Positions 1 to 40,592 of a stretch of DNA of 40,592 bases are shown here, piece after piece (the stretch's first letter is position 1; every line of letters starts with the position of its first letter). The position numbers and the translations under genes are program-made. The notes beneath the pieces are model-generated. The model saw only the letters and a program-made list of their open reading frames with translations, was not told the DNA's origin and did not search any database. This stretch comes from Acidobacteriota bacterium (GTDB lineage Bacteria; Acidobacteriota; Terriglobia; Acidiferrales; UBA7541). The stretch covers positions 25,811 to 66,402 of the forward strand of contig QHYK01000096.1 of NCBI GenBank assembly GCA_003224085.1, written 5' to 3'.

Positions 1-1270
1 CTCCATCCAGCAAGGCGGGTTCCTCCATGCAAGAGAACCTCCATCAGCCGGATCATGCGGGTGTCCTGGATCTTGATGCCAGGGAATTTGACGGTGCCTA
101 CCTGCATGGGGAGGGCCAAGCGTTGCAAGAGCGGGAAATCCACGTGGACATTGAACCATTGGGCCTGGTATCCGGCGAAGTGATCGGTGATAGCCAGGAA
201 GCGCTCGCGCACCGCTGGCAGATGATCGAGCCCCTTTTTAAGCCCGAAGTTTGCCAGGTTGTTGGAGCAAAGCTCGTTTCGAAGGAAGGCCGAGAACTTC
301 TCGTATTGCCGGAGGAAAGCACTTTTGAAATACACCCGGAAGACGTGATGTCCATGCTCGATCTGTTCGAGGGTGGTGTGTAACTTCCCTTTGAGCTTCT
401 TGGTTACGGGGCAGCCGAAGATCTCGGAGATTTTGTGGGCGGTTATCTCCCAGAGGCCCAGCTCACAGGAGCGCTCGAAGATTTTGTGAATCGGGAAATG
501 CCGTTTGAAGATGAAATTACGGCAGAATTCAATCTGCTGAATGGAGTAGAAGCCTTTCTCTCGCGCTCGGAGAACTTGGGGCCGAGGACCAGGGTCCAAT
601 ATTCGAGCCGCTTGCGGATGATTTCTGGACTCAGACGATCCGCGGCCGCCTGCAGCGCCGCGGGATCACAAACCGCGAGGAAGGCATTGTCGTTCCTCCG
701 GAAGGAGATCTTTTGGCGGAGAAGTTCCTTTTCCATAAAGGCATGACCATTGATGTAGTAGGTAGTGTGAAAGGGGAAAAACGAGGCGACCCGCACGACC
801 ATGGGGCCGAGAACTTCATCGCGCAGGTAGAAATAGTAGTGTGTAAAGCGGCTGCGTTGTTTGTGCAAGATGCGGTAGTCGGGATCGGCGGTGGGAAACT
901 TGGGCAGGACGGAGCGAAAGGTCTGGCCCTGCTCCAGGCTTTTGAAAATGAAGTACACGCCATGTTGGTTCTGGCGCTCCATGCGGCGGAGCCAGGGACG
1001 GACGTAGTCTTCCTTGCGTACGCCCTTCTCGGCCCACTCCATGGCAATGTTGCGCTTGCGGGCGTAAGCGTCGACCCAGTGGTGGTAGTCGTCGGTCCGC
1101 TGTCGCAGCACTTCCTTGGTGATGGCGCCGACGCCCAGCACTTCGCGGAAGAAATAGACGGCATTCTCCGGGCGGGTCAGGGCGGACAAATAGCCGTTGA
1201 TGACGATACGGTCGAAGCAGTGGTATACGAACAAGAGTAAACCGGCAAACAGACGGTGGAACAGTTCCAT
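1..1270 (-). pseudogene. Frameshifted gene of unknown function, 3' end beyond the window
   Basis: The reading starts at the ATG at 1270, preceded by AGGAG eight bases upstream. It runs as an aromatic-rich, soluble-looking protein (start MELFHRLFAG) to about residue 236 (GPKFSERERK). There the frame drifts into low-quality sequence, while an adjacent minus frame continues without a stop from about 565 to base 1 with matching style (GFYSIQQIEF, KLHTTLEQIEHG, NELCSNNLANFG). A single-base indel near 555-572 therefore splits one protein of more than 420 residues whose C-terminus lies outside the window. I do not recognise the family. Tyr, Phe, Arg and Lys abundance would suit a nucleic-acid-handling protein, but no catalytic motif is visible. 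It may be a real pseudogene or a sequencing error. Confidence 0.6.
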
Positions 1271-1316
1271 CCGACGATCTCCTGGCCGGTTACTTTACCC
1301 GTGAAGGAGGACTTCC

Positions 1317-1706
1317 GTGAAGCAGCGAATGATCCAGCGTGGCCCGGGGCAACAGAGGGTAGACGGAGCGAGTTTCCGTCTGATCGATGAGGTCCATTAT
1401 ATCCAAGAGCGTGCCGCCGAACAGGACAGCCGCGTGATCACCCTACCGCAATGCCTACTGTTCTCGAGCCAAACGGGCGATGCCTGGTTGCTCGAACCGG
1501 CCGATCACCTTGCTGTTCCGGTGGCCCGCAATGGAGATCCTTTACCGGTCTACATCGAGGAGACGGACCAGAACTTCACCATTGGCTGGACGGGGACCTA
1601 CTGCATCGATGGCCAAGCCTTCATCTACTCGGAACGAAACTCAGGCCGCGTCCGCACCATCCTTGGCTACCCAACACAGCACATCGTCGAGCAGACTGGA
1701 TCTTAA
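1317..1706 (+). CDS. Hypothetical protein, 129 aa
   Basis: This is a small acidic protein with no signal peptide or membrane segment. The GTG start at 1317 is chosen because a near-perfect AAGGAGG lies six bases upstream (1304-1310). The C-terminal half (residues about 75-125) looks like a compact beta-rich domain with the motifs IGWTGTYCIDG and RVRTILGYPT. I do not recognise the family. It is divergent from the frameshifted gene on its left and converges on the AhpD-like gene on its right. Coding status is supported by the strong ribosome site and a sensible composition; function is unknown. Confidence 0.6.
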   Translation: MKQRMIQRGPGQQRVDGASFRLIDEVHYIQERAAEQDSRVITLPQCLLFSSQTGDAWLLEPADHLAVPVARNGDPLPVYIEETDQNFTIGWTGTYCIDGQAFIYSERNSGRVRTILGYPTQHIVEQTGS

Positions 1707-1724
1707 AATTTCAAATATCTTTGG

Positions 1725-2075
1725 CTAGGTTTTTAGGCCCTTAACTTCGCGCATGCGAGCGAAGGCGCGCCGAACGTGGGGAATGGTAATGGAGCCGCCG
1801 ACGATGAGCGCGACATTAAGGGCATCAATGACCTCGTCGCGCTTCCATCCTTCTTCGCCGCAACGCACCAGATGGTAGGTGATGCAGTCGTCGCAGCGGA
1901 GCACCGCGGAAGCAACCAGGCCGAGCAACTCCTTGGTTTTGGTGCCGAGGGGGCCGGGCTCGTAAGCCTGATGGTCGAGCGCAAAGAACCGCTTCATGCC
2001 CAGGTGGCTGCAGCCAAGAATTTCTTCGTTCAAGTCGGCACGAAATTTCTGAAAGTCTTCCAGGCGATCGGCCAT
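1725..2075 (-). CDS. Carboxymuconolactone decarboxylase / AhpD-like protein
   Basis: A 116-residue single-domain protein of the carboxymuconolactone decarboxylase family. The active-site signature is RCDDCITYHLVRC around residues 79-91, a CxxC followed three residues later by His, as in the AhpD-type alkylhydroperoxidase relay. The following segment DEVIDALNVALIVGGSITIPHVRRA is the usual family helix. Such proteins are cytoplasmic oligomers that act in peroxide defence or simple decarboxylation; the substrate cannot be told from sequence. The ATG at 2075 has GGAGGA just upstream. It is divergent from padR, so the 183 bp between them may hold both promoters. Confidence 0.85.
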   Translation of the reverse strand: MADRLEDFQKFRADLNEEILGCSHLGMKRFFALDHQAYEPGPLGTKTKELLGLVASAVLRCDDCITYHLVRCGEEGWKRDEVIDALNVALIVGGSITIPHVRRAFARMREVKGLKT

Positions 2076-2226
2076 GGCTCCTCCGGAAATCGTATAGGCA
2101 GCCGTGTAGAGCGACCGCCCTGGTTATTATGAACGAATTGTTACACCCGAGGCACCCGTGTAGGGGACCTTGGATTAGCTCGTAGACTGCCGCCGGCCTC
2201 GCAAGCGGAAGCGCACTCGTGTATAG

Positions 2227-2245
2227 TCGATTATCGATATAGCGA
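2227..2245. promoter_or_regulatory. Candidate PadR operator
   Basis: An A+T-rich palindrome with core TATCGATA (2232-2239), flanked by TCGAT and TAGCGA, lies 14 bases before the padR start. PadR proteins commonly repress their own promoters through such AT/CG palindromes. The sequence is seen directly; the operator role is inferred from position. Confidence 0.5.
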
Positions 2246-2258
2246 TGGTCGAGCGTCT

Positions 2259-2609
2259 ATGCCCAAACAAAAATTGAACCCGCTTCCTTCGGCCGCCTTC
2301 CAAATCCTTCTGGCCCTGGCCGGAGAAGACTTGCATGGCTACGGCATCATGCGCCAGGTCGCGGAGCAAACCGGCGGATGCATGCGGCTCGGTCCCGGAA
2401 CGCTGTACAGCTCCATCCAGACGCTGCTCGAAGCAAAACTGATCGAAGAGACCGACGCACGCGAGGACGCCAAACTAGGCAATGAGCGGCGACGGTATTA
2501 CCGGTTAACTTCCGCAGGACGCAAGCTCGCGCGCTCCGAGGCCGAGAGACTCGCTCGTTTGTTGCGCGTCGCACGCTCCAAGAGGATCTTAAGGGGGGAG
2601 TATGTCTGA
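2259..2609 (+). CDS. PadR family transcriptional regulator
   Basis: A 116-residue winged-helix regulator. Residues about 12-85 form the PadR domain: the helix LALAGEDLHGYGIMRQV, the recognition segment LGPGTLYSSIQTLLEAKLIEE, and the wing RRRYYRLTSAGRKL. The short C-terminal helix is the dimerisation arm of subfamily 2. In Acidobacteriota this type of PadR is regularly paired with a membrane protein gene whose N-terminus reads YPSRFR, exactly as here: the next gene overlaps by 8 bp, so the two are translationally coupled. PadR proteins are repressors relieved by ligand; the ligand is unknown. Autoregulation is suggested by the palindrome upstream. Confidence 0.93.
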   Translation: MPKQKLNPLPSAAFQILLALAGEDLHGYGIMRQVAEQTGGCMRLGPGTLYSSIQTLLEAKLIEETDAREDAKLGNERRRYYRLTSAGRKLARSEAERLARLLRVARSKRILRGEYV

Positions 2610-4059
2610 GAAGATTTACGTCTGGCTTCTCCGCTTGTATCCTTCGCGTTTTCGCGAAGCTTACGGCGAGGATGCGCTGCAACTGTTCCGCGACCGCGCC
2701 CGGGAGGAAGAAGGATTCCTCCTGCGGCTGCGGCTTTGGTTCGACCTTCTTAGCGATTTAGCCTTGTCCGTCCCGCGAGAGTATTTTCATGTTCAACCCC
2801 GGCTCGCAAGCCTTTCCGCTCATCTTCGTCCCGACGGCGTCCCTTCCTTCTGTGTTCTTGCAAAGGAATCCCTCGGCCCCGGCGCGCTCCTGTTCGGCGG
2901 CGTGCTGTCGGTCGCTGCGCTCGTGACCTTCTCAGTCTTGCTCAACCATGGCGTGAGGCACGTTCCGCTGAGCGCTTTGATACGCCCGACACAAAGATCG
3001 GCCGGCGCGCGCTCGTCGCCTTTCGATTCTTCAGCGCCGCCGACAGCCAACAACACGGGCCAAGAGACAATCGGATCAAAACCGCCAGAGCAGCCGGAAA
3101 TAGCGGCCACTTCTTCCCGGCCGAATCATGGCGCGGCCACGAAGCCACGTGTGAACACGAAACTTGATGCGACCGAGCGCCGGCGCGTCATTGACGCGGC
3201 CACCGCGATCCTGGAGAAAGATTATTTCGACCACCACAATGCAAAGAAGATGGCGGCTGCGCTTCGGGCTCACGAAAAGAACGGCGATGACGACGCCGTG
3301 ACCGATGGCCGAGCCTTTGCCGCGTTGCTGACTCCGCAGATGCGCGAGGTCAGCCCGGACAGGCACCTGACACTGGATTACAGCGAAGCTCCTCTCGCTC
3401 AGCACCCCATAGGACCAACGCCAGAAGACCTTGCAGGTTATCGGAAAGCCATGAAGAACCAAAACTGCACTTTTGAAGGGGTCGCCATTCTGCCGCACAG
3501 CATCGGCTATCTGAAGCTCAATTCATTCCCGGATGTTTCCCTATGCCGGGCGACGGCCGCGGCGGCGATGGATTCCCTGAACCATACAGAGGCCGTCATT
3601 TTTGATTTGCGGGACAACCGCGGCGGCGAGCCGGCCATGGTCTCGTTCCTGGCCGCCTACCTCTTTGACCATCCGGAGTATCTGTACAATCCGAGGGAGA
3701 ACACGACCGAGGAGTCTTGGACGCACTCGCCTGTTCCGGGAAACAAATTGGCCGATAAGCCGGCATATGTGTTGACTTCAAGCAGGACTTTCTCCGGCGC
3801 CGAGCAATTCTGCTACGACTTGAAGATGTTAAAACGCGCCACGCTTGTGGGTGAGACGACCGGTGGCGGCGCCCATTCGGGCGTTTGGCATCGCATTGAC
3901 GATCACTTCGGAATGGGCATTCCGGAAACGAAAGCCATTAATCCCTACTCAAAAACCGATTGGGCGGAAATCGGCGTCGAACCGGACGTCAAGGTCAAGG
4001 CTGCCTACGCCCTTGAGGCAGCCAAAGAGCTGGCGCTCGCCCAGTTGCGGAAGAAGTAG
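2602..4059 (+). CDS. Membrane-anchored S41 family peptidase-like protein
   Basis: A 485-residue protein in three parts. Residues 1-65 carry the acidobacterial PadR-partner N-terminus (YPSRFREAYGEDALQLFRDR). One transmembrane segment follows at about 93-115, then a disordered Pro/Ser linker to about 180. Residues 190-475 form a C-terminal-processing-peptidase / retinoid-binding-type S41 domain. The expected motifs are present: DLRDNRGG (335-342), SSRTFSGAEQF with candidate nucleophile Ser398, and GETTGGGAHSG (417-427). The catalytic domain should face the periplasm. Start ATG 2602 overlaps the padR stop and has a purine-rich AAGGGGGGAG site. No PDZ domain is evident. The fusion of a PadR-partner anchor to a protease domain suggests a regulated envelope peptidase; substrate unknown. 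Confidence 0.85.
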   Translation: MSEKIYVWLLRLYPSRFREAYGEDALQLFRDRAREEEGFLLRLRLWFDLLSDLALSVPREYFHVQPRLASLSAHLRPDGVPSFCVLAKESLGPGALLFGGVLSVAALVTFSVLLNHGVRHVPLSALIRPTQRSAGARSSPFDSSAPPTANNTGQETIGSKPPEQPEIAATSSRPNHGAATKPRVNTKLDATERRRVIDAATAILEKDYFDHHNAKKMAAALRAHEKNGDDDAVTDGRAFAALLTPQMREVSPDRHLTLDYSEAPLAQHPIGPTPEDLAGYRKAMKNQNCTFEGVAILPHSIGYLKLNSFPDVSLCRATAAAAMDSLNHTEAVIFDLRDNRGGEPAMVSFLAAYLFDHPEYLYNPRENTTEESWTHSPVPGNKLADKPAYVLTSSRTFSGAEQFCYDLKMLKRATLVGETTGGGAHSGVWHRIDDHFGMGIPETKAINPYSKTDWAEIGVEPDVKVKAAYALEAAKELALAQLRKK

Positions 4060-4139
4060 GCGTTTGGGAACGGTTCGATAACCCGCCAGCGAGAACCAAT
4101 CAAGCCAGCCCACCGGACGTGCTCTCAAAGATGAGAAAT

Positions 4140-4609
4140 CCGCCAAGGGGATCGCACGCTTCTTTCCGCGTGGTGGTCGGCGCCAACGGAAATGTGTACG
4201 GCACTGCCTCCTATAGCGGGGTTGCCAATGAATCGGGCACGGCGTTCCAGTTGACCCCACCGGCGGTTGCAGGCGGCTCTTGGACATGCGCCGTGATTCA
4301 CACTTTTAGGGGGGCACGGATGGAGCGAGTCCGGCGTCGACACCGCTCTTCGACCTGAGTGGCAACTTGTACGCTACGACCTGGAACGGCGGCACCGGGT
4401 CGTGCTACCAGGGCTGCGGCACGGTGTTCAAGCTGGCCCCACCCTCGAAAGGCAACTCTTGGACCGAGACCGTGCTCGCCAGCCTGGCGAACAGCGGACA
4501 AAGCCCCAATGCCTCCATGGTGGTCTTCCGGAACGGTCTGCTGTACGGTACAACGCTTTACCTCGGCGCCGCGAACCTTGGCTCGGTATTCACATTGGTT
4601 CCTTGACGA
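4140..4609 (+). pseudogene. GloVer-type tandem-repeat protein fragment, frameshifted
   Basis: Two frames together encode repeats of the extracellular GloVer type. The first has GNVYGTASYSG and GTAFQLTPP; the second has GNLYATTWNGGT, GTVFKLAPPS, GLLYGTTLYLG and GSVFTLVP before a TGA at 4607-4609. They join if the G6 run at 4309-4314 is read as G7, giving HTFRGGTDGASPAS. Intact family members are several hundred residues with a signal peptide and many repeats. Here only a C-terminal piece remains, with no N-terminus or ribosome site, so it is a remnant of a secreted beta-propeller-like protein. The right edge abuts the structured RNA-like region. Confidence 0.7.
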
Positions 4610-4610
4610 C

Positions 4611-4645
4611 TCCCCACGCCCAAGCGGCGGGGGATTCTTCGGAGC
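4611..4645 (+). repeat. GC-rich hairpin related to the 3' hairpin of the adjacent RNA-like element
   Basis: CCCCACGCC and GGCGGGGG pair across a short CAAGC loop and are followed by ATTCTTCGG. The same design (CCCC, A, YGCC, AAG loop, GGCGGGG, then T-rich) recurs at 4842-4865. Such paired hairpins are typical of ends of IS200/IS605 and ISC-type elements. It lies immediately after the GloVer fragment stop and could be a transposon-end remnant or part of the RNA. Confidence 0.45.
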
Positions 4646-4679
4646 TACTATGCAGCCTAAGCCGCACATCTCACGACGA

Positions 4680-4866
4680 TGTTTCCTGCTTCGCAGGCGC
4701 GTGCCTGGACTCGCGTCCAGGTCTTACCGCGTCTCCACAGGCTGACCGCGCGTCCCTCGGCGTCCCGACAGAACCGCTTGGTTTTTGCGGATCCCATCGA
4801 GAGCTGGCGCTTATCACAAAATTTCGTCCGGAGCCTTATATCCCCATGCCTAAGGGCGGGGGCTTT
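4680..4866 (+). ncRNA. Candidate orphan IscB-type omega RNA (HEARO-like structured RNA)
   Basis: The interval has no protein-coding character but is dense in perfect stems: CCTGC/GCAGG (4685-4697), CCTGGAC/GTCCAGG with a TCGC loop (4704-4721), CCGC/GCGG around a T-rich loop (4774-4790), and CCCCATGCC/GGCGGGGG near the 3' end (4842-4862). Conserved-looking linkers include CCACAGGCTGACCGC, CGACAGAACCGC and CCGGAGCCTTATATCCCC. From memory of the family, this order resembles the HEARO/omega RNA found upstream of iscB, which guides a Cas9-ancestor nuclease with a short guide at its 5' end. No iscB or tnpB gene follows; the 3' end meets the stop codon of the deacylase gene. The family assignment is recognition, not alignment. 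Confidence 0.55.
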
Positions 4867-6574
4867 ACGGCTCCATTTGGTAACCGGGACCGCGGAGGAC
4901 TCTTCCAGGTCTCGCGCCTGTCATTTTGCCCTGATCTATGACGGGAACGCCGTTGACCAGCACGTAGTCCATTCCTTGGGAAAGCTGATTGGGATTGCCG
5001 AATGTGGCGAGGTCGCGGATCGTGGCGGGATCGAAGATGGTGACGTCCGCCCACATCCCCACGCGAAGCACGCCGCGGCCTTCCAGGCGCAACCGCTGCG
5101 CGGGAAGCGCGGAGAACTTGCGAATGGCATCCGCCAGAGTGAGCTTGTGCTCTTCGCGGACGTACTTGCGCAGGATGCGCGGGAAAGTGCCGTAGGCGCG
5201 AGGATGCGCGTGCTCCCTGCCGAGAATTCCTTCTGGCGAAACGCCCGAAGAATCGTTATCAATAGATACCCAAGGCTGTTGAAGCCCTAGGACCACATCG
5301 GGGTCGTACATGCCCTGAACAGCGACGCCGGTCGCAGCCTCATCTTCGATGAGAAAATCGAAGATCGTGTCGATGGGATCCTTGTTCCAAAGCTTGGCGA
5401 CTTCGGCCATCGTTTTTCCCTGGAGCGGCAGAAGCTTCAGATTTTGCACCGAGCCGATGAGGATCGATTCGGGACCCGTGATCTGCTGCCATTCATTTTC
5501 CCAATCATCGGAAGCCGTGAGCATGTCCTTGCGGATGCGTTCGCGGGCGGCAGGATCGTTCAAGCGCGCGAGCAGCTTCGCGGTGCCTCCGTCATGCGCC
5601 CAGGGCGGAATGAAAGCGGAAAGTCCGTTGCCCCACGCCGTGTAAGCGTAAGTGTCTGCGGCGATGTCCACGCCTTGCGCGCGGGCCGCTTCAATCTTGG
5701 CGACGGCTTCGGGCATGCGCCCGAACGACGGTTTGCCAGCAACTTTGAAATGCCAGATTTCCACCGGGATTTGCGCCTCGCGGGCGATGCGAATCACTTC
5801 GTCGAGCGATTGGAGAATGGCGGTGCTCTCGCTGCGCATGTGCGTGGCATAGATGCCGCCGTAGTGTGACGCCTCCGAGGCGAGCGCGATCAACTCCTCG
5901 GTTTTGGCGTAGGGCGCGGGCGGATATTCAAGAGAGGTGGACACGCCCACCGCGCCGTCCAGCATTGCCTGGCGAACGAGTTGCTTCATCTGGTCGAGCT
6001 GCGCGGGTGTGGGCTGAACGTCGTCATCGCCGAGGACCATTCGCCGGACCGTAGTTGCGCCGACGTAATCGGCGACGTTGATGCCGATTCCCTGTTTTTC
6101 GAGGCGCGCGAAGTATTGGCGGAACGTCTGCCAATCGGGTTGAATGCCAAGAAGCGCGAACTGTCTTTTGCCCGCACGGCGAATCCCGTCGTTGAGCGGC
6201 GCGACGGATTCGCCCTCCCCGGTAATCTCCGTTGTGATGCCTTGATAGATTTTCGACGGCAGGCGCGGATCAACAAGAATCGTCAGCTCGGACTGGCCAA
6301 GCATGTCAATGAAGCCCGGCGCGACGATTTGGCCATGCGCTTCCATGGTGCGCGTGCGAGTTGCGTTCGCGAGATTGCCTATCGCTGCAATTTTTCCGCC
6401 GCGAATGCCGATGTCACCCGAATACCAGGGCGAGCCTGTGCCGTCAATGATTCGGCCATGCATGATCACGATGTCGAAGGGCGCGGATTGGGCCCCGATG
6501 CGCGGTGGGATTAGCAACGCAGAAAGAAACGCCAGAAAAACAAACCTTCGTCGCGTCGTTGCGGGTTGGGTCAT
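4865..6574 (-). CDS. N-acyl-D-amino-acid deacylase / D-aminoacylase family amidohydrolase, exported
   Basis: A 569-residue amidohydrolase with a basic N-terminus and hydrophobic signal segment (residues 8-29, cleavage near GAQS). Family motifs include VIMHGRIIDGTGSPWYSGDIGIRGGK, THMRSE (244-249), WHFKVAG (274-280), DIAADTYAYTAWG (303-315) and the C-terminal HAHPRAYGTFPRILRKYVREE. Known members hydrolyse N-acyl-D-amino acids with bound zinc. The usual metal site GFIDxHxH is replaced by GFIDMLGQSE (87-96), so the canonical HxH pair is absent and metal use may differ. The ATG at 6574 overlaps the potC stop as ATGA, making this the translationally coupled last gene of the transporter operon. It probably releases the amine or amino acid that the ABC system imports. 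The exact substrate is inferred only. Confidence 0.85.
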   Translation of the reverse strand: MTQPATTRRRFVFLAFLSALLIPPRIGAQSAPFDIVIMHGRIIDGTGSPWYSGDIGIRGGKIAAIGNLANATRTRTMEAHGQIVAPGFIDMLGQSELTILVDPRLPSKIYQGITTEITGEGESVAPLNDGIRRAGKRQFALLGIQPDWQTFRQYFARLEKQGIGINVADYVGATTVRRMVLGDDDVQPTPAQLDQMKQLVRQAMLDGAVGVSTSLEYPPAPYAKTEELIALASEASHYGGIYATHMRSESTAILQSLDEVIRIAREAQIPVEIWHFKVAGKPSFGRMPEAVAKIEAARAQGVDIAADTYAYTAWGNGLSAFIPPWAHDGGTAKLLARLNDPAARERIRKDMLTASDDWENEWQQITGPESILIGSVQNLKLLPLQGKTMAEVAKLWNKDPIDTIFDFLIEDEAATGVAVQGMYDPDVVLGLQQPWVSIDNDSSGVSPEGILGREHAHPRAYGTFPRILRKYVREEHKLTLADAIRKFSALPAQRLRLEGRGVLRVGMWADVTIFDPATIRDLATFGNPNQLSQGMDYVLVNGVPVIDQGKMTGARPGRVLRGPGYQMEP

Positions 6575-7404
6575 GGGAACTCTCCAGGTTGTTCCAAGGG
6601 CTCTTGTGACGTGCCGCTAAGGCTCCGGGCGCGCAAATGATACCAAATCACGATGAGTCCGACAGAAACGGCGAAGATTAGCGTCGAGACCGCATTGATT
6701 TCCGGTGTGATGCCGCGGCGAAGGCGGCCCCAAATTTCTAGCGGAAGCGTGTTATCGCGGCCAATCAGGAAAAATGTGACGGCGATTTCATCCATCGAAA
6801 GCGTGAAGATAAGCAGTCCCGCCGCGATCAGAGAGAGCTGGAGATTGGGAAGCGTTACTCGCCAAAAGGTCTGCCAGGGAGTCGCACCCAGATCGAGCGA
6901 AGCCTCTTCCTGAGCGCGGTCCATTTTCTGCAAGCCGGCAAATAGCTCAGTCGTAGCAACGGAAATGAGTGCGGTTCCATGACCAAGGAAAACCGTGAGC
7001 AAGCTGAGATGTACTCCCGCAAATACGGCGAACATCAGCAGCGAGAGCCCCGTGATAATGCCCGGAAGAATCAAAGGCAGGAGCACGAGGCGGCGGAACA
7101 GAATTTTCCCCGGAAATGTCGCCCGGTCGAGAGCTAGGGCGGCAAGCAAACCCAACGTGAGGGCCAGCACGACGCTTGCGGCAGCGACGATCAGGCTACT
7201 CAGAACGGAATCCCAAATGGAAGAATCGGCGAAAAGCTGTGAGTACCAGTTCCAGGTGAAATGACGCGGTGGAAAACCGCCAACGCCATCGCGATTGAAG
7301 GAATAAAGGATGAGCACAACGATCGGCAAATAAATGAAAGCAAAAACGAGTGTCGCGTAAATCGCTAGAAGCGGCGCGCGGCCGGTTGCGGGTTTTGCGG
7401 TCAT
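6571..7404 (-). CDS. potC: ABC transporter permease, PotC-like (polyamine)
   Basis: Inner-membrane permease of the spermidine/putrescine class with six predicted membrane segments. The EAA loop that docks on the ATPase is visible as EEASLDLGATPWQTFWRVTLPNL. The segment LSMDEIAVTFFLIGRDNTLPLEIWGRLRRGITPEINA is typical of PotC/YdcV. I chose ATG 7404 (MTAKP) because it overlaps the potB stop as ATGA; a start four codons upstream (7416) is possible. The stop overlaps the next gene in the same way. It forms the permease heterodimer with PotB, driven by PotA and fed by PotD. Confidence 0.93.
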   Translation of the reverse strand: MTAKPATGRAPLLAIYATLVFAFIYLPIVVLILYSFNRDGVGGFPPRHFTWNWYSQLFADSSIWDSVLSSLIVAAASVVLALTLGLLAALALDRATFPGKILFRRLVLLPLILPGIITGLSLLMFAVFAGVHLSLLTVFLGHGTALISVATTELFAGLQKMDRAQEEASLDLGATPWQTFWRVTLPNLQLSLIAAGLLIFTLSMDEIAVTFFLIGRDNTLPLEIWGRLRRGITPEINAVSTLIFAVSVGLIVIWYHLRARSLSGTSQEPLEQPGEFP

Positions 7405-8246
7405 TTGAACACCCACCGCTTTTCGAGGAATTCACTCAAGAAAAGCAAGGAAATCGTGATGACAAGAATCCCCACGGAGATAGCCGCGCCAAGCGGCCAG
7501 TCAAAGGCAGCGCCAAACAGACTCTGTACCACATTGGCGATCATGGTACCGGAAGGGCCGCCGACCAGGAGAGGCGCGAGAAAGTCACCAAGCGAGAGAA
7601 CGAACGCAAATGTCACTCCCGCGAGCAAACCGGGCATGGAAAGGGGAAAAATGACCCGCCAGAAAGTTTGCAGGGAGCCAGCGCCCAAGTCCTGCGAGGC
7701 TTCGATGAGTGGGCGCGGAATGTGTTCGAGCGCGGCGTAAATGGGCAGAAAGACAAACGGCGTGTAGATGTGCGTGAGCATCAGCACAACCGCGAAAGGA
7801 CTGTACAGAAAGAAACCCACAGGTTCGCGGGTGAGATGCAGATATTGCAGGAAGCCGTTGAGCACCCCGTCGCTGCCGAGTATCGTTTTCCATGCGTAGC
7901 CGCGCACGAGATAGCTTACCCACAGAGGCACAATCACAAGTTGGTAGAGAAGCTCCTTGCGCCTGCCGGCATGAAAAGCCAGATAATACGCGAGCGGATA
8001 GCCGAGCAGGATCGAGCAAATCGTAACGGAAGCAGCGATGCGCATGGTGCGGAAAAGCACTTCGGCATACAGCGGATTCGTGAAAAGAGTTTTGTAATTG
8101 TCCAGATTCCAGCGGTGCACGATGGCGCTTTCGCGCACTGCCCACAGACTGTGAACAAACATCAGCGCGTAGGGAAGCAGAAGAAAAGCGCCAACCCAGA
8201 CCAGCGGGGGGATGGCAACGAGCGATTTATAGGCGCGCGAATACAT
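7401..8246 (-). CDS. potB: ABC transporter permease, PotB-like (polyamine)
   Basis: A 281-residue permease with about six membrane segments. The N-terminal segment IPPLVWVGAFLLLPYALMFVHSLW and the EAA loop LIEASQDLGAGSLQTFWRVIFPLSMPG place it in the PotB/PotH group. The loop LSLGDFLAPLLVGGPSGTMIANVVQ is the equivalent of the conserved permease motif for polyamine systems. It follows potA by 14 bp and overlaps potC by 4 bp. Together they form the transmembrane channel; specificity for putrescine versus spermidine cannot be read here. Confidence 0.93.
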   Translation of the reverse strand: MYSRAYKSLVAIPPLVWVGAFLLLPYALMFVHSLWAVRESAIVHRWNLDNYKTLFTNPLYAEVLFRTMRIAASVTICSILLGYPLAYYLAFHAGRRKELLYQLVIVPLWVSYLVRGYAWKTILGSDGVLNGFLQYLHLTREPVGFFLYSPFAVVLMLTHIYTPFVFLPIYAALEHIPRPLIEASQDLGAGSLQTFWRVIFPLSMPGLLAGVTFAFVLSLGDFLAPLLVGGPSGTMIANVVQSLFGAAFDWPLGAAISVGILVITISLLFLSEFLEKRWVFK

Positions 8247-8260
8247 TGGTCTAAAGGCTC

Positions 8261-9364
8261 TTACTCGCGGACGCGAATCGCGTCAGCCATGGAGAAAACA
8301 AAGTCATGTTCGCCTGTGAGCGGGCCGCGCGCGGGAATGCGTACTCGCAGCACCTGACCTTTTCCGCATTCCACTTCCAGCAGTTCACTCGATCCTCCAT
8401 AGAATTGTTGGCGGACGGCGGCTCGAAACTTCACCTCATTGGTCTCGAGCTTCCCATCGGCGCAAAGGCGAATCGCCTCCGGACGAAGGGAAAAAGTAAC
8501 CGGGCCGTCGCTTCCTTCCAGAGGCCAGCGTAACGCGTCACAAGTGGCCATGCTCCCGCGGATTTCTCCGCGAAGCAGATTGGTTTGCCCGATGAATTGC
8601 GCGGTGTAAGCGGTCGCGGGATGCGCATAGATTTCGCGCGGCGAAGCGACTTGCTCAAGCGCCCCGTCGCGCAGCAACGCGATGCGGTCAGAGAGCGCCA
8701 TGGCTTCTTCCTGATCGTGCGTAACAAAAAGAAACGTGATGCCGATTTCGCGTTGCAGGGATTTCAGCTCGCTCTGCATTTGTTTTCGCAGGTTTGCATC
8801 TAGGGCGGAAAGCGGCTCATCCAGCAAAAGAAGTTGAGGGCGATTCACGAGCGCTCGTGCCAGGGCGACGCGCTGCTGCTGGCCGCCGCTCAATTTGGAA
8901 GGGCGGTAGGTCGCGAAATCCTGCATCTTCACCATGCGAAGAGCTTCCTCGACACGCCCGCTGATTTCACTCGCTGGTGTATTTTTCACCCGCAAGCCGT
9001 AAGCGACGTTGTCGCGCGCGCTCAGATGAGGGAACAAAGCATAGTTCTGAAAAACAGTGTTCACTCGGCGCTTGTAGGGAGGAAGAGCATCTAACCGTTC
9101 ACCCCCCATCCAGATCTCCCCGGCGGTAGGCGGTTCGAATCCCGCAATCAAGCGCAGCAAAGTCGTCTTGCCCGAACCGCTCTCGCCGAGAAGGGTGAGA
9201 AATTCTCCGGAAGCGATGTTTAAAGAAATGCTTTTAAGAACATCCACGGCGCCAAAACGCTTGGCTGCGTTGCGGATTTCGAGCAGCGCTGCGACCTCGG
9301 CCGCGCTTTGTTCCGGCGGATTGGTTGGAGAGGCGCTCACTGCGCGGCTTTCACCTCGTTCCAA
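8261..9364 (-). CDS. potA: ABC transporter ATP-binding protein, PotA-like
   Basis: A 367-residue ATPase. Walker A GESGSGKT is at 60-67, the Q-loop within [19 protein letters not shown] (102-120), the ABC signature [15 protein letters not shown] (158-172), Walker B with [12 protein letters not shown] (178-189) and the switch His in [10 protein letters not shown]. Residues about 270-367 form a TOBE domain ([16 protein letters not shown]), typical of PotA and related importers. The start at 9364 lies inside the end of potD (28 bp overlap), indicating tight coupling. It energises uptake through PotB/PotC on the cytoplasmic face. Confidence 0.94.
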
Positions 9365-10398
9365 ATCTCGTTGTATTTGGCGCGGCGCGGGACGTCCTGC
9401 CAGAAATAAATTCGTTGCATATAGGCGTCGGGATTGTCGAGATGCAGGCTCTTGATTTCATCCGGTGTTAGAAATTGGGCCGCACTAGGATTCGCCGGCG
9501 TGTAATGTGTCCGGTCGGTCACCAGCTTTTGCGTCTTGGCTTCAATCATGTATTCGAGGAATTGATGAGCGAGCTCTTTGTGCGTGCCAGCCGCAGTAAT
9601 CATCAAGTGATCGATCCACCCCGTGGTGTTCTCTTTCGGGATGGTTTCGCCAATCGGGAAATTTGCTTTGCGAAGGTCGTTGGTGTTGAGCGGCCAGCCC
9701 ATCGCAAGAACAACCTCGTGATTCTCAAAAAGATTGGTGAGCTCCCCGCCGGTAGACCACATCTTGCGAATGTTGGGCTTGAGCCCAAGAAGCTTTTTCT
9801 TTACGGCGCCGAGTTGCTGGTCATTCAGGTTATAGAGCTGCGAGGGATCGGGCTTATCGTAGCCTAGAATCTGCGCCGCCATATAGACCGTGGAAAGATC
9901 GTCCCACACGGAAATCTTTCCTTGGTACTTGGGATCCCAAAAAATGGCCCACGAATCCGGCGCCTTCGCGAAAACGGTCGTGTCGTACAGCAGCGGGTTC
10001 GGTCCCCACATGAACGGCACTCCGTAAACCTGGCCGTTGGCTTTGACCAACGGCAAATCGCGAAGTTTCGAAGAAAGCTGCGGGTAGGAAGGAAGTTTCG
10101 AAAGATCGAGCGGCGCGGCCAAACCCGTTCGAGCAATCGCAGCGGCGACGTCGCTCGAGGGCGAGATGACATCATAATTCGAAGCGCTGCCGCCGCGCAG
10201 CTTCGCTACCAATTCATCGCTCGAGCCCATGTAGGAAGCAGAAATCCTGCAATGATGGCTCTGCTCAAAGTCGTGAACGGCAGACTCGTCCGAATAGCCC
10301 TCCCAAACGAGCAGACTCAGCGATTCTTCTCTTTTTCTGCACGCACCGCAAGCCAACGAAACCGCGAGAATCCCCAGAAGAATCGCGCGAGGTTTCAT
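9337..10398 (-). CDS. potD: Polyamine-type extracellular solute-binding protein, PotD-like lipoprotein
   Basis: A 353-residue binding protein. The N-terminus [24 protein letters not shown] is an export signal with a candidate lipidation cysteine at 17 or 20 (the lipobox is imperfect). The mature part opens with [18 protein letters not shown], as in PotD/PotF, and contains [36 protein letters not shown] and [11 protein letters not shown], all family signatures. It would capture the substrate in the periplasm and deliver it to PotBC. ATG 10398 has GGGAGGAG upstream and follows the amidohydrolase by 12 bp. The ligand pocket cannot be assigned to a specific polyamine by eye. Confidence 0.92.
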
Positions 10399-10410
10399 CG
10401 CTCCTCCCGG

Positions 10411-12129
10411 CTACTTGGTATCCGCTTGATAGACCACGCGGCCGCCCACGATGGTGGTGAGCACTTTCGTCGCCCCAATCTTATGCGGATTGATGTCAAA
10501 AATGTTCTGCGAAATGATAATCAAGTCGGCGAGTTTGCCCACCTCGAGCGACCCTTCGGTTTTTTCGCGGCGTCCCGCGAAGGCCGCGCCCAACGTATAT
10601 CCGTCAACAGCCTGGGCAACCGTTAGCCGCTGTTCCGGCACGAAGCCGTTTGCCGGCGTGCCCTCCGCCGTTTGCCGCGTCACCGCAGTCTGAATCCCTT
10701 CCCAGGGATTCAGTGTCACCACCGGCCAATCGCTGCCAAACCCCAAATGCCCGCCCGCATCCGCGATGCTTTTCCATGCCCACGCACGCGAAGCTCGGTC
10801 GGGTCCAGCGTTACGCGCCCAAACGCCGAGCGTATCCGCATCCGGATAAGAATGAAGCGGCTGCATGCTGGCAATCACCCCAAGCTTCCCGAAGCGCGGT
10901 ATGTCCGCCGCCGCGACCGTCTCAATGTGTTCAATGCGCGGACGGCGATCGTCCTTGTGGTTTCGTTGTTCCGCGTTCTCATAGCCATCCAGCGCCATTC
11001 GAACGCCGTAATCGCCGATGGCGTGCGTGAAAAGCTGCAAACCGCGTTTGTCCAGCTCTGCGACCGCAGCGTTGTAGTTGGCGGGCTCCCAAAAGGGCTT
11101 GCCCTTCAGGGAAGGATCGTCGCTATAGGGGTCGAGCATGGCCGCGGTGTGAGACTCCACGACGCCGTCTAGCATAAGCTTCGCTGCGCCCGCATCGATC
11201 CATTCGTCATGGAATTTCTTGCGCGCCCCTTCCATGGCGTCGAGGTCCTGCGGCCGCAGCGAAGGAGGATTCAAGAAATAGGCGATGTACATGCGCAAGC
11301 TAAGGTCACCGCGATGGCGCATTTCGCCGTACAGGTCGAGAATTTCGAAATCGCCGCCGGCGCTATGCACGCGCGTGAGGCCGTTTTGGTTGGCCCATTT
11401 CATTCCCGCGCGCAAAGCAAGCAGCTTCTCGGCGCGAGCAGGTTTCGGAATTACTTTCGCAACTAGCTCTTGAGCTGCCTCTTTCAAAGCGCCCGTAGCT
11501 TCTCCGGTTTGCGGATCGCGCACAATGATTCCGTTCGGCGGACTTGGCGTTTCGCGCTTGATGCCAGCGAGTGCGAGTGCTTTCGAATTGGCCCAGTAGG
11601 TATGCCCGTCGTAACCTTCGAGAAAAGCTGGTCGGTCCGGGAACAACTCGTCGAGATATTTCTTGTGAGGCAGGGCTTCGGGACCAAACATCGCATAGTT
11701 CCAGCCGCGGCCGAGGATCCAGTCGTCGCCGGGATGCTCCGCCGCGTATTCGCGCAGTTTCTTTTGGATGTCAGGAACATCTTTCGCGCCCTCCAGATTC
11801 ACGCGGCCCAGGCTGAGCGAACCTTCCAGAAAATGAATGTGACAATCGGTAAAGCCAGGAAGGACGAGCTTCCCTCCGGCGTTAACAACCTTCGTGCCCA
11901 TACCGCGCAATTTTTCGATGGCGGTATCGTCGCCGACGGCAACGATTTTCCCTCCGTGAAAGGCGACGGCTTGCGCCCAGGGCTGCTTGGGATTCTCCGT
12001 GTACACGCGGCCGTGGACCACCATGACGTCGGCCGGCTGCACGATGAGGCCCTGTGCGCTCGCAATCCCGGCATTCCCGAGAAAAAGCGCGAAAGACAAA
12101 AGCGGGAGCTTGCCAAAGCAGTTCTTCAC
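10411..12129 (-). CDS. YtcJ-like amidohydrolase (amidohydrolase 3 family), exported
   Basis: A metal-dependent amidohydrolase of about 572 residues. I prefer the GTG at 12129: it gives a clean signal peptide (MKNCFGKLPLLSFALFLGNAGIASAQ), has AAGGAA nine bases upstream, and starts 17 bp after the regulator stop. A longer frame to 12210 would overlap that gene. Family motifs are MVVHGRVYTENPKQPWAQAVAF, the HxH metal pair in LPGFTDCHIHFLEGS, ILGRGWNYAMFG, RIEHIETV, FGSDWPVVTLNPWEGIQTAVTRQT and KLADLIIISQNIFDI. YtcJ relatives hydrolyse N-substituted formamides and other amides. Next to potD it plausibly deacylates an N-acyl amine in the periplasm before uptake; this role is inferred. Confidence 0.88.
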   Translation of the reverse strand: MKNCFGKLPLLSFALFLGNAGIASAQGLIVQPADVMVVHGRVYTENPKQPWAQAVAFHGGKIVAVGDDTAIEKLRGMGTKVVNAGGKLVLPGFTDCHIHFLEGSLSLGRVNLEGAKDVPDIQKKLREYAAEHPGDDWILGRGWNYAMFGPEALPHKKYLDELFPDRPAFLEGYDGHTYWANSKALALAGIKRETPSPPNGIIVRDPQTGEATGALKEAAQELVAKVIPKPARAEKLLALRAGMKWANQNGLTRVHSAGGDFEILDLYGEMRHRGDLSLRMYIAYFLNPPSLRPQDLDAMEGARKKFHDEWIDAGAAKLMLDGVVESHTAAMLDPYSDDPSLKGKPFWEPANYNAAVAELDKRGLQLFTHAIGDYGVRMALDGYENAEQRNHKDDRRPRIEHIETVAAADIPRFGKLGVIASMQPLHSYPDADTLGVWARNAGPDRASRAWAWKSIADAGGHLGFGSDWPVVTLNPWEGIQTAVTRQTAEGTPANGFVPEQRLTVAQAVDGYTLGAAFAGRREKTEGSLEVGKLADLIIISQNIFDINPHKIGATKVLTTIVGGRVVYQADTK

Positions 12130-12146
12130 AAAAGTGCGTTCCTTTT

Positions 12147-12977
12147 TCAAAATGTCGGCGGCGTGTTGACCCACAGGATCCAAGCTTCCTTGCGCCCGGG
12201 ATTCTTCCACCGGTGCGGTGTGGAGCTTTCAAAGTAAAGGCTGTCGCCCGGCTCCAGCCGGTAATGTTCGCTCTTGTCCAGCCAGATTTCGAAATTTCCC
12301 CGAAGCACATGGAGGAATTCTTCCCCTTCATGGGAGTACGATTCGCCGCTCCCGCCGCCCGGTTTGACGCGGAAAAGATGCGGCTCCATTGCCGTGTTGC
12401 CCCAGGCCAGCAACTCCATCCTGACGTCCGGCGTGGTTTCCAGAATTTTTCTTTCCGAAGGGCGGACAAGCCTTGTATTCTCGCGGGCAGTTTCGAAGAG
12501 AGAAAGAATGTTGGTGCCATAGAATCGCGCGATGCGGCGCAGCGTTGCGACCGACGAACGCATTTGGCCGCGTTCGAGCGCGCTGAGAAAACCGACGGAA
12601 ACGCCGGTGGCTTTGGCGACCTGCGCAAGAGAAAGGCCGCGTTTAGCCCGCAAACGGCGGAAGCGCTGCCCGGGAACGAGCGCGCCTTCCGCGGGCCGCG
12701 ACACCGCGCCTTGGCGCTTGAGCACATGGACGATGGCCGGCGGATTGAGCCCGCGGGCGCGGCGCAGAAAAATCGCTCGTTGCAGCAGGCGCACCTCGGA
12801 TTCGCCGTAGAGCCGGTAGCGGCTCTGAGTCCGTTGCGGCGTGACCAGCCCAAGCGCCTCCCACGCGCGCAACGCAGAGGAAGAAATGCCTACGCGCCGA
12901 GCCACCTCGCTGATGCGCAGAAGGCGTTTTTCTCCGGGCGCGCTGAATTCTTCCAATGAATTCTTTCTGCTTGACAT
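12147..12977 (-). CDS. MerR-XRE-cupin three-domain transcriptional regulator
   Basis: This 276-residue regulator joins three recognisable modules. Residues about 18-88 are a MerR-type winged helix (RISEVARRVGISSSALRAWEALGLVTPQR, then YRLYGESEVRLLQRA). Residues about 104-160 are an XRE helix-turn-helix (RFRRLRAKRGLSLAQVAKATGVSVGFLSALERGQ). Residues about 195-272 are a cupin barrel (SHEGEEFLHVLRGNFEIWL, LEPGDSLYFESSTPHRW). The XRE-cupin part resembles PuuR, the putrescine-utilisation repressor, which suits the downstream pot genes. It is the first gene of its operon, so it probably autoregulates. ATG 12977 is preferred over the TTG at 12986. Having two DNA-binding domains is unusual. Confidence 0.9.
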   Translation of the reverse strand: MSSRKNSLEEFSAPGEKRLLRISEVARRVGISSSALRAWEALGLVTPQRTQSRYRLYGESEVRLLQRAIFLRRARGLNPPAIVHVLKRQGAVSRPAEGALVPGQRFRRLRAKRGLSLAQVAKATGVSVGFLSALERGQMRSSVATLRRIARFYGTNILSLFETARENTRLVRPSERKILETTPDVRMELLAWGNTAMEPHLFRVKPGGGSGESYSHEGEEFLHVLRGNFEIWLDKSEHYRLEPGDSLYFESSTPHRWKNPGRKEAWILWVNTPPTF

Positions 12978-12984
12978 CGCCGTC

Positions 12985-12999
12985 AACTTTCTCTAAGTT
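12985..12999. promoter_or_regulatory. Inverted repeat between divergent regulator and TonB receptor
   Basis: AACTT, five bases, then AAGTT lies just ahead of the regulator start and within the divergent promoter region; a TATAGT element follows at 13008 on the plus strand. Position makes it a candidate operator for the MerR-XRE-cupin protein. This rests on inspection only. Confidence 0.35.
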
Positions 13000-13081
13000 T
13001 GCCGGATTATAGTAAGGTTTCCGGGGCGCAGCAACCACGAAGAAGCAATCCACGTTGCCTCTTCGCGACAGGGGTCAAGTG

Positions 13082-16000
13082 ATGAAGGTCAGGGCATCCT
13101 GCTTGGGCAGTGGCTCGCTGTTGTGTCGTCGCAACATTTTGTTTCTACTTGCCGTGGTTCTCGGGGTTGTTTTCCTCATTCCGTTTACGAACGCGCAAAG
13201 CACGGGCGGACGCCTTCGCGGTACGGTTATCGACCCGACCGGCGGAGCGGTGGTCGGCGCCACCGTTACGCTGGTCAACGAGGCCACTCACGCCACCCGC
13301 GAGGTGCAAACCGGCGCTAATGGCGAATATGTTTTCCTCGAGGTCCCCGTGGGCACCTACGAAGTTGACACCGCGAGCCAGGGCTTTAAAAAATACGTGC
13401 GCAAAGGAATTCCACTCAACTTGAACGAAATTATCACCGTCGACATCGCACTGGTGGTCGGCGGCTCGACCGACGTTGTCGAAGTCACCGGGGCGCCCCC
13501 CGTGATTGACACGACCTCGACCCAGCTGGGCGCCGTCGTGAACGAACGTTCTTCCACGCAACTGCCCCTGAACCAGCGCGACGTTTTTCAGTTACTGCAG
13601 CTTCAACCCGGGGTCCAGTCGCAAATCGGCAACAATCTCTTTTACGGTTCCGACAAAGCAGGCGTGGTCACCGTGAATGGCGGCCGTGGCCGCTCCAACA
13701 ACTATTCCGTCAACGGAGGGGACAGCAACGATCTCTTCGCGAACCTCCCTGCGGTTCAGCCTTCACCGGATAGCGTCGAGGAATTTCGCGTTATCTCCAA
13801 CACCTTCGACGCAGAATACGGCCGCAACTCCGGTTCGGTGATCAACGTTGTCACAAAATCCGGCACCAATGACCTTCACGGCCGCGCTTACGAATTTCTG
13901 CGCAATGACGTTCTCAACGCCCACGGTTTTACGTTCCAACCCACTCCCAAGCCGCCGTTCAAGCAAAACCAGTTTGGTGGCACCCTCGGTGGTCCCATTA
14001 AGAAGGACAAAACTTTTATTTTTGGTTCCTATGAAGGCCGGCGCATTATCCGCGGCGTCGCCTCGCAACAAGTGCCGGTTCCTACCGCGGGCGACTTAGC
14101 GGGAAACTTTGGAGGGGCATTTTCTGGAACTCTTAACGACCCCACGGTGGCAAACATCTTCGAGAATCGGGCTGGCTGCCGAGCAAGCCTCTCTGCCTCT
14201 CAACAGGCCGGTCTTGATGCCGCCGCCGCAGGCACTCCCCAGCCTTATGATTCCATTTTTACGAATGGCCTGGTACCCACGCAGTGCTTTGATCCCGTGG
14301 CCGTGAGCCTGGTGAAGTATTTGCCTGGTTCGGGGGGCGCCAATAGCGAGACCCAGGACGTGGTCAACTCGACAGAGCGTGGCGACCAGTTTCAGGTCCG
14401 CTTCGACCAGACATTAAACAAAGACCAGAAGCTTTCTATCTACTATTACTACGACAACGACAACACGCTCGATCCCTTTGCCGTCTTTCAGTTGGCCGGC
14501 GGGTCCCTCGGAAATTTCCCGGGCCGCATCATTACTCATGCCCAGCAAGTGAACGCCAGCCACTCTTGGACCATGGGCTCTACCGCCGTGAACGAGTTTC
14601 GCTTCACCTATTTCCGCGAAGCTCAGCCGCAGTTCTACACGCCTACCGTGACCAACGCCGTCACCGCGTCTTGCGGCAGCGTTGTTCCCGCAGCCGAGTG
14701 TTTTGGCGGCAGCTCGGACACGCCTCTGGTGGATGCAAGCGGCAATCCTCTGGGTACGCCCGCTGATCCCAACACGCCCGTCTGTCCGGGCTTTGGCTGC
14801 GGCATTCACCCGGGACTTGGTTCCAAATTGGAGGGCGTTCCCTACATCACTTTGAATGGCACGGTCGGCCTTTTCGGCAACAACTTCGAAGGCCAGTTGC
14901 CGCAGACGGGCAACACCTTTCAGTTCAACGACAACTTCAGCAAGATCATCGGCAAGCATAGCTACAAATTTGGCGGTGACGTCCGTTACCAGAAATTTGA
15001 TCAGAAACTCTATTTCAACGTTAACGGCGAATACATTTTTGGACCAGGCGGCGTCAACGACACCGGGGCAACCGATCCCTACGCCAACTACCTCCTCGGT
15101 CTCCCCGTTTCTTATTCTCAAGGTTCCGCCAATACTGAATTGGTTCGCAGCACTTCGGTCTACCTGTTCGCGCAGGACAGTTGGAAGCTCAAGCCCACCG
15201 TAACCCTGAACTATGGCTTGCGCTGGGAAATGAACACGCCGCTGACAGACGTCGGGCAGAAAGTCCAGCGCTTCAATCCCGGGCAAACTTCCACGATTTT
15301 CCCCTGTGACTTAACAACCGGATATCCCGCCCCCAGCGACTCGAGCTTCGCATCGTCCACCAACCCAACTCCCACCTGCGCCAACACGGGAACCACGCCA
15401 ACCGGCCTGGTATTCCCCGGTGACCAAGGTGTTCCGGGCGGGCTCATCCATACCTATTACAAGGCCTTTGCCCCGCGCATGGGCTTGAATTGGAGCCCCG
15501 GCTGGAAGAACGGAGCGCTCTTGAAGCTTACCGGCGGTCCGAGCAAGACCACCGTCAGCGTGGGCTGGGGCCTTTTCTACAATCCGATTGAGCAACTCGT
15601 GCTCGAGCAATTCAGCGCCGAGCCCCCATTCGGGATTAGTAACGGCGTCTCCAATCCTCTCTTTAGCACCCCCTTTGTCACCCAAGAAGGCGCAACCAAG
15701 CCAAACGTCTCGAACGCCTTCCTGAACCCCCCGCGAAACCAGCCCGTCGATTGGGCCCTTTATCGTCCCATCGTTTTGTTTGGCCAATTCCCGACGCAGC
15801 TACGCACGCAGTACTCTGCCCAGTACAACCTCACGATCAAGCGCGAACTCCCGGGTGAAATCCTGCTCCAGGCTGGCTACGTGGGTTCCCAGGGCCATCG
15901 GCTCCTTGCCATTCACGATCAGAACGCCGCCAATCCCCAGACCTGTCTGGATATGGCGGCCATTTCTACTTTCTACGGCCCTTTCCTGGCGGACGGCGTT

Positions 16001-17035
16001 ACGCCGAATCCCCGTCGCAACGACGCCCTCGCCTCGGCCTACGGCTGTGCCCCGTTCTTCGAGGACTCCGCGTTTAGTTTGCCGGCGAATTCCGTACCTG
16101 CCGGTTTCACGCTCCACTTGCCGTATGGAAACGTGCCTTCTGTGGGACCCGGGAATCCGGCTATAACTTTGGTGGGGCTGCGTCCTTATTCTTCTCCGAA
16201 TTGTCAGCCGACAAACGCGAACCCGCTGACGAATGGGTGCCCCGCTGACGGCACGCCGATTTTCGGCAGCATCTTTTCCGAAGATACCGTAGCCCACTCC
16301 AATTACAATTCGCTGCAAGCCCTTTTGGAAAAGCGCTTCTCTCACGGCTTGCAATTTCAAGCTTCCTACACCTACAGCAAGTCTCTGGACAACGCATCGA
16401 GCTTCGAGGAAATCCTGAACCCCACGAATTTCAATGCCACCTACGGACCATCGCTCTTTGATTCGCGTCACCGCTTTGTCTTCAACTACGTCTGGGATTT
16501 GCCCATAAGAAAATTTGAGGGCGCCAAGGGCAAAACCTTGAACCGATGGCAGGTCTCCGGGATCTACACCTACCAGAGTGGTTTTCCCATTCTCATCAAC
16601 AACTGCAATGACACCGAGCTGGAGGGAAGCACCCTCGGCTTTGAGTGCCCCGGCAAGCCCAACTTCACCGGTCCGTTCAAGACCCACAATCCTCGGACGG
16701 ATGGCTTCCTGTTCGACCCCAATCTGTTCGACAACTGCAACACCTCGACCTGTCCCGGGGATCCCAGTGCAATTCCGCCTGGCACTTTCGGCAACGTGCC
16801 TCGTACACTGTGCTGCAACCCGCCGATCAACAATTGGGATGTCGGCGTATTTAAGGAAACCCCGGTGGGGGAAAAGATGAATCTGGAATTTCGGACGGAG
16901 ATTTTCAACATTTTCAACCATGCGCAATTCTACGGGACCGACGGCAATTCGGGAAACCAGGGCTCGACTTTTGGCCAGCCGCAGAAAGTGCGTGATCCCC
17001 GGCTGTTCCAATTCGCTTTGAAGTTGGTCTTCTGA
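13082..17035 (+). CDS. Oar-like TonB-dependent receptor with carboxypeptidase-regulatory domain
   Basis: A 1317-residue outer-membrane protein. ATG 13082 is preferred (AGGGG upstream; clean signal peptide ending IPFTNAQS) over a TTG nine codons earlier. Residues about 42-125 form a carboxypeptidase-regulatory beta-sandwich (RGTVIDPTGGAVVGATVTLVNEAT, GEYVFLEVPVGTYEV). A plug domain follows (NQRDVFQLLQLQPGV, VNGGRGRSNNYSVNGGDSND, EFRVISNTFDAEYGRNSGSVINVVTKSGTN), then a long beta-barrel ending FQFALKLVF with the terminal aromatic needed for outer-membrane insertion. This is the expanded Oar/SusC-like class of Acidobacteriota. It is divergent from the pot operon and upstream of the amine catabolic genes, so it may bring in the acylated amine or peptide substrate. 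That assignment is inferred from context. Confidence 0.93.
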   Translation: MKVRASCLGSGSLLCRRNILFLLAVVLGVVFLIPFTNAQSTGGRLRGTVIDPTGGAVVGATVTLVNEATHATREVQTGANGEYVFLEVPVGTYEVDTASQGFKKYVRKGIPLNLNEIITVDIALVVGGSTDVVEVTGAPPVIDTTSTQLGAVVNERSSTQLPLNQRDVFQLLQLQPGVQSQIGNNLFYGSDKAGVVTVNGGRGRSNNYSVNGGDSNDLFANLPAVQPSPDSVEEFRVISNTFDAEYGRNSGSVINVVTKSGTNDLHGRAYEFLRNDVLNAHGFTFQPTPKPPFKQNQFGGTLGGPIKKDKTFIFGSYEGRRIIRGVASQQVPVPTAGDLAGNFGGAFSGTLNDPTVANIFENRAGCRASLSASQQAGLDAAAAGTPQPYDSIFTNGLVPTQCFDPVAVSLVKYLPGSGGANSETQDVVNSTERGDQFQVRFDQTLNKDQKLSIYYYYDNDNTLDPFAVFQLAGGSLGNFPGRIITHAQQVNASHSWTMGSTAVNEFRFTYFREAQPQFYTPTVTNAVTASCGSVVPAAECFGGSSDTPLVDASGNPLGTPADPNTPVCPGFGCGIHPGLGSKLEGVPYITLNGTVGLFGNNFEGQLPQTGNTFQFNDNFSKIIGKHSYKFGGDVRYQKFDQKLYFNVNGEYIFGPGGVNDTGATDPYANYLLGLPVSYSQGSANTELVRSTSVYLFAQDSWKLKPTVTLNYGLRWEMNTPLTDVGQKVQRFNPGQTSTIFPCDLTTGYPAPSDSSFASSTNPTPTCANTGTTPTGLVFPGDQGVPGGLIHTYYKAFAPRMGLNWSPGWKNGALLKLTGGPSKTTVSVGWGLFYNPIEQLVLEQFSAEPPFGISNGVSNPLFSTPFVTQEGATKPNVSNAFLNPPRNQPVDWALYRPIVLFGQFPTQLRTQYSAQYNLTIKRELPGEILLQAGYVGSQGHRLLAIHDQNAANPQTCLDMAAISTFYGPFLADGVTPNPRRNDALASAYGCAPFFEDSAFSLPANSVPAGFTLHLPYGNVPSVGPGNPAITLVGLRPYSSPNCQPTNANPLTNGCPADGTPIFGSIFSEDTVAHSNYNSLQALLEKRFSHGLQFQASYTYSKSLDNASSFEEILNPTNFNATYGPSLFDSRHRFVFNYVWDLPIRKFEGAKGKTLNRWQVSGIYTYQSGFPILINNCNDTELEGSTLGFECPGKPNFTGPFKTHNPRTDGFLFDPNLFDNCNTSTCPGDPSAIPPGTFGNVPRTLCCNPPINNWDVGVFKETPVGEKMNLEFRTEIFNIFNHAQFYGTDGNSGNQGSTFGQPQKVRDPRLFQFALKLVF

Positions 17036-17177
17036 GGTACTTGCTCGAAGCAAATGCGGAAACCGGCCACGAGATCCGTGGCGCTGCTTGCAAGGCCGCG
17101 CCTTCGCGCGCATGAGACAATCGATCCACCGCCCCAAACTGACCGCAGGGAACAGACCTGCCATCCACGGAGCTGTC

Positions 17178-18560
17178 ATGCACGAAGCACTACAAAGGGA
17201 ACTCGCCAGTTACGAGAAGCGCACGGCGAAATCTGCCGCCGCGCACAAGCGCGCCCTTGAGCGGATTCCCCTGGGCGTTGCCAGCAATTACCGCCATTAC
17301 GAGCCTTACCCGATTTTCGTGAAAGACGGGAAGGGCAGCCGGATTCACGACCTCGATGGCAACGAATACATCGACCACAACCTGTGTTTCGGTGCGCTGA
17401 TGGCCGGCCACTGCCATCCCGCCGTGGTTAAAGCCGTAGAACACGAACTGCATCGCGGCACCACCTTCGGCATGCCCCACGATCAGGAATGGGAGCTTGC
17501 CGAGGAAATTTGCAAACGCTATCCCGTCGAGATGGTGCGCTTCGGCTCCAGCGGCACCGAAGTCACTATGCACGCTTGCCGCATCGCGCGCGCCGCCACG
17601 GGCCGCGACAAGATTCTGAAATTCGAGGGCGGTTACCACGGATTGCACGATACCGCGCTCGTCAGCGTCAAGCCCAAGGCCGAAGATTACGGCGATCCGC
17701 AGGCTCCCACCAGCGTGCCCGGCGGTGCTGGCATTCCCAAAGGTTCGCTCGCCAATGTCGTCGTCGCAGCCTTCAACAATCTCTCGAGCGTCGAGCGCCG
17801 CTTCCGGGAATGTCCCGGTCAAATCGCCGCCATCATTCTCGAGCCTATCATGATGAACGTGGGTCTCTGTCTCCCGCAGCCGGGCTTTCTCCAAGGCTTG
17901 CGCGACCTTTGCAACCAAAATGGCGCGCTGCTCATTTTCGATGAGGTAAAAACCGGCGCAAAACTTGCCTGGGGCGGCGCCAGCGAATTCTTCGGGGTGA
18001 AGCCGGACATGATCTGTCTGGCCAAATCCATCGGCGGCGGTCTGCCGCTCGGCGCTTTTGGCGCGAGCCGGGCCGTTATGGGTCTTATTTCCCAGCACAA
18101 GGTTTTTCACGGCGGCACTTACAACACCAACCGCGTCGCCATGGCCGCCGGCCTCGCCACGTTCCGCGAAGTCCTCACCCGCGAAGACTACGCGCACGTC
18201 GGCAATCTCAGCAAGAAGCTCACTGAAGGCTATCGCGCCATCATCAAGAAATCCGGTTTGCAAGCGTACGTCGCCAGCGCCGGCGTCAATGGCGCGCTGA
18301 TGCTCTACCTGCAGGAAATTCGCAACTATCGCGACTGGACCAAGATGGATGTCGATCTGTGGCGCCACTACTGGTTCGGCATGGTCAATCGCGGCGTCCT
18401 CGCACAGCCATATGGGTGGGACGAGCAATGGACCATCTCGGTGCAGCACACCGAAGCGGACATCGACAAGCATCTGGCCGTCTTCGAGGAGGTCGCGCCC
18501 GCCCTGGCAAAAGCGCAGCGGGAACGCGGCGCCGCCTCGGTCGGCGCCGCCGGCCACTAG
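17178..18560 (+). CDS. Class III PLP-dependent aminotransferase (GSA-aminomutase-like)
   Basis: A 460-residue fold-type I PLP enzyme. Visible landmarks are IHDLDGNEYIDHNLCFGALMAGHCHPAVV, FGSSGTEVTMHACRIARAATGRDKILKFEGGYHGLHD, ILEPIMMNVGL, FDEVKTGAKLAWGG and the PLP lysine at residue 283 in CLAKSIGGGLPLGAFG. The overall pattern is closest to glutamate-1-semialdehyde aminomutase-like and omega-amine transaminases. ATG 17178 has GGAG five bases upstream; longer starts from 17088 lack a ribosome site. Followed by a permease, an aldehyde dehydrogenase and a GabT-like enzyme, it most likely removes the first amino group of a diamine, giving an aminoaldehyde. Amino-acid substrates remain possible. 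Confidence 0.88.
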   Translation: MHEALQRELASYEKRTAKSAAAHKRALERIPLGVASNYRHYEPYPIFVKDGKGSRIHDLDGNEYIDHNLCFGALMAGHCHPAVVKAVEHELHRGTTFGMPHDQEWELAEEICKRYPVEMVRFGSSGTEVTMHACRIARAATGRDKILKFEGGYHGLHDTALVSVKPKAEDYGDPQAPTSVPGGAGIPKGSLANVVVAAFNNLSSVERRFRECPGQIAAIILEPIMMNVGLCLPQPGFLQGLRDLCNQNGALLIFDEVKTGAKLAWGGASEFFGVKPDMICLAKSIGGGLPLGAFGASRAVMGLISQHKVFHGGTYNTNRVAMAAGLATFREVLTREDYAHVGNLSKKLTEGYRAIIKKSGLQAYVASAGVNGALMLYLQEIRNYRDWTKMDVDLWRHYWFGMVNRGVLAQPYGWDEQWTISVQHTEADIDKHLAVFEEVAPALAKAQRERGAASVGAAGH

Positions 18561-18580
18561 CCGTCGTGACAGCTTTTTTA

Positions 18581-18603
18581 GGGGCGCGCTTTAGCGCGTC
18601 CCC
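18581..18603 (+). repeat. Intergenic GC hairpin
   Basis: GGGGCGCGCT and AGCGCG-T-CCCC form a near-perfect hairpin with a two-base loop. It is preceded, not followed, by a T7 run, so on the plus strand it is not a standard intrinsic terminator. A second hairpin (CCCCGAC-TTT-GTCGGGG) follows at 18647-18663. Both sit between the aminotransferase and the permease and may attenuate or protect the transcript. Confidence 0.4.
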
Positions 18604-18710
18604 GTTGCGTCGCGAACTATAAACGGCAGCTTCCGCCCCCTGCCCGCCCCGACTTTGTCGGGGAGGCGGACGGTTGGCGTGACGGGCGGCGCAAACACGC
18701 CAAGGCGCCG

Positions 18711-18744
18711 GTCATTCCGCCACGGAGCGAGGAATCTCTCTTGG
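18711..18744 (+). repeat. Interspersed intergenic repeat containing the permease start
   Basis: GTCATTCCG, a short GC stretch, then GAGCGAGGAATCTCTCTT. A related unit (GTCATTGCGAGGC, GC hairpin, GAGATCTCTCTT) lies at 23181-23223. This looks like a dispersed palindromic repeat. The copy here supplies the GAGGAA ribosome site and the TTG start of the permease gene. Confidence 0.45.
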
Positions 18745-20198
18745 AAAACGCGGTCGCCACACCAGGTACCGCAAACGCAGCCGCCGGGACGCCGCGCCTG
18801 CGCCGCGTTCTCGGCCGCTGGGACCTCGTTCTGCTCTTCGTCGTCGCGGTTTTCAATCTGAATGTCATCCCATCCATCGCCGCCAACGGCGGCGTCACCA
18901 TTTGGCTCTGGATCATCTCGCTGCTTCTTTTTTTCTGGCCCCAGGGCATCGCGGTCATCGAGTTAGCTCACCGTTACCCCGGCGAAGGCGGCGTCTACCT
19001 CTGGGCTAAAGAAGTCTTCGGCGACTTTCACGGTTTTCTCTCCGGCTGGTGCTACTGGACTAACAACATGATGTACGTCCCCACGATCATGTTGTACTTC
19101 GTCGGCGTTTCGGTCTTTATTCTTGGTCCAGCGCACTCCGGGCTCGCAGACAGCAAGTCTTTTGCCCTCACCGCGTCCCTCGCCCTTCTCACCATTCTCG
19201 TGGCCCTCAACATCGTCGGCCTCGGTGTCGGCAAGTGGATCAATAACCTGGGCGGCTTCGGTACATTCATCGCGGGCGGCCTTTTAATCACGCTTGGCTT
19301 CGTTGTTTGGCTCCGCTTCGGAACTTCCATCACCGCCGCCGATTTCCGCATTCCCGCGAATCCGCGCTTCGTTCTCAACTCCTTCGGCGTGATCTGTTTC
19401 GGCCTCGTCGGCCTCGAACTTGCTTCCGTCATGGGCGACGAAATTGAGAACCCGCGCAAAACTCTTCCCGGCGCGGTTGCTTGGGGCGGCATTCTTTCCG
19501 GTGCGCTCTACCTCGGCACGACTCTGACCTTGCTCGTGGCGGTCAGCAAAGACCAAATCAGCGTCCTCCAGGGAATCGTGCAGGCGGTGAGCCACATGTC
19601 CACGCGTGTGGGCATCGGCTGGATCATCCCGCCCTTCGCCCTCATGCTCAGTCTGTCCATCGCCGGAATCGGCTCCGCCTGGCTCGGCGGCTCCGCGCGC
19701 ATCCCCTTCGTCGCAGGCCTCGATTCCTACCTGCCCGATTGGCTCGGCCAAATTCATCCGAAATACTCGACGCCCTACGCCGCGCTGATCGTACACGCCA
19801 TCGTTTCACTGATGCTAGTGGTCGTCAATTTCTCTTTCACCGGTACCGGCGTGCAGGAAACATTCCAAAAGTTGCTATCCCTAGCCGTCGTGCTCCAGTT
19901 GATTCCTTTCCTCTACCTGTTTGGCGCATTGCTGCGCATCGCTTCGCATTCCTCATTCGCGCGCGGCCGCTACCGTAGAACCACTCTCATCGCCGCAGGT
20001 CTAAGCGGCCTCCTCACGACTTCTCTAGGAATCGCTCTGGCGTTTTTTCCCGCGCAGCAAATCACTTCGCTGCTTTCTTACGAACTATGGATGTTCGGCG
20101 GCAGTTTGGCTTTCATCGCGCTGGCCGCATTTTTCTTTTTTATTTACGGCAGGCGCAAGGCCGCGCGTAAACTGGCCCCAGCAGCCCCTGCGCTCTGA
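18741..20198 (+). CDS. APC family amino acid / polyamine permease
   Basis: A 485-residue integral membrane protein with about 12 hydrophobic segments. APC-superfamily features include VFNLNVIPSIAANGGVTIWLW near the first helix, LAHRYPGEGGVYLWAKEVFGDFHGFLSGWCYW (helix 2-3 region), GLVGLELASVMGDEIENPRKTLPGAV (helix 6-7) and RIPFVAGLDSYLPDWLGQIHPKYSTPYAALI. The start is TTG 18741, with GAGGAA seven bases upstream inside a repeat. It lies between an aminotransferase and an aldehyde dehydrogenase, which suggests import of a polyamine, GABA or another amine as an alternative to the ABC system. Substrate is not readable from sequence. Confidence 0.9.
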   Translation: MENAVATPGTANAAAGTPRLRRVLGRWDLVLLFVVAVFNLNVIPSIAANGGVTIWLWIISLLLFFWPQGIAVIELAHRYPGEGGVYLWAKEVFGDFHGFLSGWCYWTNNMMYVPTIMLYFVGVSVFILGPAHSGLADSKSFALTASLALLTILVALNIVGLGVGKWINNLGGFGTFIAGGLLITLGFVVWLRFGTSITAADFRIPANPRFVLNSFGVICFGLVGLELASVMGDEIENPRKTLPGAVAWGGILSGALYLGTTLTLLVAVSKDQISVLQGIVQAVSHMSTRVGIGWIIPPFALMLSLSIAGIGSAWLGGSARIPFVAGLDSYLPDWLGQIHPKYSTPYAALIVHAIVSLMLVVVNFSFTGTGVQETFQKLLSLAVVLQLIPFLYLFGALLRIASHSSFARGRYRRTTLIAAGLSGLLTTSLGIALAFFPAQQITSLLSYELWMFGGSLAFIALAAFFFFIYGRRKAARKLAPAAPAL

Positions 20199-20215
20199 AA
20201 GAATTTGGAGGAGTC

Positions 20216-21697
20216 ATGTCCAGCATCGCCAAGACCAGCGTTCGCACTTATCCTAACTACGTGAACGGCCAGTGGGTCAGCAGCGTTTCGCTCGAAGCCT
20301 TTCCCGTCTACGATCCTTCGACCGAAGAAGTCATCGCCCAGGTCGCTTCCTCGCACGCCGCGGACGTCGACAAAGCCGTCAAAGCCGCTCGCGCCGCTTT
20401 TGATTCCGGCCCCTGGGCCACAACCACTGCCCAGGATCGCGGGCGCATCCTTTTCAAGCTTGCTGAAAAGGTCCGCCAAAACGCCGCGCAGCTCGCCGAA
20501 CTCGAGTGCCGCAACACCGGCAAGCCCATCGTCGAAGCGGAATTCGACATCGCCGACGTCGCCACCTGCTTCGAGTATTACGGCGGCCTCGCCAACAAAG
20601 TCACCGGCAAGGTGAATCCCGTTCCCGCTAACGCGCTGAGTTTCACGATGCGCGAACCCGTGGGCGTCGCGGGACAAATCATTCCCTGGAACTATCCGCT
20701 GCTCATGGCCGCCTGGAAGCTGGCTCCCGCTATCGCTGCAGGCTGCACCTGCGTGCTCAAGCCTGCCGAGCAAACTCCCCTCACGGCGCTGGAATTCGCC
20801 AATTGGTTCGAAGAAACCGGCTTGCCTCCCGGCGTGGTCAACATCGTCAACGGTTTCGGCGAAACCGCCGGTGCCGCCATCGTCGCGCATCCCAACGTGG
20901 ATAAAATCGCCTTCACCGGCAGCGCGGCAGTTGGAAAAATCATCGTGAAAAGCGCCGCCGAGACACTCAAACGCGTTACTCTCGAACTCGGCGGCAAATC
21001 GCCCAACATTTTCTTCCCCGACGCCGATTGGGAAGCCGCCGTGGACGGCGCGCTCTTCGGCGTCTTCATCAATCAAGGCGAAGTCTGCTCCGCCGGCAGC
21101 CGCATTCTCGTCGAGAAAAAAATCTATCCGAAGTTCGTCGAAGCCATGACCGAAAAAGCCAAGCGCATCAAGCTCGGCCCGCCGCTCGAACGTGACACCA
21201 AGATGGGCCCGCTCGTCAGCAAAGAACAGTACGACCGCGTCAATTCCTATCTCGAAGTCGGCAAGAAGGAAGCGAAAGTTGCCATCGGAGGCGGCCGCCC
21301 GAAGCAATTCGGCAAAGGCTATTACCTCGAGCCCACGATTTTTTACGACGTCCAAAACTCCGCGCGCATCGCCCGCGAAGAAATCTTCGGCCCCGTCGCT
21401 TCCGTCATTCCCTTCGACGGCGAATCCGAAGCCATTCGCATCGCCAACGACACGCCTTACGGCCTGGCCGCCGCCGTTTGGACGCGCGACATTTACAAAG
21501 CCTTCCGCGTCGTGAAATCGCTTCGCGCCGGCATCATTTGGGTCAATCACATGCAGCCGACGTATGTCGAAGCGCCCTGGGGCGGCTACAAGCAATCCGG
21601 CTTTGGCCGCGAACTCGGTCCCTGGGGCCTCGAAGAGTATCTCGAAACCAAGCAGGTCTTCGTCAATCTCGACGAAACCCCCATCGGCTGGTACTGA
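20216..21697 (+). CDS. NAD(P)-dependent aldehyde dehydrogenase (aminoaldehyde/betaine aldehyde type)
   Basis: A 493-residue aldehyde dehydrogenase of normal length. The active site has Glu257 in VTLELGGKSPNI and nucleophile Cys291 in INQGEVCSAGSR. Cofactor and fold signatures include IIPWNYPLLMAAWKLAPAIAAGCTCVLKPAEQTPL, IAFTGSAAVGK, REEIFGPVASVIPF and PWGGYKQSGFGRELG. The pattern is that of the betaine/gamma-aminobutyraldehyde dehydrogenase group. ATG 20216 has GGAGG directly upstream, and the gene follows the permease by 17 bp. In context it would oxidise the aminoaldehyde made by the upstream transaminase, for example 4-aminobutanal to GABA. It might also serve for succinate semialdehyde, since no separate dehydrogenase is present. 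Confidence 0.92.
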   Translation: MSSIAKTSVRTYPNYVNGQWVSSVSLEAFPVYDPSTEEVIAQVASSHAADVDKAVKAARAAFDSGPWATTTAQDRGRILFKLAEKVRQNAAQLAELECRNTGKPIVEAEFDIADVATCFEYYGGLANKVTGKVNPVPANALSFTMREPVGVAGQIIPWNYPLLMAAWKLAPAIAAGCTCVLKPAEQTPLTALEFANWFEETGLPPGVVNIVNGFGETAGAAIVAHPNVDKIAFTGSAAVGKIIVKSAAETLKRVTLELGGKSPNIFFPDADWEAAVDGALFGVFINQGEVCSAGSRILVEKKIYPKFVEAMTEKAKRIKLGPPLERDTKMGPLVSKEQYDRVNSYLEVGKKEAKVAIGGGRPKQFGKGYYLEPTIFYDVQNSARIAREEIFGPVASVIPFDGESEAIRIANDTPYGLAAAVWTRDIYKAFRVVKSLRAGIIWVNHMQPTYVEAPWGGYKQSGFGRELGPWGLEEYLETKQVFVNLDETPIGWY

Positions 21698-21740
21698 AAT
21701 GTTTGATCGCAACGCCTCGATTCAAGCGATGGCGCGGGTG

Positions 21741-21772
21741 CCGCACCCCGCGCCTTTCCGGGTGCGGGTTTT
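21741..21772 (+). terminator. Possible intrinsic terminator or attenuator inside the catabolic operon
   Basis: CCGCACCC (21741-21748) pairs perfectly with GGGTGCGG (21760-21767), followed by GTTTTG. It stands between the aldehyde dehydrogenase and the GabT-like gene. With a short T run it is likely partial, reducing but not ending transcription into gabT. Confidence 0.5.
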
Positions 21773-21802
21773 GCCTTCTTCTTCTGAATCGGAGAACCAA
21801 TC

Positions 21803-23152
21803 ATGAAAACCATCCAAATCCGCACCGAAATCCCCGGCCCCAAATCCCGCGCGCTCATGACCCGCCGCGAATCCGCCATTCCCCGCGGCCCCGCCAACGC
21901 CACGCCCGTTTTCGCTGCGCGCGCTGAAGGCGCGGTCATCGAAGACCTCGACGGCAATCGCTATCTCGATTTTGCCGGCGGCATCGGCTGCCTCAACGCT
22001 GGCCATCGTTCGCCGCGTGTAACCGCCGCAATCCGCGAGCAGCTCGACAAATTCCTCCATCTCTGCTTCGCCGTCACTCCCTACGAAGGCTACGTCGCCG
22101 TGGCCGAAAAACTCAACGCGCTCGCTCCCGGCAATTTCCCGAAAAAAACCATCCTGGTGAACTCCGGCGCCGAGGCCATCGAAAACGCCATCAAAATCGC
22201 CCGCGCCTACACCAAGCGGCCCGCCGTCATTTGCTTCGAAGACGCCTTCCACGGCCGCACGCTTCTCACCATGTCCCTCACCAGCAAAACGCATCCCTAC
22301 AAAGCCGGCTTCCAGCCCTTTGCCAGCGACATCTATCGCATTCCTTACGCCTATCCGTATCGCCACGCGCCGGGGACGTCTGCCGGAGATTTTGCCCACC
22401 ATCTCGAAGACGCCTTCCAGCGCTCCGTCGCGCCGGAATCTGTCGCCGCGGTCATCGCCGAGCCCGTTCTCGGCGAAGGCGGCTTTGTCGTCCCGCCGCC
22501 CGACTACTTCAAGCTCCTGCAGAAGATTTGCCGCGGCCATGGCATCCTTTTCATCGCCGACGAAGTGCAGTCCGGCTTTGGCCGCACCGGAAGATGGTTC
22601 GCCTCCGAACATTTCGGCATCGAGCCCGATCTCATCGCCACCGCCAAATCGCTCGGCGGCGGCATGCCCATCGCCGCTGTCACCGGCCGCGCCGAAATCA
22701 TGGACGCGCCCGGCCCCGGCTCTCTCGGCGGAACTTACTGTGGCCATCCGCTTTCTTGCGCCGCTGCGCTCGCCGCCATCGAAACCATCGAGAAAGAAGG
22801 CTTGCTGGCTCGTTCGCTCGCGATCGGCGAGCAGTTTGAAAAGCGCGCCCGCAGCTGGCAAAGCAAGTGGGATCTGGTCGGCGACGTCCGCGGCCTCGGC
22901 GGCATGTGCGCCATCGAACTCGTTCGCAACGCCACCACGCGCGAGCCCGCCGACACGGAAACCAAGCAAATCGCTCGCTACTGCTACGAGCACGGCCTCA
23001 TCACCATTACGGCGGGCACGTTCAACAACGTCATCCGCATTCTCGTGCCGCTCGTCGTCACCGACCAACAGTTCGATGAAGGCGTCGCCGTCATCGAAGC
23101 CGCGCTTGCTTCCGTCGCCGCGCTGAAGCACGCCGCCCTCTCCCACGTCTGA
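21803..23152 (+). CDS. gabT: 4-aminobutyrate aminotransferase-like enzyme
   Basis: A 449-residue class III aminotransferase with strong GabT features: GPKSRALMTRRESAIPRGPANATPVF, LDGNRYLDFAGGIGCLNAGH, LVNSGAEAIENAIKIARAYTKRPAVICFEDAFHGRTLLTMSLTSKTHPYKAGFQPF, IAEPVLGEGGFVVPP, IADEVQSGFGRTGRWFA and the PLP lysine 282 in IATAKSLGGGMPIAAV. Known members convert GABA plus 2-oxoglutarate to succinate semialdehyde and glutamate; some also act on 5-aminovalerate. It is the last gene of the catabolic arm, 105 bp after the dehydrogenase and followed by a strong terminator. Its presence is the best reason to read the cluster as amine-to-GABA catabolism. Confidence 0.93.
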   Translation: MKTIQIRTEIPGPKSRALMTRRESAIPRGPANATPVFAARAEGAVIEDLDGNRYLDFAGGIGCLNAGHRSPRVTAAIREQLDKFLHLCFAVTPYEGYVAVAEKLNALAPGNFPKKTILVNSGAEAIENAIKIARAYTKRPAVICFEDAFHGRTLLTMSLTSKTHPYKAGFQPFASDIYRIPYAYPYRHAPGTSAGDFAHHLEDAFQRSVAPESVAAVIAEPVLGEGGFVVPPPDYFKLLQKICRGHGILFIADEVQSGFGRTGRWFASEHFGIEPDLIATAKSLGGGMPIAAVTGRAEIMDAPGPGSLGGTYCGHPLSCAAALAAIETIEKEGLLARSLAIGEQFEKRARSWQSKWDLVGDVRGLGGMCAIELVRNATTREPADTETKQIARYCYEHGLITITAGTFNNVIRILVPLVVTDQQFDEGVAVIEAALASVAALKHAALSHV

Positions 23153-23180
23153 TTTCCTTTGGAGCGCGGTCCGCTTTTTT

Positions 23181-23225
23181 GTCATTGCGAGGCCGCGCAT
23201 TTTGCGGCCGAGAGATCTCTCTTCG
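23181..23225 (+). repeat. Interspersed intergenic repeat
   Basis: GTCATTGCGA, then GGCCGC and GCGGCC (23191-23209) forming a six-base-pair hairpin, then GAGAGATCTCTCTTCG, itself a palindrome. It resembles the copy at 18711-18744. It lies in the 329-bp gap after gabT, which otherwise holds only the terminator. Confidence 0.5.
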
Positions 23226-23245
23226 CTCCCCATTCCTCTCTAGAG

Positions 23246-23275
23246 GCCGGGCTTCCGCCCGGCTTTTCTCTTTTC
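23246..23275 (+). terminator. Intrinsic terminator after gabT
   Basis: GCCGGGC-TTCC-GCCCGGC is a perfect seven-base-pair stem with a tetraloop (23246-23263), followed by TTTTCTCTTTTC. This is a strong rho-independent terminator closing the catabolic operon. Confidence 0.8.
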
Positions 23276-23481
23276 GATTTTCACCTTTTTCTGCCTCTGT
23301 GTCCGCTGCGTCTCCGCGGCCCTCGGCGTTAAATCTTTGTGCTCTTGCGAAAATCACCCCCAAATCGCGGTCCTGGCCGTTGTTCCAATTGTTCCAAAAC
23401 TTGAGATGACTTCTCAGGCCACGAAGCGTAAGATTCCACCGCCCGTTTCCTCTGACAAAAGGAAAGACAAGGAGAACCCCG

Positions 23482-24108
23482 ATGAAGAACCTCGCCGCAT
23501 GTTTTGTTCTGCTGTGCGCAGCTGCCGCTGCCCCAGCTGTTCACGGGCAAGGCGGCTCAAAGCCGCCGGAGCAACCGCCCACTGTCTCCTCCGTCCTCAA
23601 CACGCTTTACGGCGTTGTCGAGCAGCAAGTGGTTTCCGCCGCCGAGGCCATGCCCGAGGACAAGTACTCCTTCGCGCCCACCAACGGCGAGTTCAAGGGC
23701 GTGCGCACTTTCGCCGAAGAGGTGAAGCACATCGGCTTCGCGAATCACCTTTTCTTCGGTCCGCTCATGGGCGAGACTATCGACACGAAGAACATCCAGC
23801 AAGAATCCAACGGCCCCGCCGAGTTGAAGACCAAAGCCGAGATTGTCCAGTACCTGAAGGACTCCTTCGCGCTAGGCCATAAGGCCATTGCCACGATCAC
23901 CGCGGGAAACCAGGTCACGCCACTCGACAAGCCGGTCTTTCCGTTCCTTTCCACGCGCCTGGCCATCGCCAACATCGGCACCTTTCATCCGATGGATCAC
24001 TACGGGCAGATGGTCGAGTATCTGCGGATGAACAGCATCATCCCGCCCGCCAGCCGCCCGCGCCCGCCGCAACAACAATCATCCTCACAACCCAAACCGC
24101 AACCATGA
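23482..24108 (+). CDS. Exported DinB-like protein
   Basis: A 208-residue protein with a signal peptide (MKNLAACFVLLCAAAAAPAVHGQ) and a four-helix DinB/YfiT-like fold. Helix-forming segments carry metal-ligand-like histidines at EEVKHIGFANHLFFG and the C-terminal GTFHPMDHYGQMVEYLRMN. The tail is Pro/Gln rich and probably disordered. Members of this superfamily can be thiol-dependent transferases or simple metal-binding proteins; exported versions are common in Acidobacteriota and uncharacterised. It stands alone after a terminator, preceded by AAGGAG. Specific function unknown. Confidence 0.82.
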   Translation: MKNLAACFVLLCAAAAAPAVHGQGGSKPPEQPPTVSSVLNTLYGVVEQQVVSAAEAMPEDKYSFAPTNGEFKGVRTFAEEVKHIGFANHLFFGPLMGETIDTKNIQQESNGPAELKTKAEIVQYLKDSFALGHKAIATITAGNQVTPLDKPVFPFLSTRLAIANIGTFHPMDHYGQMVEYLRMNSIIPPASRPRPPQQQSSSQPKPQP

Positions 24109-24573
24109 GGTAAGACCCCGGGTGATAACCCGGCCTGCCGCGAATCCCTCATTCCGATGCCCCGTTCTTTGTGGCCTAGGAATTCGCTGACTCCGCTTTC
24201 TCTTGTAGGGCCTCGGTTTTATCCCGAGTTTTGAAGGGACCCCTGCGCCAGACCATTAATGGATTTGCAGTGGGGGGCGGCTACCGCGATGGATTTCCTC
24301 TCTTCATTTACAACGCCAACGGCGTAGCGACACAGAAGCCCTTTCTGGCAAGTCCCACGGTGACTCACCATGGCAGGGGTACTTATTTTGGCGTGGGCAT
24401 TCCGTTGAATCTTGTTTCGTTGTTCAAGTCGAGCAAACCATACGCCGGTCTTGCCAGCCGGCCGCGGTCAGGCAGCAGCCCCCCGGTTTCCAGGGGGCGA
24501 CTCGCCTGTCTCTCAAAGTTAGTCGACTCCACGAACGTTTAGTGTTTCTTGCTTTTTTGGTTCCTCGCCACTT
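24109..24573. other. Intergenic region, 465 bp, no confident gene
   Basis: A short hairpin CCGGGT-GATA-ACCCGG lies at 24118-24133. A 103-codon open frame on the plus strand (24231-24542) has no ribosome site and no recognisable motif. CCCCCCGG and CAGGGGG near 24479-24500 can pair. It may be decayed sequence; I see no clear function. Confidence 0.4.
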
Positions 24574-25668
24574 CTACTTATTGATGTCGTCTTTGGCTTC
24601 GAGGCGCTTCAGGAGCGGCTCAAGGAAAGGCTTGTTGGCGTCGGGAGCGCCGCTGATGGCTTGGGTCATCTCTTTCGCCGCCGCGGGAAAGTCGCCTTTG
24701 TTCGAGTCGATCCGCGCCAGCGCCAAGTGGCTGACCCAGGAATTCGGATCCTTTTTCGGAACCTGCGGGAACAGCTCGAAAGCGCGCTTGGCGTTCCCTT
24801 GCCTCTGGAATCCGCGCGCGTAGACGTACAGTTGAATGGCATTGGCCTTCTCCAACGCCGTCGCGAGCGCCTTATCGGCTTCGTCTTTCTTGCCCATCGC
24901 GGTGAGAATGCGCGACTTGGTCTCCCAATTCTCGAAGCGCTCTTCATTTTGAATCGAAGTGTTTTCCCACTTCAGCGCTTCTTCGAGATTGTAGTTGTTG
25001 TCCAGGCACCACTGCGCCGCTTCGTCGTACCCCGCCCAGGTGAAGCCGCCGACGCTGCGCAGCTCGTTCTTGATGCTCCGCAGCACGACGGCTTTCAGGT
25101 CCACGCCAATCTGGAACGGCACCGCCAGCTTTTCCCAGCGCAGCGTCGCCACAGCCGATTCGGGCTTGACGTCTTCAAAAGTGTAGGTCAGCTGTTCAAA
25201 CGCTTCGGCCGCGTGCGGTTTCACGATCACGCGCAGCGCGTCTTCCTTCTCGTCATAGCTGAAACTGCCCCAGGACGTGGAATTCTTCGAAAAGATAATC
25301 GCCCACTGATCTTTGTCGGGAATCGTGTGCAGGCCGTAAGTGCCCGCCCCGAGAGGCTTCCCCTCCACGGTCACCTCGTCGGTGAACGTGATGGTGGTGT
25401 TTTCATTCGCACCAGCGCGCCACACTTTCCCGTAAGGAACGGTCTTGCCCCAAATTTCGCGACCGCCCACCGCCGGCCGGTGATAGGTAATGGTGACGTC
25501 CGTCAGCCCGATGCGCTGCGTCACGCTGGCCCGCTGGCTGACGCGCGGGATATTCAGCTCGGTTGGCTGGCTGCCGTTTTTGAATTGCGCTTCCGCGCTG
25601 CTGGCGAGAAGACTCCAGCCCGCCAATCCTGCACAAAAGCCCAGAACACACTTCGACATCCTGTGCAT
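24574..25668 (-). CDS. Exported DUF2911 protein with TPR-like C-terminus
   Basis: About 364 residues from the ATG at 25668 (AGAGGA ten bases upstream; a start seven codons earlier is also open). A signal peptide ends near SSAEAQF. Residues about 30-180 match the DUF2911 pattern: VTQRIGLTDVTITYHRPAVGGREIWGKTVPYGKVWRAGANENTTITFTDEVTVEG, GTYGLHTIP and WGSFSYDEKEDALRV. The remainder is helical repeats resembling tetratricopeptides (AMGKKDEADKALATALEKAN, VSHLALARIDSNKGDFPAAAKEM). DUF2911 proteins are periplasmic, abundant in Acidobacteriota and Bacteroidota, and uncharacterised. It is divergent from the radical SAM gene with a 500-bp gap. Confidence 0.88.
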   Translation of the reverse strand: MHRMSKCVLGFCAGLAGWSLLASSAEAQFKNGSQPTELNIPRVSQRASVTQRIGLTDVTITYHRPAVGGREIWGKTVPYGKVWRAGANENTTITFTDEVTVEGKPLGAGTYGLHTIPDKDQWAIIFSKNSTSWGSFSYDEKEDALRVIVKPHAAEAFEQLTYTFEDVKPESAVATLRWEKLAVPFQIGVDLKAVVLRSIKNELRSVGGFTWAGYDEAAQWCLDNNYNLEEALKWENTSIQNEERFENWETKSRILTAMGKKDEADKALATALEKANAIQLYVYARGFQRQGNAKRAFELFPQVPKKDPNSWVSHLALARIDSNKGDFPAAAKEMTQAISGAPDANKPFLEPLLKRLEAKDDINK

Positions 25669-26185
25669 AGCCGCACCATCCTCTCTCATTCGCTACGACC
25701 TGGTGAGGGCGCCGAGTCCCGGCGCGACACCCCCCGCCTGGCGTAGACGGCATGGCCGCCGTTCCGTGAGCACCAGGACTGAAGAAAGCAGCCGCGGATC
25801 TCGCGAATTCACAGAAAATTTAGAAGGAACTACGGGACAAAGCCAAAAAAAAGGAGGGACACTCGCGAAATCCAAGATAAGCACGTTGTCCAGCGCCAGG
25901 CAAATCAAAATCAGGAATGTGGCCGGATCTCGCGGATTCCCTGTCCCGCCGTTTTCAGGGAAAAGAATCTGAGCAACCGGCCCCCGCATCAATCTGATCC
26001 CATCACGGAAAAGATCGCGACCCGTTACAACTCACCGTTTCTTAGCAACGCAGGAGCGGCATTTCTTACGGTGCGGTATTGACATGCAGGGTACAATGCT
26101 CCTGCCTCTCGGACGAGGTTCCTCGGGTGTTCGACTTCAGTCCAATCCGCCTTTCCATGAAATCTTATGCTGGAGGTAGGTAATC
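25669..26185. other. Long divergent intergenic region, 517 bp
   Basis: Separates the DUF2911 gene (minus) from the radical SAM gene (plus). Open frames here lack ribosome sites and motifs. TTGACA at 26079 and TACAAT at 26092 are too close to form one promoter. Nothing else is evident; it presumably holds both leader regions. Confidence 0.4.
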
Positions 26186-28075
26186 ATGTCTGGGATCACG
26201 GCTGGTATTTTTCGCGCGGCATCCAACGCAGCATGGTTCGCTTCTAAGGTCCTTAACCGGGTTTTGCACGAGGGTAATTTGCCCAGCCCAAGCTGGGCCC
26301 CTGGCCGACTCCCAAAACAGCGAGAGCGTATCCCGATGGCTACCGGAGTTCCCAGGAAAACCCTGTCGCTATGCCCCGACTGCAACCGCGAAGTAGTGCA
26401 GGCGGTGCTCAAAGGTGAGATGGATGTCGCCGCTTTTCGAGACAACCCCGGAATCGTTGAAGCGGGGATCTTGGAAGAAGGCGGACGCATCCTCATGCGG
26501 AAGGTGTGCGAGAAGCATGGCCCGTTCGAGGATGCACTCTCCAATCACCCGGATTTCTTTCGAAGAATGGAACAGCTTGCCTTCGGCAGAGACTTCGAAT
26601 GCACTGACGATTGCAACGTCCACGGTCATGGTCCGAACAGCATTAGCTCCGGGAGAGGGACCTTCCTAATCGTCGATTTGACCAACCGATGCAACATGAT
26701 GTGTTCCCCGTGCTTCATGGATGCGAACGCCGCGAGCTACGCTTACGAATTGAGTATGGAAGATATAAAAATCATTTTCAGCAACGCGCTTTCGTTCAAG
26801 CCTCAGCGGGAAATCAACATTCTGTTCTCAGGAGGGGAGCCCACAGTATCGCCGATTTTCCTTGATGCCGTTCGGCACGCGAAAAGCGTGGGCTTCCATC
26901 GGCTTCACGTTGCGACAAACGGCATCGAGTTCGCTAAGAATAGCGACTTGGCTTTGCAGGCCAGGGAAGCCGGCTTGCACGGTGTCTACCTCCAATTGGA
27001 TGGAGTTTCCGAAGAAAAAAACAAACATCGCGGATTGGGAAACTACATGGCGGTGAGGCGACAAGCTTTGGACAACATTGCTGCCTCCGGAATGCGAACT
27101 ACGCTTCAAGTCACGGTAGACAAATGCCGGAACAACGACGGACTTGGAGACATCGTTCGTTTAGCGATTCAAAACATAGAAAAAATCCATGGAGTCGTTT
27201 TTCAGCCAATCATGTTTGCCGGCAGGGACGAGGGCGTGTGCGCCGAGGAGCGTTACGCCCGACGCTACCCTCTCACGCAGCTGGCCTTCGATCTGCAGGA
27301 GCAGACTTCGATTGACTGGCAGCCGATGCGGGATTGGTTCCCGCTGTCGGACTTTGGGATATTCGCTCACCTATGCGATGTCCTTAACCCTGAGGCGAAA
27401 CTGGGGAGCCTGTTCCAGCAGACGCATCCGAACCGTGGAATCTTCAGCCCCTTGCTGGTCGACACGAATCGGAAGGAGGCCATCCCGATCCCCGCGTTTT
27501 TTGACCTGGAGCAATTCATGCGCGACGTCGTAGAGATAACCGACTCCGGGAGGGGACCGGTAGCAACAAAGGCGCTTGTCTCGCTTTCGATGCTCCGTCA
27601 CTTCGATCAGGGAAAGGCACCGTCGCGGTTTGGACTTGCCGACCTGCGACGCATCATTGACGACTGTTTCTATCGCGTTGCCGACAGTAGCAATCATTGG
27701 TCTGACAGAGCCTATTCCTATGACGGGCGCTGGAGAGTCATGATCTTTAACGGCATGTGGTTCCAGGACGCCTTCAACTACGACTTTTCAGGAATCTGCA
27801 ATTCCACTTCGCCCGTGGCAACGACTCAGGGTGAAATCAGCTTCTGCGCTTACTACGGCGGCGGCTGGCGAAAGATCGTGGAACAACAGAGCCGCACAAC
27901 AAAGTTGGCCGGATGGCACAGAACCCATGGTCGCCAGGAAATTTATGCCAAGGGCAGGAATGTTGAATTAGGACAATCGTTGCCTGGCGGGGGCATCCAA
28001 TTGGTTCGGATTGAGGCGGCGGAACCAGTGACTGTTCCGACGGGCCTTCTGCAGAACGGTGACGAACACAGCTAA
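26186..28075 (+). CDS. Radical SAM protein of the Tes/Mss (tetraether or membrane-spanning lipid synthase) type
   Basis: A 629-residue protein. Residues 56-112 form a rubredoxin-like opening (KTLSLCPDCNREV with Cys63 and Cys66, then VCEKHGPF with Cys108). Further cysteines at 139 and 143 precede the radical SAM core: CxxxCxxC at 169-173-176 in LTNRCNMMCSPCF, and GGEPT at 216-220. Extra cysteines at 397, 494, 538 and 554 could hold auxiliary clusters. This layout matches the family of MJ0619/Tes, which joins lipid tails to make tetraethers in archaea, and the bacterial Mss proteins proposed for membrane-spanning lipids of Acidobacteriota. Methyl-transferring radical SAM relatives share the same N-terminus, so the reaction is not certain. 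GGAGG lies nine bases before ATG 26186. It stands alone, beside an island. Confidence 0.82.
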   Translation: MSGITAGIFRAASNAAWFASKVLNRVLHEGNLPSPSWAPGRLPKQRERIPMATGVPRKTLSLCPDCNREVVQAVLKGEMDVAAFRDNPGIVEAGILEEGGRILMRKVCEKHGPFEDALSNHPDFFRRMEQLAFGRDFECTDDCNVHGHGPNSISSGRGTFLIVDLTNRCNMMCSPCFMDANAASYAYELSMEDIKIIFSNALSFKPQREINILFSGGEPTVSPIFLDAVRHAKSVGFHRLHVATNGIEFAKNSDLALQAREAGLHGVYLQLDGVSEEKNKHRGLGNYMAVRRQALDNIAASGMRTTLQVTVDKCRNNDGLGDIVRLAIQNIEKIHGVVFQPIMFAGRDEGVCAEERYARRYPLTQLAFDLQEQTSIDWQPMRDWFPLSDFGIFAHLCDVLNPEAKLGSLFQQTHPNRGIFSPLLVDTNRKEAIPIPAFFDLEQFMRDVVEITDSGRGPVATKALVSLSMLRHFDQGKAPSRFGLADLRRIIDDCFYRVADSSNHWSDRAYSYDGRWRVMIFNGMWFQDAFNYDFSGICNSTSPVATTQGEISFCAYYGGGWRKIVEQQSRTTKLAGWHRTHGRQEIYAKGRNVELGQSLPGGGIQLVRIEAAEPVTVPTGLLQNGDEHS

Positions 28076-28093
28076 CGACGGGAAGAGTGTGAA

Positions 28094-28740
28094 GGTCTTT
28101 CGTTCTGGTGTTCATGCGCTCGCCTCGCGGCGGCGTATACGCATGGAGCTTTTCCGCAAATTGCTGTTCGGCCGAAATGACCGGGAAAGACGGCGGCGCG
28201 ACGCCGCCGAAGCCAAGCCAGTCTTCCCCGGTCACGATATCCAGAGGCTCCAGCACTTCGTCCCCAATGCCGACGTCGACGTGGAAACGCGCAAAGTCTC
28301 GTCCGTCCATTCGTGCTTGGACTGGATACCGGCTGCCGCCTCCCGGAGCGCCGTGCAGATCTTCTGTCGCTTCCCCAAACGAGGAATTCGAAGTAGTCGT
28401 CGAAGCGCGTCGCCGCCGCTTCTTGAAGCATGAAGCGCACCTGTTCACGCCGCTCTTTCGGGTCCTTCGAGAGACGCGTGCCGTCGTGCAGCGTCAGGTC
28501 GATGTCCTTGGTCGTCCTAGCTGAATGCGTCCGCAACTCCATCGCGTAGCCACCCTTCAGCACCCATGGATAGGTTGCCTCCGGTCCTCTTGGAAAAATG
28601 CGCGCCAGGAAGCGGTCGAACGCCACTTGCCGGCGGAGGCGCTGCAGGTCCGTACCTTCCTCCCGCGCACGACTCTGCAAGCGAGTCTCGAGGGCGGTAT
28701 GAAATGCGCCGGGTGTCTTGTAGGATTTCGCTTCGTCCAT
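28094..28740 (-). pseudogene. AbiEii/AbiGii-type nucleotidyltransferase toxin, frameshifted and truncated
   Basis: The N-terminal half reads well (YKTPGAFHTALETRLQSRARE, FDRFLARIFPRG, WVLKGGYAMELR, TTKDIDLTL with the nucleotidyltransferase DxD). After FEFLV the frame is lost. The neighbouring frame continues GEATEDLHGAPGGGSRYPVQARMDGRDFARFHVDVGIGDEV through EKLHAYT to RTKDL. Removing one T from TTT at 28377-28379 restores a continuous protein. Family members continue after RTKDL (VDLVLL), but this copy ends there, beside the radical SAM stop. It is a dead remnant of an abortive-infection or toxin-antitoxin module. Confidence 0.8.
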
Positions 28741-28860
28741 CAGGCGGGCTGCCCGGCTAGCTCGCGAAGTGAGCGTTGAAGTTTATCGTGCGGCATGCGA
28801 TCGATTTCCCTCCTTCCGATGAGGCCACGGGGTAAAGCACTAATGCCACCGCTGTGCTTG
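28741..28860 (-). pseudogene. Possible C-terminal remnant of the AbiE-type antitoxin
   Basis: The frame ends ALPRGLIGRREIDRMPHDKLQRSLRELAGQPA and its TGA overlaps the toxin ATG as TGATG, the normal coupling in such operons. Upstream sequence in this frame loses domain character. The assignment is from position and composition only. Confidence 0.35.
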
Positions 28861-29123
28861 TCAGCGAGCAAAAAACCTCTTCGGCACAAGCGCCAAAGTG
28901 TTATGAAAGACCACACTATGTACTCGGCATATTTGCTTTTCTTATCGCTGCTTTCTGTCTGTGTCTGGCTGGTGGTTGTTGGACTATCGCCAGCCAGAGC
29001 ACTACTGATAAGCGAGGGGCTGGATTTTTCTATCTCGGCCTTATCGCTCTTGTCGCCTGTTTTTGGCTCATCTATCATGGGGTCGGTCTCATAGAATTTC
29101 AGGTAGCTCCGTGTCTTACATAA
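28854..29123 (+). CDS. Possible small two-helix membrane protein
   Basis: An 89-codon frame with two convincing hydrophobic segments (YVLGIFAFLIAAFCLCLAGG and GFFYLGLIALVACFWLIYHG) separated by a polar SQSTTDKRG loop. The best start is a GTG at 28854 with no clear ribosome site, so the true N-terminus is doubtful and it may be a fragment. The hydrophobic pattern is unlikely by chance. Function unknown; it sits among island remnants. Confidence 0.42.
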   Translation: MLVSEQKTSSAQAPKCYERPHYVLGIFAFLIAAFCLCLAGGCWTIASQSTTDKRGAGFFYLGLIALVACFWLIYHGVGLIEFQVAPCLT

Positions 29124-29138
29124 GAATAAGCTAATCGC

Positions 29139-29258
29139 ATGGGGAAAAAGTACGACGAAGGCCCAAAGGCAAAAGAGAAATTCGAGCGTACTATGATCGC
29201 GCTCTTTCGAGTAAAGAAAAGTGAACTTACAGAGAAAACCAAGAAAGGCAAGGATTAG
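29139..29258 (+). CDS. Small basic protein, 39 aa
   Basis: ATG 29139 to TAG 29258 encodes MGKKYDEGPKAKEKF, followed by ERTMIALFRVKK and a lysine-rich tail ending KKGKD. The frame is compact, highly charged and uses sensible codons. I believe similar lysine-rich micro-proteins with KYDEGP and LFRV motifs occur in other soil bacteria, but cannot verify this. No clear Shine-Dalgarno is visible. It may be a small nucleic-acid-binding or regulatory protein; function unknown. Confidence 0.5.
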   Translation: MGKKYDEGPKAKEKFERTMIALFRVKKSELTEKTKKGKD

Positions 29259-29414
29259 GCGGCTTTACGCTGGCCCCGGATGCCCCAGACCCCGATGGTC
29301 GCTCTCCGCATCCAAAAGAACTAAAGTTCCGCGTTTTCCCGCCGGCCTTATCGTGTAAAGTTGGAAAAGCAATGACGGTGCTCTAACCCTATGAAAACAC
29401 AGAAAATATTCCGC

Positions 29415-29443
29415 TTGACAGCACGTCCTTTCAAACGTACACT
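29415..29443 (+). promoter_or_regulatory. Sigma-70-type promoter of the toxin-antitoxin pair
   Basis: TTGACA (29415-29420), exactly 17 bases, then TACACT (29438-29443), 41 bp before the antitoxin ATG. The -10 box overlaps a direct repeat (CGTACACTTGG at 29436 and CGTACATTGG at 29458), which could be the antitoxin operator. Confidence 0.7.
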
Positions 29444-29483
29444 TGGGTCAGTGAATCGTACATTGGAGATCGGGAGGACGCAC

Positions 29484-29798
29484 ATGGCTACTGCCGGCAT
29501 CAATGTCAGCGTTAAGAGGGTAACAGCTACCGATCTGCGGGACAGTCTGAAAAATTGCCTGAAAGACGCCAGGGCAAACAAAGTTGTGCTGATCGAGAAT
29601 CGGCGTCAGTCTTCAAAATATCTCGTGGATAAAGACTTCTTCGATACTCTCGTGAAAGAGCGTGATTCAATCATCGCGACTCTTGAGATTCTAGCAGATC
29701 GTGGTCTCACCGATCGGCTCTTGAATCTTTCTAAGACCATCGATAGCGACTTTGCTGCTGGCAGTCTGCTCACCACAGCCGATGTTTTCGGCGAATGA
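29484..29798 (+). CDS. Phd/YefM-like antitoxin
   Basis: A 104-residue protein from ATG 29484 with GGGAGG upstream. The N-terminal half (VSVKRVTATDLRDSLKNCLKDARANKVVLIENRRQSSKYLVDKDFFDTLVKERD) follows the Phd/YefM pattern: a DNA-binding fold, a repressor hairpin, then a C-terminal toxin-binding tail that is usually unfolded. The stop overlaps the next start as ATGA. It should neutralise the RelE-like toxin and repress the promoter upstream. Family match is by pattern, moderately sure. Confidence 0.75.
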   Translation: MATAGINVSVKRVTATDLRDSLKNCLKDARANKVVLIENRRQSSKYLVDKDFFDTLVKERDSIIATLEILADRGLTDRLLNLSKTIDSDFAAGSLLTTADVFGE

Positions 29799-30220
29799 GC
29801 AAAGCGCGAAAACAGCCTTCGTCCACATTACCCGCCGCCCGGAGCGAAAAACCCCAGGCGGCGTCTTCTTTTGAGCTTCGATATACGGAGGATGCTGGCG
29901 CGGATATCAAAGGTCTAGACGGGAGCATCAAAAAACAAGTTCGAAACGTTCTAGAGAAGAAGTTGGCTGTCAATCCCGAAGGATACGGACTGCCGTTGCG
30001 CGGCCCACTCGCAGGCTATTGGAAGCACGAGTTTGCGAATCATCGTGTGATTTACAGAATCTATCCTGATCCTCCCACTGTGGTTGTCTGTGCGGTTGGT
30101 CCCCGCAAGGCGGGTGATGCCGAAGACATCTGCAAGCAGTTGGAGGCAGTCACCAAAACAGGTAGGCTCGCCGCGCAGGTCGCTTCAGTGCTCAACAAGT
30201 TCTTAACTAAGAAAAAGTAA
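29795..30220 (+). CDS. RelE/ParE-family toxin
   Basis: A 141-residue protein coupled to the antitoxin by a 4-bp overlap. After a 25-residue polar extension the RelE/ParE domain begins (FELRYTEDAGADIKGLDGSIKKQVRNVLEKKLAVNPEGYGLPLRGPLAGYWKHEFANHRVIYRIY), with the typical GYWKHEFANHRVIYRI strand pair. RelE members cut mRNA on the ribosome and ParE members poison gyrase; sequence alone does not separate them here. The N-terminal extension and the C-terminal lysine-rich tail are longer than usual (about 90-100 residues). Confidence 0.82.
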   Translation: MSKARKQPSSTLPAARSEKPQAASSFELRYTEDAGADIKGLDGSIKKQVRNVLEKKLAVNPEGYGLPLRGPLAGYWKHEFANHRVIYRIYPDPPTVVVCAVGPRKAGDAEDICKQLEAVTKTGRLAAQVASVLNKFLTKKK

Positions 30221-30316
30221 TTAGAAGCTTTCGACAAGCTTGACACGAACCTTCAGCCGACGAAATACGACGTGAAACCGCCCGAGAGTTTGGTGCGATA
30301 GTCGGCTACTGAACGC

Positions 30317-30530
30317 CTACGCGGTCTTTTTGATGGATACGACTTTGCGCGACCGGAAAGATTCGTCGAGCTTGTTGATTCCTTCGCGTGCCTTCTCTTC
30401 GTCCGCCTTGATGTAGATGTTCTGCGTCGTGCGAAGTTCGCTATGACGCATCACGCGCTGAATGTCCTTATCGTCGGTTCCGTGTGCGTGCAACTCCGTT
30501 GCTCTTCTAAAAATCTTCACTGGTATTGTG
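30317..30530 (-). pseudogene. Tyrosine recombinase C-terminal fragment 1
   Basis: Only the last catalytic part survives: FRRATELHAHGTDDKDIQRVMRHSELRTTQNIYIKADEEKAREGINKL, with the R-H box (RHS) and the nucleophile-region Tyr (NIYIK). An intact integrase would be 350 residues or more. Upstream sequence in the frame is unrelated. Confidence 0.75.
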
Positions 30531-30688
30531 CGCTTCGTTGGAGACCATCCTAGCCGCCTAGAGGATGGCGAGTCCCAACGAAGTTGCAGCGTCAAGCGGC
30601 TGGCGTTAGACAAGGGACCGGCAGCACGATCAATGGCGGGCAACACCCAGGGCAAACACCCAAACTCACCCAAAAGGGTTTGGTGTTT

Positions 30689-30970
30689 ATGCCTGTTACT
30701 CGCCGTAAGCTTTCGTCACCACCGGTGCCGCGCGTGTCTGCGACCATCCCGATTGCGCCACAGCTACAGGTGCCGTCGTCGTTCAACGACGACTTCGTCA
30801 CTCCTAAACAACTCGCTGATCGTCTTCACGTTAAGGTCTCGACGATTTGGGAGTGGACTCGGCGTCGCCAGCATAATCCGATTCCGCATTATCCGGTCAG
30901 TCGTAAGGTGGTCTACTACAAGTGGAATGAAGTGCGCGCGTGGATTGAAGCACAGCGAGCAGCGGCATGA
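30689..30970 (+). CDS. Excisionase-like helix-turn-helix protein
   Basis: A 93-residue basic protein from ATG 30689. Residues about 30-88 form an AlpA/Xis-type winged helix (DDFVTPKQLADRLHVKVSTIWEWTRRRQHNPIPHYPVSRKVVYYKWNEVRAWIEA). Such proteins bind attachment sites to direct excision, or act as island regulators. It ends 10 bp from the tRNA 3' end, between two recombinase fragments, which suits a former integrated element. The N-terminal 28 residues are Pro/Ser rich and disordered. Confidence 0.72.
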   Translation: MPVTRRKLSSPPVPRVSATIPIAPQLQVPSSFNDDFVTPKQLADRLHVKVSTIWEWTRRRQHNPIPHYPVSRKVVYYKWNEVRAWIEAQRAAA

Positions 30971-30980
30971 ATCCATAAGT

Positions 30981-31056
30981 TGGTGGACCCGCCTGGATTC
31001 GAACCAGGAACCTGCCGATTATGAGCCGGACGCTCTAACCGTTGAGCTACGGGTCC
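30981..31056 (-). tRNA. tRNA with CAU anticodon (Met elongator or Ile2)
   Basis: Cloverleaf seen on the minus strand: acceptor GGACCCG/CGGGTCC fully paired, D stem GCTC/GAGC, anticodon loop CTCATAA, T stem CCTGG/CCAGG with TTCGAAT, and CCA encoded at the 3' end (76 nt). The first anticodon-stem pair is a mismatch. CAU could be elongator Met or lysidine-modified Ile; sequence alone does not decide. Its 3' end faces the excisionase-like gene and is the probable attachment site. Confidence 0.92.
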
Positions 31057-31066
31057 GCCGCCGCCG

Positions 31067-31318
31067 CTACACCTTGATCTTATACTTCTTTTGCAGCACG
31101 TCGCTCAACTTTCGCAAACCGCGCTCACCAGCCGCCCGATCTGGCTGGACGTAATACGCAAGAGTTGTGGAAACGTCTGCGTGGCGTAAGATCGACTGGA
31201 TTGCCTTATTGCTCCAGTTGGATTTTTCCGCGGCAAGATCGAGAACGGCGAGCGAACGCGGGCTCTTGGCCAGCAACGCGCGGCGATAATGATAAGGGTC
31301 GATTCCTTTCTTGGCCAA
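31067..31318 (-). pseudogene. Tyrosine recombinase C-terminal fragment 2
   Basis: The frame holds AIQSILRHADVSTTLAYYVQPDRAAGERGLRKLSDVLQKKYKIKV, the C-terminal signature of a tyrosine integrase (RHADVSTTLAYY), ending 11 bp from the 5' end of the tRNA. It differs clearly from fragment 1, so two elements were involved. Upstream it runs into the broken molybdoprotein gene. Confidence 0.72.
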
Positions 31319-31344
31319 TTCGTCGACAAAACTCTCCCAAGCAC

Positions 31345-32128
31345 GGATGTGGGCACAGGGACGTGCAGAAGCTTGAAATCCACGCGGATGTTGGGAATGC
31401 CGTAGTGCGTTTCGATGAGGCCCTCAACGCAACTGGGGTCGAAAACGGGAGTAACCGCGGGCGGAAAAACAAATTGAAGAATGGAAGGAGAAACCAGACG
31501 GTGCGAAACGGCGCGAAGTTCTCCGTGTTCGTCGATTCCGGCCGTGATTTGATGGAGAGTCGCTGGGCGATAGATGTCGTGCTGCATGTCTTCTTCGCGC
31601 GACCAAATCACTTTTACGGGTTGGCCAACGGCTTTCGAGAGCAGCGCGGCTTGCACGGCGAAGTCGGTCCAAAGCCTGCGCCCGAAGCCGCCGCCAATCG
31701 GCGTGCGAAAGACTTGATGTTTTCCTTAGGCAGTTTGAAGATCGCGGCGAGCGTCATGCGCGTGATTTCCTGCCCTTGCGTCGGTCCCCAAATCTCTACG
31801 GTGTCGCCGGAGACGCGCGCGGTGCAATTCATCGGCTCCATGGTGGCGTGAGCGAGGAATTGCGATTCGTAGTCCTGGGAATAGATGGTCGGATAAGTCT
31901 CTTTGCGTGCGGCTTCGGCGTTGTCGGCGGGGATTACCTTTTGATCCAAAGGAACGCTCGGGTAGTCGTGATGGAGCGCGTCGGCGTTGCCCTCGACGTG
32001 GACGAGCAGCCAGTCGCTGCCATCCAGAGCGCCGCGGTAGTCATCGCGAAGGGATTGGGTACTGCAGTCCGCAGCTGAGCCTTCGTTGAAACTGACGTTG
32101 AGGGCATCGAGGGCCGTCTTGAGCTTCC
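31345..32128 (-). pseudogene. Isoquinoline 1-oxidoreductase beta-type molybdoprotein, internal fragment with frameshift
   Basis: Reads as part of a xanthine dehydrogenase-family molybdenum-binding subunit: ALDALNVSFNEGSAADCSTQSLRDDY, then SQDYESQFLAHATMEPMNCTARV and VEIWGPTQGQEITRMTLAAIFKLPKENIK. After a shift it continues FRTPIGGGFGRRLWTDFAVQAALLSKAVGQPVKVIWSREEDMQHD and on to HVPVPTS. Adding one G near 31713 (AAGTCT to AAGGTCT) joins the frames. The N-terminal portion is missing (stop just upstream), and the C-terminal half is replaced by the recombinase fragment. Dead gene. Confidence 0.82.
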
Positions 32129-32386
32129 TCGCTTACCGCCGAGAGCCTTGCTTGCTGGCAAGTTTTGTAAAGCCCGCCCGCAAACCCCGCCGCGCTGAAC
32201 GAGCAGATGCAAGACTGATGGGCCTGATGATTTATTCCAATTTGGCCAATTTGGCTTGTAACCTGACTCGGCTAGGAAAGTCTTTCAGCCTCGAATTGCC
32301 GGAAATGTTTACACGCCCGTCGGGCGAGGCGGATTGGCGGGCGGAGTTTTCTACCAGTTCGTTTCTCGCGGCTGCTCCAAAAATTT

Positions 32387-32436
32387 AGGCGGACGCACTC
32401 GCGCCAAGCTTCCGCGCGAGGTACGCCCGCCTTTTT
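32387..32436. terminator. Bidirectional terminator-like hairpin
   Basis: AGGCGG-A-CG and CGCCCGCCT with inner CTCGCG/CGCGAG form a long imperfect stem, followed by TTTTT on the plus strand and AAATTTTT-type sequence on the minus strand. It lies downstream of the glycine-zipper gene. The 32130-32480 stretch around it holds no gene. Confidence 0.55.
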
Positions 32437-32479
32437 GGTTGATTATTGGTTGTCCTTCGCTCGATGTCGAAGGATCGGG

Positions 32480-33157
32480 TCAGCTCTTCACGTTGATCGA
32501 CGTCGGCTGGGAGAGCCGGAACGTGAGGCGCGTCTCCGGAGGAAGCTTGATGTCACGCTTCGCGGTGACGAGCGCCACGGTAGTTCCCGCGACCAGGCCG
32601 ACCGGCCCGCCGATGGCTGCTCCCGTGGCGCCACCGGCCAAGGCGCCAACCAAGACACCTCCGCCGGCTCCGCCGCCCATCCACAACAGGTAGTGTTTCT
32701 TATGGCTGCGGCCCACTTCGCGGGAAGAATAGGTGTGAACGGCATAGTTCTGCCCGTTCACGTCCACCGATTGCAGCGCGAGCAGCAACCGGGGACGGCC
32801 CTTGAATCGTCCCGCTTCTTTGGCCTGTACAACGACTCCTTCGGCTCGAGCGCCTTTGGGGATGACCGTTTTGCCCTCGATCACAACCGGCTGCCAGACC
32901 GTGGCACGAAAGTGGTGCCCCGGCCTCGTGCCAGTGGTCACGGCCTGGTCGAGAACCACATGGATCCTCGTCCGCTGCGGTACCGTGACGGAGTCGCTGC
33001 CCCACATGGCTTTGGCGCCGACTGCCCATAGCGCCGCCACCAGAACCGCGGCTCCTGCGATGAGGTAGTGCCGCCTGGTCAAGCGCACCCTTTTTAATTT
33101 GTTCAGGTGCTGCTTGGACAAGCGGAGTTTGGTCAAGCCCAGTTTGGTCCAAACCAT
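32480..33157 (-). CDS. Membrane-anchored glycine-zipper protein
   Basis: A 225-residue protein with AGGAGG six bases before ATG 33157. The N-terminus is basic with spaced leucines (TKLGLTKLRLSKQHLNKLKRVRL), followed by one membrane segment (YLIAGAAVLVAALWAVGAKA, about 31-50). A beta-rich periplasmic domain follows (IHVVLDQAVTTGTRPGHHFRATVWQPVVIEGKTVIPKGARAEGVV), resembling the TrbI/VirB10-like beta fold seen in single-copy acidobacterial proteins. A glycine zipper ends the core (MGGGAGGGVLVGALAGGATGAAIGGPVGLVAG, about 155-190). Function unknown; a role in envelope structure is plausible. Confidence 0.8.
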   Translation of the reverse strand: MVWTKLGLTKLRLSKQHLNKLKRVRLTRRHYLIAGAAVLVAALWAVGAKAMWGSDSVTVPQRTRIHVVLDQAVTTGTRPGHHFRATVWQPVVIEGKTVIPKGARAEGVVVQAKEAGRFKGRPRLLLALQSVDVNGQNYAVHTYSSREVGRSHKKHYLLWMGGGAGGGVLVGALAGGATGAAIGGPVGLVAGTTVALVTAKRDIKLPPETRLTFRLSQPTSINVKS

Positions 33158-33379
33158 AATGATCCTCCTATGGGACTTTGAGGCACCGTGGCGGCCTTCG
33201 AGGCAGCCTGTAAACGCTTGGAAAGAAAAGGGATGCTTTTGCAGGAGGGGAATGGGGGGGCAATAGTTTCAAGGCCGGTGAAAATTTGGAGTACTGCAAG
33301 TACTAAACTACTGCGCGGCGGCCTACTTTTGGAATCAACACGCGTTTATTGCGGACCGCTCTGCGACCGGGAAGCAGAG

Positions 33380-34381
33380 TCATGTAGAAGCGATGGTGCA
33401 GAGGGCGGCGCCGCCGGCGATGCCCGCTTCGGCACCGTAGCGCGCGGGAACAATGGGAATTTCAAGGCAGCGTTTGTTTAGGCTCCAAGCAGGAAGTTGC
33501 TCGCGAATTGTCCCAAAGAAAGGATTCAGCATGGCGGCGACGCCGCCCCCCATGACCATGACGTCGGGCTCGAGCAAATCCACAATGTTGCCGAGCCAGA
33601 TGGTGATTAGGTGGACAGTCTCCCGCAGAATTTCTTTCGCAACAGGATCGCCGGCAGCGTAGGCGCGGCCGACCGTTTCGCTTGTGACCGCGTCGATGTT
33701 TCCGCCTGCGAGTTCGAGCATCACGGACTTGCGAGTGGGAGTTTCCGTGAGGCGCGCGCGCGCTTTTTTACCGATCGCCGTGCCGGACGCCAGCGGTTCA
33801 ATGCAACCGCGCTTGCCGCAGCCGCAGAGAGGGCCATGGTAATCGATGACCAAGTGCCCGGCTTCGGAGGCTGCGCCCGTGCGTCCGTGATAGATGCAGC
33901 CGTCAAAGAGAATTCCCGCGCCGATGCCTGTGCCGATGCAGGTGTAAAACACATTGCGATAACCGCGGCCGGCTCCCCAGAGCGCCTCGGCAAGGCCTGC
34001 GGACTTGGCGTCGTTCTCCAGTTTCACGGAGCCGCCGTAGCGGCGAGCAATTTCGGCGGCCAGCGGATAGCTTCGCCAGCAAGTTACGTTGGGAGGATTC
34101 AGCACCACGCCCGTGTGTGGATCGAGCGGGCCCGGAGCGCAAATTCCGATGCGGCGCGGGCCACTGTTTGTTTCACTTGCGAGTTTGAGTAACTCGTCGA
34201 TAGCACCTGTAACCGCAGCGAGTCCCTCTTCCGCCGTACCATGCGAATTCATCGGCACGCGCGTGTGCTGATGGATTTCGCCGCGGGCATCGACGAATCC
34301 GGCAGCCACTTTTGTGCCGCCAACGTCGACGCCAATGGCCCACTCCCTGCCTTCCCTTTGGGTCGTAGTCATCTGTAGCAT
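33380..34381 (-). CDS. ROK family sugar kinase / glucokinase-like
   Basis: About 333 residues. ATP-binding motif IGVDVGGTKVAAGFVD near the N-terminus, sugar-site region LENDAKSAGLAEALWGAG, IGTGIGAGILFDG, the ROK signature EAGHLVIDYHGPLCGCGKRGCIEPLASG with a CxCGxxGC zinc motif, and VMGGGVA. No DNA-binding domain precedes it, so it is a kinase and not a repressor of the NagC/Mlc type. Start choice is uncertain (TTG 34384, ATG 34381 or ATG 34372). It follows the sugar transporter by only a few bases, so they are co-transcribed; glucose, N-acetylglucosamine or mannose are possible substrates. Confidence 0.9.
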   Translation of the reverse strand: MLQMTTTQREGREWAIGVDVGGTKVAAGFVDARGEIHQHTRVPMNSHGTAEEGLAAVTGAIDELLKLASETNSGPRRIGICAPGPLDPHTGVVLNPPNVTCWRSYPLAAEIARRYGGSVKLENDAKSAGLAEALWGAGRGYRNVFYTCIGTGIGAGILFDGCIYHGRTGAASEAGHLVIDYHGPLCGCGKRGCIEPLASGTAIGKKARARLTETPTRKSVMLELAGGNIDAVTSETVGRAYAAGDPVAKEILRETVHLITIWLGNIVDLLEPDVMVMGGGVAAMLNPFFGTIREQLPAWSLNKRCLEIPIVPARYGAEAGIAGGAALCTIAST

Positions 34382-34388
34382 CAATCCG

Positions 34389-35909
34389 CTACGCTTTGGA
34401 ATAGCGCTCGCTGATTGGTTTCGAGCCGCTCAGCGCGAAGAAGAGGATATAAAGGTAGCAGATCACAGGCAAAAAGAAGGCGTGATGAATTCCGATACGG
34501 TCTGCGATCCAGCCCTGCGTCACAGGAATAATGGCCCCGCCAACAATGGCCATGATCAGGATTCCGGAGCCGTCGCCGGTGAGCGGGCCAAGCTCCGCCA
34601 CGCCTAGCGTAAAAATGCTCGGGAACATGATGGAGTTGAAAAAGCCGACCAGGATGATACTCCACATGGCAACATGCCCCGTGCTGAGCATGGAGACCGC
34701 TACGAGTGCCGTCGTGGATATGGCGCAAATACCGAGTAGTCTTCCGGTGTGTGCCGTCACTCGACCGCCACGAAGCGCAGCGACGACAGCAATCACTGCC
34801 GACGCGACGGCCACCAGCGCGAGCAACGGACGGCCTGAAACCAGTAGCCACGCAAGCCACGTGAGATTCGGCACTCCCGGCTGGTATCCGGCCGGCATGC
34901 GACTTTCGATCGGAAAGGAGAGCAAAATCAGCGCGACGCTGACCGCGGCTACCACGCTCAGGTACGTGGACTTGGCACCGCTTAGCAAATTCGATCCGAT
35001 GAATCGTCCCAGCATCGCACCGCCCCAGTAAAAGGCCACAAAGCTCGCCGCGACCTTTTCTGCTAGCCCGCCAATGTCGGACTCGTGGAAGTAGTTCACC
35101 AAAAAGCTCCCGATAGAGACTTCGGCGCCGACATAGACAAAAATGGCGATCGCGCCGAACACCAAGTTTGGGTGCCTCCAAATCGAGTCGTTCACCTTTT
35201 CGCCGACTTTGCGTTGCGCATGTTCGATTTTCGGCAACTTGAAACTGCCGATGGCGATAGCAAGCAGCGCCAACGCAATCCCAAGGCCCACATAAGGTGT
35301 CTTGACCGTCGCCGCTTCCTGCAGGCGATAAGCCTGCAAGGCGTCCGGCGCCATTGCCCGTACCTCGTTCAATGTTTTAGGGGCAGCGCTTAGAATCAAC
35401 AGTCCCCCAAAGAAGGGAGCAAGAAAAGTGCCCAGTGAATTAAACGCTTGCGTCAGATTCAGGCGACTGGAAGCGGTCTCAGGCTTGCCCAGCACAGTCA
35501 CGTAGGGATTAGCCGCGACTTGTAAGCAGGTGATGCCAGCGGCTAAAACGATGAGGGCAGCCAGGAACAGCGGGTAGGACGGGACACTTGCTGCGGGAAC
35601 GAAAAGGAATGCGCCCAAGCCCATCATCAGCAAGCCGGCGACCATGGAACGCTGGTAGCCAATCCAGTCGATGATTTTGGCCGAGGGTATGGAGAAAATG
35701 AAATAGGCGCCAAAGAATGCGAACTGAATCAGCATCACTTGCGCGTAGTTCAGGTCGAATATCGATTTCAGGTGAGGAACCAGAATATCGTTGAGACAGG
35801 TAAGAAACCCCCACATAAAGAACAGGGTAGTGACAACCGACAGCGCCACCGTATAGCTCTGAGAAGGCTCGCTCGCTACGGCGGCACTCTTCACGCTTAC
35901 GTTAACCAT
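34389..35909 (-). CDS. FucP-type sugar:proton symporter (MFS)
   Basis: A 506-residue transporter with 12 hydrophobic segments. The signature of the fucose/glucose/galactose group is clear: LFFMWGFLTCLNDILVPHLKSIFDLNYAQVMLIQFAFFGAYFIFSIPSAKIIDWIGY, then LQVAANPYVTVLGKPETASSRLNLTQAFNSLGTFLAP, and late GFFNSIMFPSIFTLGVAELGPLTGDGSGILIMAIVGGAIIPVTQGWIAD. The loop between helices 6 and 7 is enlarged. It shares its transcript with the ROK kinase and is divergent from the large glycosidase, so the three probably release, import and phosphorylate one sugar. Confidence 0.92.
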   Translation of the reverse strand: MVNVSVKSAAVASEPSQSYTVALSVVTTLFFMWGFLTCLNDILVPHLKSIFDLNYAQVMLIQFAFFGAYFIFSIPSAKIIDWIGYQRSMVAGLLMMGLGAFLFVPAASVPSYPLFLAALIVLAAGITCLQVAANPYVTVLGKPETASSRLNLTQAFNSLGTFLAPFFGGLLILSAAPKTLNEVRAMAPDALQAYRLQEAATVKTPYVGLGIALALLAIAIGSFKLPKIEHAQRKVGEKVNDSIWRHPNLVFGAIAIFVYVGAEVSIGSFLVNYFHESDIGGLAEKVAASFVAFYWGGAMLGRFIGSNLLSGAKSTYLSVVAAVSVALILLSFPIESRMPAGYQPGVPNLTWLAWLLVSGRPLLALVAVASAVIAVVAALRGGRVTAHTGRLLGICAISTTALVAVSMLSTGHVAMWSIILVGFFNSIMFPSIFTLGVAELGPLTGDGSGILIMAIVGGAIIPVTQGWIADRIGIHHAFFLPVICYLYILFFALSGSKPISERYSKA

Positions 35910-36035
35910 AGTCGTCTTCTTCCATTCTCTTGCAGCCTATGCCGAAGATGTGGCTTTTGACCGCGCAGGATGATGACACAGTTGGCGCGAAGAGAAAACC
36001 TTGCCGGTTAGGTGAGCGCAGGTGACCTGCTATAA

Positions 36036-36056
36036 AATGTCGCCCGAAACGACATT
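36036..36056. promoter_or_regulatory. Perfect inverted repeat upstream of the glycosidase
   Basis: AATGTCG, seven bases, CGACATT lies 20 bp before the glycosidase start and directly after a TATAAA element, between divergent sugar genes. Either a repressor operator overlapping the promoter or a 5'-leader hairpin. No regulator gene is adjacent. Confidence 0.55.
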
Positions 36057-36076
36057 GCAACGGTATCGGGTGTGAA

Positions 36077-39000
36077 ATGAACAAGCCCGAGTTCCTGGTC
36101 CTGGCTCTCATCCTTTGTAGGGTGACTTCCTTTTCCTCTGTGAAACGCGCCTCCGCGCAAGAAGCGGCGCCCGCCATGGTTATTCTCAACGAAGCGGGCC
36201 TGCCCTCCGCAGATTCACCGGCGTTCCCGCGGCCTCTTCTTGAAAAGGCCATCCCCGGAGCTCGTTTTGTTTCCGCGAAGGAACTGGGCTCCCTGCTGAC
36301 TGAACCTTCTACGCGGTTGCTTGTGCTTCCTTATGGTTCCGCTTTTCCCGAACAGAGCTGGTCCGCAATTCATGCATTTGTAGACCATGGAGGAGATTTG
36401 CTGGTTCTTGGCGGGCGCCCTTTTACCCGCGCCGCCTATCACGACGATTCCGGCTGGCATCTGCGTGATTACAGCGTGCGCTTCATCCGGCAATTGTCCA
36501 TGGATCAGTTTCAGGCGACGCCGGGCTCCGCGGACATGGAATTCCAAAATAATCCGGACGTCACAATTTCTTTGCCGCGCTTCTCCTGGCAACGCGCTTT
36601 CAGCCCCATCCTTCGTCTCAGCGCGGTGGACCTCTACAATCGAGGCGGCTCGGCCGGCTCGATTGACGCGCGGCTGGACCCGCTTGCCTGGGGCGTAAAG
36701 GGCGGCCGGAAGATGGCTGCTCCGGCGATGGAAATCGACCATCTGCGAAACGCTTTTGACGGCGGCCGGTGGATTTTTCTCACAGCAGAACTCGATTCGC
36801 AATTTCTATCAAACAACGATGCCGTCAACCTCATTCGCACGCTCGCGGAACGCGCTCGCCGCGGCTCTGAAGAATTCACCGCGCGCCCCACGCTTCCTCT
36901 TTATTTGCCTGGAGAACCTGTGGAAGTGGAAGTTCGGTGGCACGCCGCAGAGAAACCTTCCGGGCCGCTCACCCTTCGCATCAGCGAATTCCCCGAGGGC
37001 CAGCCATCCCAGCGCCAGGCGCAGACCGCAAATTTGGCAGCACAGCAAGTCATTTTGTTTTCCTCCGCCAAGGAAAAGGGCTTTCACGTCGTCCAAGCAG
37101 AGCTTTTGGACGGAAACACTGTCCGTGCTACTTATCGCTCAGGCTTCTGGATTCGCGACCCCGAGTTTCTGCGCTCCGGCCCGCACCTGACGGTCAATCA
37201 CGATTTCTTTGAACTTGACGGCCATCCGCTCGCTGTCGTTGGAACCACGTACATGTCGAGCGAAGTCCAGCGCCTCTATTTCGACCATCCCAACGTGTTC
37301 GTCTGGGACCGCGACATGGCCCAGATTCAAGACGCTGGCCTCAACATGCTGCGCACGGGGTGGTGGACCGGTTGGGACAAATTCTGCGACGAGAACGGCC
37401 AGCCTTACGAACGCACGCTCCGCACGCTCGAAGCCTACCTGATGACCGCGCACAAACACGGCCTGCCGGTACAATTCAATTTCTTTGCGTTTCTTCCCGA
37501 AGTCCTCGGCGGCGTAAACCCTTATCTGGATCCGCACGCCTTACGCAAGCAGCAGACACTTGTTTCCACGGTCGTTGAGCGCTTCCACGATGTTCCTTTT
37601 CTCGCGTGGGACCTCATCAACGAACCCAGCATTTCGCAACACTTGTGGCAAACGCGCCCGAATGGCGACCCCGCCGAGATGGCTGCTTGGAATCAATGGC
37701 TCTCGAAACGCTACCGCGACCGAGCTGCGCTCGCAGCCGCCTGGAACGTGCCGCCGGATTCCATCGAAGGGAGCATTTCGCTGCCGGGTGAACTCGAATT
37801 CAGCTCGCGCGGCATGTACGTGGGCCACAACTCGCTTCGCGTCTATGACTATTTCTTATTTGCGCAGGAAACGTTTTTGGACTGGGTCCGCGCCATGCGC
37901 GAAAAAATCCGCGGCACCGGCTCGCAGCAACTCATCACCGTCGGCCAGGACGAAGGCGGGGTGAGGGATCGCCTGTCGCCCGCTTTTTACGGCTCAGCGG
38001 TTGATTTCACCACCAATCATTCCTGGTGGGGGAACGATTCCTTGCTGTGGGATTCGCTCACCGCCAAGCAGCCGGGCGAGACCATGCTGATTCAAGAGAC
38101 CGGGCTGCAGCGCGAGATCAATTTGGACGAAACGGCGCGTTTCACGCCGGAAGAGGAAGCTTTGTTGTTCGAACGCAAAGTCGCGCTTTCTTTTGTGCAG
38201 GGTTCGGGCGCCATTGAGTGGCTCTGGAATACCAATTCCTACATGACCGAAGCCAACGAAGCGCCCATCGGCGCTTTGCGCGCGGATGCTACAGAAAAGC
38301 CCGAAGCTACGGTGATGCGCGATTTTGCGAGCTTGGCAAGATCTCTGCGCAGCCATTTGCAGAATCCGCGTCAACCCTCCATCGCCGTCGTCACCTCGCA
38401 GGCCGCGCAGTTTTCGGTCTTGGCCGACTTGCAGCTCGAGGCGCAACAGAAAGCGGTTCGCGCGCTCGCCTACGGCTTGCACGTCACTCCTTACGTCATC
38501 GCCGAAAACCAAATCGCCAAGCTCGGCGCGCCGCAACTCGCGATTCTTCCATCGCCGCAATCTTTGAATGAGAACACCTGGCAAGCCTTGCTTGCCTACG
38601 TGAAAGCCGGAGGAAATCTCCTGATCACCGGTGCCATCTCGCGGAACGAACACTGGCAATTTCGCGACCGTCCGCACGACCTTGGGCTGCGCACGCAACT
38701 CGAGCCACAAAGCTATCGCAGCGCGGAAATCCTCCTTCAGGGCAAGACCATTCCGCTGTCGTTCGATCAGCAGAAGCAATTTTCGCTGGAAGCTCTTCGT
38801 TTCGGCGATGGTTCAACCTGGAAGGAGATTCCCCTGGGCCAAGGAAGAGTCTTCTGGTCCTCTTACTCGGCGGAATTGGCTGACGGACTCGACGCTGCAA
38901 CCTCTATCTACAGCTACCTTTTGACGACAGTGAAAATCAAGCCTGCGTTCGAACTGCAGTCCGCGGTTCCGCCGGGGGTGTTGATTTCCGCTACCGAACT

Positions 39001-39172
39001 TCAGGATTCCGTCCTTTACATCCTGGAATCCGAGAACGAAGAGGACGCCGCGATCGACCTGCGCGACTCAGCGACTGACGCGCCGCTGGCGCTGAAACTC
39101 CCGGCACAGCACGCCGCCCTCGCCCTGATTGGAAAAAAGGAAAAAGCCGTCGTCGCCCGATACGGCTTTTAG
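36077..39172 (+). CDS. Exported clan GH-A glycoside hydrolase (beta-galactosidase/GH42-like), 1031 aa
   Basis: A very long enzyme with an N-terminal signal segment (FLVLALILCRVTSFSSVKRASAQ). Residues about 30-370 form an accessory region, including a ThuA/GATase-like opening (MVILNEAGLPSADSPAFPRP, LLVLPYG, FVDHGGDLLVLGG). A beta-barrel follows (ELDGHPLAVVGTTYMSS, MAQIQDAGLNMLRTGWWTGWDKF). The acid/base is Glu516 in WDLINEPS and the nucleophile is Glu674 in LIQETGLQ, the normal clan A pair on strands 4 and 7. The C-terminal 280 residues again resemble a GATase-like trimerisation domain (LAILPSPQSLNENTWQALLAYVKAGGNLLITG), as in GH42, and end in a small beta domain. Likely periplasmic or surface. 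Substrate not readable; galactosides are the first guess. Confidence 0.85.
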   Translation: MNKPEFLVLALILCRVTSFSSVKRASAQEAAPAMVILNEAGLPSADSPAFPRPLLEKAIPGARFVSAKELGSLLTEPSTRLLVLPYGSAFPEQSWSAIHAFVDHGGDLLVLGGRPFTRAAYHDDSGWHLRDYSVRFIRQLSMDQFQATPGSADMEFQNNPDVTISLPRFSWQRAFSPILRLSAVDLYNRGGSAGSIDARLDPLAWGVKGGRKMAAPAMEIDHLRNAFDGGRWIFLTAELDSQFLSNNDAVNLIRTLAERARRGSEEFTARPTLPLYLPGEPVEVEVRWHAAEKPSGPLTLRISEFPEGQPSQRQAQTANLAAQQVILFSSAKEKGFHVVQAELLDGNTVRATYRSGFWIRDPEFLRSGPHLTVNHDFFELDGHPLAVVGTTYMSSEVQRLYFDHPNVFVWDRDMAQIQDAGLNMLRTGWWTGWDKFCDENGQPYERTLRTLEAYLMTAHKHGLPVQFNFFAFLPEVLGGVNPYLDPHALRKQQTLVSTVVERFHDVPFLAWDLINEPSISQHLWQTRPNGDPAEMAAWNQWLSKRYRDRAALAAAWNVPPDSIEGSISLPGELEFSSRGMYVGHNSLRVYDYFLFAQETFLDWVRAMREKIRGTGSQQLITVGQDEGGVRDRLSPAFYGSAVDFTTNHSWWGNDSLLWDSLTAKQPGETMLIQETGLQREINLDETARFTPEEEALLFERKVALSFVQGSGAIEWLWNTNSYMTEANEAPIGALRADATEKPEATVMRDFASLARSLRSHLQNPRQPSIAVVTSQAAQFSVLADLQLEAQQKAVRALAYGLHVTPYVIAENQIAKLGAPQLAILPSPQSLNENTWQALLAYVKAGGNLLITGAISRNEHWQFRDRPHDLGLRTQLEPQSYRSAEILLQGKTIPLSFDQQKQFSLEALRFGDGSTWKEIPLGQGRVFWSSYSAELADGLDAATSIYSYLLTTVKIKPAFELQSAVPPGVLISATELQDSVLYILESENEEDAAIDLRDSATDAPLALKLPAQHAALALIGKKEKAVVARYGF

Positions 39173-39334
39173 ATGCTGATCTCGCGCGTAACCTTTCTGT
39201 CGTTTAGGACTCCAATGGATAGCCAAAGCGGAGAGTTTGCTCGGTTGGAAATCAGAGAGTCCAAACGGTTTTTCCATCAGCACGAAAAATGCGTAGGATA
39301 GTAGGCAGAGGCAAAATCAACAGGGAGGAGCAAG

Positions 39335-40297
39335 ATGTTGATTCGTAAGGCCGCGGATTTGACATACGCGGAGGTCACGCCCAAAGCGGTTTATTTGAAC
39401 CGGCGGAAATTCCTGCAAGCCATGGGGGTTGCTGGCGCGGCCGCGGTTGCGGGGCGGCGCCTGATCGAATTGGCCGTGCCCGGTCGGAGCGCCCTGGCAG
39501 CAACGAAATTCAGCGATCTCGTGAAGAGCCCTTTCAGCACCTCCGAGAAGCAAAACTCTTTTCAGGACGTCACGCACTACAACAATTTCTACGAATTCGG
39601 AACCGACAAGTCCGACCCCGCGAAAAACGCGCAAAAATTCGATACCTCCAACTGGGTCGTTTCTGTCGAAGGTGATGTCGCCAAGCCGCGCAAGTTCACC
39701 ATGGATGAAATCCTGAAGATCGCGCCGCTCGAGGAGCGCATCTACCGCCATCGCTGCGTGGAAGCGTGGTCCATCGTGGTGCCTTGGATTGGTTTTTCGT
39801 TCGGCAATCTCGTGAAGCTCGTCGAGCCAGCCCCTAAAGCGCAGTTCGTGGCCTTCCAGAGTTATTACGATCCACGCCAGATGCCCAAGGGACGCTGGGC
39901 CGGAATCGAGTTTCCTTACGTCGAGGGCCTGCGGATGGACGAAGCCATGAATCCGCTCACGCTGCTTTGCCTGGGAATGTACGGTGAATCTTTGCCCAAT
40001 CAGGATGGCGCGCCGGTGCGCCTGGTCATCCCGTGGAAATACGGTTTCAAGAGCATCAAGTCGTTGGTCAAAATTAAATTTCAATCGAAGATGCCGCCGA
40101 CAACCTGGAATCTCGCCGCGCCAAATGAGTACGGCTTTTATTCGAACGTGAATCCCAACGTGGATCATCCGCGTTGGAGCCAGGCCAAGGAGCGTCGCCT
40201 TGGCGAAATCTTTAAGCGCAACACGCTGATGTTCAACGGCTACGGCGATCAGGTCGCCGGCATGTACAGCGGCATGGACCTGAAGAAATACTACTAA
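39335..40297 (+). CDS. msrP: Methionine sulfoxide reductase catalytic subunit MsrP (YedY)
   Basis: A 320-residue molybdenum-pterin enzyme of normal length. The twin-arginine signal is visible in [21 protein letters not shown], so it is exported folded by Tat. Core motifs include [18 protein letters not shown], the molybdenum-ligand Cys141 in [32 protein letters not shown], and [13 protein letters not shown], with [27 protein letters not shown] near the C-terminus. It reduces oxidised methionine in periplasmic proteins, with electrons from the heme membrane subunit MsrQ encoded next. GGGAGGAG lies seven bases before ATG 39335. Confidence 0.97.
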
Positions 40298-40312
40298 GCT
40301 TCGACCTGCGAA

Positions 40313-40592
40313 ATGCGCGCCCTGCTTACCAGCAAGTGGACCAAAGCCGCGGTTTTTATCCTTTGCTTGATTCCTTTGGGCGGGCTCGTTTGGCGCGGCT
40401 TTCACAATGGCCTGGGCGCCAATCCCGTCGAGTTTATTCAGCTAACAACCGGCCGCTGGACTCTGCGATTTCTCGTCTTTACGCTTTGCGTGACACCGTT
40501 TCGAAAGCTGCTGAATCTTCCCGATCTGATTCGTTTCCGGCGCATGCTCGGTCTATTCGCATTCTTCTACCTCTGTCTGCACTTCCTCACCT
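40313..40592 (+). CDS. msrQ: MsrQ heme-binding membrane subunit, partial (right edge)
   Basis: The first 93 codons of an integral membrane protein start at ATG 40313, 15 bp after msrP. Motifs are FILCLIPLGGLVWRGFHNGLGANPVEFIQLTTGRWTLRFLVFTLCVTPFRKL, RFRRMLGLFAFFYLCLHFL, the last with a heme-ligand His. MsrQ passes electrons from the quinone pool to MsrP. The gene is cut by the window; the C-terminal half is not seen. Confidence 0.93.
   Translation, partial: MRALLTSKWTKAAVFILCLIPLGGLVWRGFHNGLGANPVEFIQLTTGRWTLRFLVFTLCVTPFRKLLNLPDLIRFRRMLGLFAFFYLCLHFLT

Follow-up and report, generated by a model that had tools for sequence, protein, structure and literature searches.

The window, the whole 40,592-nt stretch that was analysed (contig QHYK01000096.1 of an Acidobacteriota bacterium, assembly GCA_003224085.1), contains at 4603-4879 on the minus strand a short element that overlaps the end of an amidohydrolase-family gene on one side and a relic of a GloVer-repeat protein gene on the other. 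It is very probably a miniature, non-autonomous, internally deleted IS608-type IS200/IS605 element. Along the minus strand it is laid out as a left end (LE), a short tnpB relic and a 163-nt omega RNA that reaches the right end (RE). The features of the locus are the following.

4310-4606, plus strand: relic of a GloVer-repeat protein, truncated at the 5' end and terminating with the TGA of the RE (TIGR03803, E 1.5e-15; frame)
4583-4602, minus strand: predicted guide, 20 nt directly 3' of the RE and outside the element (position by analogy with TnpB omega RNA; PMC10278001, excerpt)
4603-4879, minus strand: whole mini-element from LE to RE, 277 bp, CAAATGG...GTCGTCAA (bounds from alignment with C45, C114 and C147)
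4603-4765, minus strand: TnpB-type omega RNA scaffold including the RE (cmsearch, 127.6 bits, E 4.6e-33)
4603-4606, minus strand: TCAA, right cleavage site as in IS608 (sequence of right ends; IS608 value from PMC5934647, excerpt)
4611-4634, minus strand: subterminal RE hairpin (MFE fold)
4634-4637, minus strand: GAAT, at the base of the RE hairpin and identical to the right guide sequence of IS608 (sequence; PMC5934647, excerpt)
4674-4742, minus strand: relic of tnpB codons ~395-417 within the RNA (tblastn, 70%; frame broken by indels in the alignment)
4762-4827, minus strand: middle segment, 66 nt, between LE and RNA (local alignment and alignment with the long miniature C43)
4828-4879, minus strand: LE, hairpin at ~4842-4862 (nhmmer LE profile, of which the window LE is itself a member; second match of the omega-RNA model at 4842-4862, E 0.061)
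4863-4866, minus strand: AAAG, adjoining the LE hairpin on its 5' side and identical to the left guide sequence of IS608 (sequence; PMC5934647, excerpt)
4865-6574, minus strand: amidohydrolase-family gene, last five codons CAA ATG GAG CCG TAA within the LE (family searches and comparison with relatives)
4880-4883, minus strand: TTAC, target and expected TAM, outside the element (left-end comparison within the genome)

Ends, insertion site and predicted guide

Alignment of the window copy (C91 of its genome, G000) with the dispersed sister miniatures C45, C114 and C147, each of which has its own flanks, revealed that similarity stops at identical points and that the flanking sequences are unrelated. 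In the MFE fold, the RE hairpin is followed by 8 nt up to the 3' end of the omega RNA scaffold. IS608 of Helicobacter pylori has the cleavage sites TTAC (CL) and TCAA (CR) and the guide sequences AAAG (GL) and GAAT (GR) (PMC5934647, excerpt). All four signals were found at the window element, and its cleavage and guide tetranucleotides are identical to those of IS608, which, according to the same excerpt, carries tnpA and tnpB, whereas the window element carries neither. Among the loci fetched from the window's genome, TTAC precedes 13 of 14 full left ends and TTAT the remaining one (C147). Likewise, 21 of 22 right ends finish in TCAA, one being truncated, and these 21 lead into 21 different flanks. 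Read from the insertion sites, the TAM would be TTAC.

The RNA-proximal half of the middle segment resembles tnpB codons 282-292 near RuvC-II (local score 17; 2 of 500 mononucleotide shuffles scored as high), and the segment can be aligned further with C43, a longer miniature with tnpB from codon 271 after its left end. The remainder would perhaps represent tnpB codons from about 269. These matches are suggestive, without being proof, of a derivation of the segment from tnpB. An auto-inhibitory mRNA stretch near RuvC-II has been described for AmaTnpB (PMC10278001, section 12). As a counterpart of this stretch the middle segment was dropped, its duplex with the RNA being matched by 34 of 200 mononucleotide shuffles; the GACGCTCGG motif near RuvC-II, considered for the same idea, is present in 4 of the 10 tnpB sequences listed.

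At the insertion site, the LE provides the last four residues and the stop codon of the amidohydrolase gene, and the LE hairpin follows directly. In 11 of 11 relatives, compared at one locus each (further matches, e.g., in G015 and G029, lie outside the comparison), this gene is uninterrupted and matches up to the TAC or TAT at the element boundary, followed by two codons of its own and a stop. The genus search with 4200-5500 as query gave matches in 28 of 36 genomes, the window's own included, some of them through the repeat only or through weak similarity; the 4200-4602 part of the query had no match in this search. The flank on the RE side is unlike the sequence after the site in the 11 relatives read, the empty-site check thus covering the LE side, and the present guide may therefore not match the original site. 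Elsewhere in the window, a 275-aa open frame lies at 443-1270 on the minus strand, with no NCBIfam match and no Pfam match above cut-off.

The letters of the predicted guide are GGAACCAATGTG. For this guide, no second TTAC plus 12-nt site with fewer than two mismatches was found in the genome, and eight sites, including the RE boundary of the element itself, had two mismatches, against two in a backwards control. The lack of a near match is expected if the target is the empty site, yet it reveals no target either; the search is not informative.

Related copies and structure of the RNA

A search of the genome (6.8 Mb in 159 contigs) with the repeat at 4600-4880 returned 37 matches, some over the full length and many over an outer part only. 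Long elements with both outer parts, such as C151 and C21, have tnpB between them, on the opposite strand; read on the minus strand, the repeat shows homology to tnpB elements at their 3' end. Of the 35 tnpB matches in the genome, a single one (C21) spans the query from end to end with no stop; the others are either broken or interrupted by the end of a contig, as in C77 and C105. C21 encodes a complete TnpB of 424 aa, which scores 287.7 bits with guided_TnpB of NCBIfam (cut-off 100) and matches Cas12f1-like_TNB, OrfB_IS605 and HTH_OrfB_IS605 of Pfam. The Y1 transposase family PF01797 has 10 matches in the genome, the best of them an open frame of 146 aa in C17 beside a tnpB piece. The window element, with both ends and a TnpB guide RNA and without protein genes, probably uses the transposase and TnpB of its relatives in the same bacterium. 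Taken together, it is likely that it represents an orphan TnpB-guide-RNA mini-transposon to which TnpA and TnpB are supplied in trans.

Other arrangements of the same parts occur in the genome. In C138 (G000:C138:9682-9954; L006 1360-1636), a miniature is split into an RNA/right-end part and a left-end part that lie on opposite strands, 18 nt apart. A solo palindrome of about 70 nt (L027 1474-1538; G000:C131, near 82922-82956) consists of a left end and its inverse (CCAAATGGAGCC...GGCTCCATTTGG) after TTA, and neither RNA nor right end was detected at this locus. Also in G000:C131, a 384-aa open frame (L033 612-1766, minus strand) joins what resembles a different transposase to tnpB from about codon 268, with a breakpoint near that of C43.

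The omega-RNA covariance model was built from 20 rows, i.e., copies with at least about 50 tnpB codons and no orphan miniatures; several rows have a broken tnpB or one cut by a contig end. The window copy scores 127.6 bits, as compared to 186.2 for C21 and 194.3 for C151, both of which are within the model. In the window's genome, 24 matches to the model were obtained, some of them partial copies (150 of 1933 first-look candidates were scored). The sequence-only reading had described a structured non-coding interval at 4680-4866. Its stems, CCTGC/GCAGG, CCTGGAC/GTCCAGG, CCGC/GCGG and the CCCC..GGGG hairpins, are indeed present, and being palindromic they read the same on both strands; its bounds were off, the element extending over 4603-4879 and the RNA over 4603-4765. 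It was also right that no nuclease gene adjoins the RNA, the locus having only tnpB relics. The gene said to abut on the other strand is the amidohydrolase gene, which shares the strand of the RNA and runs into it.

The consensus structure from 33 aligned copies comprises 42 pairs, 40 of which are kept in the window copy; the structure is derived from the same alignment, and the pair counts lean towards it. Paired cells amount to 97.1% in these copies; shuffling lowers this share to 93.7 +/- 0.3%, and sliding the partners lowers it to 37-48%. The covariation score is 0.210 versus 0.145 +/- 0.006 for shuffles (none of 500 as high), and cells changed on both sides number 74 versus 31.4. Two of five covariation measures are not above shuffles, namely double-change pairs (8 versus 8.5) and further pair types (22 versus 27). 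Covariation is clearest in the stem that reads CCTGGAC/GTCCAGG in orphans and CCTAAAC/GTTTAGG in copies such as C21. The predicted structure contains 137 G-U cells versus 17 A-C cells, an excess that points to the minus strand, although this is also the strand on which the structure was predicted. The alignment leaves out shortened, rearranged or extra copies, among them C147, C138, C65, C144, C92, C157, C122, C119, C51 and C148 of G000; C178 and C303 of G030; C133, C188, C177 and C270 of G041; C122 of G015; C148, C132 and C259 of G017; and C148 and C13 of G019, the last two of which were added for the tree.

Folding energy gave z values of -1.36 for 4660-4880 (plus strand), -1.66 (minus) and -1.46 (plus) for 4603-4766, and -3.26 for the longer 4600-4880, folded on the minus strand only. 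Folding energy alone is too weak as evidence, and the comparison of copies was therefore used instead. At the level of single copies, the window copy differs from its sister C114 in two paired columns, both differences breaking a pair (17-171 and 21-26), C45 breaks pair 14-174, and C147 has lost part of the RNA. From these comparisons, the RNA lineage looks constrained, with the window copy starting to decay, and the two recent pair-breaking changes may have weakened its RNA.

In TnpB omega RNAs, the 3' end coincides with the right end of the element, and the guide comes from the sequence beyond it (PMC10278001, excerpt). The reRNAs of ISDra2 (PMC8612924) and of AmaTnpB with 59 orthologues (PMC10278001), in the excerpts of both sources, end at the RE with a subterminal hairpin no more than about 10 nt from the 3' end, as does the window RNA, and they have the guide outside the element and require a motif 5' of the target, a layout that is predicted to be the same here. 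The ISDra2 and AmaTnpB RNAs are encoded together with tnpB according to these excerpts, whereas the window RNA has no tnpB and TnpB would act on it in trans.

Orphan elements in related genomes

Orphan miniatures were found in three genomes. The window family, in G000, consists of C91, C45, C114 and C147 together with C138, which is rearranged. In G030, a different middle segment is found in two miniatures, C371 and C402 (the left end of C402 being altered), and C178 is a deleted derivative. The third amplified family, in G019, comprises C178, C148 and C13; C92 and C105 of this genome are single miniatures. Counted from the right end, similarity to tnpB elements extends over 159-161 nt in C91, C45 and C114, 165-166 nt in G030, about 154-157 nt in the G019 family, 196-220 nt in C92 of G019 and 146 nt in C105 of G019, where the junction at 146 nt means that one strand of helix 1 is lost. 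The amplified miniatures of the three genomes thus retain about 154-166 nt from the RE; longer tnpB parts are retained in C43 and C6.

A tree of 35 rows groups the orphans of G000 with those of G030 in one supported clade (98/93) and places the G019 family in a second (99/94). On this tree, four changes have to be assumed for the orphan label, and none of 500 shuffles gave so few (mean 8.9). If only well-supported branches are counted, a single change is enough, so a single orphan origin is possible and the junctions are not counted as fully independent. Between C114 and G030-C371, 5 of 84 paired columns differ, compared with 17 of 97 unpaired ones, and all five changed pairs remain paired, each through a one-sided change (through G-U) with no double compensation. 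Between C114 and C21, two doubly changed pairs were found.

Among 95 genomes of the order (matches in 7), there was no tnpB-bearing element with an RNA more than 82% similar to that of the window over the full length; pieces in G030 are closer but shorter (C303, 85%; C178, 96%). A separate search of relatives gave matches in 10 of 101. The middle segments of the G030 and G019 miniatures align with the C21 element no better than shuffles do (154 of 300 and 87 of 300 as high, respectively). The pattern scan of named genomes, in which records near the window's genome may be absent, returned 49 stretches, and 27 omega-model matches lie in 26 of them. All of these 26 are titled Acidobacteria, 24 of them with the label gp2, one with gp1 (L221) and one without such a label (L208).

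The G019 family (L229, L230 and L129, for C148, C13 and C178, respectively) has a TTGACA-like box between left end and RNA, similar to a promoter-like stretch that longer elements carry after their left end. This box may drive the RNA directly.

A broader reading of these lineages is that orphan TnpB omega RNAs constitute a long-lived transposon class, in which both proteins would have been shed more than once and shrinkage would have halted near the 5' boundary of the RNA through selection for TnpB use in trans. This reading is regarded as fairly unlikely.

Possible function in trans and competing explanations

According to a published proposal, TnpB cleaves the donor joint once this has been resealed, adjacent to the target motif, and the element is then reinstated by repair (PMC8612924, excerpt). 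By extension, the mini-element would hitchhike twice, on TnpA for its movement and on TnpB for its retention, with both proteins acting in trans. The RNA would be transcribed from the minus strand, probably by read-through of the amidohydrolase gene; no sigma-70-like promoter was detected at 4500-5000 by a scan that is blind to promoters of other types. A TnpB made elsewhere would then bind the orphan RNA, with the flank 3' of the RE serving as guide. On excision by TnpA, the TnpB-RNA complex would cut the resealed TTAC-plus-guide site and repair from the sister chromosome would restore the copy, making the mini-element a parasite of both proteins of its relatives. It is a real possibility, falling somewhat short of an even chance, that the RNA of the window's lineage works or recently worked with TnpB in trans; that the RNA of the window copy does so today is unlikely.

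The main competing explanation, which has close to an even chance, is that of passive debris: TnpA acting in trans would have mobilised the element earlier in its history, and the omega-RNA part would have been kept only as it overlaps the right end needed by TnpA, with no RNA function. Ends-only elements are said to be moved often by transposase in trans (PMC7290912, section 3.8). Consistent with debris are the single complete tnpB among 35 matches, the pair-breaking changes in the window copy and C45, and C147, which has its own flanks although part of its RNA is gone. The differences between the two orphan lineages argue against it, being more frequent at unpaired columns and leaving 5 of 5 changed pairs paired. 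All five kept changes are one-sided, however, and for this reason trans function and the reading as a long-lived class were considered less probable, and debris more probable. The length kept by the amplified miniatures in three genomes also speaks against debris, as it exceeds the roughly 50-60 nt of end sequence that TnpA is expected to require.

It is very unlikely that the insertion has been co-opted as the 3' end of the amidohydrolase transcript, i.e., as stop codon, terminator or 3' stabiliser. The LE-derived residues and stop codon with the hairpin directly behind them would fit this role, but just one site at 4500-5000 resembles an intrinsic terminator and it lies on the plus strand, and the absence of the insertion from the site in 11 relatives gives no sign of long conservation.

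The sequence-only reading had proposed an orphan IscB-type omega RNA (HEARO). IscB RNAs have the guide at the 5' end, and stand-alone IscB omega RNAs are guide RNAs without an adjacent nuclease gene. The window RNA resembles these in being structured and GC-rich and in having no nuclease gene alongside; it differs in guide position, and its RNA family is unrelated. The proposal thus holds in so far as a transposon guide RNA that lacks its nuclease gene and may be served in trans is present, and was mistaken as to family, strand and guide, which was placed 5' of the first stems and would instead lie 3' of the RNA on the minus strand, from 4602 downwards. Rfam searches of 4400-5100 up to E 10 on either strand gave snoU54 (E 7.7) as sole match and none to HEARO, and across the window tRNA was the only family to reach its gathering score. 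HEARO (RF02033) had no match in the whole genome, a result that is weak taken alone because 14 of 14 controls were silent as well; the IscB family NF040563 gave three partial matches below cut-off in the genome, and 9 of 14 controls also had sub-cut-off matches. These nulls, together with the minus-strand homology to tnpB elements at their 3' end and the omega-model match, contradict an identity as HEARO, the probability of which is practically negligible.

The layout of an orphan TnpB-guide-RNA mini-transposon has a published precedent. A PATE-like element of Halanaerobium hydrogeniformans, described in 2020, comprises about 271 nt with an LE hairpin, the last 58 nt of tnpB and a 160-nt RE, and has no tnpA (PMC7290912). 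Its layout is the same as that of the window element, which is a further example of it. The PATE-like element is a single copy, and the excerpt of PMC7290912 does not mention omega RNA, covariation or lineage evidence, whereas the window kind occurs in amplified lineages. What may be added here is that such miniatures form amplified lineages in several genomes, keeping the RNA while the sequence drifts.

If orphan RNAs work, one TnpB could be steered by many guides scattered over the genome, like one Cas protein by a CRISPR array. They would show how a guide RNA may become separated from its nuclease, which would be one step of the route presumed to lead from TnpB to Cas12, and the miniatures would mark the minimal RNA that TnpB needs, since several have been trimmed to near-equal length. 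If the reading as a long-lived class is true, these elements would be double parasites, with one TnpB gene served by about two dozen RNA loci with different guides.
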